NCBI GenBank assembly: GCA_002319075.1
Contig: NVQB01000001.1
Span: 2,666,001-2,730,000 of the forward strand
Direction of reading: 5' to 3'
DNA: 64,000 bases
DNA from: Sphingobacteriaceae bacterium
Lineage (GTDB): Bacteria; Bacteroidota; Bacteroidia; B-17B0; Aurantibacillaceae
The stretch's first letter is position 1. The number at the start of each line of letters is the position of its first letter. Below are positions 1 to 64,000 of the stretch, one piece after another. Under the pieces are notes generated by a model. The model saw only the letters and a list, made by a program, of their open reading frames with translations. It was not told where the DNA came from and searched no databases. A program made the position numbers and the translations under genes.

Positions 1-318
1 AATAAATTTCCCGAAAAAATAATCTCTTTTGCGAATAGGAGAAGAAAAAATGAACTGGTACATGTTGTATTGAAAATCGCGATTAGCCGTGGCGTTCATA
101 AACGCAGTTGTCATGAGCAAACAAATGAGCGACATTACTCCGTAATATCCCTGTATTACAAATGGGGCGTTTTTATGAACACTGCCTACGCCTCCGCCAA
201 TTTGTATGTTGTCGGAGGATACAGCGCCGGCTACCAGAAGTGTGTTGATGAAAAGAAATATCCAGAGCATTGGCGAGCTCAGCCAGTATTTCCATTCGTA
301 ACGTATAAATTTCCACAT
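1..318 (-). CDS. ABC transporter permease, N-terminal part (cut by window edge)
   Basis: Reading the minus strand from the ATG at 318 gives 106 open residues running off the left edge. It opens MWKFIRYEWKYWLSSPMLW, a cytoplasmic start leading into a hydrophobic segment (about residues 15-32), then a periplasmic stretch, a second hydrophobic segment (about 56-75) and the basic sequence SSPIRKRDYF. This is the usual look of ABC-2 type permeases. It lies 18 bp downstream of the ATPase gene on the same strand, so the two probably form one exporter. In Bacteroidota such permeases are often fused to an M1 peptidase domain; whether this one is cannot be seen. Substrate unknown. Confidence 0.8.
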   Translation of the reverse strand, partial: MWKFIRYEWKYWLSSPMLWIFLFINTLLVAGAVSSDNIQIGGGVGSVHKNAPFVIQGYYGVMSLICLLMTTAFMNATANRDFQYNMYQFIFSSPIRKRDYFFGKFI

Positions 319-336
319 AATTTTTTGGGTAAAGGG

Positions 337-1209
337 TTACACTAATTCGTTGATCTTTGCAAAAAAAACATCTTCCAAATTTTCTTCGGCAAGGCTGAAA
401 CCGTTAGCTAAACTATTTTCTGAGAACACGTGAATGAGTGGAGCGCCACCTACCAACTTATCAGAAATGACTTTATAATCGGCTTTATAATTTAAAAGTT
501 CAGTCTTGTTTACTTTTTTCTCCCAGACTTTGCCTTTTATTTGCAGCAGTGCATCATCTGTGTTTCCGCTAAACAGTAGTTTTCCTTTGTCCATGATCGC
601 CATTTGCGTGCAGAGCTCGCGAACGTCCTGCACGATGTGTGTAGAAAGAATGACAATGATGTTTTCGCCAATCTCACTTAAAATATTGTAAAAGCGATTT
701 CTTTCTCCCGGATCAAGGCCCGCCGTTGGTTCATCCACAATGATGAGTTTAGGATCACCAATCAAACATTGTGCAATTCCGAAACGTTGACGCATTCCTC
801 CGCTGTAGCTACTTACAGCTTTTTTTCGATGTTCGTATAGATTTACTTTTTCCAGAAGATGATCCACCATTTCTTTACGCTCTTTGGCATTACCAAAACC
901 CTTTAATAAAGCCAAATAGTCCAGCAGCTCCAAAGCAGAGGTTCTTGGGTATACCCCAAATTCCTGTGGCAGGTAGCCGAGAACTTTACGAACAGATTCT
1001 TTATCTTTTAGTACATCTATAGTTCCTAATGTTAAGGAACCGCTATCTGCATCCTGCAGGGTGGCGAGTGTACGCATAAGAGAAGACTTGCCTGCGCCGT
1101 TAGGACCCAGCAAACCAAACATACCTTTGTTAATGGTTAAACTCACGTCGTTTAGCGCGTGAACTCCATTGCTGTATTGTTTGTTAAGATTGTTTATCTG
1201 TAAAATCAT
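337..1209 (-). CDS. ABC transporter ATP-binding protein
   Basis: This 290-residue protein is the nucleotide-binding subunit of an ABC-2 type transporter. The Walker A loop GPNGAGKSS is at about 35-43, the signature SYSGGMRQR at about 134-142, Walker B LIIVDEPTAGLD at about 155-166 and the switch histidine in STHIVQDV near 191. Length is normal for the family. It is followed at 18 bp spacing by the permease gene, so it should energise export or membrane remodelling by that partner. The C-terminal 80 residues are divergent, as is usual in drug/antibiotic-type ABC-2 ATPases. The substrate cannot be inferred from sequence. Confidence 0.92.
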   Translation of the reverse strand: MILQINNLNKQYSNGVHALNDVSLTINKGMFGLLGPNGAGKSSLMRTLATLQDADSGSLTLGTIDVLKDKESVRKVLGYLPQEFGVYPRTSALELLDYLALLKGFGNAKERKEMVDHLLEKVNLYEHRKKAVSSYSGGMRQRFGIAQCLIGDPKLIIVDEPTAGLDPGERNRFYNILSEIGENIIVILSTHIVQDVRELCTQMAIMDKGKLLFSGNTDDALLQIKGKVWEKKVNKTELLNYKADYKVISDKLVGGAPLIHVFSENSLANGFSLAEENLEDVFFAKINELV

Positions 1210-1383
1210 AGTGGGTTTTTTTGTAGGACGATTTTCTGGAGCAAAAAGTTACAGACTCGCCCTGATTGTTTTTTCAAATTAATACAATATAGCAATACCT
1301 GGAAAGAAATATAGTTTATGCGGTTCTTTAGAAGTTTGACTGGTCTTTAAAACATATAAGTCAAAAACCAGTAAGATCGGTAT

Positions 1384-2145
1384 CTATTTTAGCATAAGAA
1401 GAAGGTCCTTCATTTTTAGATGCGTGGCATCCATAGTAATGAGGCCGCTTCTCGGTTGATCAAGATCAAGAATCAGGTATACCGTGATGCTGATCATCAA
1501 TGAAAAACAAAACACCAGAATCCAGTTCGACTTTTGATTTGCCCGGCCATAGCCAATTATAAAGCCTGAGGAGAGGCACAAAACAAATAAAAGATAAATG
1601 ATAGAATGGGGAACATGAGCCAGGCGTGCTTCATCGCGGGTAGATACCCAATCAATCACACTGTTTAAGGCAGGGATCATCTGGCTGCTGGAAAGAAAAT
1701 TTTCTTTGTCGTGAGAAAGTAAAGCAACTTTATTCCAGATTCCCTGAGAAATAGAGGAAGAAAGACCGAGAGCTTCGTGGATTTTCGATTCGTCGTTTCC
1801 TGCATTATAATAGGCTATACGTGCATTGACGTAGTTAGCGAACTCTTTTTTGAAAAAAGGTTTTAAACTGTCAGCGTATAAATCGGTTCTCAGAATTGCC
1901 GTTCCAATGGCGTTTGCTTCTTCCACTATAGCTTGTCTCCTGGTATCGTACCTTATGGCCGAGAGATTAAAAGTAAAAGCAAGAAGTAATCCTAAAAGTC
2001 CCAGCAGGGCGCCTTCCATAGCACCTAATGCATTCTGTTCAAGTGTATTTTTTTTCGCACGCAATCTGCAACCCAAAGTGTCCATCAGGAGTATTCCGGC
2101 AAACAGCAAGACAGAATAAAAAAGAGAGCTACTTAAAAACGACAT
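1384..2145 (-). CDS. DUF4239-type (bestrophin-like) membrane protein
   Basis: A 253-residue inner-membrane protein. Hydrophobic segments lie at about 6-25, 44-66, 182-203 and 206-226, giving an N-terminal pair, a soluble middle region of about 115 residues and a C-terminal pair. The C-terminal signature LDLDQPRSGLI is characteristic of DUF4239, a family with distant similarity to bestrophin channels. Function is unknown. It stands alone, 174 bp upstream of the ABC ATPase on the same strand. Assignment rests on the overall pattern and this motif only. Confidence 0.7.
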   Translation of the reverse strand: MSFLSSSLFYSVLLFAGILLMDTLGCRLRAKKNTLEQNALGAMEGALLGLLGLLLAFTFNLSAIRYDTRRQAIVEEANAIGTAILRTDLYADSLKPFFKKEFANYVNARIAYYNAGNDESKIHEALGLSSSISQGIWNKVALLSHDKENFLSSSQMIPALNSVIDWVSTRDEARLAHVPHSIIYLLFVLCLSSGFIIGYGRANQKSNWILVFCFSLMISITVYLILDLDQPRSGLITMDATHLKMKDLLLMLK

Positions 2146-2245
2146 AGGTTTTACGAATACAGGGTATTATAAAGATAAAGTTTTCTTTCTATTGAATTTG
2201 TATATCGCATCTCTAAAATAAATAGGGATTTCATGTCTCACTTAG

Positions 2246-2253
2246 TACATTTG
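2246..2253 (+). promoter_or_regulatory. Sigma-A minus-7 box for the MBL-fold gene
   Basis: TACATTTG matches the Bacteroidota minus-7 consensus TAnnTTTG exactly, 21 nt before the ATG at 2275. No clear minus-33 box is seen. Confidence 0.6.
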
Positions 2254-2274
2254 ATCAAATTATAAAAGAACAAA

Positions 2275-3123
2275 ATGTTAAAAAAGATGTTTAAGTGGCT
2301 GGGAATTATAGTACTGGTTATAGCGTTAATTGGCGGAAGTTTATACATGATCTACCTGCGTCCTTTTTTAGAAAAGATGAAAGAAATTACCATGATTCCA
2401 TATGATAAAGAATTGATGATTGTCATAGGTGGTGGCGGTAACTCTGGCATTATTGCTTCAGACAGTTTAGTTATTGTGGTAGATACAAAAATGGACGATG
2501 CGGCGAAAAATCTTTACGATCAGGCAAAACAGGTAGAGGGCAATAAACCTATTCTTGTTATTAATACACACATTCATCCTGATCATAACAGCGGAAATAA
2601 ATTTTATAAGGGGAGTACAATAATTGCCGGCGGCAATTACACCGCTGAACAATGGAACAAAGAAGCCGGAAAAGAATCTCTCCCAACAGAATGGCTGAAA
2701 GGGCGTAAGGATATTAAAATGAATGATGATACAATTACTATTATCAATTTTGGAAAACCTGCGCATACCGAAAGCGATGTATTTGTTTATTCCCATAAAC
2801 GCAAACTTTTATTTGGCGGAGACGTAATTCTGAACAAACAAAACGCTATTATTCTTGGCAAAGCCGATCCGGATGGATTTATAGAAGCCATAGCGTATTT
2901 TCAAAAAACATTTTCTATCGAACACATTGTTCCAGGGCATGGTGCTTATGGGGGCAAGGAAGTGATGTTAGATTTTGAACAGTATTTTAAAGATATGAAA
3001 ACGGCTGCATCAGACGACTCTCAGAGCGAAGTTTTGCTTGCTAAATATAAAGACTGGAATGGTATTCCGGTAGTCATGTCACCAAAAGCTACTATGAAAG
3101 CTTTTAAGAAGAAGCTTCAATAA
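2275..3123 (+). CDS. Membrane-anchored MBL-fold metallo-hydrolase
   Basis: A 282-residue protein with one N-terminal hydrophobic helix (about 7-28) that probably anchors it with the catalytic domain outside the cytoplasm. The metallo-beta-lactamase motif HIHPDH is at 99-104 (H99, H101, D103, H104), with the further metal ligands H164, D183 and H222 (in PGHG). This is the full ligand set for a dinuclear zinc site. Substrate is unknown; the fold covers beta-lactamases, glyoxalase II and lactonases, and nothing here separates them. A DUF2147 gene follows 19 bp later and may be co-transcribed. Confidence 0.85.
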   Translation: MLKKMFKWLGIIVLVIALIGGSLYMIYLRPFLEKMKEITMIPYDKELMIVIGGGGNSGIIASDSLVIVVDTKMDDAAKNLYDQAKQVEGNKPILVINTHIHPDHNSGNKFYKGSTIIAGGNYTAEQWNKEAGKESLPTEWLKGRKDIKMNDDTITIINFGKPAHTESDVFVYSHKRKLLFGGDVILNKQNAIILGKADPDGFIEAIAYFQKTFSIEHIVPGHGAYGGKEVMLDFEQYFKDMKTAASDDSQSEVLLAKYKDWNGIPVVMSPKATMKAFKKKLQ

Positions 3124-3142
3124 TTCGGGGAGTAAGTAATGT

Positions 3143-3577
3143 ATGACTGGAACTAGTTTTAAGAAAAATTTTAGCGGCCTTTTAATCTTTTTTTGTCTTT
3201 ACACTGTATCCTCCTGTCTTGCTCAAAACAAAGGTGATCAGCTGATCGGCAAATGGATGGATTCTAAACACCAAATGCTGGTAAACTGTTATAAGGAAAA
3301 CGGAAAATATTTTGCTAAAGTTTTATGGGTTCAAAATTTAAAAGACCCCGGAAAACCGCTGCCGAAAGAAAGGCAGCACTGGATCAATATGGTGGCGATG
3401 AAAAATTTTGAATACAAGAATGGTGAGTGGACCAATGGAACTATTTATCAGCCTAAGACAGATAAGACCTACTGCGCCTTTATCACACCAGTTAACGAAA
3501 ATACAATAAAGGTAACCGGCTATGTATGGCTTCGAATTTTTAGTGAGAGTGAAATTTTTGTTCGGGTGAAGAAATAA
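3143..3577 (+). CDS. Secreted DUF2147 protein
   Basis: A 144-residue protein with a signal peptide of about 27 residues ending near the alanine in SSCLAQ. The mature part opens with the DUF2147 pattern GKWMDSKHQ and continues with GKYFAKVLW, then a C-terminal beta strand set ending in YVWLRIF. DUF2147 proteins are small periplasmic or outer-membrane-associated beta barrels of unknown role, common in Bacteroidota and Proteobacteria. The gene lies 19 bp after the hydrolase. A second ATG at 3139 is in another frame and was not used. Confidence 0.8.
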   Translation: MTGTSFKKNFSGLLIFFCLYTVSSCLAQNKGDQLIGKWMDSKHQMLVNCYKENGKYFAKVLWVQNLKDPGKPLPKERQHWINMVAMKNFEYKNGEWTNGTIYQPKTDKTYCAFITPVNENTIKVTGYVWLRIFSESEIFVRVKK

Positions 3578-3631
3578 GCGTCATAAAGGTTCTTAAAGCG
3601 GTTCAGATTTCTGAAATCAATTTGTTTTGAG

Positions 3632-3639
3632 TATTTTTG
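3632..3639 (+). promoter_or_regulatory. Sigma-A minus-7 box for tRNA-Arg
   Basis: TATTTTTG fits TAnnTTTG and lies 19 nt before the mature tRNA, consistent with a short 5' leader removed by RNase P. Confidence 0.5.
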
Positions 3640-3658
3640 CCATCCGGTTTTAAGCCGC

Positions 3659-3730
3659 GGCACCGTAGTTCAATGGATAGAATAGAAGTTTCCTAAACTT
3701 TAGATGTGGGTTCGATTCCCGCCGGAGCCA
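3659..3730 (+). tRNA. tRNA-Arg(CCT)
   Basis: A 72-nt cloverleaf. The D arm is GTTC/GAAT, the anticodon stem GAAGT/ACTTT encloses loop TTCCTAA with anticodon CCT, and the T arm is GTGGG TTCGATT CCCGC. The discriminator base is A and CCA is not encoded. The acceptor stem GGCACCG/CGGAGCC pairs at six of seven positions with an A-A mismatch at position 4-69. It decodes AGG. A strong intrinsic terminator follows within 10 nt, so this is a single-gene transcript. Confidence 0.92.
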
Positions 3731-3739
3731 CAGAAGCAG

Positions 3740-3777
3740 AAAAATCCCCTTTCGACTCATTTCGGAAGGGGATTTTT
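3740..3777 (+). terminator. Intrinsic terminator after tRNA-Arg
   Basis: AAAAATCCCCTT pairs perfectly with AAGGGGATTTTT around a 14-nt loop, with the T run as the 3' arm. It ends the tRNA transcript. Confidence 0.85.
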
Positions 3778-3780
3778 CGC

Positions 3781-4337
3781 TTCAGTAGTGTTTAGAAGTG
3801 AATGCACGGAGTTAGTTCTACTTCGTCGCCACTTCAGAATTTTTCTTAGTTTATAAATATGTCTTTACCTTATTGTGTTTATTTACTTTTTAGTAAAAAA
3901 GATTTTGAATTTGCAGATGAATTTTATGGGAAATAGGGACTTAGAATATATGGCGGAACTCAGCTATATTATTAAATAAGAATAGTGCACTTTAGCCACA
4001 TTATGATAGTAATATGGGAGTTGGAGACAGATTTACGTTTACATATTGAGTTTATTTTAAGAGACAAACGGGTCGCCTTACTAATTAATTTTTTATTTTC
4101 AACTTCGTGTCATCCATGTTTGGTTCGCAGCGGGTATCAAAAACATCAGAACGTTTAATCAGATAGGGGCGTGGGTGGTCCTGCAAAATAAAAGTAAGGT
4201 GAACCGCAACAAAGCTTATAAATAAAGTCAGATCGCTCTAGGAAAAAGAGGAGCGAAGTTATTAAGAATTACTTTTGGACCCAGTTCCCCCTATTTTAAA
4301 GGGCTTGGCTCGCAAAATTTAAAATTTTTAAAAAAAA
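3781..4337. other. Gene-free stretch between tRNA-Arg and the his leader
   Basis: About 560 bp with no open frame of credible length or codon use on either strand, no recognisable RNA and no clear repeat. It lies just downstream of a tRNA gene, a frequent integration site, but no integrase and no second copy of the tRNA 3' end is visible. It may be decayed sequence. Confidence 0.5.
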
Positions 4338-4362
4338 TCTGATCAATTCAAATTTAATCGCT

Positions 4363-4370
4363 TACATTTG
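4363..4370 (+). promoter_or_regulatory. his operon promoter, minus-7 box
   Basis: TACATTTG matches TAnnTTTG. A weak minus-33-like TCTG is at 4338-4341. Transcription should start near 4377, which places the leader peptide start at 4392 about 15 nt into the RNA. Confidence 0.65.
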
Positions 4371-4391
4371 TCACAGTTAAAAAACAAAAAA

Positions 4392-4454
4392 GTGAATTTC
4401 GTACAACAATTACATCATCATTTTCATGCTTACTCTCAGGTGAGGTGGAAATGA
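4392..4454 (+). CDS. hisL: Histidine operon leader peptide
   Basis: A GTG-started, 20-residue reading frame, MNFVQQLHHHFHAYSQVRWK, ending in TGA. Four of five consecutive codons (8-12) are histidine, the hallmark of a ribosome-stalling leader that senses charged tRNA-His. The 3' end of the frame overlaps a 6-bp hairpin (4451-4469), and a strong intrinsic terminator follows at 4476-4507, 50 nt before hisG. Layout matches E. coli his attenuation although the peptide itself differs. I infer stalling at the histidine codons favours an alternative fold, for example CTCAG at 4435-4439 pairing with CTGAG at 4485-4489, and prevents termination. Confidence 0.85.
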   Translation: MNFVQQLHHHFHAYSQVRWK

Positions 4455-4475
4455 TTTGTTTGTAATCATATATTC

Positions 4476-4507
4476 AAAACCCGTCTGAGTCAACAGGCGG
4501 GTTTTTT
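4476..4507 (+). terminator. his attenuator terminator
   Basis: AAAACCCGTCTG pairs with CAGGCGGGTTTT (one T-G wobble) around a 6-nt loop and runs into TTTTTTG. It lies between the leader peptide and hisG, as an attenuator should. Confidence 0.85.
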
Positions 4508-4556
4508 GTTTTCAGACATTTCTCCTTCTCGTTTACTCAGGCACTAAAACAAAAAA

Positions 4557-5414
4557 ATGAGTAAACTAAAAATTGCAATTCAAAAAAGCGGAAGGCTCAG
4601 CGAAAAATCACTCGCGCTGTTCAAAGACTGTGGCATCAAACTTTCTAATGGAGACCGTAAGTTAAAAACGGAGTCCGCAAATTTTCCTGTAGAAGTTTTG
4701 TACTTAAGGGATGATGACATTCCTCAATATGTAGAACAAGGTGTTGCAGACATTGGTATTGTTGGTGAAAATGAAGTCTGGGAGAAAAATAAAAATGTCT
4801 ATACTATTGAAAAACTGGGCTTCGCTACCTGCAAGCTTTCACTGGCAATTCCTAAAGATGAGTACTATAGCGGACTCTCTTACTTTAATCAGAAGAAAGT
4901 AGCGACCAGTTATCCGCGTATTCTGCAGAATTTTTTCAGCGAAAATTCCATTAGCGCTGAGATCGAAGAAATAGGTGGGAGCGTTGAAATAGCACCTGGC
5001 ATTGGTCTGGCCAACGGCATCTTTGATATTGTTAGTACAGGAAGCACCCTCTTAATGAATGGCCTTAAAGAAGTAGAAGTTGTTTACAAAAGCGAAGCGG
5101 TTTTAATAGCCAACAAAGTTCTGGCCGAAGATAAACACATAATCCTCGACAAATTTCTTTTCAGAATTAAAGCAGTAAGAAACGCTGTTGAAAATAAATA
5201 TATTCTGTTGAATGCACCGGACGAAGCGGTCGCAAAGATCTCTTCCATTCTTCCGGGCATTAAATCGCCAACCGTTTTGCCATTGGCCATGAAGGGATGG
5301 AGCAGTATTCACTCTGTTGTAAAGGAAGACGAATTCTGGGATGTAATTGATCAGTTGAAACTTGTTGGAGCGCAGGGAATTTTAGTTATACCTATTGAAA
5401 AAATGATCGTTTGA
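4557..5414 (+). CDS. hisG: ATP phosphoribosyltransferase, long form
   Basis: Catalyses the first histidine step, ATP + PRPP to phosphoribosyl-ATP, in the cytoplasm. The protein has 285 residues, the long HisG form with a C-terminal regulatory domain (about 210-285), so it should be histidine-inhibited without HisZ. Visible family motifs are the start KIAIQKSGRLSEKSL, DIGIVGENEVWE near 72-83 and the PRPP loop DIVSTGSTLLMNGL near 157-170. It is the first structural gene after the attenuator. Its TGA overlaps the hisD ATG by one base. Confidence 0.97.
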   Translation: MSKLKIAIQKSGRLSEKSLALFKDCGIKLSNGDRKLKTESANFPVEVLYLRDDDIPQYVEQGVADIGIVGENEVWEKNKNVYTIEKLGFATCKLSLAIPKDEYYSGLSYFNQKKVATSYPRILQNFFSENSISAEIEEIGGSVEIAPGIGLANGIFDIVSTGSTLLMNGLKEVEVVYKSEAVLIANKVLAEDKHIILDKFLFRIKAVRNAVENKYILLNAPDEAVAKISSILPGIKSPTVLPLAMKGWSSIHSVVKEDEFWDVIDQLKLVGAQGILVIPIEKMIV

Positions 5415-6694
5415 TGAAACAATTTATAAATCCTGGTAAAAAAGAGTGGGCTCAATTGGCTCAAAGGCCCGCTGTTAAAGAGGCGAACCTGAATTATTTA
5501 ATGGAAACTGTTTTTGGAGAAATTCACACTCATGGAGATAAGGCAGTAAAAAAATATTGTCTGCAATTTGATAAAGTAAATTTAGATTCTTTGAGAGTAG
5601 ATAAAAAAACTATTGATTCTGCTTCGAAAAAATTAAGCAAAGAATTAAAGCTGGCTGTTAAGTTCGCAAAAAAGAATATTGAAAAATTTCACGGGTCGCA
5701 AAAAGAAATAATCAGGAAAATAGAGACGGCGCGTGGAGTTAAATGCTGGAGGGAGAGCAGGGCCATTGAAAAAATCGGCATTTACATTCCAGGGGGAACC
5801 GCGCCTTTGTTCTCAACCGTCTTAATGCTAGGAGTTCCCGGGAAACTGGCAGGTTGCAATGAAGTTTGTTTATGTACGCCTCCCGATAAAAATGGAGAAA
5901 TAGCTCCTGCTATTTTGTACGCAGCAAAGTTGGTAGGAATTACTAAAGTATTTTCAATTGGTGGTGTCCAGGCTATTGCGGCTATGACTTATGGTACGGA
6001 GAGCGTTCCTAAGGTCGATAAAATTTTCGGTCCGGGTAATCAATACGTTACAGCAGCAAAACAATATGCACAGAAATATGGCGTAGCTATTGATTTACCA
6101 GCCGGACCAAGCGAAGTGCTTGTTATTGCAGATAAAAATTGTATGCCGGCTTTTGTAGCTGCAGATCTTCTTTCCCAGGCAGAGCATGGCATAGATAGTC
6201 AGGTGATTTTACTTTCCGATAACAGAAGAACGTCTGATCTTATCCTTGAGGAGGTTCAGAAGCAGTTAAAACAATTGCCAAGAAAAGAAATTGCATCCGG
6301 CGCATTGCGAAACAGCAAATCTCTTGTTATGAGATCTATTTCTGACTGCCTCGACTTCAGCAACGGTTATGCACCTGAGCATTTAATTCTTGCCACAAAA
6401 AATGCCAGGAAACTGATCCTAAAAATTAAAAATGCCGGATCTGTATTTCTGGGAAATTATAGTTGTGAAAGCGCTGGCGACTATGCCAGTGGAACCAATC
6501 ACACGCTTCCAACAAATGGATTTGCCAGAAATTATAGTGGTGTCTCGCTTGATAGTTTTGTGAAAAAAATCACTTTCCAGGAAATTACTAAAGAGGGAAT
6601 TAAAGCTATTGGTCCTGTTATTGAACGAATGGCTGAAGCAGAAAACTTAATAGCTCACAAAAATGCAGTTAGTATCCGGCTTAAAAACTTATAA
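5414..6694 (+). CDS. hisD: Histidinol dehydrogenase
   Basis: Oxidises L-histidinol to L-histidine in two NAD+-dependent steps, the last of the pathway. The ATG at 5414 shares a base with the hisG stop (TGATG) and is preferred to an in-frame TTG three bases earlier; this gives 426 residues, the usual size. Motifs seen are [32 protein letters not shown], the zinc and catalytic region [18 protein letters not shown] and [15 protein letters not shown]. The zinc ligands Q, H, D and H of the family are all present. Confidence 0.97.
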
Positions 6695-6695
6695 A

Positions 6696-7721
6696 ATGTT
6701 TGAATTAAATAAACTTGTCAGAAAAAACATCCGCGATCTTAAGCCCTACTCCAGCGCAAGGGACGAATTTACGGGTGAGGACGCGATCTTTTTAGACGCT
6801 AACGAAAATCCTTATGGAGAATTAAATCGTTATCCCGATCCTTATCAAAAGATACTCAAGAAAAAATTGAGTGAACTTAAATCTATGCCATCAGAAAATA
6901 TATTTATTGGAAATGGAAGTGATGAAATCATCGAACAGGCATACCGCATTTTTTGTAATCCCGGTAAAGACAGAGCGCTTACATTTTCACCAACTTATGG
7001 CATGTACGAAGTTTCAGCTGCAATAAATGATATACAACTCATAACTGTTCCATTAAATAATTCTTTTCAGATTAATTTGAAAAAATTAGGGGAGTATTTT
7101 AATGATCCATTTTTAAAAGTAATTTTTATTTGCTCGCCAAATAATCCCACGGGAAATGGAATTAGAAACATTGAAAAAATTCTTAAAGAGTTTAAAGGTA
7201 TTGTTATAGTAGACGAGGCTTACATTGATTTTAGTACAGAAGCGTCTTTTACTGAAAAAATAGAGCTCTATCCCAATTTAATAATTCTGCAAACCCTGAG
7301 TAAAGCCTGGGGGCTCGCAGCAGCAAGGATTGGAATTGCCTATGCAAGCGCTGAAGTTATTTCCCTTTTTAACAAAGTAAAACCTCCTTACAACGTGAGT
7401 TTATTAAATCAGCAGGCGGCAGTGGCGGCTTTAAGTAATTTAGCTGAATTTAAAAATAAGCGGGACCTAATTGTATCTGAAAGAGAAAACCTGGTCAATA
7501 CGCTGTCTTTGCTGTCGTCAGTAAAAAAAATTTATCCTTCTGATGCTAATTTTTTTTTAGCAGAAGTAAATGATGCAGATAAACTCTATCATCATCTGGT
7601 GGCTAAAAAAATCGTCACGCGAAATAGAACAACTCTTGTCAGAAATTGTATTCGCATAACTGTTGGAAGTCCAGCGGAAAATGAAAAATTAATAAACGCA
7701 CTAAAAGAATTTAAAGCATGA
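6696..7721 (+). CDS. hisC: Histidinol-phosphate aminotransferase
   Basis: PLP-dependent transamination of imidazole-acetol phosphate with glutamate to histidinol phosphate. An in-frame ATG at 6663 lies inside hisD; the ATG at 6696, 1 bp after the hisD stop, gives the typical start [15 protein letters not shown] and 341 residues. The PLP lysine is K203 in [10 protein letters not shown], the cofactor-binding stretch CSPNNPTGN is near 146-154 and the aspartate is in VDEAYIDF near 172. The gene overlaps hisB by ATGA. Class II fold-type I aminotransferase. Confidence 0.96.
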
Positions 7722-8809
7722 AGAAAGTTTTGTTTATAGACAGAGACGGCACATTGATTATTGAGCCCAAAGATAATTTCCAGGTAGACAGCCTTGAGAA
7801 ACTGGAATATTATCCGGGTGTATTTCAATACTTAGCGAGAATCGCCAATGAAATGGAGTATGAACTGGTTATGGTTACAAATCAGGATGGATTGGGAACG
7901 GACTCTTTTCCGGAGTCCAATTTTTGGCCGGCGCAAAATAAAATGCTGCAGGCTTTTAAAAATGAAGGTGTCACATTTTCTGAAATAGCAATTGATAGAT
8001 CTTTTCCCGAAAATAATTTGCCAACACGCAAGCCCGGAGTGGGAATGTTGATGCAGTATGTAAAAGGAAACTATGATTTGGAAAATTCTTTCGTTATAGG
8101 TGACCGTCTGACAGATGTAGCACTTGCTAAAAATCTGAACTGCAGAGCTATATTTCTAAATGATAAAAATTGCGCAGACGCTGTATTGGTTACAAAAAGT
8201 TGGGAGGAGATCTTTAAGTATCTGAAGGCAGAACCCAGGAAAGCAAAAGTTATTCGCAAAACTTCAGAAACCGAGGTTTTTGTAGAACTGAATTTAGATG
8301 GAGTGGGCAAGAGTCACATTTCAACGGGCTTGTACTTTTTTGATCACATGCTTGAGCAATTGTCAAAACATGCTAATATGGATTTAACGGTTAAAGCGAG
8401 CGGCGATCTTGAAATAGACGAACATCATACTATTGAAGATGTTGCCATAGCTTTGGGGGAATGTTTTACCAGGGCACTGGGCGATAAAAAGGCAATTGAA
8501 CGGTATGGGTTTTTATTGCCGATGGATGATTGCCTCGCGCAGGTAGCGTTAGATTTTGGCGGTCGTCCCTGGTTGGTTTGGGACGCCGTTTTTAAAAGGG
8601 AGAAAATAGGGCAAGTGCCCACAGAAATGTTTATGCACTTTTTTAAATCGTTTACTGATGCTTCCAGGTGTAATTTGAATATTAAAGCAGAAGGAGAAAA
8701 TGAGCATCATAAGATCGAAGCGATTTTCAAGGCATGGGCAAAAGCAATAAAAAAGGCTGTAGCTAAAACGGATAATTTTTCAATCCCAAGCACCAAAGGT
8801 AAACTATGA
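7718..8809 (+). CDS. hisB: Bifunctional histidinol-phosphatase / imidazoleglycerol-phosphate dehydratase
   Basis: A 363-residue fusion. The N-terminal half (about 1-165) is a HAD phosphatase with nucleophile motif DRDGT at 8-12, carrying out dephosphorylation of histidinol phosphate. The C-terminal half (about 175-363) is IGP dehydratase, with the metal-binding histidine motifs [26 protein letters not shown] and [12 protein letters not shown]. The bifunctional form is known from Enterobacteria and many Bacteroidota. It overlaps hisC and hisH by 4 bp (ATGA) at each end, consistent with translational coupling. Confidence 0.97.
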
Positions 8810-9387
8810 TTGTAATTATAAAATACAATGCCGGAAATAGCCGCTCTGTAAAAAATGCGATAGATCGCCTAGGTTATGTATGCGAGATCTCAGATGACAA
8901 AGAGCTAATAAAAACCGCTGATAAAATTATTTTTCCCGGAGTTGGCGAGGCTAGCAGCGCTATGGACTATCTGAAGGAGAATAAACTAGATCTTTTAATA
9001 AAACAACTTAAGCAACCCTTTCTCGGAATTTGTCTTGGACAACACTTGATGTGTCAATCTTCCGAAGAAGGAAATACAAGTGGCCTTGGAATTTTTGCTG
9101 CAACCGTAAAAAAATTTCCCGCTTTGCAAACAGTTCCACACATGGGATGGAATAATTTACGCACAGCTTCTGGTGAATTATTTCGAGGGATTTCGGAGGA
9201 AACAAATTTTTATTTCGTTCATAGCTATTACGCGGGTTTATGTAAAGAAACTACAGCGGTTTGCGATTACATTTTGCCGTTTAGTGCTGCCATGCAAAAA
9301 GATAATTTTTACGCCACGCAATTTCATCCCGAAAAGTCGGGCGACGCTGGTGAACTTATTTTAAAAAACTTTTTAGACCTGGTATGA
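8806..9387 (+). CDS. hisH: Imidazole glycerol phosphate synthase, glutaminase subunit
   Basis: A class I glutamine amidotransferase of 193 residues that supplies ammonia to HisF. The catalytic triad is C76 in GICLGQH, H174 and E176 in QFHPEKSG. The oxyanion and interface motifs PGVGE and PHMGWN are also present. It forms a heterodimer with HisF; the two genes are separated here by hisA, a common order. ATGA overlap with hisB and hisA. Confidence 0.97.
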
Positions 9388-10097
9388 AAATCATTCCCGC
9401 AATAGATATTCTGGATGGAAAATGTGTGCGTCTCACCAAAGGTGATTATGCCACACGAAAAATATACAACGAAAATCCTCTGGAAGTAGCCAAAGAATTT
9501 GAAGACCATGGCATCGACCATTTACACCTTGTAGATCTTGATGGAGCAAGGTCAAAACACATTGTTAATTATAAAATTCTAAATGAAATTAGTTCGAAAA
9601 CACATCTTAAAATAGATTTTGGTGGTGGATTAAAAAGTAACGAAGATCTCGAAATAGCTTTTGAAAACGGCGCTTCACAAATTACAGGAGGAAGTGTTGC
9701 CGTGCAAGATCCGGGTTTATTTCGCGAATGGATCAAACTTTACGGAGCAAACAGAATCATTCTCGGAGCAGATTGTAATGCAAGAAAAATAGTAACACAG
9801 GGCTGGTTGGAGAGATCAGAAATGGATGTTCTTGAATTTATTCAGAGGTATGAAGAGCAGGGAATTACTTCTGCTATCTGCACGGATGTCTCTAAAGACG
9901 GAATGTTGCAAGGAACCTCTAACGATTTGTATAAAGAAATTTTAGCATTCACGAAAATTAAACTCATAGCAAGCGGCGGCGTTTCGTGTGTAGCTGATCT
10001 GAAAAAATTAAGAGATATGGGATGTGCAGGTGCAATTATTGGGAAGGCTATCTATGAAGGAAAAATAACACTCAAAGAATTAAAAGAATTATGCTGA
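9384..10097 (+). CDS. hisA: ProFAR isomerase
   Basis: Amadori isomerisation of ProFAR to PRFAR. A 237-residue TIM barrel. The catalytic aspartates sit in [13 protein letters not shown] (D8) and [10 protein letters not shown] (near 128). Phosphate-binding GGG and GG loops are seen in DFGGGLKS and ITGGSVAV, and again in ASGGVS near the end. The gene starts inside the hisH stop (ATGA) and overlaps hisF by 7 bp. Confidence 0.96.
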
Positions 10098-10843
10098 AGA
10101 AACGAATAATACCCTGTCTCGACATTAAGAATGGAAGGGTAGTAAAGGGAATTAATTTTTTAGGGGTTCGTGATGCCGGTGATCCTGTTGAACTGGCAAA
10201 GAGGTATGTTCTAGAAGGTGCAGATGAGCTGGTCTTTCTGGATATCACCGCTACACTGGAAAAACGAAAAACACTTGTTAGGCTGGTTGAAAAAATTGCG
10301 CGGGAAATTAATATTCCCTTTACGGTAGGCGGAGGTATCAGGTCTTTAGAAGAGGCGCATGTTTTGATAGAAGCGGGTGCGGATAAGATCAGCCTGAACT
10401 CATCAGCGGTCAAACGGCCTTCATTAATTTCTGAGATTGCCAAGTGTTACGGAAGTCAGTGTGTAGTAGTAGCCATAGATGTAAAATTAAACGATCAGGA
10501 ATGGCTGGTCGCTGTAAATGGTGGAACACGCATGACTTCTTTAAAAGCTATGAATTGGGCAAAGGAAGTAGAGAACTTTGGTGCGGGAGAAATTCTTTTA
10601 ACTTCCATGAACAACGATGGCGTAAAAACAGGTTTTGCACAAGACATCACAAAACGAATGAGTTCGCACATTCGCATTCCACTTATTGCTTCTGGCGGTG
10701 CCGGAAAGAAGGAGCATTTTAAAGACTTGTTTAAAGAAACTAAAGCGAGTGCAGCACTTGCAGCAAGTATCTTTCACTTCGCCGAACTTTCTATTCCTGA
10801 CTTAAAAACTTATTTAAAAACACAAAACATTCCGGTACGATGA
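10091..10843 (+). CDS. hisF: Imidazole glycerol phosphate synthase, cyclase subunit
   Basis: Uses PRFAR and ammonia from HisH to form imidazole-glycerol phosphate and AICAR. A 250-residue TIM barrel paralogous to HisA. Catalytic D11 is in [13 protein letters not shown], and the second aspartate is in [11 protein letters not shown] near 176. Phosphate loops VGGGIRS and [10 protein letters not shown] are intact. Overlaps hisA by 7 bp and hisIE by ATGA. Confidence 0.97.
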
Positions 10844-11430
10844 AAATTAATTTTGAGAAAACAGACGGACTCGTGCCCGTAATTATACAAGACGAAACCT
10901 CCTTACAAGTGCTTATGTTAGGCTACATGAACGAAGAAGCTTTTTTAAAAACACAGGAAGAGGGAAGAGTGACTTTCTTCAGTAGGAGTAAAAATAGACT
11001 GTGGACAAAAGGAGAAAGCTCTGGTAATTTTCTTGTTGTGAAAAGTATAAAGCTTGATTGCGATCAGGACACACTGCTAATTTACGTTAACCCTGTGGGT
11101 CCCGCCTGTCATACGGGATCTGTTTCCTGCTTTCAGGAAGAAACCGCAAAGGGATTTTTGTATCATTTAGAAAAAACAATTTCACAGCGGATTGATGAGA
11201 ATGACGAAAATTCTTATACCAACAAGCTTTTTAAAAGTGGAATTAATAAAGTTGCGCAAAAAGTAGGTGAGGAAGCTGTAGAACTTGTTATTGAAGCCAA
11301 AGATAATAACGACAATTTATTTAAAAACGAAGCCGCCGATCTTTTGTATCATTTTCTTATTCTGTTGAAAGCAAAAGGTATCAGATTATCAGACATAGAG
11401 GAAGTTTTAAAAGTGCGTTCGGGGAAATAG
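10840..11430 (+). CDS. hisI: Phosphoribosyl-AMP cyclohydrolase / phosphoribosyl-ATP pyrophosphatase
   Basis: A 196-residue bifunctional HisIE. The N-terminal HisI domain (about 1-105) has [16 protein letters not shown], the metal site LDCDQDTLL and the zinc cysteine/histidine motif [12 protein letters not shown]. The C-terminal HisE domain (about 112-196) has [17 protein letters not shown] and [14 protein letters not shown], an all-alpha MazG-like pyrophosphatase. It catalyses steps 2 and 3 of histidine synthesis and closes the operon. Confidence 0.96.
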
Positions 11431-11451
11431 CTCTGCTTTTGGAGCGTTTTT
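11430..11451 (+). terminator. Possible terminator of the his operon
   Basis: GCTCT and GGAGC form a short 5-bp stem (one T-G wobble) directly over the hisIE stop, followed by GTTTTTGTTTT. Weak but well placed. Confidence 0.45.
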
Positions 11452-11509
11452 GTTTTAAATTAATTAGTAAACTATTTTTGAAAGAATGGTATAGCTGTAA
11501 AAAAATCAC

Positions 11510-11517
11510 CATATTTG
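11510..11517 (+). promoter_or_regulatory. Promoter of the thiamin-regulated unit
   Basis: CATATTTG (seven of eight to TAnnTTTG) ends 12 nt before the aptamer, so transcription from it would start just ahead of the riboswitch. A perfect TATTTTTG at 11473-11480 is a second candidate. Confidence 0.5.
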
Positions 11518-11529
11518 CGAGGTAATAAA

Positions 11530-11605
11530 GCATCGGGGTGCTTCTTAAATGAGGCTGAGATTATACCCGGAAACTTGAACTGGATAATACCAGCGTAAGA
11601 AATGC
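11530..11605 (+). ncRNA. TPP riboswitch (THI element)
   Basis: The aptamer carries the conserved THI-box blocks: GGGGTGC, then GGCTGAGATTATACCC, then ACTTGAACTGGATAATACC followed by AGCGTAAGAAAT. The outer P1 stem is GCAT (11530-11533) with ATGC (11602-11605). The pyrimidine-sensing CTGAGA and the pyrophosphate-side AATACCAGCGTA are both intact. A perfect intrinsic terminator follows 28 nt later, so control is by transcription termination when TPP is bound. It governs the methyltransferase, PurM/HypE-fold and ThiE-like genes. Confidence 0.95.
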
Positions 11606-11632
11606 AGAAAAAATTTAAACATAAATCATACG

Positions 11633-11668
11633 ACCACAACTCTGTTATATGCGGAGTTGTGGTTTTTT
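11633..11668 (+). terminator. Riboswitch terminator
   Basis: ACCACAACTC pairs perfectly with GAGTTGTGGT around an 11-nt loop and is followed by TTTTT. It is the expression platform of the TPP riboswitch, 14 nt before the first start codon. Confidence 0.9.
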
Positions 11669-11681
11669 ATTTTACCTAACT

Positions 11682-12389
11682 ATGAAACAAGAACTTACTC
11701 ATCCTGATTTAAGAAACTGGCAAAAAAGACAAGAATGGTTTTTTAACCGTGACCACACAGATACCTATGAACAGTGGTATGAAGGCAGGTACAAGCGTGC
11801 TGAAGTCTGGCAAAAGAAAGTGATGGAGCAATTAATCTCCGGCGATAAGAGGGTAAAAACGCTTTTAGAATTTGGTTGCGGGACTACCCGTTTTACCCGC
11901 TGGTGGAAAGAAATTGGTATTGAGGCTACGGGTGGCGATATTTCTCCTTTTATGCTTGGACAAGCAGTTCATTTATTTAAAGGGGATTTGGTTATGGCCG
12001 ACTCTCACTTTATGCCTTTTAAAGACCATACTTTCGATGCCCTGGCATTTATAACTACGTTTGAATATTATAAAGATCCCGTAAAGGTTATACGCGAAGC
12101 AGCCAGGGTAGGAAAATACAGCATTGTAATGGGAATGATGAACAGGAACACCCCAAAATTTTTCAGGAGGCGCATTCAACAGGCATTCGGTAGAAATCCA
12201 TTTTATGTAACTGCAACTTTTTACACACCCAATAAGCTCATAAAAATTATTGAAGAAGCATTGCAAGGAAGAGAGTATTCTGTAGAATGGACATGTACAG
12301 GTTTACCAAAATGGTTTCCTGTACAACAATGGCACGTCCCTTACGGTGATTTTTTTGGTTTGCATATTACCTTCAAAGACGTACAATGA
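11682..12389 (+). CDS. Class I SAM-dependent methyltransferase under TPP control
   Basis: A 235-residue Rossmann-fold methyltransferase. Motif I EFGCGTTRF is at 63-71, the acidic residue at the end of strand 2 is D86 in GGDISP, and motif II/III lies around FDALAFITTFEYY (118-130). An in-frame ATG at 11649 lies in the terminator loop, so the ATG at 11682 is taken. It is the first gene after a TPP riboswitch and overlaps the next gene by ATGA, tying it to thiamin metabolism. Substrate is unknown; general similarity is to UbiE/BioC-type enzymes. Confidence 0.8.
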   Translation: MKQELTHPDLRNWQKRQEWFFNRDHTDTYEQWYEGRYKRAEVWQKKVMEQLISGDKRVKTLLEFGCGTTRFTRWWKEIGIEATGGDISPFMLGQAVHLFKGDLVMADSHFMPFKDHTFDALAFITTFEYYKDPVKVIREAARVGKYSIVMGMMNRNTPKFFRRRIQQAFGRNPFYVTATFYTPNKLIKIIEEALQGREYSVEWTCTGLPKWFPVQQWHVPYGDFFGLHITFKDVQ

Positions 12390-13441
12390 AAGAAGCAGGT
12401 AAAATAACAAAGACAGATTTTGAAAAATTCTTTGCGGGTAAGCTCGGCGCTGATAGAGAAGAAGTGCTTACGGGGCCATCGTTTGGCGTAGATGTTTCAG
12501 TAATTGATCTTGGAAGTAACAAAGCTATGTTGCTTACCAGTGATCCTTTATCTCTTATTCCCTCACTGGGCCTTCAAGAATCGGCCTGGTTGTCGGTGCA
12601 TCTGATGGCAAATGATATGGCGACAACAGGTTTTGCGCCTATGTATGGGCAGTTCGTTTTAAACCTTCCTCTTTCTTTAACAGAAAAAGATTTTAAAACC
12701 TATTGGGAGTATATTCATAAATTCTGCCGTGATATAAATGTCTCTATTACAGGAGGACACACAGGAAGTATAGAGGGACAAAATTCAACCATTGCAGGAG
12801 GTGGAACATTTATTACTGTTGCAGAGCGAGACAAAGTGCTTACGTCTAAAAACGCAAGAGCGGGAGATTTTATACTCATGACAAAGCAGTGTGCGATTTC
12901 TTCGTCTGCGATACTGGCTATGAGTTTTCCTCAAACTGTAAAATCAAAGTTGGGAAACGAACTCTATTTAAATGCCTGCGATCTTTTTTACAAAACATCC
13001 TCTCTACAGGAAGCTCTGATTACTTCTGAGTTTAACAGCGAGAGTACTGTTGTTTCTTCTATGCATGATGTTACAGAAGGCGGAGTTTTAGGAGCCGTAT
13101 ATGAAATGGCAGTTGCATCAGGCAAGGGTATAAGGATCGATAATTCTAAGCTTGCTATAAAAACTACAGAAGAACAGATATGCCGGTTATTTTCACTTGA
13201 TCCACGCTATTGTATTGGCGCAGGCTCCATGATTATAACTGTTGAAAAGAACGCAGCAAATACTCTTATAACAGCCCTGGCTAAAAATAATATTGCTTGC
13301 ACAATAATAGGTGAAGTGGTAGAACCTGATCAGGGCATAAAAATTTTGGATCATAATGGCGAGCTTCAACCTTTGCTCTACCAGCAAAAGGATCCTTACT
13401 GGGCTGCGTTTTTTAAAGCGCTTAAAAACAATTGGAACTGA
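12386..13441 (+). CDS. AIR synthase/HypE-like (PurM-superfamily) protein
   Basis: A 351-residue protein of the PurM-HypE-ThiL-SelD superfamily of ATP-dependent enzymes. The glycine/aspartate ATP region is GPSFGVDVSVIDLG, followed by TSDPL and MANDMATTGFAPM, which match the second conserved block of HypE and ThiL. GGHTG and MHDVTEGGVLGAVYE are also conserved superfamily motifs. It lacks the HypE C-terminal PRIC cysteine tail, so it does not make hydrogenase cyano ligands. Given TPP-riboswitch control and the ThiE-like neighbour, a thiamin-phosphate kinase (ThiL) role is the most economical inference, but it is not a canonical ThiL. Confidence 0.75.
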   Translation: MKEAGKITKTDFEKFFAGKLGADREEVLTGPSFGVDVSVIDLGSNKAMLLTSDPLSLIPSLGLQESAWLSVHLMANDMATTGFAPMYGQFVLNLPLSLTEKDFKTYWEYIHKFCRDINVSITGGHTGSIEGQNSTIAGGGTFITVAERDKVLTSKNARAGDFILMTKQCAISSSAILAMSFPQTVKSKLGNELYLNACDLFYKTSSLQEALITSEFNSESTVVSSMHDVTEGGVLGAVYEMAVASGKGIRIDNSKLAIKTTEEQICRLFSLDPRYCIGAGSMIITVEKNAANTLITALAKNNIACTIIGEVVEPDQGIKILDHNGELQPLLYQQKDPYWAAFFKALKNNWN

Positions 13442-14073
13442 TGAAAATCTCTGGTGGAATTTATTTGATTGCAGATGTGGTTTTAGACAAACACGTTTTG
13501 CTGACTAAGATTACTGAGGCTCTTCGTGGTGGTGTAAAAGTTTTGCAGTTATACAATACAGAAAAGTTGCGCCAGGAATTTATAGCAATAATTCAGGAAA
13601 TTTGTGATCTGTGTCACGGTTTTGATGTGCCTGTTCTTGTAAATAATAATTGGAAACTCCTCAATGAGTTTGCACTAGACGGTGTTCACTTCGATACGCT
13701 GCCCGCTGATTTTTTGGAAATCCAAAATCAGGTTACCCGAAAATTTCTCAAAGGCATTACATGTTCCAACGATTTGGAAATAGTTCACATGGCGAATAAA
13801 TATAAGTTTGACTATATTTCCTTTTGTTCTATGTTCCCTTCAGATTCAGCAGCGGCATGCGAAATAGTTTCTTTTTCAACAGTTCAAAAGGCAAGGCTTA
13901 TTACCAGCATTCCCTTTTTTGCCGCAGGTGGAATAAGGTTAGAAAACCTTGTTCAATTGATGGAATTACCTTTGCAGGGCATTGCAGTTATCTCTGGCAT
14001 TATGCAGTCGCCAACTGCTGAGGCTACTGCGGAAGAGTACGTGCATCGGCTAAAACAAATAACAACTAGTTAG
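13441..14073 (+). CDS. ThiE/TenI-like thiamin phosphate synthase family protein
   Basis: A 210-residue TIM barrel resembling ThiE (HMP-PP + thiazole phosphate to thiamin phosphate). Aligned blocks are GGVKVLQLYNTEK, PVLVNNNWKLLNEFALDGVHFD, KGITCSND, YISFCSMFPS and FFAAGGIRLENL. Several ThiE residues are changed: the usual QxREK reads QLYNTEK and INDR reads VNNN, so activity may be TenI-like or altered. The ATG at 13441 overlaps the previous stop (TGATG); an upstream TTG was rejected. It is part of the TPP riboswitch unit. Confidence 0.75.
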   Translation: MKISGGIYLIADVVLDKHVLLTKITEALRGGVKVLQLYNTEKLRQEFIAIIQEICDLCHGFDVPVLVNNNWKLLNEFALDGVHFDTLPADFLEIQNQVTRKFLKGITCSNDLEIVHMANKYKFDYISFCSMFPSDSAAACEIVSFSTVQKARLITSIPFFAAGGIRLENLVQLMELPLQGIAVISGIMQSPTAEATAEEYVHRLKQITTS

Positions 14074-14122
14074 GTGAAAAGAATAGTTCGCCACATGTTT
14101 AATCAAAATTAAAAATAGAATC

Positions 14123-14398
14123 ATGAAATTTGAAACAATAAATAAATTATGCTGTCCATTCGATAAAAATGACCTGTTATTAAAAGTGATAACAAAAGAT
14201 ATCGACAATAAGATCCTTGAAGGCGTTTTAACCTGCAGTCACTGCAACCGTTATTATCCTATTGTAAGTGGCATTCCAATCATGTCGCCTGACGAGTACC
14301 GCGAAAAAGAACTGGAAGCGCCACTGGTAAACAAATGGAAACCAGAACTTTCTTTAGGCGTTAGCGCTCCATTCAGATTGCCTGATACTAGTTTATAA
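14123..14398 (+). CDS. Trm112-like small zinc protein
   Basis: A 91-residue protein with LCCPFDKNDL at 9-18 and LTCSHCNRYYPIVSGIPIM at 36-54, the pattern of the Trm112/UPF0434 family. Trm112 proteins are small zinc-binding partners that stabilise class I methyltransferases. Bacterial members usually read CPxCK at the first site; here it is CCPFDK, so the metal ligands would be C10/C11 and C38/C41. It lies 49 bp after the ThiE-like gene on the same strand; with a methyltransferase three genes upstream, an activator-enzyme pair is plausible. Confidence 0.75.
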   Translation: MKFETINKLCCPFDKNDLLLKVITKDIDNKILEGVLTCSHCNRYYPIVSGIPIMSPDEYREKELEAPLVNKWKPELSLGVSAPFRLPDTSL

Positions 14399-14407
14399 AA
14401 ATTCAAA

Positions 14408-14433
14408 GGCCCCCTACTTTTAAGCAGAGGGCC
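14408..14433. terminator. Hairpin between convergent genes
   Basis: GGCCCCCT pairs with AGAGGGCC with one mismatch. Read on the minus strand it is followed by TTTGAATTTTT, so it best serves the M1 peptidase transcript and may act on both. Confidence 0.5.
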
Positions 14434-14449
14434 CAGGAAAATGAAAAAG

Positions 14450-16471
14450 TTATTCCTTTATTATCTTCTGCGAAAACTTTTCATTTTTTGCGCTGTCATA
14501 AATTTTAAGCAAATATATTCCTGAACTATAACTACTCAATTCAAAAGTAGTTTCCGTGGTTAATGATTTTTCTGCCAGGAGCTTGCCTTCAACACTAAAT
14601 ACTTTTGCTGTGCCATTTACCTGCCCTTCATTACTAATCAATAAAGTCCCTTTTGTAGGATTTGGACCAACTTTCAGTTTGGCAAACAGTTCAGTTTCTT
14701 TTATGCCAACAGAATTAACAGGAGAGGTCACACCAAGAGTAGCATCTCTTGTTGGGCCAACTGTTTTATTTATGACCCAATTTTTAGGATCGCAACTTAC
14801 ATTGGTTACGGTACCGGTAAGACTTACCGTGTAAATCTCAGTGGCATTACTATGCATTACTTTTATGGTAGTGTCAGCCTTTCCCAGTCTTCCGATTTTG
14901 TATTCCATGGGCGTGATAAAGAGCGGTACACTTGAGGGGGCACTCACACTTTGAGTGCTTTTAATAATAATATCTGTTCCGGTATAATTATATTTTACAT
15001 TAAAAGTCGGATATCCTTCTCCATAATACCATTGATCAAAAAACTGGGTTGGATCAATACCTGTTTGTGCCTGGTAGTAGTTTTTAAAATCTATTACAGT
15101 AGCGGTGCTGTTTTTATAGGTATTTTGAAACCCGCGTAGTGTCTGAAACCAAAGGGAATCGTTATTCGTAATAAAACGTAAAGTATGAATGATAGCTCCG
15201 CCTTTATCATAAGTTAAGCGTGAATCAAAAATTATGTTGGAGTTCATGGTGTCGGCACCCGTGAAAAAACAGCTTCCGCCCGACATGCTCATAACATTGT
15301 TATGCGCTGTTGTAAGATTAGATTGAAAAGAAGGAGGATCTAAATATTGTGCAACAAGATGTTCGGTGTACGAAGCAAAACCTTCGTTAATCCAAATGTC
15401 TTTCCAGCTTTGACACGTTACGTTGTCGCCCCACCACTGATGTCCGAGTTCATGCGCATCTATGTAAAAATCAAAAAAACCTATAGTGGTCATCGTATTA
15501 TGTTCCATGCCACCGCCCAAAGGCACCATGCAGTGTCCATATTTTTCTTTATAAAAAGGATACATACCATACAGGTTGCATAAAAAATTCATGGTGGCGG
15601 GCATTTTATTTAGTTCCACTTTATCGTTGTTGATCCAGGTGTTATTAGTCCAGGCACTCGCGTCAATATAGTTCTGAATCAAGATAGAATCATTGGCCAG
15701 GTACTGAGGTTTCGCATAGAGATTGTATTCTTTAAATTTTGAAACAGCTACTGATATAAGATAATAATCAATCATACTTCTCGATTTCCACTCGTAGCGT
15801 TTTTTATTTCCTATGCTCACTACATTTTGTAAAACCCCATTAGAGCCAACCTTGTTTGCTGAATCTGTAGTTACGTAAACCCAGCTCGAATCAATTTTAT
15901 CTGTAAGCATTTGTTTGCAGGGCCACCAATGGTAGGCTACAAAACTTTCACTCAAACTCCAGGTAGCGCGATTTCCGCCGCCATACCACGAATTAGCAGA
16001 ACTAAATCCGCTACCAATTGCAGAGCCGCCTGTGGGTGCTGTTCCATGGTAATAAACTATGCTTGTAAAACTACTCGCAGTGAGCAGAGCGACAGGCATA
16101 CCAACTTTTATCATAGAGTCTTGTCGGATGTTTGGCATAGAAACGCCGTTAAAATAAATAGAATCTACAATGTAGTTTTGGTGAAGAATAGTTTGAAATG
16201 TGTCTAAAGCAGCCGCAGTTACAGTAGCTACGGTTTTTACATTTCCGGAAATATTTTTATTAATGCGTTCCAGGTTTAAATTGAGATGCACAAATTTTAC
16301 ATCGTATTTCGTTTCGTGAATCAGTTGAGAAGAAGGATTTGCAGACATTCTCGCCTGTATATTTCCCTGTCTTGCCATAGCGCCCTGCTTCGATTTTGCA
16401 CACAAATGCTGATGTTGCGCGTAATTAAAGTTCGCCAGCAACACTAAAAGTGGTAGTAAAAATTTTTTCAT
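14450..16471 (-). CDS. Secreted M1 family aminopeptidase with T9SS type A tail
   Basis: A 673-residue gluzincin. A signal peptide covers about residues 1-18. An N-terminal beta domain precedes the catalytic domain with zinc motif HELGHQWW near 340 and the third ligand in NEGFASYTEH about 18 residues later. The M1 exopeptidase motif reads GGGMEHNTMT (GxMEN variant, with H for N). The last 80 residues (from VGPNPTKG) form a type A T9SS sorting domain with the ending GIYLLKIYDS...KIIKE, so the enzyme is exported through the outer membrane and anchored or released. Likely role: extracellular peptide degradation. Confidence 0.92.
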   Translation of the reverse strand: MKKFLLPLLVLLANFNYAQHQHLCAKSKQGAMARQGNIQARMSANPSSQLIHETKYDVKFVHLNLNLERINKNISGNVKTVATVTAAALDTFQTILHQNYIVDSIYFNGVSMPNIRQDSMIKVGMPVALLTASSFTSIVYYHGTAPTGGSAIGSGFSSANSWYGGGNRATWSLSESFVAYHWWPCKQMLTDKIDSSWVYVTTDSANKVGSNGVLQNVVSIGNKKRYEWKSRSMIDYYLISVAVSKFKEYNLYAKPQYLANDSILIQNYIDASAWTNNTWINNDKVELNKMPATMNFLCNLYGMYPFYKEKYGHCMVPLGGGMEHNTMTTIGFFDFYIDAHELGHQWWGDNVTCQSWKDIWINEGFASYTEHLVAQYLDPPSFQSNLTTAHNNVMSMSGGSCFFTGADTMNSNIIFDSRLTYDKGGAIIHTLRFITNNDSLWFQTLRGFQNTYKNSTATVIDFKNYYQAQTGIDPTQFFDQWYYGEGYPTFNVKYNYTGTDIIIKSTQSVSAPSSVPLFITPMEYKIGRLGKADTTIKVMHSNATEIYTVSLTGTVTNVSCDPKNWVINKTVGPTRDATLGVTSPVNSVGIKETELFAKLKVGPNPTKGTLLISNEGQVNGTAKVFSVEGKLLAEKSLTTETTFELSSYSSGIYLLKIYDSAKNEKFSQKIIKE

Positions 16472-16648
16472 GGTGTATTTGTAGTTTTTAAAAACTGAGT
16501 TTCTGCGTTGCTATCACTAATGGGCGCCGATGATAGAAAGAAAAATCCCGAATAATTTTGCAGGCAATATACATCAATTCCCGAAAAAACTTTGGCAAAA
16601 TACATAAGTGGTAAGTACTATTTTATGGGTGGATTAAAAATTAGAATG

Positions 16649-16656
16649 TAAATTTG
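16649..16656 (+). promoter_or_regulatory. Minus-7 box directly ahead of hemE
   Basis: TAAATTTG fits TAnnTTTG perfectly and ends only 4 nt before the hemE ATG, so the transcript would be leaderless or nearly so. Confidence 0.55.
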
Positions 16657-16660
16657 CGGA

Positions 16661-17683
16661 ATGTTAAAAAACGACTTACTCTTAAGAGCAGCAAAAGGAT
16701 TAGATGTAGAACGCGCGCCGGTTTGGTTAATGCGCCAGGCAGGGAGGGTTTTACCCGAATACCGTGCCACACGCGCCAAGGCTAAAAATTTTATTGATTT
16801 TGTAAAAAATCCTGAATTGGCCTGTGAAGTTACGGTTCAACCTGTAGATATTTTAGGAGTAGATGCTGCCATCATTTTTAGCGACATCCTGGTAATTCCA
16901 GAAGCTATGGGTTTGCCTTACCAGATGATTGAAGCGAAAGGTCCCTGGTTTGAAAACACCGTAAAAAATAAAGCGGATGTTGACAAACTCAGAATTGCTG
17001 AAGCCGGAGATTTAGACTACGTGATGAAAGCCCTTCAATTAACTAAAAAAGAATTAAATAATCGCGTGCCCTTGATTGGCTTCGCGGGCGCACCCTGGAC
17101 TCTCTTCGCCTACATGATTGAAGGAAGCGGAAGCAAAACTTTCAGCAAAGCAAAGCAATTTTTATATACGCAGCCCGAAGCAGCACATGCGCTACTTGAG
17201 AAGATAACTCAAAGTACCATCAATTATTTAAAAGGGCAGGTAGCCGCAGGAGCAGATATTTTACAGCTTTTCGATTCGTGGGCCGGAGTATTAAGCGAAA
17301 CCATGTATTACGAATTCTCTTTAAACTACATTTCTAAAATATGTGATGCACTTTCTCCTTTGGTTCCCGTAACTGTGTTTGCCAAAGATGCGCACTATGC
17401 AGTGAAAAAGATTTCTGAAACCTCTTGTAATTCTATAGGGCTCGACTGGACTATTGATCCTAAAACAGCGCGCGCTCAGGCGGGAAACAAAACGCTTCAA
17501 GGGAATGCCGATCCTTGTTTGTTGTATGCTGATGAGAAAAAAATAATAAGCGATACGCACACCATGTTACAAGCTTTCGGAAAGGACCGCTATATCTGCA
17601 ACCTGGGGCATGGACTTTATCCTGATATCGACAAACAAAAAGTAAAATTGTTTGTAGATGTGGTGAAGGAGTATAAGTGGTAA
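16661..17683 (+). CDS. hemE: Uroporphyrinogen decarboxylase
   Basis: Converts uroporphyrinogen III to coproporphyrinogen III in haem synthesis. The protein has 340 residues, normal for HemE. Signature 1 [17 protein letters not shown] is at about 20-36 with the substrate-binding arginines, the catalytic aspartate lies in [14 protein letters not shown] near 68-81, signature 2 [16 protein letters not shown] is near 144-159 and NLGHGLYPD is near 316-324. No other haem gene is adjacent. The start ATG follows a minus-7 box by 4 nt. Confidence 0.97.
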
Positions 17684-17684
17684 G

Positions 17685-18176
17685 GTGGTGAGAACGCTCT
17701 TATTATATTGCTTTTTGACTATATCAACCATTTGTTACTCGCAAACGGTTATCAAGCCTGTAATAAGTGAAATTGATTCTATTAAAAAACCACTGAATGA
17801 AATTTCATGTCATTTTATTAGAGGGGGATATATTAAAGGGGAGGATAAAGTTGTATGGATCCGGACGCAGAAGGAAATGAAGAACTTTAATTCTCAGTTT
17901 GAAGAAAGAACGAGTTCTTGTCCCGAAGTTACTTCAAAACAAGATTTTCAGTCGCATGAAATTATATTTGTGGGAATGTCTCTTGGAGGAAATGAAAAAT
18001 TGGATGTGAATTTTTCTTTCGAAAACGAAACTTTGGTTATAATTATTACAGTTATAAGTCCCGAAAACATTGATCTTTCTAATAATCCTAAACTACACTA
18101 TTTTTTAGTAGATAAGAAGTATTTTTTAAATACACCTGTTTGTCGATTAGATCGTAAGATAATCAGATCCCATTAA
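17685..18176 (+). CDS. Secreted hypothetical protein
   Basis: A 163-residue protein with a GTG start 1 bp after the hemE stop; a second GTG at 17688 is equally possible and no ATG is in range. The hydrophobic start (LLLYCFLTISTICYSQ) is a signal peptide with a cut after YSQ or just before. The mature part is beta-rich with two cysteines (ISCHF, SSCPE) that could pair, and a third near the end. I do not recognise a family. It follows hemE so closely that it is probably on the same transcript. Confidence 0.55.
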   Translation: MVRTLLLYCFLTISTICYSQTVIKPVISEIDSIKKPLNEISCHFIRGGYIKGEDKVVWIRTQKEMKNFNSQFEERTSSCPEVTSKQDFQSHEIIFVGMSLGGNEKLDVNFSFENETLVIIITVISPENIDLSNNPKLHYFLVDKKYFLNTPVCRLDRKIIRSH

Positions 18177-18235
18177 ATAAAGTCCCTTTCCTTAGCTAAA
18201 CTTTTTTATCTTTAATAAATCAAATTTTCACCCAA

Positions 18236-18676
18236 ATGAAAAAATTAATTTTATTCCCGGTTATTTATGGGGTTATTTTTACAATCACTTTTAACTCTTG
18301 CTCAAAAAGTCCGCGATGCTGGGGCTCCGATAAAAACAAGGGAATCATAAAAGAATCCGTAGTTATTAATTGTTTCCCCGCTACTGATAAACATGAAATT
18401 GTTATTAATGATGAAGCCGCGCTTAAAGCTATCTTCGACAGCACCTGTGTTCTGCCTTCAATAGATTTCAGTTCATCTACATTGCTTGGACTCTATGCTT
18501 CCGGAGGTTGCGAAGTGAAATTTATACGCCAAGTCGAAAGGAAAGATGGCGGCAAAATACATTATAGTATTAAAGTGAAAGAGTGCGGATTCTGCAAGGT
18601 ACTTGGCTTTTCTTACAATTGGGTTACCGTTCCGAAAATTGAAAATGCAGAAGACGTTAGCTTTGAAGTAAAGTAA
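18236..18676 (+). CDS. Hypothetical lipoprotein
   Basis: A 146-residue protein with a signal peptide ending in the lipobox FNSC (cysteine 22), so likely an outer-membrane or periplasmic lipoprotein. The mature part contains paired cysteines (GGCEV, KECGFCKV) and a block ALKAIFDSTCVLPSIDFSS followed by a glycine-rich strand, loosely like PrcB-type domains. Its neighbour upstream (17685) is similar in size and cysteine content but not clearly a paralogue. Function unknown. Confidence 0.6.
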   Translation: MKKLILFPVIYGVIFTITFNSCSKSPRCWGSDKNKGIIKESVVINCFPATDKHEIVINDEAALKAIFDSTCVLPSIDFSSSTLLGLYASGGCEVKFIRQVERKDGGKIHYSIKVKECGFCKVLGFSYNWVTVPKIENAEDVSFEVK

Positions 18677-18681
18677 AAAAA

Positions 18682-19494
18682 TTAAACATTACCAAGCAAG
18701 ACCATTGCCTCCATAGTAGGAGTGGGACGTCCGCCAATTTGTTCGATAGTTACAGCAAAAGCCTGCGCGCCTCTCACTGACTTCATTTTTTGAAAAACAT
18801 TTTCAGTGCTGTTCATGTCTATCATACCAATGTCTACAGGTTTACCATCAACAATAGCCCAGAGCTGATATTGTTTTGCTTCAGGTGCAGGAGGCAATAC
18901 GCTTGCATTAAAATACACTTCGTCGCTTTCCATATTCATATGAACCATGGCTGATTTTTTTTCGAGCGTGTTCATACCCTTAAGGGCAACTGTTTTAACT
19001 TTTGGATTCGCTAATATTTGTAATTCCATATTCATAGTCACCAGCGAAGTCTGCTGAATATTGAGCTGGTCGGCCATGTATGACTTTGAAGCGTTTAATT
19101 CTGCCAACTCTCCACTCATCTTACTAAGCTTATGATTTAGCTGAATGTTATACATCAGGCTGGTCATAAACAAAAGTAAACTCGCAGCGATTCCTAATTT
19201 GTATAGATTTAAACGGCTGTCGGTCTCTTTTTTTATGGAGATCACTTTAGCAACCGGAGATTCTTCCGCATCGAATGTAAGCTGCGCGGCAATCTTGTCT
19301 TTAAGATCTTTATTTATAGACGGAGCCACGTGCGCAGAGAAATTGATAAGGCTGTCTTCAATAGCTTCAATTTCTTTTATAAGAGCCGGATGCTCTTTGC
19401 ACAACTTGTTCACTAAAGCAACCTCTTCAGCACTGGCAGTGCCTAGGACGTAGCTTTCAAGTAAACCAGAGGATATGACTTCGTTAATGTTCAA
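18682..19494 (-). CDS. Anti-sigma factor, RskA type
   Basis: A 270-residue single-pass membrane protein. The N-terminal cytoplasmic part (1-about 95) begins SGLLESYVLGTASAEEVALV, typical of the sigma-binding region in this family. A transmembrane helix lies near 98-116 (LGIAASLLLFMTSLMY), then a coiled coil, then the extracytoplasmic RskA domain with QYQLWAIVDGKPVDIGMID and AFAVTIEQIGGRPTPT. It overlaps the upstream sigma gene by 4 bp, the standard arrangement for a sigma and its cognate anti-sigma. It should hold the sigma at the membrane until an envelope signal arrives. Confidence 0.88.
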   Translation of the reverse strand: MNINEVISSGLLESYVLGTASAEEVALVNKLCKEHPALIKEIEAIEDSLINFSAHVAPSINKDLKDKIAAQLTFDAEESPVAKVISIKKETDSRLNLYKLGIAASLLLFMTSLMYNIQLNHKLSKMSGELAELNASKSYMADQLNIQQTSLVTMNMELQILANPKVKTVALKGMNTLEKKSAMVHMNMESDEVYFNASVLPPAPEAKQYQLWAIVDGKPVDIGMIDMNSTENVFQKMKSVRGAQAFAVTIEQIGGRPTPTMEAMVLLGNV

Positions 19495-20054
19495 TTTATA
19501 GTTTCTTTTTTGGCGAGTTCCCTGAGATGAAGTAAAGCTTGCCTTACTTTTGTTTTCACCGTGCCTAACGGTAAATTCAGTTTCTTTGAGATTTCTTCTT
19601 GTGTGTAGCCTTCAAAATAAGCCATATCTATAATTGACTTATGCTCATCCTTTAAGCCGTTCAATATGGTATTTAGCCCTATCGTATCGTGTTTATTGTC
19701 TTCAACACTGAGATTGTTCTCGTATTTATATACGTTCTCAGAGGTACTTTGGATTTTTGATTTTATTTTCTCGTGTTTGGAACGTGTGCTGTCAATGGCT
19801 AAATTTCTTCCAATGTTCAGCATCCAGGTATAAAGCCTGCCTTTTTCAGCATCGTAGGAAGCAAAATTGCTCCAGATTTTCAAAAAGGTTTTTTGCAGCA
19901 CATCTTCCGACTCTTCTATGTCGTTTATGATGCCGTTGATAACGCCAAATAACGCTTTTGAATAATTGTCATATAAATACGAAAAAGCCTTTTGGTTCTT
20001 TTCCCTAATTAAAATGATTAATTCATCCTGACTGTATGTTTGTTTTGTTCCCAA
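19491..20054 (-). CDS. ECF RNA polymerase sigma factor
   Basis: A 187-residue sigma-70 family protein of the ECF group. Region 2 includes FSYLYDNYSKALFGVI and ESEDVLQKTFLKIW, with the 2.4 helix reading RLYTWMLNIGRNLAID. Region 4 is the helix-turn-helix GYTQEEISKKLNLPLGTVKTK near the C-terminus. Translationally coupled to the anti-sigma gene (ATGA overlap). A motif 17 nt before its start, ATACTATTCG on the minus strand, is shared exactly with the other ECF sigma gene of this window. Confidence 0.93.
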   Translation of the reverse strand: MGTKQTYSQDELIILIREKNQKAFSYLYDNYSKALFGVINGIINDIEESEDVLQKTFLKIWSNFASYDAEKGRLYTWMLNIGRNLAIDSTRSKHEKIKSKIQSTSENVYKYENNLSVEDNKHDTIGLNTILNGLKDEHKSIIDMAYFEGYTQEEISKKLNLPLGTVKTKVRQALLHLRELAKKETIN

Positions 20055-20071
20055 ATGATTTTAGAAATATA

Positions 20072-20081
20072 CGAATAGTAT
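20072..20081 (-). promoter_or_regulatory. Shared ECF-sigma upstream motif, copy 1
   Basis: ATACTATTCG on the minus strand, 17 nt before the sigma gene at 20054. The identical 10-mer precedes the other ECF sigma gene (57160-57151). It may be a promoter box; see findings. Confidence 0.4.
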
Positions 20082-20088
20082 TAATACG

Positions 20089-20119
20089 AAAAACAGTCGC
20101 TTCATGCAAAGCGACTGTT
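20089..20119 (-). terminator. Terminator of the 20143-20535 gene
   Basis: On the minus strand AACAGTCGCTT pairs with AAGCGACTGTT over a 6-nt loop and runs into TTTTTCG. It separates this gene from the ECF sigma operon. Confidence 0.85.
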
Positions 20120-20142
20120 CTTTATTAAAAGGCTGTGAGAAA

Positions 20143-20535
20143 TTAAGCAACCCAAAGACTCCAGTCTTTATCAAATTTGTACCATTTTCCATCAGTGCCT
20201 TGCCATTTCCACTCCGGAACTGTAGCCCATGATTTTCCACCATCAGCACTCCATTTTAAATCCATGTCAACGATCTTTAACCATTTGCCATCTTTGTCCT
20301 GCCACATGCCGTCTTTAGAGGCTTCCCATTTTTTGCCATCTGTTGATGTCCAAACACTCGCATCTTTTGTATTTAATTTATACCAGGTTTTGTTAGCACC
20401 TTGCCAGGTACCCGCTTCCGATTTCATCCATTTAGGATCGTTGAAATTTACTTCTACAACTTCAGGGAGAATAGTTTTTGCCTCCATGCTGAATCCCATT
20501 GAGAAAAGGGCCGCAGCTAAAATTAATTTTTTCAT
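20143..20535 (-). CDS. Secreted tryptophan-rich repeat protein
   Basis: A 130-residue protein with a signal peptide (about 1-19, ending MEAK). The mature part contains 13 tryptophans in imperfect repeats of about 25 residues of the form W-x-S-x-DGKKW followed by W-Q-x-x-DGKWxK, for example STDGKKWEAS, WQDKDGKWLK and WQGTDGKWYK. Aromatic/glycine-turn repeats like this suggest a small beta structure or a surface/carbohydrate-contacting protein, but no family was recognised. It has its own terminator and is monocistronic. Confidence 0.7.
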   Translation of the reverse strand: MKKLILAAALFSMGFSMEAKTILPEVVEVNFNDPKWMKSEAGTWQGANKTWYKLNTKDASVWTSTDGKKWEASKDGMWQDKDGKWLKIVDMDLKWSADGGKSWATVPEWKWQGTDGKWYKFDKDWSLWVA

Positions 20536-20715
20536 AGTCGTTAGGTTTTAAGGTTTAAAATAACTTACGAGAAAATTCTATTTTTTGGATTACCCTATTC
20601 CCTGAAATCTCTTTAACAAGGTGTTAAAATGTGTAAAGTTGGTTAAACAAAGACTGTTGAGATGAGAGGCTTTCGTCTTTTCGATTCCGCGCCAGGGATA
20701 CAAAGGGTTTAGTTC

Positions 20716-20752
20716 TTTTTGGCTCCCGATAGCTATCGGGATCGGCCAAAAA
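20716..20752. repeat. Intergenic palindrome
   Basis: TCCCGATAGCTATCGGGA (20724-20741) is a perfect palindrome, flanked by an outer inverted pair TTTTTGGC (20716-20723) and GCCAAAAA (20745-20752). The arrangement looks like a dispersed extragenic repeat of Bacteroidota genomes; no second copy is in the window. Confidence 0.6.
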
Positions 20753-20918
20753 AACCGAAGCGAAGCGAAGCCCGGCGTAGCCCGCCCGGGCGCCCAAAAA
20801 AGAATGCTTAGTTGCCTCCAGATGAATAATTTCGTGCGCTTAACCTTTATTTAACGGTTTTTTCATCTATTTTTGTTCGATAAGTTGCTATAAATGAGGA
20901 TTATTGCTAAAATATACC

Positions 20919-20926
20919 TATCTTTG
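20919..20926 (+). promoter_or_regulatory. typA minus-7 box
   Basis: TATCTTTG, an exact TAnnTTTG match, 20 nt before the typA ATG. Confidence 0.65.
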
Positions 20927-20946
20927 CCCCCTTAAAAAAATAATAA

Positions 20947-22758
20947 ATGTCCATAATTAGAAACATCGCCATCATTGCCCACGTTGACCACGGTAAAACT
21001 ACTTTGGTTGATAAGATTTTACATACTTGTAATTTATTCCGTGATAACCAGAAAACAGGAGAGTTAATTCTCGATAACAACGATTTAGAACGTGAACGTG
21101 GTATTACCATTTTAGCGAAAAACGTTTCTGTTCAATATAAAGGAACGAAAATTAACATCATCGATACCCCGGGTCACGCTGACTTTGGAGGTGAGGTAGA
21201 GCGTGTAATGAACATGGCTGACGGTGTTATTTTATTAGTGGATGCTTTTGAAGGGCCAATGCCTCAAACGCGTTTCGTATTACAAAAAGCAATCGAAGCT
21301 GGTAAAAAAGCTTTATTGGTTATTAATAAAGTAGATAAGCCGAATTGTCGTCCTGACGAAGTACACGATGGTGTATTTGATTTGTTCTTCAATTTAGGTG
21401 CTAACGAAGATCAGTTAGATTTCCCTACCGTTTACGGTTCAAGTAAACAAGGTTGGATGGGTCCGGATTGGAGAAATCCAACGGAAGACATTACTTATTT
21501 ATTAGATCAGATCTTAGAAAAAATTCCTACGGCACCTGAGCGTGTTGGAACTTTACAAATACAAATTACATCTTTAGATTATTCTACTTTTATTGGTCGT
21601 ATTGCAGTAGGACGTGTTTTTCGTGGACTTATTAAAGAAAATATGCCTGTTAGTGTTGTAAAGCGCGATGGCCGTATTCAAAAATCACGTGTGAAAGATC
21701 TTTTTGTGTTTGATGGTTTAGGTAAGGTAAAAGTTACTGAGGTTCAAACAGGAGATATTTGTGCATTTACCGGAATTGAAGGTTTTGAAATTGGTGATAC
21801 AATCGCAGATTTTGAAAATCCTGAAGCTATGCCAACTATGCATATTGACGAGCCAACTATGAGCATGTTGTTTACCATTAACAACTCTCCATTCTTTGGT
21901 AAAGATGGTAAATTCGTTACTTCCCGTCACTTACGCGATCGTTTATACAAAGAGCTTGAGAAAAACTTAGCTATGCGTATCGAAGAAACTTCATCACCTG
22001 ATTCTTATTTGGTATTTGGTCGTGGTATTCTTCACTTATCTGTATTGATCGAGACTATGCGTCGCGAAGGGTACGAATTACAATTAGGTCAGCCACAAGT
22101 TATCATTAAAGAAATTGATGGTGTGAAACATGAGCCTATGGAGGTTTTAACGGTTGACGTTCCTGAGGAATCTTCTTCAAGAGTAATTGATTTAGTTAGC
22201 CAACGTAAAGGAGACATGATGATCATGCAACCTAAAGGTGATTTAATTCACATGGAGTTTGAAATTCCTGCTCGTGGTATCATTGGTTTACGTAACAACG
22301 TTTTAACTGCAACAGCTGGTGAAGCTATCATGGCTCACCGTTTCAAAGCTTACGAGCCTTGGAAAGGAAATATTCCTAGCCGTATCGCAGGTGTGTTAAT
22401 TAGTAAGGACAAAGGATCTGCAGTAGCTTATTCAATTGATAAATTACAGGATCGTGGTAAATTCTTTATCGAAGCTGGTGAAGAAATTTATCCGGGTATG
22501 ATTATCGGAGAACACATTCGTCCTGATGATTTAGTAGTAAACGTTTGTACTGAAAAACAATTAACAAATATGCGTGCATCAGGTACTGATGAGAAAATGC
22601 GTATCGTTCCAAAAATTAAATTTTCGTTAGAAGAATCAATGGAATACATTCAACGTGATGAGTACGTTGAGATTACTCCAAACTTTATCCGTCTTCGTAA
22701 AATTTACTTAGATGAGAACGAAAGAAAACGTATGTCTAAACAGTTAGAGGCACAATAG
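20947..22758 (+). CDS. typA: Translational GTPase TypA/BipA
   Basis: A 603-residue ribosome-binding GTPase involved in stress-related and low-temperature ribosome assembly. G1 is AHVDHGKTTL at about 11-20, the switch region is ERERGITILAKN, G3 is DTPGHADFGGEVERV, G4 is NKVDKPN near 126-132, followed by EF-G-like domains II, III and V and the TypA C-terminal domain (MRIVPKIKFSLEESMEYIQRD). Codon use is noticeably more biased towards a small set of A/T-ending codons than neighbouring genes, suggesting high expression. Monocistronic with its own terminator. Confidence 0.98.
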   Translation: MSIIRNIAIIAHVDHGKTTLVDKILHTCNLFRDNQKTGELILDNNDLERERGITILAKNVSVQYKGTKINIIDTPGHADFGGEVERVMNMADGVILLVDAFEGPMPQTRFVLQKAIEAGKKALLVINKVDKPNCRPDEVHDGVFDLFFNLGANEDQLDFPTVYGSSKQGWMGPDWRNPTEDITYLLDQILEKIPTAPERVGTLQIQITSLDYSTFIGRIAVGRVFRGLIKENMPVSVVKRDGRIQKSRVKDLFVFDGLGKVKVTEVQTGDICAFTGIEGFEIGDTIADFENPEAMPTMHIDEPTMSMLFTINNSPFFGKDGKFVTSRHLRDRLYKELEKNLAMRIEETSSPDSYLVFGRGILHLSVLIETMRREGYELQLGQPQVIIKEIDGVKHEPMEVLTVDVPEESSSRVIDLVSQRKGDMMIMQPKGDLIHMEFEIPARGIIGLRNNVLTATAGEAIMAHRFKAYEPWKGNIPSRIAGVLISKDKGSAVAYSIDKLQDRGKFFIEAGEEIYPGMIIGEHIRPDDLVVNVCTEKQLTNMRASGTDEKMRIVPKIKFSLEESMEYIQRDEYVEITPNFIRLRKIYLDENERKRMSKQLEAQ

Positions 22759-22777
22759 TTTTTTGCTCTTTAAACGG

Positions 22778-22823
22778 ATGTCATTTCGAGTGTAGTCATT
22801 TCGAGCGTAGTCGAGAAAGACAT
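22778..22823. repeat. Dispersed copy of the bioB-type repeat
   Basis: Two abutting units, TTTCGAGTGTAGTC and ATTTCGAGCGTAGTCGAGAAA minus its last base, framed by ATGTC and GACAT. The same unit is expanded in tandem at the end of bioB (28166-28369). Confidence 0.75.
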
Positions 22824-22832
22824 GGATAAACT

Positions 22833-22862
22833 AAAGCCCGATCGAAAGATCGGGCTTTTTTG
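22833..22862 (+). terminator. typA terminator
   Basis: AAAGCCCGATC and GATCGGGCTTT form an 11-bp perfect stem with a GAAA tetraloop followed by TTTG. Confidence 0.9.
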
Positions 22863-22930
22863 TTTCATCTAATTTGCATCTTTTCGCAATAGTCTTACTA
22901 GTTGGATAACGTTCTGTGAGCCTGAAAGCC

Positions 22931-22938
22931 TATCTTTG
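22931..22938 (+). promoter_or_regulatory. Minus-7 box of the MFS gene
   Basis: TATCTTTG, exact TAnnTTTG, 21 nt before the ATG at 22960. It argues against an in-frame TTG start that falls within the box itself. Confidence 0.65.
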
Positions 22939-22959
22939 CCGCTTATTATTTTTAGAACT

Positions 22960-24171
22960 ATGCAAAAAGGTCAACGTACCATCATCATTTTAATTCTTGG
23001 TTTACTCTCGGCCATTGGCCCGTTTTCTATCGACATGTATTTACCGGGCTTTCCTGCTATTGCTGAAGATTTGCATACTTCGGTAGATATGGTGGCATAT
23101 ACCCTGGCGAGTTTTTTTGTGGGTATTTGTTTAGGACAACTAATCAGTGGCCCTTTGTTAGACCGCTTTGGAAGAAAGAGACCTTTGATCGTTGGCATGA
23201 TCGTTTATATTATAGCGTCTATTGGATGTGCTTTATCGGAGTCCGTAGAAATGTTGATTGTGTTTCGCTGCATCCAGGCTTTGGGTGGTTGTGTAACTAT
23301 GGTAGCTCCACGCGCAATTATTCGTGATGTATTTCCTGTAAGCGAAAGTGCGAAAATTTTCTCGATGATGATTTTAATTCTGGGTGTTTCTCCTATCATT
23401 GCCCCAACTGCCGGAAGTTTTTTAATCGCAGGTTTCGGCTGGTATTCGGTATTCATAACGCTTGGTGCAATTTCATTGGCTGTGTTATTAGGGGTAATAT
23501 TTTTATTACCGGAAAGCAGACAACCAGATCCCACTTTTTCTTTGAAGCCCGCGCCCATTTTAGCGAGTTTTAAAACTGTTATCGTTGACCGTCAGTTTTT
23601 TGTTTATACTATGTCCGGCGCTATCGCTGCGGCTGGGCTTTTCGCTTATTTAGCCGGATCGCCTTTTTTACTTTTAAAATTTTACGGAGTTAGCGAAAAA
23701 CAATACGGATTGATTTTCGCTATTATTGCTTCCGGATTAATTACAGCCAGCCAGGTAAATAATATTCTGTTAAAAAAATACACAAGCATACAAATTGTGA
23801 GAGTCACTTTGATGATTCAAACCATTGCAGGCCTCTTATTATTTATAGGAACAGCATTGAGTCTGGTTGATCTTTACAGCACTATCGCGTTAATCTTTGT
23901 GTTTTTAAGTTGCCAGGGATTTAATTTTCCAAATTCTTCGGCTTTATCTATGGCTCCTTTTGAGAAGGAGGCTGGAAGTGCGTCTGCCCTTATGGGTGCT
24001 ATACAGATGGGTTTTGGAGCATTAGCAGCAGCTTGTGTTGGCATACTCAATGCAAGTAATGGTTTGCCAATGACCGGTGTAATGGCTATCTGTGGAGCAA
24101 TTGCACTCGTTATTTTACTTTTAGCAGGAAAAGAAAAGTATCCGGTAGAAGGGGATTTTGCAAAAGCATAA
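22960..24171 (+). CDS. Bcr/CflA-type MFS multidrug exporter
   Basis: A 403-residue major facilitator with 12 predicted membrane helices. Helix 1 ends in the drug:H+ antiporter (12-TM) pattern GPFSIDMYLPGFPAIAEDL, motif A is GPLLDRFGRKRPL between helices 2 and 3, the motif B arginine is in FRCIQALGG, and motif C lies in LGVSPIIAPTAGS. These are features of the Bcr/CflA subfamily that exports bicyclomycin, chloramphenicol-like compounds or cysteine. The ATG at 22960 is chosen over an upstream TTG because the latter is inside the promoter. Confidence 0.92.
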   Translation: MQKGQRTIIILILGLLSAIGPFSIDMYLPGFPAIAEDLHTSVDMVAYTLASFFVGICLGQLISGPLLDRFGRKRPLIVGMIVYIIASIGCALSESVEMLIVFRCIQALGGCVTMVAPRAIIRDVFPVSESAKIFSMMILILGVSPIIAPTAGSFLIAGFGWYSVFITLGAISLAVLLGVIFLLPESRQPDPTFSLKPAPILASFKTVIVDRQFFVYTMSGAIAAAGLFAYLAGSPFLLLKFYGVSEKQYGLIFAIIASGLITASQVNNILLKKYTSIQIVRVTLMIQTIAGLLLFIGTALSLVDLYSTIALIFVFLSCQGFNFPNSSALSMAPFEKEAGSASALMGAIQMGFGALAAACVGILNASNGLPMTGVMAICGAIALVILLLAGKEKYPVEGDFAKA

Positions 24172-24216
24172 AAATTCTGATTACTTTAGAGCTACAAATA
24201 CAAATCGCTAAGGCCC

Positions 24217-24483
24217 ATGTTGACAGAAGAAATTTTCAAAAAAGCAGCTGATATTATTGAAGAAGCTAAAACGGATAAAAATTTTCGCTCAGACTACGAA
24301 GTAAATTTACTTGCAATAGGCGACAGTGCCGAAGAATATTCTCTCTATGAAATAGAATTATCAGAAGACTATTATTTAGTCATTGACTTTGTAAATTTTG
24401 TTTTTGAAGATGCTTCCCTGGTGAGTAGGGGCCACGAGTCTCATATCTCCTACAATGTGGGAGAAGACTTTGAACAAAACTGA
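24217..24483 (+). CDS. Small acidic hypothetical protein
   Basis: An 88-residue acidic protein, MLTEEIFKKAADIIEEAKT..., an N-terminal helix followed by short strands (DYEVNLLAIG, EYSLYEIELSEDYYLVIDFV). No signal peptide, membrane segment or known motif. Codon use agrees with neighbouring genes. It starts 45 bp after the MFS gene and ends 2 bp before a convergent receiver-protein gene. Function unknown. Confidence 0.6.
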   Translation: MLTEEIFKKAADIIEEAKTDKNFRSDYEVNLLAIGDSAEEYSLYEIELSEDYYLVIDFVNFVFEDASLVSRGHESHISYNVGEDFEQN

Positions 24484-24485
24484 AA

Positions 24486-24875
24486 TTAGTTTCCTTCTTT
24501 CTCGGTTTTCCCTAAAAGCTCGTCCACTTTATCTATGAGCTCAATCATATCGAAAGGCTTTCCTAAAATGGCATTGGCTCTGAGAGAACTTGTTTCCAAA
24601 ACATCTTTGTCCATTCCGGTTACAAGAATGATGGGCGTTTCTTCCAACTCCTCGTGATCACGGATGTAATCTACAATGTCTAATCCGCCTGTAAAAGGCA
24701 ACATCACATCGGAGATAACCAGATCAATAGCGCCAGAATCTAAAACTATAAGCGAACTTTTTAAATCGCTGGTAACAATTACGTGGTAACCTTCTTCTTT
24801 TAATGATCTGGAGATCATGCTAGAGATAAAATCCTCGTCTTCAATTACCAATACGGTTAGTGCATCGTCGTTCAT
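24486..24875 (-). CDS. Stand-alone CheY-like response regulator
   Basis: A 129-residue single receiver domain. Acidic pocket IEDED at 11-15, phospho-acceptor D56 in LVISDVMLP, the conserved threonine in ILVTGMD and the lysine in ILGKPFDMIEL are all present. There is no output domain, so it acts by protein-protein contact or as a phosphorelay intermediate. No kinase gene is adjacent. It is monocistronic, with bioA downstream in the other direction of the text but on the same strand upstream of it. Confidence 0.93.
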   Translation of the reverse strand: MNDDALTVLVIEDEDFISSMISRSLKEEGYHVIVTSDLKSSLIVLDSGAIDLVISDVMLPFTGGLDIVDYIRDHEELEETPIILVTGMDKDVLETSSLRANAILGKPFDMIELIDKVDELLGKTEKEGN

Positions 24876-25022
24876 AGGGTTAATGTTTATTTAGTGTTTT
24901 AAAGATATAAAATTTTTGGAGGACCAAAATTACATGCAAATTATATGCCAGCGCGCATAATAACATTATAGTAGTTTTGCCTTTGCTTATTCTTATAATT
25001 TGTTCAGAAGGGAGAAAAAGAA

Positions 25023-26294
25023 CTAGCTAAACCTGGATTCTATCGCAGAATAGATTTCATTTAATTCGTTTTCTTTAATGCAATAAGGCGGCATTATATA
25101 GAGTGTATTACCCAATGGCCTTAGAATAATTCCTTTGTTAAGAAAAAAATTATAAAGCTCATCGCGCACAGAATTAAAATAAGTTACGCCTTCTTTATTC
25201 ATTACGTCAAAAGCTATAATGGTTCCCCTGCAACGAATATTTTCTATCAAAGGAAAACTTTTTAATTTCTCAGCAAAGATTCTATGTTTTTCAGTGATAG
25301 TTTCTAAAGCTGAGCTTGTTTCGTCGTTTGTAAGAATGTCATAGCTGGCGAGACTTGCCGCACAAGCAATAGGATTTGCAGTATACGAATGTCCGTGAAA
25401 AAGTGTTTTTAATTTGTCGTCAGATAAAAACGCATCGTAAATTTTTTGTTTACAGCTCGTGGCTCCCAAAGCCATGGTGCCCCCAGTAATGCCTTTAGAC
25501 AAACAAATAATATCCGGCTCTTGTTGTAAATAATCGCAGGCGAATAATTTTCCGGTACGGCCGAAACCCGTCATGACTTCGTCGGCAATACAAAGAATAT
25601 TATTTTGTTTACAGAGAGCCAGCAAAGCATCTAAAGCTTCAGGTTCGTACATTAACATACCGCCAGCTCCGAGAATGAGTGGCTCAAAAATAAAAGCGGC
25701 GATTTCGTCCCGGTTATTTCTAAGAGCAGTTTCTAATGCGGCAAGACTTTGGTTTTCTTTTCCAGTGTGAGGTAATGGAAGAGAGATCACATCAAACAAC
25801 ATGGAGTCAAAAGCGGCTGTAAAAGCACTTCGGGCACTTACCGACATGGATCCGAAAGTATCACCATGGTAAGCATTTTCAAAAACAATGATTTTATTTT
25901 TTAGTTTTCCCTGGTTATGCCAGTATTGAATAGCCATTTTTAAAGCCACTTCAACTGCGGTAGAACCATTGTCGGTATAAAATAGTTTTGTTTGTTTGCC
26001 TGGAAGAATTTTTAAAAGTTTTTCTGCTAGCTCTACCGCAGGCTCGTGTGTGAAGCCGGCAAAAATAACATGTTCTAAAGTATTAAGTTGCTCTGAAACT
26101 CTTTTTGCAATATGCGGATTGGAATGTCCGTGGATATTTACCCACCAGGAAGAAACAGCATCCAAGTATTTTTTTCCGCTTTCATCAAAGAGATAAACGC
26201 CTTCGCCACGCACAATGGGAATAGGTGTTTGAGCGGTTTTCATTTGTGTGTAAGGATGCCAGATAACTTTGGCGTCGCGTTCGGTTAAGGACAT
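25023..26294 (-). CDS. bioA: Adenosylmethionine-8-amino-7-oxononanoate aminotransferase
   Basis: Transaminates KAPA to DAPA with SAM as amino donor, the third dedicated biotin step. A 423-residue class III, PLP-dependent enzyme. Motifs: WHPYTQM at 12-18, YLDAVSSWWVNIHGH, NAYHGDTFGSMS, DEVMTGFGRTGKLFACD and the PLP lysine in LSKGITGGTMALG. The C-terminus RPLGNTLYIMPPYC is typical. It is the last gene of the bioB-F-D-A cluster, 15 bp after bioD. Confidence 0.96.
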   Translation of the reverse strand: MSLTERDAKVIWHPYTQMKTAQTPIPIVRGEGVYLFDESGKKYLDAVSSWWVNIHGHSNPHIAKRVSEQLNTLEHVIFAGFTHEPAVELAEKLLKILPGKQTKLFYTDNGSTAVEVALKMAIQYWHNQGKLKNKIIVFENAYHGDTFGSMSVSARSAFTAAFDSMLFDVISLPLPHTGKENQSLAALETALRNNRDEIAAFIFEPLILGAGGMLMYEPEALDALLALCKQNNILCIADEVMTGFGRTGKLFACDYLQQEPDIICLSKGITGGTMALGATSCKQKIYDAFLSDDKLKTLFHGHSYTANPIACAASLASYDILTNDETSSALETITEKHRIFAEKLKSFPLIENIRCRGTIIAFDVMNKEGVTYFNSVRDELYNFFLNKGIILRPLGNTLYIMPPYCIKENELNEIYSAIESRFS

Positions 26295-26309
26295 AATCTT
26301 TTATAAAGT

Positions 26310-26924
26310 TCAAATAGTGAGAGTTAAATTCTGGCCTATTTTTTTTATTTCTTCCTTCGTTATGGCTTCTATTTCTGGAATTCTGCCCAGGCATTTTACT
26401 TTTGAATAGCTCAGAATAAATTCTTCAGTACTAACATTTTGTTCTCCGTTAAAAATTATTCCCATCACAGGAATGTTTTTCGTTTTTAAAAGATCAAGCG
26501 ATAGCAAAGTATGATTGATGCTGCCTAAATAATTTTGTGAGACTAAAACTACCGGCACATGCCATTTTTTTAAAAGGTCGATATTTAATTCTTTTGAATT
26601 TAAAGGAACCATCAAGCCTCCCGCTAATTCAATCACCAGGGTGTTTTCTGTTCTTGGAATGATGAGTTTCTCTAACTCAATTTCAATACCGTCAATCTTA
26701 GCCGCTGCATGTGGTGACATGGGAGTTTTTAGTAAATAACTTTCCGGATGAAAAACAGATAGTGTATTACTGATTAACGCCTTAACTTTTAAAGTATCAC
26801 TTTGGTCGAGATCACCAGCTTGTATTGGTTTCCAATAATCGGCTTGCAATGCTTCCACAAGAATAGCAGAGATCAGTGTTTTTCCAATGCCTGTTCCTAT
26901 TCCCGCTACTATAAGTGAGTTCAT
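26310..26924 (-). CDS. bioD: Dethiobiotin synthetase
   Basis: Closes the ureido ring of dethiobiotin from DAPA, CO2 and ATP. A 204-residue P-loop protein with GIGTGIGKTLISAIL near 8-22, the substrate lysine in YWKPIQAGD near 31-39 and VIELAGGLMVPLN near 98-110 (usually E-G-AGG). It overlaps bioF by 4 bp and precedes bioA by 15 bp, so all are co-transcribed. Confidence 0.94.
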   Translation of the reverse strand: MNSLIVAGIGTGIGKTLISAILVEALQADYWKPIQAGDLDQSDTLKVKALISNTLSVFHPESYLLKTPMSPHAAAKIDGIEIELEKLIIPRTENTLVIELAGGLMVPLNSKELNIDLLKKWHVPVVLVSQNYLGSINHTLLSLDLLKTKNIPVMGIIFNGEQNVSTEEFILSYSKVKCLGRIPEIEAITKEEIKKIGQNLTLTI

Positions 26925-28066
26925 GCTGATAGAATTTCGTGTAATGTTTTTATAAGAGCATCAATTTCTTCTTCTGTGTTGTGAAGATGTAAACTAATGC
27001 GTAAACGTTCTTTTCCAGATGGAACTGACGGACTTAAAATTGCCCTTACATCAAAACCTTTCTGTTGTAATTTTTTCGAAATTAGCCTTGTTCTTTCATT
27101 ACCTGTTGTCACCACACTTTGAATGGGACTGTTACTTTCAATCAAATAGCCGCCTTCAGGCAAAATTAAATTTTTTCTAAAGCGTTCAATCAGTTTATGA
27201 AGTGCCGAGTTATCAAAATTTACATTTGCCAGTTCTTCGTAAGCACAAGATATGTTTGCCAGGGAAGGCATAGGCAAAGCAGTGGTAAAAATAAAGGACC
27301 GTGAAAAATTGATGAGGTAATTACGAAGTGTCTCGCTTCCTAATACTATAGCGCCGTGACAACCCATGGCCTTGCCGAAAGTATGAATGCGTGCAAAAAT
27401 TCTGTTTTCAAGTCCAAGTTCATTTACCATGCCTTTGCCTTGTTTTCCAAATACACCTGTTGAATGGGCTTCATCAACAATAAGATTAGCGTTGTATTTT
27501 TCACAGAGATCAGCGAGAGCTTTTAAATCAGCACTGTCGCCATCCATGGAATAAATCGATTCTACGGCAACAAAAATACTGCCGGTAGCATGCGTAAATT
27601 TTTTTTCAAGATCATTAAGGTCGTTATGCGCAAAACGAAAACGTGTAGCGTGACTTAAACGGCAGCCGTCAATAATACTGGCATGAATTAATTCGTCTGT
27701 TATGATTGTATCTCCTTTTTGAGCGATGCAGGAAAATAACCCAACATTAGCATCATAACCTGAATTAAAAAGAAGTCCCGCTTCAGCCAGGTGAAAAGCG
27801 GCGATTTTTTTCTCGAGAATTTCTGCATAATCCGTATTTCCTGAAATAGAACGCGAACCGGTAGCTCCTGATAAATAAGAATGCTTATGTAGAATTTCCT
27901 CAACCGATTTTTTTATTTTTTCAGAACGGGCAAAACTTAAATAATCATTACTGCAAAAATCGCTGAGGTTTTCATTCACTTGCAGAGAACGTATTAAAGA
28001 GTCTTTGATTCTTTTGTCAAGGGCTTCTTGTAATTTCTCCGTTGCGTTTTTTAATAGTGTATTCAA
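26921..28066 (-). CDS. bioF: 8-amino-7-oxononanoate synthase
   Basis: PLP-dependent condensation of pimeloyl thioester with alanine to KAPA. A 381-residue alpha-oxoamine synthase. Seen: FCSNDYLSFA near 37-46, GATGSRSISGNT, VDEAHSTGVFGKQGKG and the PLP lysine in IHTFGKAMGCHGA. It overlaps bioD by 4 bp. The 94 bp upstream, up to the bioB stop, hold an inverted copy of the repeat found inside bioB. No bioC or bioH is in the window. Confidence 0.95.
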   Translation of the reverse strand: MNTLLKNATEKLQEALDKRIKDSLIRSLQVNENLSDFCSNDYLSFARSEKIKKSVEEILHKHSYLSGATGSRSISGNTDYAEILEKKIAAFHLAEAGLLFNSGYDANVGLFSCIAQKGDTIITDELIHASIIDGCRLSHATRFRFAHNDLNDLEKKFTHATGSIFVAVESIYSMDGDSADLKALADLCEKYNANLIVDEAHSTGVFGKQGKGMVNELGLENRIFARIHTFGKAMGCHGAIVLGSETLRNYLINFSRSFIFTTALPMPSLANISCAYEELANVNFDNSALHKLIERFRKNLILPEGGYLIESNSPIQSVVTTGNERTRLISKKLQQKGFDVRAILSPSVPSGKERLRISLHLHNTEEEIDALIKTLHEILSA

Positions 28067-28079
28067 AACTATGAGGTTC

Positions 28080-28103
28080 TTCTCGACTACGCTTGAAGTG
28101 ACA
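28080..28103. repeat. Inverted single copy of the 21-bp repeat
   Basis: TTCTCGACTACGCTTGAAG plus TGACA is the reverse-complement orientation of the unit expanded in the bioB tail, sitting between bioF and bioB. Together with the array it could fold back in the transcript. Confidence 0.7.
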
Positions 28104-28160
28104 TTTTCATTTTACTAAGCACAGCAAAAATAATATCACTAGAAGTGAGGTCTCTGTTAT

Positions 28161-29342
28161 TTAAAGCGTAGTCGATGTCATTTCGAGCGCAGTCGATGGC
28201 ATTTCGAGTGTAGTCGATGCCCTTTCGAGCGTAGTCGATGTCATTTCGAGCGTAGTCGATGTGGTTTCGAGCGTAGTCGATGGCATTTCGAGCGTAGTCG
28301 ATGGCATTTCGAGTGTAGTCGATGGCATTTCGAGCGTAGTCGATGTCATTTCGAGCGTAGTCGAGAAATTCCCCACTTCGCGTTCTGTGCCTTTAAAGGC
28401 TTTACGTGCTTGTAATCCAAGAATTTCAAACATTTTCATATCATCTGATGTAGATGGATTTGGAGTCGTTAATAGTTTGTCTCCGGCAAATATTGAGTTC
28501 GCTCCTGCCATAAAACAAAGTGCTTGTTCTGACACGGGCATTTCTAATCTTCCTGCAGACAAACGGACAACGGTTTTTGGCATTATAATACGAGCTGTGG
28601 CAATCATGCGCACCATATCCCAAACAGGTACACGGGGTTGTGCTTCAAGCGGTGTACCTTTAACCGGAACCAATGCATTAATAGGAACCGATTCTGGATG
28701 TTTTGGCATCGTAGCTAATAAATGCAACATGCCAATTCTGTCTGATTCTGTTTCACCAAGGCCAACAATGCCACCGGAGCAAACGGTTAGGTCGGCCTTG
28801 CGCACATTTTCAATAGTCTTTAAACGGTCATCGTAGGTACGTGTGCTGATGACATTTTTATAGTGCTCTTCAGAAGTATCGATGTTATGATTGTATGCAA
28901 ATAATCCTGCGTCTTTTAATTTTTGTGCTTGTTCGTAATTCAACATGCCAAGTGTACAGCAAACCTCCATGTCCATTGCATTAACAGTTTTCACCATCTC
29001 TAAAACTTTATCGAAGTCACGATTGTCACGCACCTCGCGCCATGCAGCGCCCATACACAAACGCGATGATCCTCCGTCTTTCGCAGCTTGAGCAGCTTGC
29101 TTCACCTCTTCCAACTTCATCATACCATGCACATTTACGTCGGTGTTATAACGCGCTGCTTGCGGGCAGTAAGAGCAATCTTCCGGACAACCACCAGTTT
29201 TTATAGAAATTAAAGAACTGATTTGAACTTCGGAATAATCATTGTTGGCGCGGTGAATAGTAGCAGCATCAAAAATAAGATCGAGGAGTGGACGATTATA
29301 GATTTCAGAAATCTCTTCTTTGGTCCAGTTATTTTTTACCAT
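28161..29342 (-). CDS. bioB: Biotin synthase with repeat-encoded C-terminal tail
   Basis: Radical SAM enzyme inserting sulphur into dethiobiotin. The cluster motif [16 protein letters not shown] (C-x3-C-x2-C) and the [2Fe-2S] ligands (in [15 protein letters not shown] and the C of VCSGGIVG) are intact. The enzyme core ends near residue 326 ([15 protein letters not shown]), the usual length. It is followed by 67 extra residues made of nine near-identical heptads STTLEM(T/P) and a last STTL, encoded by a tandem 21-bp intergenic-type repeat. The tail is very unlikely to be part of the fold. First gene of bioB-F-D-A. Confidence 0.95.
28166..28369. repeat. Tandem 21-bp repeat array inside bioB
   Basis: Nine full 21-bp units (28166-28354) and one partial, core AGTCGATGTCATTTCGA, varying at a few positions (TCATTT, GCATTT, CCCTTT, GGTTTC). 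Spacers are absent, so it is not CRISPR. The 21-bp period equals seven codons, so the bioB frame stays open through every unit. Confidence 0.92.
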
Positions 29343-29695
29343 AAAGTACTTTTAAATTTTGCGGTAAAAATAACAAACTTTATTTGGAATGGAATTAATA
29401 ATAAGTGGAGTAGAATTTTTTAAAGAAAGTGAGTACTTAATAATAGAAGTATCTACTTGAATCTTAATAATGTGTTAGTAATAATATGAGCAACCAATCG
29501 TTCAATACTTTACTTTCATAAAAATCAAACCATACACTATGATTTCTTCTATCGCTGTACACCCAAATGATTTTCTTAAACCTCTAAAAACCATCCTGAT
29601 AGAATAAACAACTCCCTGTTCAAATCAATTTGGCTCTTAACATTAAAAGCAATTCTGTATTTCTAGATTTATCACAAGTTATTTAATTTATTTCT
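29343..29695. other. AT-rich divergent region bioB / phoH
   Basis: About 350 bp between divergent genes. It should hold both promoters, but no exact TAnnTTTG box was found in a convincing place on either strand, and no hairpin or gene is visible. Confidence 0.5.
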
Positions 29696-31042
29696 ATGGC
29701 GAAACGACCAGGCAAAGCAAGTATCGGAGAACGTAAAATTTTTGTTCTCGATACCTCTGTTATTATTTACGATCACACTGCGATGAGGAATTTTGCAGAA
29801 CACGATGTGGTGATCCCGATTACAGTTCTTGAAGAGTTAGATAACTTTAAGAAGGGCAACGATACAAAAAATTTCTCAGCCCGTGAATTCACAAGGTACA
29901 TCGACAAGCATGCGCAGGATAGTCTGCAAAACTGGACGGCGATTAACGGACCTACCCGGGGCAAATTCAAAATAGAACTTCACAGTTCTTCAAAGGTAAA
30001 CGCCGAAAAAATATTCGACGATCGTAAGGCCGATCACCGGATTTTAAATACGGCTTTATATGTTTCAGAAACTCATCCGGGAAGAAAAGTAATTTTAGTT
30101 ACGAAAGACATCAATCTTCGTATTAAAGCCAAGAGTTTAAATCTTCTTGCGGAAGATTATGAAACAGGGAAAATAAAATCGGTTGATGAACTTTACACCG
30201 GCAATACTGAGGATGTAAAGGCAACCAATGAACAAATTGCCAGCATCTACAACAAAGGAAATACATCTGCAAAAGCGATTCTTAAAAAAGGTGGCGTTCC
30301 TAATCATTACTATGTTTTAAAGAATGGTTCTCAAAGTGTTCTTGCCAGGTACAATCAGGAAGATGATACCATGCAAAGGGTTATTAAGACCGCTGCGTTT
30401 GGCGTTATTCCAAAAAATGCAGAACAGGCCTTTGCTTTGGATGCCATTATGAATCCGGACATTAAACTGGTAACGATTCAAGGTGTAGCAGGAACAGGAA
30501 AAACATTATTGTCACTGGCTGGAGCCCTTGAGTTAAGAAGAAATTATCACCAGATCTATTTGGCGCGTCCTGTTGTGCCTTTGAGTAACAAAGACATAGG
30601 GTATTTGCCAGGCGACGTTAACAGCAAATTAAATCCTTACATGGAACCGCTTTGGGACAATCTAAAATACATCCGAAGCTTATTCAGTGAAAAAGATAAA
30701 GAACATAAACAACTTAACGAAATGGTGGAAGCCCAGAAATTAGTGGTTTGCCCACTTGCTTACATTCGCGGAAGAAGTTTAAGCAATGTGTTCTTTATTG
30801 TGGATGAAGCACAAAATTTAACACCCCATGAAGTGAAAACAATTATCACACGTGCCGGAGAAAATACAAAAATCATCTTCACAGGAGATATTAATCAAAT
30901 AGATACCCCTTACCTTGATTCTCAAAGTAATGGCCTGAGCTATATGATCGATAAGTTAAAAGGTCAGCCCTTATATGCTCATATCACACTTGAAAAAGGC
31001 GAGCGTAGTGAATTAGCAAATCTTGCTAACGAACTGCTTTAA
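29696..31042 (+). CDS. PIN-domain / PhoH-type ATPase
   Basis: A 448-residue fusion. The N-terminal PIN domain (about 14-150) starts FVLDTSVIIYD and has further acidic residues in ELDNFKKG and ILVTKDINLRIKA, the nuclease metal site. The C-terminal PhoH domain has Walker A GVAGTGKTLLSLAG near 263-276, Walker B FFIVDEAQNLTP and IIFTGDINQID. PhoH2-type proteins with this architecture are RNA helicase/RNases. No antitoxin gene precedes it here. It is monocistronic with its own terminator. Confidence 0.93.
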   Translation: MAKRPGKASIGERKIFVLDTSVIIYDHTAMRNFAEHDVVIPITVLEELDNFKKGNDTKNFSAREFTRYIDKHAQDSLQNWTAINGPTRGKFKIELHSSSKVNAEKIFDDRKADHRILNTALYVSETHPGRKVILVTKDINLRIKAKSLNLLAEDYETGKIKSVDELYTGNTEDVKATNEQIASIYNKGNTSAKAILKKGGVPNHYYVLKNGSQSVLARYNQEDDTMQRVIKTAAFGVIPKNAEQAFALDAIMNPDIKLVTIQGVAGTGKTLLSLAGALELRRNYHQIYLARPVVPLSNKDIGYLPGDVNSKLNPYMEPLWDNLKYIRSLFSEKDKEHKQLNEMVEAQKLVVCPLAYIRGRSLSNVFFIVDEAQNLTPHEVKTIITRAGENTKIIFTGDINQIDTPYLDSQSNGLSYMIDKLKGQPLYAHITLEKGERSELANLANELL

Positions 31043-31066
31043 GCCATTACAAAATCTACTAAAAGG

Positions 31067-31095
31067 AGAAGTTCTGTAAGGACTTCTTTTTTTTT
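31067..31095 (+). terminator. Terminator after the PhoH gene
   Basis: AGAAGTTC pairs with GGACTTCT (one wobble) over a TGTAA loop, then eight T residues. Confidence 0.85.
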
Positions 31096-31147
31096 GAAAT
31101 CTCTCCGTCGTGGCACATTTTTTTCGTACAAAGGTAAAACTCACAGT

Positions 31148-32458
31148 ATGAAAAAAGCTCTGCTTACCTTATTCAGTCTTTACTATTTACTTTCTGCTTC
31201 TAATCTTCAAGCCCAGCAAGCTGGCTCTACTGTAAAAGATAGTTCCGGAAAGAAGCGAACAGATCTCCCCGAACCCTACGCAACAAAATCTTCAAGAAAT
31301 TTTTCTGAGGTCATTGGCTGGGAAAATAATTCTACACCTAAGGCTCCGGAAGGGTTTACAGTGACAAGATTTGGCGAAGGGTATAACAATCCTCGTTGGA
31401 TTTATGTGTTGCCAAATGGCGATGTTCTTGTTGCTGAAACAAAAGTAGAACACAAAGGTCTGGTTAAAGTTGGAGCCATACTTATTGGCGCCGACAAACA
31501 GGAAAATAAAAGCGAGGACATGCGTCGCATCCTGTTACTGCGCGATGTAGACAAAGATGGTAAACCCGACATGCAAACTGTTTTTCTTGCCGATCAAAAT
31601 TTGCCATTCGGAATGGTGGTAGTGAGAAATTATTTTTATGTGGCATGCACCGATGCAGTTTGGCGTTATCCTTATAAAGAGGGGCAAACAACTATTACGA
31701 CAAAAGGCGAAAAGATATTGGAACTTCCTGCTGGAGAAAGGCACTGGACAAAAAACATTATTTCTAATAAAACGGGAACAAAACTTTATGTTGCTATTGG
31801 TTCTGCCAGCAACGTGGGGGAGAAGGGTTTGGACAAAGAAGCAAATCGGGCACGTATTATAGAATGTAATTTAGATGGTACAAATATGAAGGTATACGCT
31901 TCGGGACTTCGTAATCCTGTAGGAATGGACTGGCAACCAGGTACGGATATTATGTGGACAGCAGTAAACGAACGCGATGAGTTGGGTGACGATCTCGTTC
32001 CTGATTATCTGACAAGTGTAAAGGAAGGTGGTTTCTACGGTTGGCCTTATTCCTACTGGGGTAGCAATAAAGATCCGCGCATTAAGGAAGATGAGCAACG
32101 ACCAGACTTAGTTAGCAAAACACTTATTCCTGAAGTGGATCTTGGTTCACATACAGCTTCTTTAGGCCTGGCATTTTATACAAAGAAAAAATTCCCTGCA
32201 AAGTATATGAATGGCGCTTTCATTGGTCAACACGGTTCATGGAATCGCGCAGTGCCTTCCGGTTATAAAGTGGTGTTTGTTCCTTTTGATGGAAAAAAAG
32301 CAGGTAAGCCCGAAGATTTTTTAACCGGCTTTATGAAGGATGAAAGTAAAAACGAAGTCAAAGGCCGTCCGGTTGGTGTTGCCATTATGAACGACGGATC
32401 GCTGCTTGTGGCAGACGATGCGGGTAATTGCGTTTGGCGCGTGAGTTACGGAAAGTAA
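31148..32458 (+). CDS. Secreted sorbosone dehydrogenase-like beta-propeller protein
   Basis: A 436-residue protein whose ATG at 31148 gives a clean signal peptide MKKALLTLFSLYYLLSAS...QAQ; an upstream TTG lies within the previous terminator and was rejected. The mature part matches the L-sorbosone/PQQ glucose dehydrogenase beta-propeller: NPRWIYVLPNGDVLVAETK, PFGMVVVRNYFYVACTD, ASGLRNPVGMDWQP, LGDDLVPDYLT, QHGSWNRAVPSGYKVVF and GSLLVADDAGNCVWRV. Such enzymes oxidise sugars or aldehydes in the periplasm using PQQ. PQQ genes are not in the window. Confidence 0.88.
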   Translation: MKKALLTLFSLYYLLSASNLQAQQAGSTVKDSSGKKRTDLPEPYATKSSRNFSEVIGWENNSTPKAPEGFTVTRFGEGYNNPRWIYVLPNGDVLVAETKVEHKGLVKVGAILIGADKQENKSEDMRRILLLRDVDKDGKPDMQTVFLADQNLPFGMVVVRNYFYVACTDAVWRYPYKEGQTTITTKGEKILELPAGERHWTKNIISNKTGTKLYVAIGSASNVGEKGLDKEANRARIIECNLDGTNMKVYASGLRNPVGMDWQPGTDIMWTAVNERDELGDDLVPDYLTSVKEGGFYGWPYSYWGSNKDPRIKEDEQRPDLVSKTLIPEVDLGSHTASLGLAFYTKKKFPAKYMNGAFIGQHGSWNRAVPSGYKVVFVPFDGKKAGKPEDFLTGFMKDESKNEVKGRPVGVAIMNDGSLLVADDAGNCVWRVSYGK

Positions 32459-32521
32459 TTGCGACTTCTCGCGCTAAACAACCTTCTTTGCAAAATGCAT
32501 TTTAGATTGTATTTTTAAGCT

Positions 32522-32998
32522 ATGGATGTGTTTAAGTCAATAGTGGTGATAAGCTTTTTTTGCTCTACTTTATTAAGTTGTGACGAACCTAAAAGTAATT
32601 TTGAAACAAGATTAGAAAACTTAAAAGTACACAAGTCCGAAGAGGACAAGATGTTCAAGTTTGCAGTTCCCGACTCTATTCCGGCTCTTCTGGTGGCGGC
32701 AGTTTACTACGAGCACCATATAAGTGCTCATGGCGTTATAGTTTATGCAGATTCAAATAAAAAAGAAGCCGTTAATTATTTCTTTTTTCCAGATAGTACT
32801 GTTCAATCGGATAAAATTGTAAGCGTCAAATTTAATGAGTTTAAGTCTGCAACCACAGACGTACACTATATAGTTAAGCAAAAATCTGTTGCCAGGATAG
32901 TTCAAAGTGGCGCCCTGTCTTACTCATCAGAAAATGCACGTATTGACAATGGTAATACATATGAGAGTTGGGTACATCAAAATACCAATACACCTTAA
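32522..32998 (+). CDS. Hypothetical lipoprotein
   Basis: A 158-residue protein with signal peptide and lipobox LLSC (cysteine 20). The mature part (SIPALLVAAVYYEHHISAHGVIVY...) looks like an alpha/beta fold but matches no family I know. It precedes the TonB-dependent receptor gene by 15 bp on the same strand, so it may be the receptor's surface or periplasmic lipoprotein partner, a common pairing in Bacteroidota. It is not SusD-like in size. Confidence 0.6.
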   Translation: MDVFKSIVVISFFCSTLLSCDEPKSNFETRLENLKVHKSEEDKMFKFAVPDSIPALLVAAVYYEHHISAHGVIVYADSNKKEAVNYFFFPDSTVQSDKIVSVKFNEFKSATTDVHYIVKQKSVARIVQSGALSYSSENARIDNGNTYESWVHQNTNTP

Positions 32999-33013
32999 TG
33001 GATCAGTAAGAAA

Positions 33014-35083
33014 ATGATTACGAGATCGAAGGCAAAACGTTTTATATGTTGTTTGTGTTTAATTATTACAACGCATGTTTACGCCCAAAAGGATTCAGTC
33101 CAGCTCAACGAGGTAATTATTTCGTCGTATCTTGGCGATAGACCCGTATTGCGCCTTCCAGCGTCGGTGGCGCTCATCGATAGTTCGCAATTAACTAAAC
33201 AAGCAGGCCAGTCTTTAGTTCCGGTTTTAAATACAATTCCTGGTGTGCGCATGGAGGAGCGTTCTCCGGGGAGCTACCGTTTGTCTATTCGTGGAAGTTT
33301 GATTCGTTCACCTTTTGGAATTCGTAATACGAAACTTTATATAGATGAATATCCCCTTACAAATGCTGGTGGCGATGCTTATCTAAATTTGCTCGATATG
33401 CATAGCATCAGTAGTGTCGAAATTTTAAAGGGCCCTGACGGCAGCCTGTTCGGCGCAAATTCCGGGGGCGTAGTACGATTAAATCCGTACGACAGATTTT
33501 CAGATACAACTTTTGTTCGCATTGGATTAGGTTTAGGATCTTATGGTATGTTTCAGCAAAATGTTGCTTTGCACTTAAAGCAGAAAAGAAGTACTATCTC
33601 TATAAATGAAGCCTGGCAAAGATCTGATGGTTACCGCGAGAACAGCGCAATGGATAGAAAGTTCTTCCAGATCTCTGATCGTATTAATTATAATGCAAAA
33701 GGACAATTAAGGCTCTACTTTTTTTATTCAGATTTAAAGTATGAAACTCCGGGTGGATTAACTTTAGCACAATTCAATGAAAATCCAAAGCAGGCCCGTC
33801 CTGCCACTAAAGTAATCCCGGGCGCTATAGAACAAAATGCTTCTATTCGTAACCGTACTTTTTTTGGAGGAGTAACGCATGAATATAAAATAAACAATCA
33901 GGTTAAACATGTAATTTCCATTTTTGGATCACAAACTTTATTTGAAAATCCCTTCATTACAAATTATGAGGTGCGGGAAGAGGCTAACGTTGGCACGCGA
34001 ACCTGGTTTGAGTTTAGCAATAAAGAAGAATCGCGTGTCAGGTTAAAATTTAATGTTGGGGGAGAATACCAGGCCTTACAATCTGCAATAAGTAATTACG
34101 GCAATCGCAAAGGTAGTAAAGATACTGTGCAGGCTCGTGATCAATTAGAAGTACAACAGGGTTTTGTTTTTACAAGACTTACGGCAGATTTTAATAACAA
34201 ATGGATCACAGAAGTTTCTTTAAGTTATAACGCCAACCAACTTTTATTTTCTCGCACTCAACCCATCTTTATTTCGGAAAATAAAAAAATTCTTCGTCCT
34301 GAATTTATGCCCAGAGCAGCTGCCTCCTACATAGTGAACAAACTTGTTTCTTTCCGCGGAATTATAAGCAGGGGCTATTCTCCGCCAACACTCCAGGAAA
34401 TCCGTTCTTCAGACAATACGGTGAATACCGCGCTTCACGCCGAACGCGGCTGGAATTATGAGCTTGGTATGCGTTTAAGAGATAAGAGTAGCAGAATCTA
34501 TTGCGATGTATCGGCATTTTATTACGAACTGAAACAAACTATAGTAAAACGCGAAAATGCTTTAGGACAGGACTATTTTGTAAATGCAGGCACGACTTAT
34601 CAGCCGGGAGTTGAATCTTTAATTCGCATAGATGTGATTAAACAAAGAACAAAAAGAGTTATCCGGGGACTTCAACTTTCGAATGCTTTTACATTTAATC
34701 TGTTCAGGTTTGGCAATTATGTTATAGGTGAAACGGATTACACAGCGAAAGAATTGACCGGAGTTCCTCGTTATGTTACGGTTACAGGCTTAACTCTTAA
34801 TTTACCGGTACGGTTTTATCTTTTTGCGCAACACAATTATACGGCCAGAATTCCTTTAAATGATTTGAATTCAGAGAATGCAAAAGACTATAACCTCATA
34901 CAAGTAAAGGTCGGCTGGATGTTTTATGGAAGCAAAAAATTTGTCTTCGACATTAGTGCAGGCATCGATAATCTTCTAGATCAAAAGTACAGTTTGGGTA
35001 ACGACTTAAATGCTGCCGGTAACCGCTATTACAACACTGCTGCACCGCGAAATTATTTTGGCAGAATTGTAATTGGCTTCTAA
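33014..35083 (+). CDS. TonB-dependent outer membrane receptor
   Basis: A 689-residue receptor with a signal peptide (about 1-24), a TonB-box-like start (KDSVQLNEVIISS), a plug domain (about 40-155) with GQSLVPVLNTIPGVRMEERSP and VEILKGPDGSLFGANSGGVVRL, and a beta barrel ending in an aromatic residue (NYFGRIVIGF). It lacks the N-terminal carboxypeptidase-like domain seen in SusC types and resembles ferric siderophore or metal receptors. Substrate not inferable; the upstream lipoprotein may cooperate. Confidence 0.92.
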   Translation: MITRSKAKRFICCLCLIITTHVYAQKDSVQLNEVIISSYLGDRPVLRLPASVALIDSSQLTKQAGQSLVPVLNTIPGVRMEERSPGSYRLSIRGSLIRSPFGIRNTKLYIDEYPLTNAGGDAYLNLLDMHSISSVEILKGPDGSLFGANSGGVVRLNPYDRFSDTTFVRIGLGLGSYGMFQQNVALHLKQKRSTISINEAWQRSDGYRENSAMDRKFFQISDRINYNAKGQLRLYFFYSDLKYETPGGLTLAQFNENPKQARPATKVIPGAIEQNASIRNRTFFGGVTHEYKINNQVKHVISIFGSQTLFENPFITNYEVREEANVGTRTWFEFSNKEESRVRLKFNVGGEYQALQSAISNYGNRKGSKDTVQARDQLEVQQGFVFTRLTADFNNKWITEVSLSYNANQLLFSRTQPIFISENKKILRPEFMPRAAASYIVNKLVSFRGIISRGYSPPTLQEIRSSDNTVNTALHAERGWNYELGMRLRDKSSRIYCDVSAFYYELKQTIVKRENALGQDYFVNAGTTYQPGVESLIRIDVIKQRTKRVIRGLQLSNAFTFNLFRFGNYVIGETDYTAKELTGVPRYVTVTGLTLNLPVRFYLFAQHNYTARIPLNDLNSENAKDYNLIQVKVGWMFYGSKKFVFDISAGIDNLLDQKYSLGNDLNAAGNRYYNTAAPRNYFGRIVIGF

Positions 35084-35092
35084 ACAATTACC

Positions 35093-35911
35093 CTAAAGTT
35101 TTTTCCAGATTTTCTCCTGATCTACTTGTTTAAACTTAGCTGAAATACGCGAAAAGTTAATGGTTTCTTTTTCGCCCAAGGCTAAATAAGAATTTGGCGA
35201 AAGACTAAGATCAAATAATTGAAAAGTACGGTCCTGTAATTCCTGGTCAAAATAGATCAATACGTTTCTACAAATAATAAGATCAAAACGATTTATATAT
35301 TCTTCGCTGGCAAGGCTATGGGAAATGAAAGTCATTCGTGAACGAAAGCGTTCATCGAATTTCTCGCCGAAAGAGGTTTCTGTATGGTACGCTGAAAAAT
35401 CCCTTTCTCCCCCGGAAAGAATATAATTTTTCGCATACAGTTGCGTAAGACTTACAGGGAAAACTCCTGTGCGTGCTTTTGTGAGCACTTGTGGATTCAC
35501 ATCTGTACCAAGTAACTCTGACTTTTGAAGGAGTCCGGCCTCATGCAATAAAATAGCAACACTGTAAACCTCCTGGCCCGTAGAGCAGCCCGCATGCCAG
35601 ACTCTTATAACCGGTCTTTTTGCTAACTCGGGGATTACCTGATTTCTTAATACGAGAAAAAACGAAGGATCACGAAACATTTCAGTAACATGTACGGTAA
35701 TCCGATCAATAAAATGATCAATGTAATTTGGATCAGATCTTAATTTTGTGGTAAACTCTGAGAAGCTGCGATATTTTTCGAGCTTGTAGAGGCGGTTAAT
35801 TCTACGTTTAAACGAATCGCGCGAATAATAAGTGAAGTCATAATTGTAGAGTTCTCGCAGGTCTTTAAGTACAGAATTTATCTCAGAATCGTTCAACATG
35901 GGAAATTTCAA
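35093..35911 (-). CDS. cheR: CheR-type protein-glutamate methyltransferase
   Basis: A 272-residue protein. The N-terminal alpha domain (about 1-75) includes DFTYYSRDSFKRRINR and is followed by the SAM-binding domain with VWHAGCSTGQEVYSVAI (motif I), LLGTDVNPQVLTKA and FDLIICRNVLIYFD. CheR enzymes methylate receptor glutamates, but no receptor, CheA or CheB gene is close, and Bacteroidota often use stand-alone CheR in hybrid signalling systems. Convergent with the receptor gene, 9 bp apart. Confidence 0.9.
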   Translation of the reverse strand: MKFPMLNDSEINSVLKDLRELYNYDFTYYSRDSFKRRINRLYKLEKYRSFSEFTTKLRSDPNYIDHFIDRITVHVTEMFRDPSFFLVLRNQVIPELAKRPVIRVWHAGCSTGQEVYSVAILLHEAGLLQKSELLGTDVNPQVLTKARTGVFPVSLTQLYAKNYILSGGERDFSAYHTETSFGEKFDERFRSRMTFISHSLASEEYINRFDLIICRNVLIYFDQELQDRTFQLFDLSLSPNSYLALGEKETINFSRISAKFKQVDQEKIWKKL

Positions 35912-36170
35912 TACCTTAAACTTCTACAATTAATAATTACAAGCGCATTTTTTTAAACACGGATTTTTTTCTATGCGAATTCGTTAAAAAAAACCAAGTC
36001 AACTTTAAGTAACAAGATTAAGAGGCTTGGTTTTCAACGTTCTAAAAAATATCAGTCAAATTAATGGGTTTTAGAAATTACCATTTATTAATATTTGAAT
36101 GTGCATAACAACATACGAATGGCTTAATTTTGTTTAAGAATTCTGAATCAATAAAAAAGAATTTTTTATT

Positions 36171-36186
36171 TGGCACAGAGTTTGCA
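36171..36186 (+). promoter_or_regulatory. Sigma-54 promoter
   Basis: TGGCAC at minus 24 and TTGCA at minus 12 with GG and GC exactly 10 nt apart, the strict sigma-54 spacing. It points to the right, where no gene starts on this strand for nearly 1 kb; a terminator-ended RNA follows. Confidence 0.8.
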
Positions 36187-36196
36187 ATTCTTTTAA

Positions 36197-36366
36197 TGTC
36201 AACCTTAAATAGAACCTTTGCACTAATTAATTACAAAGGCTGCATTAGAGGATCACTATATAACCACAAACCGACAGTGAAAGCATGAGCAACACTGGGA
36301 TACGGGGAGAAAAACTGATCTTCGGATCAAGACAAAAGGCCACAGTAATTTTTACTGTGGCTTTTT
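36197..36366 (+). ncRNA. Predicted sigma-54-dependent small RNA
   Basis: Predicted transcript of about 170 nt from about +12 of the sigma-54 promoter to a strong intrinsic terminator. Visible structure: CCTTTG (36215-36220) with CAAAGG (36234-36239); a TGATC-TTCG-GATCA stem (36316-36329) with the very stable UUCG tetraloop; then the terminator. The only frame inside (ATG at 36285) would read through the terminator, so it is unlikely to be coding. I cannot match it to a named RNA family. Expected regulation: activation by an NtrC-type regulator. Confidence 0.7.
36334..36366 (+). terminator. Terminator of the small RNA
   Basis: GCCACAGTAA and TTACTGTGGC form a perfect 10-bp stem with a TTT loop, extended by A-rich and T-rich flanks. 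Confidence 0.9.
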
Positions 36367-36430
36367 GTATTTTCAACTACCTGCGAAGCGACATGTTGCT
36401 TTGAGGCCCGGCAGTTGTGCAGCCCGTAAG

Positions 36431-37060
36431 TTAATGGTTAGCTTTATAATAAGCACAATGCTTGGCCACCACACAATCGTGGTGTTGTGGGTGTGTTGGT
36501 CTGCAGGTTTCACGTCCCAAAAAAGAAATAGCCATGCCAATTTCTCCCCAATCTTTTTCAGGAATGACTTCCATAATTTGTTTCTCTATTTTTTTTGGAT
36601 CTGTGCCGCTTGCAATTCCAATACGTGGAGCAACTCTCACTACGTGAAGATCTACAATAATTCCTTCCGCCTTTACTCCCGCGCCACGCATAATTACGTT
36701 TGCTGATTTTCTTCCAATACCGGGAAGTTCAGTCAAAGCTTCCATAGTGAGGGGAATATTTTTATCAGTTTTAACGGTATTCGCTAAAGACATGAGCCAT
36801 TTTATTTTATTTCCAAAATTTCTGACTTTTCCAATAAGTTTAACAAGGCTTGCTTCATCTGCAGCAGCAAGGCTTTTCATGTCGGGATAGACTTTAAAGA
36901 AGTCGGGAGCCAAACTGTTAATGTGTTTGTCTGAATCCTGGGCCGAGAGCACTACCATGATCACTAATTGATAAAGATTTTTGTATTCTAAGGGATGTGC
37001 TTTGCCTTTGTATTTAGCCAGCAGAGGTTTCATTGCCTCAGCCCAATCTATTTTCATCAT
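36431..37060 (-). CDS. nth: Endonuclease III
   Basis: Base-excision repair DNA glycosylase/AP lyase for oxidised pyrimidines. A 209-residue protein with helix-hairpin-helix ELPGIGRKSANVIM (catalytic K118) and catalytic D137 in IVDLHVVRV. The C-terminal iron-sulphur loop keeps the canonical spacing but reads C186-x6-H193-x2-C196-x5-C202: a histidine replaces the second cysteine. The [4Fe-4S] cluster may therefore be His-ligated or absent. Monocistronic. Confidence 0.94.
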   Translation of the reverse strand: MMKIDWAEAMKPLLAKYKGKAHPLEYKNLYQLVIMVVLSAQDSDKHINSLAPDFFKVYPDMKSLAAADEASLVKLIGKVRNFGNKIKWLMSLANTVKTDKNIPLTMEALTELPGIGRKSANVIMRGAGVKAEGIIVDLHVVRVAPRIGIASGTDPKKIEKQIMEVIPEKDWGEIGMAISFLGRETCRPTHPQHHDCVVAKHCAYYKANH

Positions 37061-37145
37061 AGGGGTTTATTTTAAAATGAAAATTACGAATTTTTCAATG
37101 GAAACTAAACTGAAATTTGATGCGATCTTAAGTCAGAAATAAATT

Positions 37146-37153
37146 ATCTTTGG
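37146..37153 (+). promoter_or_regulatory. Minus-7 box of the FKBP pair
   Basis: TATCTTTG, exact TAnnTTTG, ending 6 nt before the ATG at 37160. Confidence 0.6.
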
Positions 37154-37159
37154 AAATAA

Positions 37160-37621
37160 ATGGTACTCATGATTCGTTATTTACAATTATTTTGTTTGTT
37201 GATTTTTGCAGTGGCCTGCAAGAAGGATAAAGTAAGCCAGGCTACCAAAGACGAAAAAATAATTACCGAATATATTGCGAATAAAGGTCTGAGTGCAGTG
37301 GCAACAGGCTCAGGATTATATTATGTAATAATAAAAGAGGGCACAGGCCCGCAGCCTACCTCCTCCTCGAAAGTAAAAATAGATTACATTGGCTACCTGA
37401 CAGATGGAACTGTATTTGATCTCAGTCCGAGCGGAGGCATCACATCCGACTTAACAAAAGTTATAGAGGGTTGGAGAGAAGGTATTCCCTATTTTAAAAA
37501 AGGAACGAAAGGAATGCTGTTAATTCCTTCAGCTCTGGGATATGGAAAACAATCTCAAGGATCTATTCCGGCAAATTCAGTGTTGGTGTTTGATATTGTT
37601 TTAACAGACATAATAAATTAA
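37160..37621 (+). CDS. FKBP-type peptidyl-prolyl isomerase lipoprotein 1
   Basis: A 153-residue lipoprotein (lipobox FAVAC; start could equally be the ATG at 37169). The mature domain is FKBP: GSGLYYVIIKEGTGPQP, KIDYIGYLTDGTVFDLSP, VIEGWREGIPYFKKGTKGM, LIPSALGYG and the final strand SVLVFDIVLTDI. Conserved active-site aromatic and D/Y residues are kept. It acts as a periplasmic or outer-membrane foldase. A close paralogue follows 11 bp later, so this is a tandem duplication transcribed together. Confidence 0.9.
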   Translation: MVLMIRYLQLFCLLIFAVACKKDKVSQATKDEKIITEYIANKGLSAVATGSGLYYVIIKEGTGPQPTSSSKVKIDYIGYLTDGTVFDLSPSGGITSDLTKVIEGWREGIPYFKKGTKGMLLIPSALGYGKQSQGSIPANSVLVFDIVLTDIIN

Positions 37622-37632
37622 AAATATAAACT

Positions 37633-38091
37633 ATGTACCGGTATTTAGCTGCGGCTCTCCTTATTGTGTTTTTTACTACCTGTAAGAAAAATAAAACAAC
37701 TACAAATGTTAACCAGGCCGAAGTAGATGAGAAAATTATAACCGACTATATCGCGGCAAATAAATTAAATGCAAAAGCTACAGGCTCCGGATTATATTAT
37801 GTAATTAAAACAGAGGGAACTGGCAATCAAGCTGTTTCTTCATCTATTGTAACTGTCGACTACCGTGGTTATCTTCCAGCGGGAGGCGTGTTCGATCAAG
37901 GTTCGAATGTGACATTTCCTTTGAGTAATGTTATTAAGGGTTGGCAGGAAGGTATTCCTTATTTTAAGGCAAATGGAGGAAAGGGAATTCTTCTGATACC
38001 TTCTGCATTGGGCTACGGAAGCCAGGCACAAACGAATATTCCCGCAAATTCAGTTTTAATTTTTGATATTACCTTGTCAACGGTGAAGTAA
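37633..38091 (+). CDS. FKBP-type peptidyl-prolyl isomerase lipoprotein 2
   Basis: A 152-residue paralogue of the preceding gene with lipobox FTTC. Domain blocks GSGLYYVIKTEGTGNQA, VDYRGYLPAGGVFDQGS, VIKGWQEGIPYFKANGGKGI, LIPSALGYGSQ and ANSVLIFDITLS align with copy 1 with roughly half the residues identical by eye. Its stop codon abuts the stop of the convergent DUF2461 gene with no base between. Confidence 0.9.
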   Translation: MYRYLAAALLIVFFTTCKKNKTTTNVNQAEVDEKIITDYIAANKLNAKATGSGLYYVIKTEGTGNQAVSSSIVTVDYRGYLPAGGVFDQGSNVTFPLSNVIKGWQEGIPYFKANGGKGILLIPSALGYGSQAQTNIPANSVLIFDITLSTVK

Positions 38092-38778
38092 TTATAAGGC
38101 TTCTCCATTCATATCCATCCTCAAGGCATCACTCATATAGTCTAAAAACGGACGCATAGCTTTGTAAGTTTCATTGGCTTTCTTAAAAAAATCCGGAGCC
38201 ATTACCTCTGTATCACTAAAAGATTTTTTAAGCAAAAATTGTTTGTAGCGTAAAAGATCAATGGCAGCATCATTAGCGTCAAATCCTTTGGGAGTTGTTT
38301 TAATTTGCTCTCCTAGTAAGTTTCCAAAATGAGTGATGAATGATTTGCTTTTGAGAATTTTTCGGAAAGTTGCCGGGTCATAAGAGAACTCTTCGCGGAT
38401 GCGTTTTAAATCTGCGGGCTCGGGACCCCAAAATCCGCCGGCAACAAAAGAATTCCCGGGAGAGAGGTGAAAATAATACGACCCCCGACGAGTTTTTCCC
38501 GCGCGTTTAAATCCACCGCCCCAATGTGTATTATAAGGTGTTTTTTCTTTTGAAAAACGAACATCACGGTAAATGCGATGCAGACTTTTTTTGCCACTCG
38601 GGGTTTCAATCACATCGTGTTTATTCATTTCGAGTAGAAGCGCATCAGCAAATTTTTCAATACCAGAAAGCTCTTCCAGGTAACGTTCTTTATGAGCGTT
38701 GAACCAATCACGGGTATTGTTTTTTTTAAGGGATTTTAAAAATTCGAAAGTAGAAGGAAGGATAGTTGCTTTACTCAT
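38092..38778 (-). CDS. DUF2461 family protein
   Basis: A 228-residue cytoplasmic protein with the DUF2461 (TIGR02453) pattern: FEFLKSLKKNNTRDWFNAHKE at the start (in two parts), RIYRDVRFSKEKTPYNTHWGG (in two parts), YYFHLSPGNSFVAGGFWGPEP (in two parts) and a helical C-terminus. Its biochemical function is not known. Convergent with the FKBP pair, zero bases apart. Confidence 0.85.
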   Translation of the reverse strand: MSKATILPSTFEFLKSLKKNNTRDWFNAHKERYLEELSGIEKFADALLLEMNKHDVIETPSGKKSLHRIYRDVRFSKEKTPYNTHWGGGFKRAGKTRRGSYYFHLSPGNSFVAGGFWGPEPADLKRIREEFSYDPATFRKILKSKSFITHFGNLLGEQIKTTPKGFDANDAAIDLLRYKQFLLKKSFSDTEVMAPDFFKKANETYKAMRPFLDYMSDALRMDMNGEAL

Positions 38779-38798
38779 GGCCGTAAAGTTAAAAGAAA

Positions 38799-39305
38799 CT
38801 AAGAGAGAAGATATTTTTCCTGGAGTCTTTTCACCATTCTTGTATATATTCTTTTAGCCTGAATGGGTTTATTTTCTTCGATAGCTGCACAAGACAATTT
38901 CACTTCTGAATAGATGTAAGCGTATATAGATTTTTTGTTTTTGTCTTTTTCAATTTGCGAAACAATTTTTGGAGATGTTTCATAATACGCTTTTATAAGA
39001 TTTTTTCCATGTAAGCTGGAAGCCAGGTAGGTATCGCGGTACTGTCTTAATGTTGTTAATTCATAACCATCGTCCGCCAAATCATAGTAGCGAACGCACG
39101 CTGTAGTTAAGAAGCACATTAGGGTTTCGGGTTTTCTTTTTGGCTTCTTTTTAGTTTCAGCAGTTTTTTTAGTCGTTTTTTTTACTGACTTCTTTGTAGG
39201 AATTTTAGTTTTTGCTGTAGTCTTTTTTTTAAACGTAGCTTTCGAATTTTTCTTTGCCGCTGCTTTCTTGGCAGAGACGGCGGGTTTTTTAATGCTCTTT
39301 TTCAT
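38799..39305 (-). CDS. Lysine-rich tail fused to a CFI-box-like domain
   Basis: A 168-residue protein in two parts. Residues 1-60 are almost entirely K, A, T and P (KKAAAKK, KKTTKKT), like histone H1 or Hc1 DNA-binding tails. Residues 63-168 look like a CFI-box-CTERM domain: CFLTTAC at 64-70, LRQYRDTYL at 86-94 and YYETSP at 107-112. The CFI-box domain is usually a C-terminal module of unknown role. The combination suggests a nucleic-acid or polyanion-binding protein, but function is not known. Confidence 0.7.
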   Translation of the reverse strand: MKKSIKKPAVSAKKAAAKKNSKATFKKKTTAKTKIPTKKSVKKTTKKTAETKKKPKRKPETLMCFLTTACVRYYDLADDGYELTTLRQYRDTYLASSLHGKNLIKAYYETSPKIVSQIEKDKNKKSIYAYIYSEVKLSCAAIEENKPIQAKRIYTRMVKRLQEKYLLS

Positions 39306-39521
39306 AATTATTTAACCCTAATCGTCATTAAGATATGTTACACCAAAATACAGAAATTTTGACTAATTTTTTAAATACTTCGTCGAATTTCGAACTTCAC
39401 AAGAAGCTATGAATTCGGAATTTTTACTTACTTTTAGTAATCATCAGATAAACATTTGGCTTCAAACAAAATGTTTAGACTTAACATGTCACTATTGAAT
39501 GATAAAAGCAATTAAATCACT

Positions 39522-40067
39522 ATGAAAAAGTACTTTAGCCTCTTCTTTATCCTTGTTTGGTTTCACTCAAACGCACAAACTAATAACTCTGTCCTTGTTC
39601 CAAAACGTGTAGAAGAAAAAACGGATAAAGAACGCGCCCAGGAAAAAGCAGATGCGGAAAAGCGAAGGAAGCAACAAGAGGGTATGGCCAAATCTAAGGA
39701 AGAAGACAAGGCGGCTATGAAGGCAGACTATGAGAAGAAACAGGCTAAAAAAGCAAGGCAGGAAGAAGGGATGAGGAAAGCCAAAGAAGAAGAAAAAGCT
39801 GAGGACAAGAAAAGGGCTGAAAAAAAAGAAACGGAACGTGCTGAAGACGCAAAAAAGGAAGCCGAAAAAGAGGCTAAGAAAAAAGAAGGAATGAAAAAAG
39901 CCCATGAAGAAGATGTGGCAGAGCAAAAAAAGAAAGACGAAAAGAGAGCGGCTGAAGAGGAAGAAAAGGAAAAGAAAGAAAAAGAAGCAAGACATAAAAA
40001 AGCTTTAAAAGCACAGGAAGAGGCCGAGCCTACCCGTGTTATTCCTGCACCAATCGGACCTAAATAG
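39522..40067 (+). CDS. Secreted charged helical protein
   Basis: A 181-residue protein with a signal peptide (about 1-18, ending SNAQ) and then 140 residues of K, E and A with almost no hydrophobics, for example EEKAEDKKRAEKKE. This is typical of a single alpha helix or coiled coil. It ends in a proline-rich tail VIPAPIGPK. No family recognised. It sits 18 bp before a membrane-protein pair and may be on the same transcript. Confidence 0.65.
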   Translation: MKKYFSLFFILVWFHSNAQTNNSVLVPKRVEEKTDKERAQEKADAEKRRKQQEGMAKSKEEDKAAMKADYEKKQAKKARQEEGMRKAKEEEKAEDKKRAEKKETERAEDAKKEAEKEAKKKEGMKKAHEEDVAEQKKKDEKRAAEEEEKEKKEKEARHKKALKAQEEAEPTRVIPAPIGPK

Positions 40068-40085
40068 TAATACTATAAATTTTAT

Positions 40086-41075
40086 ATGTCCAAAACAAAG
40101 CGCGCGAAACTTTTTGAAAAAGGTCTGATCACTGAGCATCAGCACAAAGAATTAAAGGATCATGAAGCTTTGGGGATTTTTTCTCTGCAAAACGAGATAC
40201 GTATTTTCCTTTTTTTAGCGGTAATGCTTTTTACCAGCGGCGTCGGCATTTTTATTTATAAAAATATCGACAGCATTGGTCATGTTTCCATTCTTGGAAT
40301 CATCGTGCTTATAACACTCATTTGTTTTTATTACAGCTTTAAACATGCTAAAGGGTTTTCAAACGAAAAAGTAGTTTCAGAAAAGCCACTATACGATTAT
40401 CTCGTTCTGGCAGCAGATATTTTACTGGGAATTTTTATCGCCTATTTGCAATATCAATACAACGTCTTCGGAACACGTTATGGTTTAGCCACTCTTTTAC
40501 CAACAGTGCTTTATTTTTTCAGTGCTTATTACTTCGATCACAAAGGTGTTTTATCTCTGGCAATATCAGGATTGTTTGCCGCGGTGGGTTTTTCTACAAG
40601 TCCTGAAAGTATTTTAAACTTCGAATTTTCTGATGATGCTGTTCTTGGATTTTCTGTTCTGGGTATTGGTATAGCTTTGATCCTCTTGACAATTTACGCA
40701 AGCAAGGCAAATCTTAAAAGACATTTTAATCCAACCTACTTAAATTTTGCTTTTCATCTTATTTGTATTGTGAGTACTGCAAATCTTACTATACAAATTT
40801 CTTTAGAATGGTTTGTCTTTTTCATTGTAGCAACGGCTACAATTATTTATTTTATTCGAATGGCTTACCGTGAGGCTTCCGTTAATTACTTGGTTTTTTC
40901 TCTTACTTACGGATATATCATTTTCAATATAATTCTTACCAAGGTAATTTTTTTAAGAGATTTTTATGAAGTGATTATGTACTTGAGCCCCCTCTACCTG
41001 GTAGCTTCTATCTTGTTTTTTATAAAATGTCTCAAAGATTTTAAAAAGAAAACAAAAAATGCTGGCATACGATAA
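40086..41075 (+). CDS. DUF2157-like polytopic membrane protein
   Basis: A 329-residue protein with a soluble N-terminus (about 1-38: KRAKLFEKGLITEHQHKEL) and eight to ten hydrophobic segments. The N-terminal helix pair plus multi-helix layout is characteristic of DUF2157 proteins. It overlaps the next membrane-protein gene by 17 bp, so the two are co-translated and may interact. Function unknown. Confidence 0.65.
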   Translation: MSKTKRAKLFEKGLITEHQHKELKDHEALGIFSLQNEIRIFLFLAVMLFTSGVGIFIYKNIDSIGHVSILGIIVLITLICFYYSFKHAKGFSNEKVVSEKPLYDYLVLAADILLGIFIAYLQYQYNVFGTRYGLATLLPTVLYFFSAYYFDHKGVLSLAISGLFAAVGFSTSPESILNFEFSDDAVLGFSVLGIGIALILLTIYASKANLKRHFNPTYLNFAFHLICIVSTANLTIQISLEWFVFFIVATATIIYFIRMAYREASVNYLVFSLTYGYIIFNIILTKVIFLRDFYEVIMYLSPLYLVASILFFIKCLKDFKKKTKNAGIR

Positions 41076-42228
41076 AGTCTTACTCGAAAATACCGACCTG
41101 GTTACAGAGGCCTCTGCTTTGGAAAGCGCTAATTTTATTAGTAAAGAGCAGCTGCAATTTATTGAAAAACAATTGCCCTCTTATCCTGACACAAATATTC
41201 TTGTCAGGATCGGTCTTTTTATTTTAGGCTGTTTTTTATTTTCTTCCTGCAGTGGTATTGTTGCTCTGTTTACATTATCAAGCGGGAGTTTTAATTTTGG
41301 TCCAACTCTTTTAGTGTATGCGATTTTTGGTTTTATAGGATTGGAATTTATTATTCGTAAATGGAAATATTTTGGAAATGGAATGGACAATGCTTTTCTT
41401 TTTTGTTCTGAGCTTTCTCTTATAGGCTCGGTAGGATTTTTCCTTGGCGAACACGATTACCTGGCGCCTGTATTTTTATTTGCAACAGTCGTGGGTCTGG
41501 GATGTTGTTACCGGTACGTAGATCAGTTCTCTGCAGTTGTTGCCTGCGTTGGCTTTACTGCCTTTGTTGCAAGACTTTATTTTGGACTGGGAAATTCTTT
41601 GAGCGCCTTTTTACCTTTTGTACTGATGTTGTTATCTGTGGGATATTATTTTCTTTATCTGAAAATAAAAGATAAAGTCTCTGAAATATTTTTTAGATGT
41701 CTGAATGTCTTCTATGTTTTTACTCTTGTTCTTTTTTATTTCAGTTGCAATTATTTCGTTGTACGCGAATCGTCGGAGCTATTGCTTAACATGTACTTTG
41801 CGCCGGGCGAAGAAATTCCTTTTGCATATTTGTTTTATGCTTTCACAATTCTTGCGCCTTTGCTCTATATTTATTTTGGACTTAAAAGTAAAGACCGTAT
41901 TCTTTTATGGGTAGGATTTCTTTGCATGGTGGCTTCTTTATTTACCATTCGTTATTACCATAGTGTAATGCCTGTAGAAGTTGCATGCATGTTGGGCGGC
42001 TCTATACTTTTTGCCATTGCATTTTTTGCCATGCAAAAATTAAAAGGAAAGGCCAGTGGACTTACTTTTGAGCCGGATCGGTTTGCCCCGGCAGATGCCC
42101 TTGTAAACGCCGAAGTTCTGATTCTTCTGCAAAAATATGCAGTTAAGCCTGGCGCTGCGTCAGATTACTCCGGAGCAGATTTAGGAGGCGGTGAATTTGG
42201 CGGGGGCGGAAGCGGAAATAAATTTTAA
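41059..42228 (+). CDS. DUF4401-like polytopic membrane protein
   Basis: A 389-residue protein. A soluble N-terminus (about 1-48) with FISKEQLQFIEKQLPSYPD precedes about ten membrane helices. The C-terminus is glycine-rich (GGGEFGGGGSG), as in some TPM-type and DUF4401 proteins. It is the partner gene of the DUF2157-like protein upstream (17-bp overlap). Assignment to DUF4401 is by pattern and position only. Confidence 0.6.
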   Translation: MLAYDKVLLENTDLVTEASALESANFISKEQLQFIEKQLPSYPDTNILVRIGLFILGCFLFSSCSGIVALFTLSSGSFNFGPTLLVYAIFGFIGLEFIIRKWKYFGNGMDNAFLFCSELSLIGSVGFFLGEHDYLAPVFLFATVVGLGCCYRYVDQFSAVVACVGFTAFVARLYFGLGNSLSAFLPFVLMLLSVGYYFLYLKIKDKVSEIFFRCLNVFYVFTLVLFYFSCNYFVVRESSELLLNMYFAPGEEIPFAYLFYAFTILAPLLYIYFGLKSKDRILLWVGFLCMVASLFTIRYYHSVMPVEVACMLGGSILFAIAFFAMQKLKGKASGLTFEPDRFAPADALVNAEVLILLQKYAVKPGAASDYSGADLGGGEFGGGGSGNKF

Positions 42229-42231
42229 GAA

Positions 42232-42993
42232 CTAAGCGATGCCGCGTGTTTTTTTAATAGCGTCGTAAGCTTCTTGTACTTTCTGAAATTTTTCTTTAGC
42301 GCCTTTTTGATATTCTTCACCCATGTGAATAACCTTATCGGGATGATAACGGATGGCCATTTGACGGTAAGCTTTTTTAATTTCTTCTTCTGTTGCAGTA
42401 GGTTCAATTCCTAAAACATGATAATCGGAGTTTACGTCGCGGTAAAACATGTTCTTAACGCTTTCAAAATCTGTAGCGGGAACTTCTAATAAATTGGCTA
42501 TGCGTTTTAACACGCGAATTTCTTCATCTGCAACATGCCCGTCGGCTTTAGCAATGCCAAATAGATAGTGTACCAGCTGAATACGCACCTCCTCTTTTGT
42601 GCGTAAAGTAATATCCCGGCAAATTTGGTCTAACGGAATTTGTTGAGCTTCTAAAAAATGTTTTAAGATCTGTAAATGCTGTTGTGTGTATTGCGCCCCG
42701 AATTGTTGTGTTAAAAAAGATTTAATGTATTCTAATTCTACTTTTAAAGGTTTACCGTCTGCTTTCATTACGGCCGCAGAGAGGGCAATTAGCATAGTAG
42801 CAAAATCTTCATGCGATTGCGATGCGTGATTACGGTAATATTCAAAAACATCTTCAGGTTTTTCGCCACCTGGAGATTTTTTACCCGCAGTAACAAAGTT
42901 GTCGATTACTGAACCAATAAAAAAGCCAATAAAAACACCGGAAAAATTTTTTAATAATAAAAGCCCTAAAATGGCCCCAATAAATTTAAACAA
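42232..42993 (-). CDS. DjlA-like membrane J-domain co-chaperone with TerB domain
   Basis: A 253-residue protein. Order: short N-terminal glycine-zipper membrane segment (about 4-30, GAILGLLLLKNFSGVFIGFF), a TerB helical domain (about 60-180) with ALSAAVMKADGKP and GIAKADGHVADEE, and a C-terminal J domain with HPD in IRYHPDKV near 216. This is the DjlA/TerB-DnaJ architecture, a membrane-bound Hsp70 co-chaperone. Convergent with the DUF4401-like gene, 3 bp apart. Confidence 0.9.
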   Translation of the reverse strand: MFKFIGAILGLLLLKNFSGVFIGFFIGSVIDNFVTAGKKSPGGEKPEDVFEYYRNHASQSHEDFATMLIALSAAVMKADGKPLKVELEYIKSFLTQQFGAQYTQQHLQILKHFLEAQQIPLDQICRDITLRTKEEVRIQLVHYLFGIAKADGHVADEEIRVLKRIANLLEVPATDFESVKNMFYRDVNSDYHVLGIEPTATEEEIKKAYRQMAIRYHPDKVIHMGEEYQKGAKEKFQKVQEAYDAIKKTRGIA

Positions 42994-43321
42994 AGCTTAG
43001 AATTTAGAATTAGGTTGCAAATATAGCGTTTTGCAAGATTTTTGCAGAAACATAAAACGCTAATTTTGTTTAATTTAGGCAGAGGAATGCCCGGTTTAAA
43101 GCTTTAGATCAGAAGCAAATTTTAAAAAAAATGGCAGATGTTTAAGCGTTTCTATGCCAGTGAATGCAACAGTTTTACGCTATTTAACCACAAATCGTTA
43201 AGTTTTAACTTTTTTAAAATAGCGCTATTTTAAGTTCGCATTTTCAATACAGTTTAGTACATTCGTATTCCTCCTTATTTTAAGTGTTTAAAATCTCTGG
43301 AATTAGGAAACAAAATTAAGC
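42994..43321. other. AT-rich intergenic region
   Basis: About 330 bp between divergent genes. A minus-7-like TACATTCG (seven of eight to TAnnTTTG) at 43258-43265 could serve the repeat protein gene. No gene, RNA or repeat seen. Confidence 0.5.
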
Positions 43322-45052
43322 ATGAACAAATTTTTCTATTTTATTCTCAGCCTGGCTTTACCCTCAATGCTCGTTGCCCAGGCGCCTGCTTGGTTTCTAC
43401 AGTTAAGCAGCAATGTAGAACTGAGAACTCTGAAACTAAGTAATAAAGCTGAACGGGAAGAACATGGACTGGGTGGCGCGAACATTGCACTTTACCAGGG
43501 CGATAAGCTGGTGAAAACCGTAAAAAGTACAGGCAGTGGCGATTTTACCATTGATGTTCCGGCAAATGGTGATTTTGTACTGGTTGTATCTTATGGCGAC
43601 TGTAATGCAAAAAAATTCTCAGTAAATACTATGGGTGTTCCAGCTACCATTGGAACAGATAACTTCAGACCCACGTTTGGAATTGGTGGATTCTTAATGG
43701 CTAAACCACTTCCCGGTATTAATTATGGCATTCTGGCACAACCACTCGTGAAAGTAAAATGGATTGCAGACCGTAAAAAATTCGACCATGACGAAGGCTA
43801 CACAGATCAGATTTTGGATGGTCTTGGTAAGGTAGCTGAAGCAGAGAATGCGCTCATTGAAAAATTTGTAGATGCAAACAAACAGGGAGATGAGGCTTTG
43901 AAGAAAAATGATTGCCCTCTTGCTAAGACTTGTTACGAAAGAGCTTTGGCACTCATTCCCGGAGAAATTTACCCGAAGGATCAATTAGCTAAAGTAGGAT
44001 TATGTTTGAAAGGCAAAGATGACGAAGCTAAAAAACTGGCGGAAGCCGCTGCAGCAAAGGCAGCAGCGGAGAAAGCGGCCGCAGATAAGTTAGCAGCAGA
44101 AAAAGCCGCGAAAGAAAAAGCAGAGAAAGACAAATTAGCTGCAGACAAATTAGCGAAAGAAAAAGCAGCGGCAGATAAAGTTGCAGCGGACAAGGCTGCG
44201 GCAGATAAAGCCGCCGCAGATAAATTAGCGGCAGATAAGGCAGCAAAAGACAAAGAGGCTGCAGACAAATTAGCGAAAGAAAAAGCAGCGGCAGATAAAG
44301 CTGCAGCGGACAAGGCTGCGGCAGATAAAGCCGCCGCAGATAAATTAGCGGCAGATAAAGCAGCAGCGGACAAGGCTGCAGCAGATAAAGCTGCTTCAGA
44401 TAAATTGGCCGCAGACAAAGCAGCAAAAGACAAAGAGGCTGCAGACAAATTAACGAAAGATAAAGCAGCGGCAGATAAAGCTGCGTCAGATAAATTAGCG
44501 GCAGACAAGGCAGCAAAAGACAAAGAGGCGGCAGATAAATTAGCAAAAGAAAAAGCTGCCGGTGAAAAAGTATCAGCAGATAAGGCAGCGGCAGATAAAG
44601 CGGCCGCAGATAAAAGTGCTAAAGAGAAAGCGGCTGCTGATAAAACAGCCGCAGATAAAGCCAATGCAGATAAACTGGCTGCAGAGAAGGCTGCCAAAGA
44701 AAAAGAAGCTTCAGATAAAGCGGCAAAGGCAAATGCGGATAAAGAAAAAGCGGCAAAAGATAAAGAAGAAGCTGATCGTGTGGCTAGAGAGAAAGCCGCG
44801 GCAGAAAAAGCCGAAGCGGATCGGATAGCTAAAGAAAAAGCCGGCAATGCAGCTAAAGAAAAACCTGTTGAAATACAACCGGCAGAAACGAAAACTACAC
44901 CAACGCCCGAGCCTGCAACTACTACAACGAAGGAACCGTCTACCACGGAAAAGGATGGTTCGCTCATTCGAAAAAGAACCGGCGAATCAGATGAAAAACC
45001 TGGAAAACAAAAGAAAGGAAGTAGTAAGCATACTATTTACAAAAAACTTTAG
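43322..45052 (+). CDS. Secreted TolA-like Ala/Lys/Asp repeat protein
   Basis: A 576-residue protein. Signal peptide about 1-19. Residues 25-130 form a beta domain with GGANIALYQGDKLV and GSGDFTIDVPANGDFVLVVS, like a carboxypeptidase-regulatory or PEGA-type domain. A short TPR-like helix pair with CPLAKTCYERALALIPGE follows. From about 240 to 515 it is a long helix of AADKAAADKLA repeats, as in TolA. The tail has PETPEP-like spacing, then KHTIYKKL. The DNA of the repeat shows recent tandem duplication. Probably a periplasm-spanning or surface stalk. Confidence 0.8.
   Translation: MNKFFYFILSLALPSMLVAQAPAWFLQLSSNVELRTLKLSNKAEREEHGLGGANIALYQGDKLVKTVKSTGSGDFTIDVPANGDFVLVVSYGDCNAKKFSVNTMGVPATIGTDNFRPTFGIGGFLMAKPLPGINYGILAQPLVKVKWIADRKKFDHDEGYTDQILDGLGKVAEAENALIEKFVDANKQGDEALKKNDCPLAKTCYERALALIPGEIYPKDQLAKVGLCLKGKDDEAKKLAEAAAAKAAAEKAAADKLAAEKAAKEKAEKDKLAADKLAKEKAAADKVAADKAAADKAAADKLAADKAAKDKEAADKLAKEKAAADKAAADKAAADKAAADKLAADKAAADKAAADKAASDKLAADKAAKDKEAADKLTKDKAAADKAASDKLAADKAAKDKEAADKLAKEKAAGEKVSADKAAADKAAADKSAKEKAAADKTAADKANADKLAAEKAAKEKEASDKAAKANADKEKAAKDKEEADRVAREKAAAEKAEADRIAKEKAGNAAKEKPVEIQPAETKTTPTPEPATTTTKEPSTTEKDGSLIRKRTGESDEKPGKQKKGSSKHTIYKKL
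44139..44365 (+). repeat. 120-bp tandem duplication in the repeat protein
   Basis: Positions 44139-44245 and 44259-44365 agree at 105 of 107 bases with a 120-bp offset (40 codons). Further diverged copies extend to about 44560. Confidence 0.85.
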
Positions 45053-45066
45053 TCTCGTTTTATTTC

Positions 45067-45729
45067 ATGGATACTTATAGAGAATTACCCATTTTAACTG
45101 CTGTGGAATGTCGTGTATTAGGATCACTCATAGAAAAGAGTAAAACGACTCCTGATTATTATCCCATGACATTAAATGGGTTAACAGCGGCCTGTAATCA
45201 AAAAACTTCCAGACATCCGGTAACAGAGTACGATGAAGAAACCGTAGTGCTTGCTTTGAATAATTTAAAGGCGCAAAGTCTGATCGCAACTGCCGTTGGT
45301 GGTGGAAGCAGGGTAATAAAATACAAACATAATTTTACAACGGTTCACGAAATCGAAGCCAATGAACTTGCTATTCTTTGTCTTTTGATGTTACGTGGGC
45401 CACAAACACCGGGAGAATTAAATACAAACTCTGCACGTCTTTATGAATTTAAATCTCTTGATGAAGTTTATTCCGTGCTAAATAAACTCATGAGTTCTGA
45501 AACTCCTTATGTAAAAGAACTCGCAAAACGTCCTGGCCAAAAAGAAGTGCGCTATGCGCATTTATTAAGCGGCGAGATTTCAGAAGATACGGCTTCTTTT
45601 CAGTCGGATATTCCGCAAGAGCCTGCACGAAAACATGTCAATGAAATGGAGGCGCGTATCGCCACGCTTGAAACTGACTTAGCAGAGGTTAAAGAAACAC
45701 TCGCAAAAATCATGAAGGAATTATTCTAA
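45067..45729 (+). CDS. YceH-type DUF480 protein
   Basis: A 220-residue protein of the UPF0502/YceH family. Two winged-helix domains: the first with LTAVECRVLGSLIEKSKTTP and YYPMTLNGLTAACNQKTSR, the second with ELAILCLLMLRGPQTPGEL. The C-terminus is a coiled coil (EMEARIATLETDLAEVKET). Function is unknown; the winged helices suggest DNA binding. Starts 14 bp after the repeat-protein stop. Confidence 0.92.
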   Translation: MDTYRELPILTAVECRVLGSLIEKSKTTPDYYPMTLNGLTAACNQKTSRHPVTEYDEETVVLALNNLKAQSLIATAVGGGSRVIKYKHNFTTVHEIEANELAILCLLMLRGPQTPGELNTNSARLYEFKSLDEVYSVLNKLMSSETPYVKELAKRPGQKEVRYAHLLSGEISEDTASFQSDIPQEPARKHVNEMEARIATLETDLAEVKETLAKIMKELF

Positions 45730-45767
45730 TCCTTTATAAATTTCTCTTTACCGTTTTAAAGTCTTTC

Positions 45768-46130
45768 CTAATTTTTAGTGAGAACAATGGTTGTAATGAT
45801 GAGATAGGTCATTGGAGAAGCAGAACTCATAGATTGAATATGGAACCCTTGATTTTGCCAGAGTTGAAGTTCTGTGCGAATCTTAACAAGGTTGTCACTT
45901 AAAGTTATATCAGCATCTTTTAAATAACTTGCTTTTTCAAGTGCTTTTGTTTCAATACCATTGTCGGGTTTTACAATAATGATTTTAGACTCTGCCTGAG
46001 CCGCAGCACCACCGTAAGTTGTTTCTACGAGTTTTATCAAAACCGTTTCAGGATATTTTTCTTCCTGGGATTTTAAGTTGCTGATAAAAAATAGCGTAAT
46101 GACTAAACAAATAAAATTTCTGGCGTTCAT
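45768..46130 (-). CDS. Secreted hypothetical protein
   Basis: The ATG at 46130 gives a 120-residue protein with signal peptide MNARNFICLVITLFFISN; an in-frame ATG 60 bp upstream only adds a polar extension and is rejected. The mature part is KYPETVLIKLVETTYGGA..., with a strand-rich C-terminus typical of small domains with repeated VIIV/ILTKN strands. No family recognised. Confidence 0.6.
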   Translation of the reverse strand: MNARNFICLVITLFFISNLKSQEEKYPETVLIKLVETTYGGAAAQAESKIIIVKPDNGIETKALEKASYLKDADITLSDNLVKIRTELQLWQNQGFHIQSMSSASPMTYLIITTIVLTKN

Positions 46131-46224
46131 AATAGAATTGGTTAAGGGTGAAAGCCAAATATAATAGTTTGCACTTGAATGAGAAATCAATCAAGGCTAA
46201 AATACAGGAAGAAAGAAGTTGATT

Positions 46225-46593
46225 TTATTTTCCTTCAGAAACCCAGGCAATGGCCTTATCCAGTTCTGAATGTTTAAAGCCCTTAAATTCTCCGGGAATT
46301 ACAATGCTAAAAGCATCCGTAAAGGTCCGGATAGCATCCAGGTCACTCACAATGGCAGCGCGCTTCCATTTTGTGAGGTGCTTAATACCCATTAATCCGT
46401 CCTGCATCCAGGCACCCATTGTAAAGTTTTTGATAGAGGTGTCGAGAACTAACAGGTAATTCAAATGCCCTGTCTGGTCAATGACTTCTTTTACGGCAGG
46501 CATCACTGTATCAGTGAAGTCTTTTTCGGTAATAGTATCCGTAGCTCTGAAGCCAACCATGTTTGCGGGAAGATTTTCCAGTGGCGTAATCAT
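46225..46593 (-). CDS. SpoIIAA-like STAS protein
   Basis: A 122-residue protein with the SpoIIAA-like (DUF3478) pattern: VGFRATDTITEKDFTDTVMP at the start, LLVLDTSIKNFTMGAW in the centre and a C-terminal IPGEFKGFKHSELDKAIAW. The fold is STAS-like, but members lack an obvious phosphorylation-serine switch and are thought to bind lipids or hydrophobic ligands. Monocistronic. Confidence 0.85.
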   Translation of the reverse strand: MITPLENLPANMVGFRATDTITEKDFTDTVMPAVKEVIDQTGHLNYLLVLDTSIKNFTMGAWMQDGLMGIKHLTKWKRAAIVSDLDAIRTFTDAFSIVIPGEFKGFKHSELDKAIAWVSEGK

Positions 46594-46688
46594 AATATAA
46601 ATTTAACTTAGCTCTGAAAAATTTATGCCAGCTCTTAAATTTCACCGTAAAGTGTTTTGGAGGGCATAAATTTTGAAAACAATAGCGT

Positions 46689-47978
46689 ATGCAGGAAGCG
46701 GATATCATAATAATTGGCGCGGGTATTTGCGGCCTCTCAGCGGCAGCTCAACTCTCAGCGAGGGGAAAAAAGGTTTTGATTATTGAAGCACGTAACCGCA
46801 CAGGTGGGCGTGTGGAAACTCACCTCGGAAAATTTGGGAATCTCTTGCAAGCTGGTCCGGAGTTTATCCATGGCAATTTACCTTTTACCAGGGCACTGAT
46901 CAAAAAGGCTGGGGGAACAAGCATAGAGCATGAAGGCGAAATGTACCGTTCAGGCGAAGGAAAGATCTTTCCAATAAATGAATTTGCGCCTTTCATGGAC
47001 GAGTTCATGAAAAAATTAAAGAAACTTAAAACGGACACAAGTCTTCACCATTTTTTGGCAATACACTTTCAAGGAAAAAAATACGCCCAACTGCGCCTTG
47101 CCGTTACTAGAACGGCGGAAGGCTTTGATGCTGCGGACGCAAAAAGAATCAGTGCAAAAAGTTTATTTGAAGAATGGAATGGTGACAGCATGCAGGGTGC
47201 ATCACTTTTAAAAGAAGGCTATGGTATCATAGTTAGAGAATTGTCAGAACAATGTGTTGCTAAAGGCTGCGAGATCTTACTTTCAAAAAAAGTAAAGCGC
47301 ATTAAATGGAAAAATAGTGCTGTGAAAGTAAGTTGCGGTGACGGAACTTCCTACACATCAAAACAAGTGATAGTAACGGTTTCTCTGGGAGTGCTGACTT
47401 CCAGGAAAAGTGATAAAGCTAACTTTCAATTTTCGCCGGCAATTCCTGATAAAATAAATGCTGCGAGGGAAATGGGTTTTGGTCCGGTGGTGAAAGTTCT
47501 GGTAGAATGCAAAAGCCGGTTTTGGAGCGACGAACGCTATAAAAAAGATCTTCAGCAAATCCCTGATCTAGCTTTCTTAATGAATGAGACTGCATTTCCG
47601 ACTTTATGGTTTAGTAACGAAGATCAGATTCCGCTCATTACCTGTTGGGCAGGTGGCGGCAGAGCAGATAAACTAAAAAATTTATCAGCCAGAGAATTGG
47701 AGGCTAAAGCATTTAGCGCTCTGGCAAAGGCATTTAATTGTTCTAAAGAATTTATAAAATCTCACGCGGTTGGAATAAATGTTTTTAACTGGGCTAAAGA
47801 CGAATTTTCAAAAGGAGCATATTCTTACACAACACCAAAAACGGAAGTATCGAAATTGATTTTAAGACAACCTTTAGAAAACACTGTTTTCTTTGGCGGA
47901 GAAGCATTAGGAAAAACGAGCGGAACAGTGGAAGCTGCCTTGGAAAGCGCGTCAGATCTTGTTAAGATGCTCAGTTGA
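46689..47978 (+). CDS. Flavin amine oxidase
   Basis: A 429-residue FAD-dependent amine oxidase of the monoamine oxidase superfamily. The FAD dinucleotide motif is IIGAGICGLSAAAQL at 6-20, followed by EARNRTGGRVETH, substrate-side LQAGPEFIHGNLP, and the C-terminal FAD block NTVFFGGEALGKTSGTVEAA (first 20 residues given). Substrate may be a polyamine or aromatic amine. Convergent with the TonB gene, 6 bp apart. Confidence 0.88.
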   Translation: MQEADIIIIGAGICGLSAAAQLSARGKKVLIIEARNRTGGRVETHLGKFGNLLQAGPEFIHGNLPFTRALIKKAGGTSIEHEGEMYRSGEGKIFPINEFAPFMDEFMKKLKKLKTDTSLHHFLAIHFQGKKYAQLRLAVTRTAEGFDAADAKRISAKSLFEEWNGDSMQGASLLKEGYGIIVRELSEQCVAKGCEILLSKKVKRIKWKNSAVKVSCGDGTSYTSKQVIVTVSLGVLTSRKSDKANFQFSPAIPDKINAAREMGFGPVVKVLVECKSRFWSDERYKKDLQQIPDLAFLMNETAFPTLWFSNEDQIPLITCWAGGGRADKLKNLSARELEAKAFSALAKAFNCSKEFIKSHAVGINVFNWAKDEFSKGAYSYTTPKTEVSKLILRQPLENTVFFGGEALGKTSGTVEAALESASDLVKMLS

Positions 47979-47984
47979 ATTAAT

Positions 47985-48776
47985 TTATTGAAGCTTAAAT
48001 AAGAAAGGTAAACGAAAATAAGTTTTAACTGCCTTGCCTTTGAGTCTCGCAGGCTTCCATCGCGGCATGGCATTTAATACACGCACAGCTTCTTTGTCGC
48101 AAGCCTGGCAATTTTCAATGCCATTTTCCACAGAAATTCGCTCTATGCATCCTTCTGTATTTATGACAAATTTTAGCATCACCTTTCCCTGGATTTTTTT
48201 CTCCCTCTCAGCTTTGGGATACTTGGTAGTACGCATTATAAACGTCATCATGGCCTGCAATCCGCCGCTGAATTCGGCATTTTCCTGCTCCAGATTTTCC
48301 TCAGGCACACCTTCTTTATTCCAATTTACATTCACCAATATGTTTTGCGCGTTGTATTTTAACTCTAGTTTTTGTGGCATATTCTGCAGTGTATAAATAA
48401 TATAACTGAAGTTTGTTACGGTGCTGTCTGAATGATAGTCGACAATGGTTGTGCAAAAACGAAGTGTATCTGATCTTAAAGTTTGTATCCTGAACATCTC
48501 TTGTGATTCTTTATCTCCCAGGATGCCCGCAGCCATAAGATCTTCGAAGTAACCTGTTTTGTTATCTAATTTTAAACGCGCCATAGCCCTGTTGAAATAG
48601 GCGTCGGGATGCTGAGAAAGCCTCACAGATAGCGTGTAAAGACTATCTGCTTTTACGAATTCATTTTTTTTAAAAGCAAGCACTCCCTGATTGTAAAAAG
48701 CTACTGCGGGATCTTCCTGTGCGTTAAAGTTCTGAGCTAAACAAAGTATAAAAAGCAGAAATATATGTTTCGCCAT
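47985..48776 (-). CDS. TonB-family energy transducer with TPR-like N-terminus
   Basis: A 263-residue protein with signal peptide (about 1-19), a TPR-like region (AVAFYNQGVLAFKKNEFVKAD) and a C-terminal TonB domain: KYPKAEREKKIQGKVMLKF, VINTEGCIERISVENG and RVLNAMPRWKPARLKGK. It lacks a classic N-terminal membrane anchor with proline-rich spacer, so it may be a soluble or envelope TonB-C protein rather than a true TonB. Confidence 0.85.
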   Translation of the reverse strand: MAKHIFLLFILCLAQNFNAQEDPAVAFYNQGVLAFKKNEFVKADSLYTLSVRLSQHPDAYFNRAMARLKLDNKTGYFEDLMAAGILGDKESQEMFRIQTLRSDTLRFCTTIVDYHSDSTVTNFSYIIYTLQNMPQKLELKYNAQNILVNVNWNKEGVPEENLEQENAEFSGGLQAMMTFIMRTTKYPKAEREKKIQGKVMLKFVINTEGCIERISVENGIENCQACDKEAVRVLNAMPRWKPARLKGKAVKTYFRLPFLFKLQ

Positions 48777-48847
48777 AGTAAGTGTAAATATTTCTAAATA
48801 TACCCTTAAATCTATCTTCAGAGATTTTAAAATGCTAATTTCGAGGT

Positions 48848-49681
48848 ATGCAACAACTCAAAAATATTCTTATCCCAGGAAGCAAAGACAAACCTGTTTT
48901 ACTGGATTGTTTTTTCAGGAGTGATGGTGAATTAAAACCGATTGTAATTTTTTCACATGGCTTTAAAGGCTTTAAAGATTGGGGACATTTTAATTTTGTG
49001 GCTGAACAATTTGCAGAGGCGGGTTTTGTATTTATAAAGTTTAATTTTTCACACAACGGCACAACACCCGAAGATCCTACAAATTTTAGCGATCTGGAAG
49101 CTTTTGGAAATAATAATTATACCCTTGAGCTAGATGATCTTAAAAAGGTTATAGACTGGTCGCTGACTTACGAGCCTTTAAAAAAAGAGGCCGATCCAAC
49201 TAAATTGTATTTATTAGGACATAGTCGCGGTGGTGGAACAACCATTTTAAAAGCCGGAGAAGATTCTCGCGTTAAGAAAATTGTTACCTGGGCTGCAGTG
49301 AGCGATATGATGCGCAATAAACAAAGAACCATCGAGACCTGGAAGAAAGATGGAGTAGTATATGCCAAGAACGCGCGCACAAACCAGAGCATGCCTTTAT
49401 ATTATCAATTCTACGAAAATCAGGTTGCGAATAAAGAACGTTTAAACATTCACCATGCTTTAAAACGGTTTGAAATCCCGTTTTTGATCGTGCACGGTAC
49501 TGCCGATCAAGCAGTTCCTTTTCACGATGCAGAAGATCTTTTGAAGAGCGCCAGGCACGGTAAATTATTAAAGATAGAACAGGGCGATCATACTTTTGGA
49601 GCGCGACATCCCTTTGATGGCAATTTGAATGACCAGGCCAGGGAAGTTCTTGAAAAGACGATTTCTTTTCTAAAGAAATAG
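48848..49681 (+). CDS. Alpha/beta hydrolase
   Basis: A 277-residue serine hydrolase. Oxyanion strand FSHGFKGFKDWGHFN, nucleophile S126 in LGHSRGGG, acid in VHGTADQAVPF and histidine in EQGDHTFGARHPF complete the triad. No signal peptide. It resembles dienelactone-hydrolase/Aes-type esterases. The only promoter-like box is TAATTTCG at 48836-48843 (seven of eight), 4 nt before the start, suggesting a leaderless mRNA. Confidence 0.9.
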   Translation: MQQLKNILIPGSKDKPVLLDCFFRSDGELKPIVIFSHGFKGFKDWGHFNFVAEQFAEAGFVFIKFNFSHNGTTPEDPTNFSDLEAFGNNNYTLELDDLKKVIDWSLTYEPLKKEADPTKLYLLGHSRGGGTTILKAGEDSRVKKIVTWAAVSDMMRNKQRTIETWKKDGVVYAKNARTNQSMPLYYQFYENQVANKERLNIHHALKRFEIPFLIVHGTADQAVPFHDAEDLLKSARHGKLLKIEQGDHTFGARHPFDGNLNDQAREVLEKTISFLKK

Positions 49682-49694
49682 CGCCCTCTGGCAT

Positions 49695-49702
49695 TAACTT
49701 TG
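49695..49702 (+). promoter_or_regulatory. Minus-7 box of the YtxJ gene
   Basis: TAACTTTG, exact TAnnTTTG, 44 nt before the ATG at 49747. Confidence 0.55.
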
Positions 49703-49746
49703 CGAAAATTAACGTGAGTATAAAAATTAAATTCTGAAATTTGAAT

Positions 49747-50088
49747 ATGAACTGGAATCAGCTTAACACTATAGATCAATTAAAAACAATCGACGACTTA
49801 TCAAATACAAAGCCGGTTTTAATCTTGAAACACAGTACCACCTGCAGTATCAGTGCAACTGCGCTAAACAGGCTAGAACGTAATTGGAAAGAAGAAGACA
49901 GGATTTTCGTTGAACCCTACTATTTAGACCTTCTTTCGCACCGCAACGTTTCCAACGAAATAGCGAGTCATTACAATGTACAACATCAATCCCCACAAGT
50001 GCTTCTTATTAAAGAAGGCAAATGTGTATACTCTGAAACTCACATGGGTATTAACCTGGCTGAGATTATGAGTCATTTGGTGGGCTAA
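49747..50088 (+). CDS. ytxJ: Bacillithiol-associated redox protein YtxJ
   Basis: A 113-residue thioredoxin-fold protein with the monothiol motif LKHSTTCSIS (C33) and the cis-proline block SPQVLLIKEGK, diagnostic of the YtxJ (DUF2847) family. It is proposed to act in bacillithiol-dependent disulphide reduction. The ATG at 49747 is preferred to a TTG six bases earlier. No bacillithiol biosynthesis gene is in the window. Confidence 0.92.
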   Translation: MNWNQLNTIDQLKTIDDLSNTKPVLILKHSTTCSISATALNRLERNWKEEDRIFVEPYYLDLLSHRNVSNEIASHYNVQHQSPQVLLIKEGKCVYSETHMGINLAEIMSHLVG

Positions 50089-50231
50089 TGTGAGCCTCAT
50101 TAGAGTCGTTTTTAAAGAATTTAAGTGAAGATTCTGTATCTACAACTCAAGTCCTAAATTCAACAACTCATAGTTTTTACGTTTCTGAAGTAAATCTTCG
50201 TAGGTAGTTTTGATGCATAATTTAAACCCCT

Positions 50232-52616
50232 ATGAAAAATTTTACATTAATTTTTATTTTAGCAAGCTTTATCTGCCCGGTTTTAGTAAAAAGTCAAACA
50301 AGCAATGTGACTTCACAAACCATTCGCGGAGTGGTGGTCGACAAGCAATCGCAAACACCTATTCCGGGAGCAAATGTTATTTTGCCCGGAACCGACCCTG
50401 TTAAAGGTTCGGTAACTGATACCGAAGGCCGTTTCAAAATTACAGACGTAAAGGTAGGACGCTACGACCTCAAGATCTCTTACCTGGGCTACAAGGAAAT
50501 TGTAATGCCAAACGTTATTGTATCGGCGGGAAAAGAAGTGGTTATGGAAATCGGTATGGAAGAAAATATTTCTTCACTGCAGGAGGTAGTTGTTGCGGGA
50601 ACTAAAAAGAACGAAACACAAAATGAAATGGTTTCGGTAAGCGGGCGTTCTTTTTCAATGGAAGAAGTCAACCGCTATGCTGGTGGAAGATCAGATCCTT
50701 CAAGGCTTGCGGCGAACTTTGCAGGTGTTAGTTCTCCCGATGATTCACGGAATGATATTGTTATCCGCGGAAATTCTCCAACAGGTGTTTTGTGGCGCAT
50801 AGAAGGTCTGAATATTCCAAATCCAAATCATTTTTCTACAGTAGGTACAACAGGCGGACCCGTAAGTGCTATTAATACTAACGTTATTAAGAACTCTGAT
50901 TTTTTTACTTCTGCCTTTCCTGCTGAATATGGAAATGCAAATGCCGGTGTTTTTGATCTGGGTTTTAGAGCTGGTAATTCTGAAAAACGCGAACATACTT
51001 TGCAGTTGGGCGCTCTCACAGGGGTAGAGGCTATGACGGAGGGTCCGCTTAATAAGGAAAAGGGCTCGTCTTACTTGTTAGCTTACCGCTATTCTTTTAC
51101 GGGTGTGGCCCAAAATCTCGGCATTCCTATCGGCACAGCTGCTACTCCTTTTTACCAGGATCTTTCTTTTAAAATTGTAGGTGGACAAACAAAATTTGGA
51201 AAGTTCACACTTTTTGGATTAGGTGCAAAAAGTAAAATAGAATTCAAACACGATAAAATTGACGAGACTGATCTTTTTGCGAATCCCACGCGCGATACTT
51301 ATTTCACGAGTGATATTGGTTTAGCAGGTATAAAACATTTCATTAAAGTGAACGAACGTTCTTATGTGAGTACGATTATTGGTGTAACTTATAATGGAAG
51401 CAATTACCTGGAAGATAAAATAGCTACCAGTTTAAAACCCTTAGAGCGCAATGTAGAAAACAAAACCAGCCAGATTCATTATTCTATAAACTCTTCTTAC
51501 AATGTAAAAGTAAACGCAAGACTTTTTATAAAGGCGGGAATTATATCTGAGGTCATAGCCCTGCAGCTCGATGCCCGCGACAAAGATTCCAATTCTAACT
51601 GGAGACAGTATTGGGATTTTAATGACAAAACATCTTTGCACCAGGCCTATGCACAAGCTAAGTACAAATTCAACGATAAACTCGTTTTAAATGCAGGTCT
51701 GCACACGCAATTTCTCGCTTTAAATAATTCTACTTCTATTGAACCACGCGTGGGATTAAAATATCAGTTAACGCAGAAACATTCATTTAGCGCTGGTTTC
51801 GGTATGCACAGTCAGATGCAGCCGATAGACGTTTACTTTTACAGAACACGTTTACAGGATGGAACTTATATTCAGACAAATAAAGATCTGGGGTTTACGC
51901 GCAGTCAGCATTTTGTTGTAGGATATGATTTACTTCCTGCCAAAGATTGGAGAGTTAAAACCGAAGTTTATTATCAGCTGTTATCTAATGTACCGGTAAC
52001 TCAGGACCCGTCCAGTTATTCCATGTTGAACGCCGGGGCCAGCTTTTTTCCGAATGATCAGAATTATTTGAAGAACGGCGGTACAGGCACAAACTACGGA
52101 GCAGAATTGACACTGGAAAAATTCTTCACTAAAGGATATTACGCTTTACTCACCGGAACAATTTACGAATCAAAATACAAAGGCAGCGATGGTATCGAAC
52201 ATAACACAGCGTTTAATGGAAAATTTGTTTACAACGTTTTGGCAGGGAAAGAATTTAAAGTAGGCAAAGAGAAAAGAAACGTAATCTCTATAGGTTTTAA
52301 AATGACACAAGCCGGCGGACGGTATTATACTCCTGTTGATCTTGCAGCATCACAGTTGGCCAATACTCAGGTAGTGCAGGGCGATGACGTAGCTTATAGT
52401 CAACGCAATCCTGATTTTTTCAGACTCGATATTAAAACGGGTTTTACTTTAAATGCAAAACATTCCAAACTTTCACAATCGGTCTTTTTAGACATTCAAA
52501 ATGTTACAAATAACAAAAACGTATTTGCTCAGCGCTACAATCCTGTTACAAATACCGTAAATACAGCTTATCAGATTGGCTTTTTTCCAAACTTCGTTTA
52601 TAAAATTCAGTTTTAA
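50232..52616 (+). CDS. TonB-dependent receptor with carboxypeptidase-like N-terminal domain
   Basis: A 794-residue outer-membrane receptor. Signal peptide about 1-22; carboxypeptidase-regulatory-like domain about 30-115 (RGVVVDKQSQTPIPGANVIL, YDLKISYLGYKE); TonB-box-like region; plug about 125-240 (NDIVIRGNSPTGVLWRIEG, FPAEYGNANAGVFDL); barrel ending NFVYKIQF. The substrate is not evident and no SusD partner is present. A NAD(P)H reductase and a LytTR two-component pair follow closely on the same strand. Confidence 0.93.
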   Translation: MKNFTLIFILASFICPVLVKSQTSNVTSQTIRGVVVDKQSQTPIPGANVILPGTDPVKGSVTDTEGRFKITDVKVGRYDLKISYLGYKEIVMPNVIVSAGKEVVMEIGMEENISSLQEVVVAGTKKNETQNEMVSVSGRSFSMEEVNRYAGGRSDPSRLAANFAGVSSPDDSRNDIVIRGNSPTGVLWRIEGLNIPNPNHFSTVGTTGGPVSAINTNVIKNSDFFTSAFPAEYGNANAGVFDLGFRAGNSEKREHTLQLGALTGVEAMTEGPLNKEKGSSYLLAYRYSFTGVAQNLGIPIGTAATPFYQDLSFKIVGGQTKFGKFTLFGLGAKSKIEFKHDKIDETDLFANPTRDTYFTSDIGLAGIKHFIKVNERSYVSTIIGVTYNGSNYLEDKIATSLKPLERNVENKTSQIHYSINSSYNVKVNARLFIKAGIISEVIALQLDARDKDSNSNWRQYWDFNDKTSLHQAYAQAKYKFNDKLVLNAGLHTQFLALNNSTSIEPRVGLKYQLTQKHSFSAGFGMHSQMQPIDVYFYRTRLQDGTYIQTNKDLGFTRSQHFVVGYDLLPAKDWRVKTEVYYQLLSNVPVTQDPSSYSMLNAGASFFPNDQNYLKNGGTGTNYGAELTLEKFFTKGYYALLTGTIYESKYKGSDGIEHNTAFNGKFVYNVLAGKEFKVGKEKRNVISIGFKMTQAGGRYYTPVDLAASQLANTQVVQGDDVAYSQRNPDFFRLDIKTGFTLNAKHSKLSQSVFLDIQNVTNNKNVFAQRYNPVTNTVNTAYQIGFFPNFVYKIQF

Positions 52617-52631
52617 TCCAAATACATTCTA

Positions 52632-53210
52632 ATGAAAAAAATTCTGGTGATAAATGGGCATCCCACTAAAGACAGTTTTTGCAACGCAATCAGTGATACT
52701 TATGCCTCTGCGGCTGTTGCTCAGGGCAATCAGTTGGTTGTTCTAAACCTTTACGACCTTGAATTTGAAATTAATTTCAAAAGCGGTTACTCTAAACGCG
52801 AAGAGCCGGAGAACGATATTTTATTAGCCCAGCAAAAAATCAAATGGGCCGATCACATTGTTATCGTTCATCCCGTTTGGTGGGGCTCTGTACCAGCTCT
52901 GCTCAAAGGGTTTTTTGATACTGCGCTTTTGCCTGGATTTGCGTTCAAGTATAGAACGGAGGGTCCGTGGTGGGATAAATTATTGAGTGGAAAAACGGGT
53001 CACATTATTTATACTGCCGACACACCAATCTGGGTTTACAAGTATTTTTTTATGGCTCCATCTGTAACGCAGGTTAAAAAAAGAACACTACAGTTTTGCG
53101 GGATTAGCAAAGTGAAAGTAACCGGTATTGGACCTATACGTAAATCAAAACCAGAGTTCAGGCAAAAGTGGATCTCAAAGATTATGGAGCTTGGAAAAAA
53201 AGCTGCTTAG
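52632..53210 (+). CDS. Flavodoxin-fold NAD(P)H oxidoreductase
   Basis: A 192-residue quinone reductase-type flavoprotein (KefF/MdaB/NQO1 family). FMN-binding start VINGHPTKDSFCNAI at 6-20, core WADHIVIVHPVWWGSVPALL, and GFAFKYRTEGPWWDKLLSGK. It probably reduces quinones or nitroaromatics with NAD(P)H. It begins 15 bp after the TonB receptor stop, and a sensor kinase gene follows, so it likely belongs to the same unit. Confidence 0.9.
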   Translation: MKKILVINGHPTKDSFCNAISDTYASAAVAQGNQLVVLNLYDLEFEINFKSGYSKREEPENDILLAQQKIKWADHIVIVHPVWWGSVPALLKGFFDTALLPGFAFKYRTEGPWWDKLLSGKTGHIIYTADTPIWVYKYFFMAPSVTQVKKRTLQFCGISKVKVTGIGPIRKSKPEFRQKWISKIMELGKKAA

Positions 53211-53234
53211 TAAAACTTTTATTACTTTTAAATC

Positions 53235-54251
53235 ATGAGGAAAAAGAGAATAAGGTTAATATACATGATTTTGGTTGGAGTGATTATCTCTTTTTTACTT
53301 GAGACGATTGCTGTCGAAAAAAACGCGAGTAATCGATTTTTAGGTCTTCTGACTTCTATTATAATTACGATTTTTGTTTGGGAAGGGAATTTGATCATAG
53401 ATGAACGCCTGAATAAAAAATTCTCCTGGGAAAAAAATCCGGCAAAACGTATTTTTGTTCAACTATTCATTTGTCTTTTCTTTAGTAGCAGCATTATTTA
53501 TCTTTCAATGCTGGCGTTTGACAAGTATCTCTGTCATTTTCCGGAAGCCGCAAGAGATCGATTTATGGTAGTGGCAGTTATTGTGGGCATTATGGTGTCT
53601 CTTATTTTGCTATCTATTGATATTGGCTCGCAGTTTTTTGGCCATTGGAAGCGTTCTTTGGTGGAAGTGGAAAAGTATAAAACAGAAAGTCTCCAGGCCC
53701 AACTACAAAATCTTAAAGATCAGATCAACCCGCACTTTATGTTCAACAATTTGTCGGTACTTTCTTCTTTGGTTTATAAAGATCAGGACAAAGCAGTTGA
53801 CTTTATTAATCAACTTGCCAAAGTATACAGGTATGTTTTGGATAGCAGGAACAGCGAACTTGTAACGCTGAAAGAAGAATTAACTTTTACAGAATCTTAT
53901 ACCTATCTTTTGCAAATACGTTTTGATAAAAATTTAATTTTTAACGTGAATCTTTCCGAAGAGTTCGAAAATTTACTTCTCCCACCTATGGCCTTGCAGA
54001 TGCTCATCGAAAACGCCATAAAACACAATGAGGTTTCTTCGGAGTTTCCGTTAACTATTTATATAAAGATCAACCATGGCAAATTAGAAGTTAGCAATAC
54101 GCTTTTATTGCGCGGCACGCCAGAGGTAAGTTGTAAAACCGGATTAAAAAATATTAAAGAACGTTATAAATTTTTCAGCGAAGAGCAAGTGGAAATAGAA
54201 GAAACAAAAAATACATTCACCGTACGCTTACCTTTATTAAAAAGTAAATGA
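53235..54251 (+). CDS. LytS-type sensor histidine kinase
   Basis: A 338-residue kinase of the HPK8 group. Four hydrophobic segments occupy about 8-25, 36-50, 72-95 and 112-135. The phosphate-accepting histidine is in LKDQINPHFMFNNLSVL near 166, with the H-box ending NNL that marks LytS/YehU kinases. The ATPase domain has MALQMLIENAIKHNE and CKTGLKNIKERY. It lacks a sensory periplasmic domain; sensing may be membrane-based. Overlaps the response regulator by 4 bp. Confidence 0.92.
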   Translation: MRKKRIRLIYMILVGVIISFLLETIAVEKNASNRFLGLLTSIIITIFVWEGNLIIDERLNKKFSWEKNPAKRIFVQLFICLFFSSSIIYLSMLAFDKYLCHFPEAARDRFMVVAVIVGIMVSLILLSIDIGSQFFGHWKRSLVEVEKYKTESLQAQLQNLKDQINPHFMFNNLSVLSSLVYKDQDKAVDFINQLAKVYRYVLDSRNSELVTLKEELTFTESYTYLLQIRFDKNLIFNVNLSEEFENLLLPPMALQMLIENAIKHNEVSSEFPLTIYIKINHGKLEVSNTLLLRGTPEVSCKTGLKNIKERYKFFSEEQVEIEETKNTFTVRLPLLKSK

Positions 54252-55000
54252 GAGCAATAATCATTGAAGACGAAAAATTGTCAGCCGAACATCTGGCAAC
54301 TTTATTAAAGAAAACTGATCCGGCTATTCAGATTATGGCAACCTATGACTCAGTTAAAAAAAGTCTGGAAGCATTTAACAAGGGTGTACGAGCCGATCTT
54401 CTTTTTGTGGATGTTCATTTAGCGGATGGTTTAAGTTTTGATATTTTTTCGAAAATCTCCATCGATACACCAGTTATCTTTACGACAGCCTACGACGAAT
54501 ATGCTATCAGGGCCTTTAAGATTAATAGCGTAGATTATCTTTTAAAGCCAGTGGGTCTTTCAGATCTAAAACAAGCTCTCGACAAGTTCAGGAAATGGAG
54601 TGGCCACGATCAGACTGCCGTTTTGGAAAACATAAGCAATGCTTACCAGACTATTACCAAACAGCATAAAAACCGGTTTATGGTAAAAATCGGAGATACA
54701 ATTTCGTCTATTAAAACAGAAGATATTTCTCATTTTATTTCTGAAGATGGTGCGGTGCTTTTAGTCACTGAGAATAAACGGTATGTTGTTGATTACACGC
54801 TTGACAATTTAGAAACACTGATCTCAGCCGAACTGTTTTTCAGAATAAACCGGAAAGTTTTAATCAACATAAATAGCATTCAAAAAGTAAGCTCCTATTT
54901 TAACGGACGCTTAAAATTAAATCTTGACTTTTTAAAGGATGAAGATGGTATTGTAAGTCGGGAAAGAGTCGGCGATTTTAAGTCCTGGTTAGACAAATAG
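54248..55000 (+). CDS. LytTR response regulator
   Basis: A 250-residue partner of the kinase. Receiver domain 1-about 115 with IEDEK, phospho-acceptor D55 in LLFVDVHLADG, TAYDEYA and KPVGL. DNA-binding LytTR domain about 145-250 (FMVKIGDTISSIKTEDISHF, FRINRKVLININSI). Such regulators bind direct repeats upstream of target promoters. Overlaps the kinase gene (ATGA). Target genes cannot be read here; the upstream TonB receptor/reductase unit is a candidate. Confidence 0.94.
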   Translation: MRAIIIEDEKLSAEHLATLLKKTDPAIQIMATYDSVKKSLEAFNKGVRADLLFVDVHLADGLSFDIFSKISIDTPVIFTTAYDEYAIRAFKINSVDYLLKPVGLSDLKQALDKFRKWSGHDQTAVLENISNAYQTITKQHKNRFMVKIGDTISSIKTEDISHFISEDGAVLLVTENKRYVVDYTLDNLETLISAELFFRINRKVLININSIQKVSSYFNGRLKLNLDFLKDEDGIVSRERVGDFKSWLDK

Positions 55001-55152
55001 CCTTTTTTGGTCGACAAAGGGTTGTTATGCATGCATAAAATCCTGCGAATCGCTTACTATGTAATGGTTTCAGAGTACTTACCAAAAGTCAAGTTTCCTT
55101 ACATTTATAAGATCTTTCACGAATCTTAACGTTATTTGCGCAAATCAGTGCT

Positions 55153-55160
55153 TATCTTTG
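55153..55160 (+). promoter_or_regulatory. Minus-7 box for the 55194 gene
   Basis: TATCTTTG, exact TAnnTTTG, 33 nt before the ATG. Confidence 0.6.
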
Positions 55161-55193
55161 TTGTAAGAAATTTTAAGATTAAGAAATAGTAGA

Positions 55194-55451
55194 ATGGTAC
55201 TTGCGGAATTTAATAAACTCGATTTTGATCATAGATGCGATGCTATCTGGGAATGGGGTTTTTATATAAGCAGAAATAAAACAGATGAAGTTACAAAAGT
55301 CCTTTATTCTCTAAACGGATTTTTCGCAGAGATGGTTATCCGTTCTGTGGATAATAAAATTATGGAGGTTAATGGCTTTGAAAAAGTAAACCAGGATGAA
55401 CAAACTGGGTATTTTATAAAAAATGATAATCCCTTCATGAGGGTTTCTTAA
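55194..55451 (+). CDS. Small hypothetical protein
   Basis: An 85-residue protein, MVLAEFNKLDFDHRCDAIWEW..., with a predicted alpha-beta pattern (KVLYSLNGFFAEMVIRSVDN). It has its own promoter and normal codon use. No motif recognised, no signal peptide. It is followed 23 bp later by a strongly paired RNA region, so that structure may lie in its 3' UTR. Confidence 0.6.
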   Translation: MVLAEFNKLDFDHRCDAIWEWGFYISRNKTDEVTKVLYSLNGFFAEMVIRSVDNKIMEVNGFEKVNQDEQTGYFIKNDNPFMRVS

Positions 55452-55473
55452 ATAGAATCGGGAAATTTACAAT

Positions 55474-55604
55474 CCTTAGTGGCTCCGGTACAATTCTTTT
55501 TTTGGGTTTAAAAGATTGACGATTGCTGGTTTTTGTGTGTAAACAAAGTCATCAAATAAGACGATAGTTCTTTTTATCGCTACCGGAGTTGCTAAGGTTT
55601 TTTT
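55474..55604 (+). ncRNA. Candidate structured RNA closed by a 17-bp stem
   Basis: CCTTAGTGGCTCCGGTA (55474-55490) pairs along all 17 positions with TACCGGAGTTGCTAAGG (55581-55597), including three adjacent G-U wobbles. The wobbles would be mismatches on the minus strand, so the RNA is plus-sense. An inner hairpin CGATA/TATCG lies near the 3' side and seven T residues follow the outer stem, like an intrinsic terminator. No family recognised. It could be an independent RNA or a structured 3' UTR. Confidence 0.55.
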
Positions 55605-55772
55605 ACGAAAAATTTTAAGTACATTTTGCTACAGCGGGCGCTGATTCCGCAGATCGGTAAATTCAAAAATTATGTCGATCAATTAATCGAAACGTGATAA
55701 GTCGTCTTTATAATTTGTAAATACAAATTTAAGCGGGGATCGGCGAAAATCCAAGAAATCTGCAGATGGTAT

Positions 55773-56336
55773 TTAGGCAGCGGTTATCAATCTCTCCATC
55801 ACCGCATCAGCAATCCCATATTCTACAGACTCTTCAGCGCTCATAAAATAATCGCGGTTAAAGTCTTTTATAATGCGTTCTACCGTCTGGCCGCAATTTT
55901 CCGCTAAAAGTCTTGCGCTTATTTCTTTTGTTTTTAATAATTCTGATGCTTGTATTTCAATATCCGCTGAATTTCCGCCAGTACCACCGCTGGGTTGATG
56001 AATCATAACTCTTCCGTGTTGCAAAACAAATCTTCTTCCTTTTGCTCCGGCTGATAAAAGTATAGATGCCATAGAAGCTGCAAATCCACTGCAAACTGTT
56101 GATACAGGACTCTGAATGGTTTTAATCGTATCGTAAATAGACATTCCTGAAGTCACGTAACCGCCAGGACTGTTAATTATCAATTGAATTTCTTTGCCAG
56201 GATCTCTCAATTCGAGGTAAAGCAAACGTTCTACAACATGCTTTGCAGAATTATCATCCACTTGTCCCCACAAAAAAACTTTTCGATTACTCAGAAGCTT
56301 TTCGTCAATCATATCTTTTAGTCTGGGTGCGCTCAT
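55773..56336 (-). CDS. clpP: ClpP-type serine protease in an ECF-sigma operon
   Basis: A 187-residue ClpP family peptidase with the full triad: S88 in SGFAASMAS, H113 in VMIHQPSGG and D162 in NRDYFMSAEES. NSPGGYVTSGMSIYD is also typical. It lacks the usual neighbours tig and clpX and instead follows an ECF sigma gene and an 87-residue protein with 4-8 bp overlaps. It is probably an additional ClpP paralogue dedicated to that regulator, for example degrading an inhibitor. A partner ATPase (ClpX/ClpC) must come from elsewhere. Confidence 0.93.
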   Translation of the reverse strand: MSAPRLKDMIDEKLLSNRKVFLWGQVDDNSAKHVVERLLYLELRDPGKEIQLIINSPGGYVTSGMSIYDTIKTIQSPVSTVCSGFAASMASILLSAGAKGRRFVLQHGRVMIHQPSGGTGGNSADIEIQASELLKTKEISARLLAENCGQTVERIIKDFNRDYFMSAEESVEYGIADAVMERLITAA

Positions 56337-56596
56337 AAATTGAATTTAAAAATGGATAAAATTTTATGTTTAAAGGATGTATATTTTTTTTCGGAAAAAA
56401 GTTTTTGATGCACCAATTCGATTTCTGCTTTAAGTTTCTTGCGTCCAAATTCCTGAATAAGGATATAAGTAGTTTTCTGCCACTGTAAATTAGTACACAG
56501 ATCTGAATTTAAAAGGAGACGGGCTTCCGTCAGTAAGCGCTCTTCAGGCTCTTGTGCTTTCTGAATGTAATTTTCTAATTCTTGTATTTCAGTCAT
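56333..56596 (-). CDS. Small helical protein between ECF sigma and ClpP
   Basis: An 87-residue, mostly helical, charged protein (TEIQELENYIQKAQEPEERL at the start). No zinc-finger (HxxxCxxC) motif and no membrane helix is present, so it is not a standard anti-sigma factor. It overlaps the sigma gene by 8 bp and clpP by 4 bp, which argues for co-translation with both. Most likely a regulator or adaptor of the sigma; function not known. Confidence 0.65.
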   Translation of the reverse strand: MTEIQELENYIQKAQEPEERLLTEARLLLNSDLCTNLQWQKTTYILIQEFGRKKLKAEIELVHQKLFSEKKYTSFKHKILSIFKFNL

Positions 56597-57125
56597 AAAA
56601 ATCTTCTTTGTTTAATGATTTTTCTTTTATGGCATTACGAACTTTTTCAAGGCACTTGTATTTTTGTGTAGTTGCTGACCTCTCGCCAGAAAAACCGAAC
56701 TGTAGAGATAAATCTTTCATATTTAGTTTTTCGTAATAAAAGGCTTTTAAAAGTTCCATGCATTTTTTGCCGGATACTTCAACAAATTGCAGAAGATTTT
56801 TAGATACTTTAGGGTCTTCTTCTTCTTCTGTTTTGAGATCGGCTATACTGCTTAAGGACTTGGTTGATTTACTATCGCGGTATTTTTTATACCACAAGTG
56901 TCGCGCGATGCCTGTAATATAATGAGCTGAAGAATGTTCTTGCTCAAAAGGTTGTGTTCTTGTTTTTTCGTAATAAATAACAAGTGCATCCTGAAAAATA
57001 TCTTTTGCTTCGTCAAAATTTCCGCCCATCTTTTTTACAAAAAGCGAGACTTTCGGAAAAGCCGTTTTATACGCATGAACAAAGATCTCTTCATTTGTCT
57101 GCGCCTTTTTTGTTTCTGTTACCAT
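56589..57125 (-). CDS. ECF RNA polymerase sigma factor
   Basis: A 178-residue sigma-70 family ECF protein. Region 2: FDEAKDIFQDALVIYYEK and HYITGIARHLWYKKYRD; region 4: KLNMKDLSLQFGFSGERSATT, an HTH that is somewhat unusual in its second helix. First gene of the sigma - small protein - clpP operon. The motif ATACTATTCG lies 25 nt upstream, identical to that before the ECF gene at 20054. Confidence 0.85.
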   Translation of the reverse strand: MVTETKKAQTNEEIFVHAYKTAFPKVSLFVKKMGGNFDEAKDIFQDALVIYYEKTRTQPFEQEHSSAHYITGIARHLWYKKYRDSKSTKSLSSIADLKTEEEEDPKVSKNLLQFVEVSGKKCMELLKAFYYEKLNMKDLSLQFGFSGERSATTQKYKCLEKVRNAIKEKSLNKEDFYD

Positions 57126-57150
57126 AGTCTTTATACTTATGTGTCAAAAT

Positions 57151-57160
57151 CGAATAGTAT
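57151..57160 (-). promoter_or_regulatory. Shared ECF-sigma upstream motif, copy 2
   Basis: ATACTATTCG on the minus strand, 25 nt before the sigma gene at 57125; identical to 20081-20072. Confidence 0.4.
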
Positions 57161-57182
57161 ATCACCCTAAAAAGTAAAAAAT

Positions 57183-57201
57183 TTACCTTATTCTAAGGTA
57201 A
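57183..57201. promoter_or_regulatory. Perfect inverted repeat, possible operator
   Basis: TTACCTTA, TTC, TAAGGTAA: 8-bp arms with a 3-bp gap, 58 nt upstream of the ECF sigma start. No T run follows, so an operator is likelier than a terminator. Confidence 0.45.
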
Positions 57202-57292
57202 GACTTTTGATCAAATGAACTTTTTAGAGAACAGTTTTGTTTAGGGAAGCTGGAAGCATTTAAAAACCACTGTGATATAATTTAAAATAAAC

Positions 57293-57300
57293 TATATTTG
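57293..57300 (+). promoter_or_regulatory. Minus-7 box of the cobalamin-riboswitch transcript
   Basis: TATATTTG, exact TAnnTTTG, with a TGTG at 57271-57274 in minus-33 range. Confidence 0.6.
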
Positions 57301-57337
57301 TTGCGAATAAGTTCTTTTTCTTTATTTCATCATCAAC

Positions 57338-57507
57338 CGGAAAAGGTTTCACTTAGCTGTAGATTAAAAGGGAATCGTGTGCAAATCACGAACTGTCGCG
57401 CAACTGTAAGTAACTCAAAAGTTTTTACCAATAAAAAGTCCACTGTTCAGACACCAGAAGGGGAAGGAGGGTAAAAATGTTACAAGTCAGGAGACCTGCC
57501 TGTTCCG
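57338..57507 (+). ncRNA. Cobalamin (B12) riboswitch
   Basis: The conserved core reads AAAGGGAATCGTGTGCAAAT then CACGAACTGTCGCGCAACTG, followed by the long variable arm and AAGTCAGGAGACCTGCC, the 3' B12 box. The closing stem pairs CGGAA (57338-57342) with TTCCG (57503-57507). Downstream, CAGGTC (57542-57547) can pair with GACCTG inside the aptamer (57493-57498) or with GACCTG at 57580-57585, a plausible switch. It controls the transcript of the Dph6-like, PAS and thioesterase genes, 370 bp later. Confidence 0.93.
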
Positions 57508-57876
57508 AATTGACAAGTGCTTTCGCGAAATGAAGCAGGGTCAGGTCAGATGTATTAAGTCGCAATCATTTAAAGGACAGACCTGTCTGTATTGTACTTT
57601 ATTATATTTACTTTCTTTATTATTTCACAAGCATTCGAAGTTCAGCAAAGAGCTTTTAAAAGATTTATTAATCATTTAGAAAAAAATGCAAACAACTACT
57701 TTTGTCTGCCAGCAATTGTTGGCGGCATAGAATTCAGAAAAAGCCTGTGAGCACTATTGGTGCGGCAAAATGGTAGTAACAGCAAAAGAAGTTAGAGAGT
57801 CGTAAAAATTCAGTAGCGTGATAAAGACCGGTAGGCGCAATGGTTGCCGGTTTTGTAATTAATTTTAGAACTTATC
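57508..57876. other. Long leader between B12 riboswitch and coding region
   Basis: Expression platform (57542-57590, including a strong AC-AGAC/GTCT-GT hairpin at 57577-57590), then about 230 bp without a credible gene. A 14-codon frame at 57686 has no support. A terminator-like hairpin lies just before the start codon. Confidence 0.55.
57827..57854 (+). terminator. Terminator-like hairpin before the Dph6-like gene
   Basis: ACCGGTAG pairs with GTTGCCGGT (two wobbles, loop 9 nt) and is followed by TTTTG, 23 nt before the GTG start. A second control point or the end of a short upstream transcript. Confidence 0.6.
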
Positions 57877-58575
57877 GTGGAAATAAAAAAAATATATTTG
57901 AACTGGAGCAGTGGTAAAGATTCAGCTTTAGCCCTGTATTATTTATTGCAGAATAGAAGTTATGCTGTAGACTATTTGCTTACATCCGTTAATGCTTTTC
58001 ACAATAGGGTAAGTATGCATGGACTCAGAAGAGATTTATTATTGGAACAGGTTCAGTCGATTGGTATACCTCATGGCACCATTGACCTGCCCGAGCAGCC
58101 GTCTAATGAAGAATATGAAGCATTAATGAAAAACAAAGCCGAAGGTTTAAAAGCTAAGGGTTTTGAATACGCTGGTTTTGGGGATATTTTTTTGGAAGAT
58201 CTCAGGAAGTATAGGGAAGAAAAGCTTTCAACTTTAAGTATCAGGACAGTTTTTCCTTTGTGGAAGAAAGATACGCATGAACTTCTTAATGACTTTATTG
58301 AGAAAGGTTTTAAAGCAATCGTTATTTGTATAAACGCAGATGTCTTGCCTGTTTCTTTTATCGGGAGAGTGATAGATAAAACTTTTATTAGTGATTTGCC
58401 GGAGGGAGTGGATGTTTGCGGCGAGAATGGAGAGTTTCATACTTTTTGTTTTGATGGCCCCATATTTAACTACCCTGTTAAATTTTCTGTTGGAGAAACT
58501 GTTTTTAAAGAGTATGACAGTGCTGAAAAAAAACATGGATTTTGGTTTTTGGATCTTTTACCGCTTAAAGAATAA
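57877..58575 (+). CDS. Dph6-like ATP pyrophosphatase (COG2102)
   Basis: A 232-residue N-type ATP-pyrophosphatase. The PP-loop is WSSGKDSALALYYL at 10-23; further blocks YAGFGDIFLEDLRKYRE, TVFPLWKKDTHELL and GENGEFHTFCFDGPIF match the diphthine-ammonia ligase family. Bacteria do not make diphthamide, so the substrate must differ. The GTG start at 57877 gives the family start. Under a cobalamin riboswitch, amidation of a carboxylate during corrinoid salvage is a reasonable inference. First gene of three. Confidence 0.85.
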   Translation: MEIKKIYLNWSSGKDSALALYYLLQNRSYAVDYLLTSVNAFHNRVSMHGLRRDLLLEQVQSIGIPHGTIDLPEQPSNEEYEALMKNKAEGLKAKGFEYAGFGDIFLEDLRKYREEKLSTLSIRTVFPLWKKDTHELLNDFIEKGFKAIVICINADVLPVSFIGRVIDKTFISDLPEGVDVCGENGEFHTFCFDGPIFNYPVKFSVGETVFKEYDSAEKKHGFWFLDLLPLKE

Positions 58576-58588
58576 TAATTCACGCAAG

Positions 58589-59158
58589 ATGAACAGAGAT
58601 AAAAAAAACAATGCTGATTTAAATAGCATGATGTGTCTGGATATTTATTTAACTTCTTTAAGCCAGGTAGAATATCTGGGTATTAAGAATAGAATTAAAC
58701 CCAGCTACTTTAAACCGCATCCTTTAACAAGTCTTGGAGTACCGGGCTCGATTACCAAAAATGTTGATCAGGATCTTACCGTTCTACAAAGATTTTCTAA
58801 ACTACACACATGGCAAGTGAATTTAAAAGAGATTTTAGCTACTCCGCATCAGGCCTTAATTCTAACAGATGGCTCACTAAAAATTCAATGGATCAACGAG
58901 GGATTTACTAAAATGACAGGTTACGATCTTAAGCAAGTGGTCGGGCAAACTCCAAAGTTATTGCAAGGAAAAGGAACTTCGGAAGAAACAAAAGCGAGGA
59001 TCAGAAAAAAAATAAATGCAGGCATGCCTTTCACGGAAGAAATTTTAAACTACCGATACAACAAAGAAGAATACACATGCCGGCTTTCGATTTTCCAGAT
59101 CCATAATTCTAAAAATCAGGTAACACATTTTTTAGCTCTAGAAAGCGAAGTAGCATGA
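58589..59158 (+). CDS. LOV-like PAS protein lacking the photoactive cysteine
   Basis: A 189-residue protein with a helical N-terminus and a PAS domain (about 85-187): ILTDGSLKIQWINEGFTKMT, VVGQTPKLLQGKGTSEET, and NYRYNKEEYTCRLSIFQI. The pattern GQTPKLLQG matches the LOV flavin loop GxNCRFLQG, but the cysteine is P122, so no blue-light adduct can form. Two longer upstream starts lie inside the previous gene and were rejected. Starts 13 bp after the Dph6-like gene and overlaps the thioesterase by 4 bp. Confidence 0.8.
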   Translation: MNRDKKNNADLNSMMCLDIYLTSLSQVEYLGIKNRIKPSYFKPHPLTSLGVPGSITKNVDQDLTVLQRFSKLHTWQVNLKEILATPHQALILTDGSLKIQWINEGFTKMTGYDLKQVVGQTPKLLQGKGTSEETKARIRKKINAGMPFTEEILNYRYNKEEYTCRLSIFQIHNSKNQVTHFLALESEVA

Positions 59159-59559
59159 CAACAGAAGAACAAATAAAAAACTCGGAAACGCGCATTTTTA
59201 AAGCAGTATTTCCGAATACAACAAATCACTATGACACCCTCTTTGGAGGAACCGCTATGCAACTGATGGATGAAGTGGCATTTATTGCTGCCACACGTTT
59301 CAGCAGGCAGCGCATGGTTACTATGAGCAGCGATAGAATTGATTTTAAAAAACCAATTCCCGCCGGAACAATCATAGAGCTTGTTGGTAAAGTAACATAC
59401 CTTGGAAACACCAGCTTAAAAGTAAGGGTAGATATTTTTATCGAACAAATGTACTCCAATGAAAGAGAGAAAGCTGTAACAGGTGAATTTACATTTGTAG
59501 CCATTGATGAAAGTAAAAAGCCAGTTAAGATCCTGATGCAGCGAAATGAACAAAATTAG
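59155..59559 (+). CDS. Acyl-CoA thioesterase, hotdog fold
   Basis: A 134-residue YciA/BFIT-type thioesterase: NHYDTLFGGTAMQLMDEVAF with the catalytic aspartate near 38, RFSRQRMVTMSSDRIDFKKP, and the beta strands IPAGTIIELVGKVTYLGNTS. Hydrolyses acyl-CoA. ATGA overlap with the PAS gene, so it belongs to the riboswitch-led transcript. Confidence 0.93.
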   Translation: MTTEEQIKNSETRIFKAVFPNTTNHYDTLFGGTAMQLMDEVAFIAATRFSRQRMVTMSSDRIDFKKPIPAGTIIELVGKVTYLGNTSLKVRVDIFIEQMYSNEREKAVTGEFTFVAIDESKKPVKILMQRNEQN

Positions 59560-59571
59560 AGGGGTTTTAAA

Positions 59572-59784
59572 CTAATCTAAGATTAAATGCCTTTCATCCC
59601 GCGGGCTATTAACTGATAAATTTCTGAGGGCAAGTATATCTTTCATGCAGACTATGTATAACGTATATTTCTGAATAGCAGGTACAGCGTTGTTTTTAAC
59701 CAGAGTTTTCCAGCCTTCGTGCATCAGATCGTAAGGAGTAATTTGTGAACTTTGCGCGAACAATGTGTCAGAATGCGTAACCAT
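59572..59784 (-). CDS. Possible small hypothetical protein
   Basis: A 70-residue frame with codon use like its neighbours (MVTHSDTLFAQSSQITPYDL...). No signal peptide, motif or homologue known to me. It sits between a convergent thioesterase and the T9SS protein gene and may be chance. Confidence 0.35.
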   Translation of the reverse strand: MVTHSDTLFAQSSQITPYDLMHEGWKTLVKNNAVPAIQKYTLYIVCMKDILALRNLSVNSPRDERHLILD

Positions 59785-59880
59785 ATTGCCTCATGAAATA
59801 AAGGATTTTTAAAATCGTTTTGCCAACCGTGCCGGAAGCTTTCAGATCTGAAAATGAACTGGAAAGGCTATAAAAGTTTA

Positions 59881-62202
59881 TTAGTGAAGTAAGTTGATAT
59901 TCCCTTTTTTGCTAACCTGCCTGCCATCGCTGAAAGATGCGCTAACACTGTAGATAAAGACATCTGGATTTAGCACCTTACCTTTAAAAGTTCCGTCCCA
60001 GCAAAAAGAAGAATTACTGGACTCAAAAACTTTTTCTCCCCAGCGGTTAAAGATCAATACAGAAAAATGTGTAGTACAAAGATCCCAGCCCTGGATACAA
60101 AACAAATCGTTATTGCCGTCGCCATTAGGAGTAAAGGCGTTGGGAAGTGAGAGATCTCCACCAGTATCACAGGTAACTTCCACGTAAATACAACGTTTAG
60201 AGACACACCCTGAACTTGCAGAAGTAACGCAATAAATGGTAGTTACTTTTGGAGAAACTTCAGGATCACTGCAGTTGCTACAGCTCATATCTGTAGCGGG
60301 ACTCCAGCTGTATGTGTAGCCTCCCTTGACTTCGAGTACCGCGGTTTTGCCAGGCGCAATTCTAGTGTCCGGACTAACCGTAAGTAGTGGAGCTTCAAGG
60401 ATAATGATACTTGTAGTTTTGCTTCCACTGGCAATACAGTTTTGTTCCGCAATAGAATAGGTAATTATAAAAGTCCCCACGCCTCCCGAGACCAGATCTA
60501 TAAGGCCTGTGCCTGAATTCACTGTTAGATCGGGCGAAGAAAAAAGACCTCCCGAACTAAATCCTGCGCTAAGTTGCGGTAGGGGATTTATATCACTGAT
60601 GCAAACCGGACTTTTATAAGAAAAATCAAGCGTGGGAGTTCCACTTGACAGTATTGCGAGTGTAGAGCCGGCGCTGCTGGAACAGCCATTTACCGAAGAA
60701 CCTGTAACAGAGTAAGAAGTTGTTAGGAGCGGAGAAACGAGTAAAGATGTGGTAGTAGCACCGGTATTCCACGTGTAGGAGTTAGCTCCACTAACAGTCA
60801 AAGTAGCTGAAGAACCTGCACATATCGAAGTCGGAGAATTTATAGTGAGCAATGGGAAAGGACCAATTGTTACATCTTGTGAAACAGTATCGGCACCGCA
60901 TTCATGGTAGAGCAAAAGTTTTACTTTGTAGGTACCCGGAGAAGAAAAACTGTGAGAGGCTACAGAGAGTGTAGAGGTATTTGCAGCTCCGGAAGAGGGA
61001 TCGGAAAAAATCCAGGAGCTGGCAGTGAAAGTTTGTCCTGCATCACAGGCGCCTTCTGGTAAAGGTGGCAAAGTAAAAGTAGCGAGGTTGCAGTTTTGTG
61101 TAAAAGAAAAACTCGGCAGTGTTTTCAAACTGCTTACAAGGAAATTTGGTAACCCCATAGTAACATTTCCGGTGGTAAGCGGTTGACCGTTAGGTACAAA
61201 ATTGCTCGCTGAACCGGCAAGATTTGGATTATCAACTACGGCAAGCATGTTGCTTTGTAATTGCGCTATGTAAATTTTTCCGTTTAAGCCCAATTGGTAT
61301 GACCCCAAGCCTACCTGACTATTTAGCCAGAGTGTTACCGACGAATTTTGAACAGCTGTAACGTTACCGGCGCAAAGATCCCACTGATAAACATTATCTA
61401 CACCGGCATAAAGTTTTGTGCCATCAGGTGAAAATTCGCAGCCATAACTTACTATGTTTGATAAAATAACGTGATTCGATACAACACCAGTAGCTGTATT
61501 AAAATCAAATAAGCGGAGATTATTTCCCATTAAACTAGGCATCGCAATTTTTTTTCCGCTTGGAGATATTTTTAAAACACTGTTATAATTCATGTCTGAT
61601 AAAACAGGACCTACAGCTGATAAAACAGGTGTAGAGTTTAAACCGGCAGAAGTTAATAGCACTGCGCGAAATACATTTGAATTATAATCATGCGTGAGTA
61701 TCCACACATCACTGCCATTGCAATGTTTAACTGCCGATAGTTTTTCGCAGCTTGGTGTGTAAATAGGAATATTTTTTACCGTCACGGAGCCCATGCCGGC
61801 GGCAAGACTCATGTCTATTACCGAGTATCTAAATCCATTGGCATATCCTTTTTCCTCCTGGGTAAATAAATAATAGAGAAACGCGCTTCCGGGTTGTTTG
61901 ATGATAACAGATGACTGAGTACTGGATTGATTTCCGAACAAGCCATTACCATTCGCCATCACTAAATGAATACTATTCCAAACAGTAACACCATCCGAGT
62001 AAAAAAGCAGATTTCCAGCTGCATCTGAAATAGAGGAACCTCCTTCGGTAGCATTGAACACCGGGCTCAGGACACTGCTTGGTGGATTCGATGCAAAATT
62101 CAGTCCACACTGATTTCCGAAAAACCAATTCTGAGTTTCGTTTTGTGTAAATACTTTAAATGATAAGAACAAAAAAAGTAACAGCAAATTTATCCTCGGC
62201 AT
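59881..62202 (-). CDS. T9SS type B (gliding-motility C-terminal) surface protein
   Basis: A 773-residue secreted protein. Signal peptide about 1-19. The N-terminal part is a beta-propeller-like domain (GGSSISDAAGNLLFYSDGVT, YANGFRYSVIDMSLAAGMGS), then a PKD domain (SWIFSDPSSGAANTSTLSVA, GTYKVKLLLYHECG), a second immunoglobulin-like block and a C-terminal gliding-motility-associated domain: LPNAFTPNGDGNNDLF, FSVLIFNRWGEKVFESS and WDGTFKGKVLNPDVFIYSV. It should be exported by T9SS and attached to the cell surface. Ligand unknown. Confidence 0.92.
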   Translation of the reverse strand: MPRINLLLLFLFLSFKVFTQNETQNWFFGNQCGLNFASNPPSSVLSPVFNATEGGSSISDAAGNLLFYSDGVTVWNSIHLVMANGNGLFGNQSSTQSSVIIKQPGSAFLYYLFTQEEKGYANGFRYSVIDMSLAAGMGSVTVKNIPIYTPSCEKLSAVKHCNGSDVWILTHDYNSNVFRAVLLTSAGLNSTPVLSAVGPVLSDMNYNSVLKISPSGKKIAMPSLMGNNLRLFDFNTATGVVSNHVILSNIVSYGCEFSPDGTKLYAGVDNVYQWDLCAGNVTAVQNSSVTLWLNSQVGLGSYQLGLNGKIYIAQLQSNMLAVVDNPNLAGSASNFVPNGQPLTTGNVTMGLPNFLVSSLKTLPSFSFTQNCNLATFTLPPLPEGACDAGQTFTASSWIFSDPSSGAANTSTLSVASHSFSSPGTYKVKLLLYHECGADTVSQDVTIGPFPLLTINSPTSICAGSSATLTVSGANSYTWNTGATTTSLLVSPLLTTSYSVTGSSVNGCSSSAGSTLAILSSGTPTLDFSYKSPVCISDINPLPQLSAGFSSGGLFSSPDLTVNSGTGLIDLVSGGVGTFIITYSIAEQNCIASGSKTTSIIILEAPLLTVSPDTRIAPGKTAVLEVKGGYTYSWSPATDMSCSNCSDPEVSPKVTTIYCVTSASSGCVSKRCIYVEVTCDTGGDLSLPNAFTPNGDGNNDLFCIQGWDLCTTHFSVLIFNRWGEKVFESSNSSFCWDGTFKGKVLNPDVFIYSVSASFSDGRQVSKKGNINLLH

Positions 62203-62429
62203 AATTAAAGATACAGGTAAATCTTTTTGCTGGAAGTAGCCGACAGCTTTTTTTGAGTGAAAGCGTAGTATTAATGAGGGAGTGCAGTGTAAAAATTAAG
62301 AAATAATGATTAATAATTAACTTTCGCTTCTTAATTCCTCACTCTGTTTTTGTAAACTAAAACGCAAATTGTTTGGTATAAAGAATAATTTCAGCGCAAT
62401 CTTTTGTCATGTATTCGTTATTACAAACG

Positions 62430-62462
62430 AAAACGAATCCCATTTCTGAGATTCGTTTTTTA
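62430..62462 (-). terminator. Bidirectional terminator after the VWA gene
   Basis: AAAACGAATC pairs with GATTCGTTTT around a 10-nt loop, with T runs on both sides. It lies 20 nt downstream of the VWA gene stop. Confidence 0.8.
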
Positions 62463-62481
62463 AAAGGGTATGTTATCGCGC

Positions 62482-64000
62482 TTATCTTTTCAAAAGCTCT
62501 GCCATTTCCACAAGACGGATAAATTCTGCTCTATAGCCATCGTCGTCTTTTCCTTTAGAAGATTTTGCCATTTTTAAAATGGATTTATAATCTGCATCTC
62601 CTTTAAATTGTGAATCGCGAAGCACCATTCCGAATTCTGCCACAGCTAAAGCAAAACGACAATCTTCAGAAGCTGAAACAAAAGCTGTTTTTTTATCTTC
62701 GAGAACTTCGGTGATTAATTTTGAAGTTGTACCTGCAGGTTCTTTGTAACGGAATTTAATGGTCATCACGTCGGTGCTTGTTGATTTTACTACAGGAATT
62801 GTTCTTTGATATTTTAAAGAATCTACTGAGGCAAGTAATTCTTTAGACCCTGCAGGAATGATTTCATAGATCGCAGTCACATTATGTCCGGCGCCTAATT
62901 CACCGGCATCTTTTTTATCGTCGTTAAAATCTTCTTTGTTCAGCATCCTGTTTTCATAGCCCACCAAACGGTAAGCCTTTACTTTTGAGGGATTAAATTC
63001 GATCTGAATTTTTACATCTTTTGCGATCGTAAAAAGTGTTCCTCCCATTTCTTTTACCATTACTTTTTTTGCTTCCAAAAGGTTATCGATGTAGGCATAG
63101 TTTCCATTTCCTTTATCAGCCAATTGTTCCATTTTAGAATCTTTATAATTTCCTGAACCAAATCCAAGAACGGTAAGAAATACTCCGCTTTCTCTTTGTT
63201 TTTCAATCAAGCGAATTAATTCTCCATCGCTGCTTGCGCCAACATTAAAATCTCCGTCAGTGGCTAGAATTACACGGTTATTTCCGTTGGCAATAAAACT
63301 TTCTTTCGCTAGTTTGTAAGCCAGAATAATTCCTTCTCCACCTGCGGTAGATCCACCGGCACTCAATTTGTCAAGTGCATCTGTTATTCTTTCTTTGTGA
63401 TTACCAGATGTTGGAGGCAATACAACTCCTGCGGCGCCGGCATATACAACTATAGAAACTTTGTCTTCAGCACGCATTTGGTCTATTAATAATTTCAAAC
63501 CTGATTTTAATAATGGTAATTTATTTGCGTCTTCCATTGAGCCGGATACGTCGAGTAAGAAAACCAAATTGCTTGGTGCTGCTTTATCCATTTTTAATTC
63601 CTTACCCTGGATGCCGATATGTATGAGATTATGATTGCTGTTCCATGGACATTCTAAATACTGTGTAGTAATTGAAAAGGGATCTGGTCCTTTAGGCTGA
63701 GGATAACTGTAAGGGAAGTAATTGATAAGTTCTTCCACACGCACTGCATCCGCAGGGGGTAATTGTCCGCTGGTAATAAAGCGGCGCATGTTGCTATAAG
63801 AAGCTTTGTCTACATCAATGCTAAAGGTGGAAAGCGGATCTTTCTGCGCGTCTTTAAATTCATTGTCGGTTATTTTAGAATATTCTTCTGTGTTGAACTC
63901 CCGGTCTGGACTATAAGAATTTGTTAGAGGCGTAGCAGCGTATTCTGATTCATATGCGGCGGTGGGGGCAGCTACTATTGTTTTTATATCCTGTCGGCTG
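62482..64000 (-). CDS. VWA-domain (DUF3520/YfbK-like) protein, C-terminal part
   Basis: Open on the minus strand from the right edge, 506 residues visible. The frame upstream of an internal ATG at 63789 contains LSTFSIDVDKASYSNMRR, the standard von Willebrand family prelude, so that ATG is internal. The visible protein has ADAVRVEELINYFPYSYPQP, a MIDAS motif LLDVSGSM, then the VWA core (KLSAGGSTAGGEGIILAYKL) and the C-terminal DUF3520 region. Probably a membrane-linked von Willebrand protein; the true N-terminus is outside the window. Confidence 0.9.
   Translation of the reverse strand, partial: SRQDIKTIVAAPTAAYESEYAATPLTNSYSPDREFNTEEYSKITDNEFKDAQKDPLSTFSIDVDKASYSNMRRFITSGQLPPADAVRVEELINYFPYSYPQPKGPDPFSITTQYLECPWNSNHNLIHIGIQGKELKMDKAAPSNLVFLLDVSGSMEDANKLPLLKSGLKLLIDQMRAEDKVSIVVYAGAAGVVLPPTSGNHKERITDALDKLSAGGSTAGGEGIILAYKLAKESFIANGNNRVILATDGDFNVGASSDGELIRLIEKQRESGVFLTVLGFGSGNYKDSKMEQLADKGNGNYAYIDNLLEAKKVMVKEMGGTLFTIAKDVKIQIEFNPSKVKAYRLVGYENRMLNKEDFNDDKKDAGELGAGHNVTAIYEIIPAGSKELLASVDSLKYQRTIPVVKSTSTDVMTIKFRYKEPAGTTSKLITEVLEDKKTAFVSASEDCRFALAVAEFGMVLRDSQFKGDADYKSILKMAKSSKGKDDDGYRAEFIRLVEMAELLKR

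Follow-up and report, generated by a model that had tools for sequence, protein, structure and literature searches.

The locus and its predicted transcript

The locus lies in a window of 64,000 nucleotides, by which we mean the whole stretch of DNA that was analysed, between a cheR-type methyltransferase gene and an nth-type DNA glycosylase gene that both read on the minus strand, with no gene found between them on the plus strand. The features are as follows, and the 63 copies mentioned are those of the family described below.

35093-35911, minus strand: cheR-type methyltransferase gene, divergent (PF01739, E 9.5e-38; start codon uncertain)
36171-36186, plus strand: sigma-54 promoter -24/-12 element, TGGCAC and TTGCA around the spacer AGAGT, that is TGGCACAGAGTTTGCA
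36197-36367, plus strand: predicted transcript of ~170 nt, placed from the promoter and the terminator
36197-36261, plus strand: variable leader, carrying ATTACAAAGGCTGCA at 36230-36244
36262-36308, plus strand: conserved core of 47 nt, with 5' ACCA, P1, GGA bulge, P2 and P3
36271-36274, plus strand: 5' strand of P1, CCGA, with U36301 and C36303-G36305 as partners and A36302 bulged
36275-36279, plus strand: 5' strand of P2, CAGTG, pairing with CACTG at 36293-36297; strongest covariation
36283-36290, plus strand: P3, GC-AUGA-GC; outer pair changed on both sides in 20 of 62 rows and unpaired in 3
36298-36300, plus strand: GGA bulge between P2 and P1, invariant (GGGA(U/C)ACGG in 63 of 63 copies)
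36316-36329, plus strand: UUCG-capped hairpin, not conserved
36333-36367, plus strand: intrinsic terminator, from the fold and a terminator scan
36431-37060, minus strand: nth-type DNA glycosylase (HhH-GPD) gene, convergent (PF00730, E 3.8e-17)

An earlier note on this DNA had proposed a sigma-54-dependent small RNA here, on the strength of a perfect -24/-12 element, about 170 nt without a gene on the plus strand, three stems including a UUCG-capped hairpin, and a strong intrinsic terminator. The gene-free stretch was borne out, in that a scan for reading frames of at least 50 amino acids found a single overlapping plus-strand frame, a 52-amino-acid TTG ORF whose start lies upstream of the promoter, and the terminator was found at 36333-36367. 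The region 36196-36372 folds with -48.1 kcal/mol (z = -4.9), and since z is -1.4 without the terminator (36196-36330), fold energy supports the terminator alone. As to the stems, that of the terminator held up and the UUCG hairpin did not. The hairpin can form, the minimum-energy fold pairs its bases otherwise, and the tetraloop is absent from two relatives, G001 (GATC-CATTAA-GATC at this position) and G011 (TTCC-GGAA); we conclude that it is incidental to the RNA. In the leader, ATTACAAAGGCTGCA recurs exactly in G011 and partially elsewhere among the copies. The cheR homologue of G001 begins at MLND, and the cheR protein had no relative in a viral scan.

The sigma-54 element in the window

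We scored promoters against the -24/-12 consensus TGGCAC-N5-TTGC with GG-N10-GC, which the element upstream of the predicted transcription unit matches exactly, as the earlier note had claimed. Within the window, TGGCACAGAGTTTGC at 36171-36185 on the plus strand is the sole exact TGGCAC-N5-TTGC; shuffled windows give an expectation of 0.10, with at least one such site in 10 of 100 shuffles. The 5.65-Mb genome holds five exact sites for TGGCAC-N5-TTGCW including that of the window (two of the remaining four lie within reading frames and two between them), and the reversed-pattern control gave one. At the same place, G011 carries TGGCACAGAATTTGT with 9/10 matches and G001 the weaker TGGCATAGAATTTGT with 8/10. 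The predicted start at 36197 was set 12 bases past the C of the -12 GC.

Family and distribution

Of 41 genomes searched at the DNA level, 40 had some match at E <= 1, mostly short chance ones; three matches besides the window itself were below 1e-6, in G001, G011 and G022. The RNA locus of G001 and G011 adjoins cheR as in the window, with promoter, core and terminator kept, and in G011 nth is separated from the RNA by an hsp20 gene; in G022 the RNA lies at a different place, with core and terminator and no promoter site above 8/10. A covariance model of these four sequences (R1: window, G001, G011, G022) found the core in 26 of 40 genus genomes at E <= 0.1, including a partial match in G052 that we read as chance. 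A second model (R2), made from 43 copies with G052 left out, found 63 copies in 46 of the 87 genomes examined in the order, all of which belong to one family; the other 41, some near-complete, gave no match. Contigs present under two ids were counted once, and the copy counts span related species and are hence not independent.

In two wider draws of 395 genomes each, 15 candidates were scored per genome, so that weak relatives may escape. The draw from the phylum matched only in the window's own genome, and that from the class matched in nine genomes at E <= 0.01, eight of the same family (including the partial G052) and the ninth, G579, from another family and marginal at E 0.0026. When named genomes were scanned by pattern, 39 loci came up, of which 31 are titled Bacteroidetes, Bacteroidota, Bacteroidia or Sphingobacteriaceae, one 'bacterium', and seven otherwise, the last being deemed chance. 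R2 excludes seven loci titled outside Bacteroidota (L065, L071, L076, L082, L085, L090 and L100) that were deemed chance, four of which reach 20-24 bits under R1. Viral sequences scanned for the core pattern yielded no match.

Rfam 15 gave no match at gathering score at the window core nor at the cores of the 20 family loci examined out of 60, and only weak chance-like matches at E up to 10 over 519 bases. Elsewhere in the window there is a cobalamin riboswitch at 57327-57517 and a TPP riboswitch at 11524-11618. A literature search for the 3' core string GGGAUACGG led, among the matches listed, to one paper, on plant miRNAs. Together, these findings describe an RNA family that was uncatalogued until now. 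By sequence comparison it is likely a new structured small RNA family, so far from one order of Bacteroidia, and the predicted family is bigger than the single locus of the earlier note.

A conserved core with a covarying hairpin

The core follows the pattern ACCA..(A/G)CCGAC-hairpin-GGGAUACGG, whose hairpin varies in both strands among relatives, and a CCA stands near the 5' end in 63 of 63 copies. When 43 cores were aligned with MAFFT, an alignment not fitted to the structure, standard pairs filled 96.0% of cells and the covariation score was 0.412, compared to 0.176 in shuffles (reached by 0 of 500) and 0.006-0.075 with the partner strand slid. Six pairs changed on both sides, a number that 49 of 500 shuffles reach; the corresponding number in the 62-row alignment, which represents the full set (63 copies, 62 distinct rows) and was fitted to the model, is reached by 91 of 500. 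The stem that matters is CAGTG/CACTG (36275-36279/36293-36297), not the UUCG hairpin.

The helix P1 required closer consideration. Its three G-C pairs hardly vary and are uninformative on pairing, and of six cores folded singly, four (the window, L163, L156 and L138) pair CC(10,11) with GG(37,38) instead of P1, while L134 forms P1 and L136 neither. We nevertheless kept P1 because of the changes at pairs 13-40 and 9-45. The former (36274-36301), which extends P1, is A-U in 55 of 62 rows and G-C in 7 with no misfit, the G-C rows being confined to G003, G016, G051 and the second copy of G018, four genomes in all; the latter is unpaired in 16 of 62 rows, and in the window this next pair outward (36270-36306) is a nonstandard A-G. 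The predicted P1 is thus CCGA with U-A-CGG and one bulged A, divided from P2 by the GGA bulge. A pseudoknot of the 5' CC with the GG of the bulge is possible; its bases are invariant, which places it beyond the covariation test.

The core varies in length by single bases (46, 47, 48 and 52), which throws any reading frame out of register and so argues against coding. We regard the predicted RNA as almost certainly non-coding and structured.

Promoters and terminators across the copies

A terminator lies within 130 bases downstream of 59 of the 63 cores, compared to 1 of 63 in the same scan upstream. Sigma-54 sites of at least 9/10 were found in the 160 bases upstream of 12 copies, seven of them perfect; the reverse strand gave 0 of 63, and shuffles gave 0.15 per 63 with a maximum of 2. 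In L163, which is among these 12, the site also fits a housekeeping box. Of the 63 copies, 21 have such a box, of the form TAnnTTT[GA], 10-26 bases ahead of the core; the shuffle mean is 2.8 (maximum 8), and three spans of equal width farther upstream give 0, 1 and 6. TAnnTTTG is described as the -7 box of the Flavobacterium housekeeping sigma factor (PMC9723704).

In the 21 housekeeping-box copies, the RNA would start near the core. Core and terminator there span 72-115 nt, which leaves scant room for a separate targeting region, and function therefore points to the core. Leader length would range among copies from about 0 to about 85 nt. A leader segment of ~20 bases is kept in six copies of the same genus whose sites lie at -104 to -112, and the second G001 copy has it as well. 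In 41 of 63 copies the next downstream ORF (at least 70 amino acids) reads from the opposite strand, and in 22 from the same one. Most likely, the RNA is an independent gene with exchangeable promoters in which the core is the constant part, and core plus terminator is likely the working unit of a trans-acting small RNA. The family, the hairpin structure, the terminator, the promoter types and the lack of a conserved reading frame are all established by comparing sequences.

Two other explanations bear on whether this is a sigma-54-driven RNA gene at all. The -24/-12 site could be coincidental and the window copy driven by a different promoter, given that 51 of 63 copies fall below 9/10 and that an exact site arises in one shuffled window in ten. 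However, a site occupies the same place in G001 and G011, six further copies in the genus have perfect sites, of which five stand at -110 to -112 relative to the core and the sixth at -77, and no TAnnTTTG box was found within 75 bases before the window core, all of which makes coincidence improbable; the window copy is very probably sigma-54-driven. The element could also be a small protein gene or a REP-like mobile DNA element rather than an RNA gene, as it is short, occurs one to three times per genome, and is overlapped by ORFs of 72-73 amino acids in 3 of 63 copies. Against this stand the frame-breaking core lengths, the paired compensatory changes in the hairpin, and the terminator on one side with a promoter on the other in many copies, and we consider such an origin least probable of all.

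The small-RNA reading of the earlier note therefore stands with corrections: the UUCG hairpin is incidental, the family is not generally sigma-54-driven, and the diagnostic core hairpin had been missed. The sequence-based checks that it suggested turned out in its favour, as the covariance model built from homologues revealed many compensatory hairpin changes, and the promoter (8/10 in G001), core stem and terminator recur in G001 and G011. A genome without rpoN was to have spoken against the proposal; the gene was found twice.

rpoN genes and the RNA

rpoN is present in 85 of 87 genomes of the order, and the window genome (G000) is one with two. Its second gene, rpoN2 (L182, G000:C1:3261600-3270200, at 4019-5494 on the minus strand), belongs to a clade distinct from that of rpoN1 in a 59-protein tree, and is followed downstream on the same strand by genes for a receiver-domain protein and an NDH2-like oxidoreductase. 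Proteins of G003, G016, G022, G051 and G057 form a third, divergent clade, with G057 on a long branch; the second rpoN match of G023 is a fragment and was left out of the tree.

Within the genus, all 13 genomes in which two rpoN matches exceed the cut-off have the RNA, compared to 12 of 27 others, and G024, whose second match is below the cut-off, is without the RNA. Of the genus members, all 8 in the rpoN2 clade have a site of at least 9/10, compared to 2 of 32 others, counts that are uncorrected for relatedness. We do not claim a link between the RNA and a second rpoN, as G018 has a perfect site with a single rpoN. Outside the genus the link to rpoN2 fails, since G062 has rpoN2 without the RNA, and G083 and G093 have both without a site of at least 9/10.

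Comparison with known small RNAs

Sigma-54-dependent small RNAs are present in Proteobacteria, where they include Qrr, GlmY and CrcZ. The window RNA resembles these in being intergenic, with a -24/-12 promoter and an intrinsic terminator, but unlike them it has no Rfam match at gathering score, and other copies of its family bear housekeeping boxes instead. Neither Hfq (PF17209), on which RNAs of the Qrr type depend, nor CsrA (PF02599), the partner in the CsrB/RsmY type, was detected in any of the order's 87 genomes; these were the only two partner candidates that we tested. Among RNAs that titrate proteins are CsrB/RsmY, EutX and 6S. The family shares with them a conserved structured module, an exposed GGA and apparent sufficiency as RNA, and differs from them in usually having one module per transcript, not many, as well as in the undetected CsrA and the lack of an Rfam match.

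A closer parallel by lineage is the flavobacterial Rfp18, likewise a Bacteroidota small RNA conserved within one lineage and, as described in PMC9723704, predicted to pair with protease mRNAs. The earlier note had called sigma-54-driven small RNAs little described in this phylum; we found no sigma-54-controlled small RNA of Bacteroidota in the literature, among the matches listed.

How the RNA may act

We give a probability of about 0.6 to the reading that this is a standalone trans-acting small RNA of a new family, taken loosely and with a protein titration or delivery mechanism included. In the window, sigma-54 RNA polymerase, opened by an enhancer-binding protein, would start near 36197, and transcription would end at the hairpin at 36333-36367. 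The working part would be the core of 46-52 nt, with its 5' CCA, P1 with the bulged A, GGA bulge and variable covarying hairpin, and it would most likely serve as the landing site for an RNA-binding protein that is titrated or carried by the RNA. Switching on sigma-54, or the housekeeping sigma in other copies, would then change the supply of the bound protein. Transcription, start site, protein partner and titration are what we infer; the 5' CCA and the GGA bulge, both invariant, hint at a decoy that binds protein. If the family is real, we see roughly even odds that its action runs through a protein bound to the core and not through base pairing. Since 41 of 87 genomes are without a match, the partner's need for the RNA is not general. 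Only tentatively do we put forward a narrower picture, that of a lineage-specific RNA receptor module whose CC-GGA pseudoknot sequesters an RNA-binding protein and which is placed by turns behind sigma-54 and housekeeping promoters, possibly the first sigma-54-controlled small RNA family in the phylum.

The main competitor is a base-pairing (antisense) small RNA, in which the leader, the 5' ACCA or the loop of the hairpin pairs with mRNAs and the core is a handle for stability or a chaperone. Base pairing is the usual mode of small RNAs, and the leader segment kept in the six same-genus sigma-54 copies and the second G001 copy would suit it. On the other hand, the inferred leader varies down to almost nothing, the best-conserved bases sit in or beside structure, and Hfq went undetected throughout the order, so that we hold pairing to be rather unlikely, if a serious contender. 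A cis-acting riboswitch or attenuator, with a core that senses and a terminator that controls the next gene, would explain why a compact conserved fold closely precedes a terminator, and same-strand ORFs do follow in 22 copies, for example hsp20 in G011. Yet the next ORF of the majority, the window included, is on the opposite strand and the neighbouring genes are diverse, leaving cis control very improbable and the trans-acting RNA as our preferred reading.

Regulation by small RNAs is little known in Bacteroidota, and the best-known chaperone and decoy proteins, Hfq and CsrA, were undetected in this order. A compact RNA whose core is invariant and whose promoters are exchangeable, present in roughly half the order's examined species, would offer a direct handle on RNA-binding proteins, and the sigma-54 copies make sigma-54 control in these bacteria testable.

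Heat-shock neighbours and paired copies

Hsp20 genes (by Pfam) lie within two ORFs of 10 of the 63 RNA copies, and GroEL (recognised by eye) within two ORFs of seven. In eight of the ten Hsp20 genes (L138, L126, L140, L144, L146, L132, L134 and L147), a -24/-12-like site of the (T/A)GGAA type stands 72-82 bases ahead of the start codon; its 7-8/10 matches are a score that chance often produces in single sequences. Sigma-54 control of GrpE and GroES is described for Bacteroidota species (PMC12316311). The adjacency may reflect merely shared gene order, and we take it as a lead only.

A further copy in G001 (L122:3440-3485) lies ~1.1 kb before the tmRNA gene. G003, G051 and G016 (L124, L152 and L135) each have two copies of the RNA 0.9-3 kb apart, with cores of the form CCGGC...GGGACACGG. 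Five of these six paired copies have two CGGGATAGC repeats upstream, and it is possible that they represent a multi-site version of the RNA.
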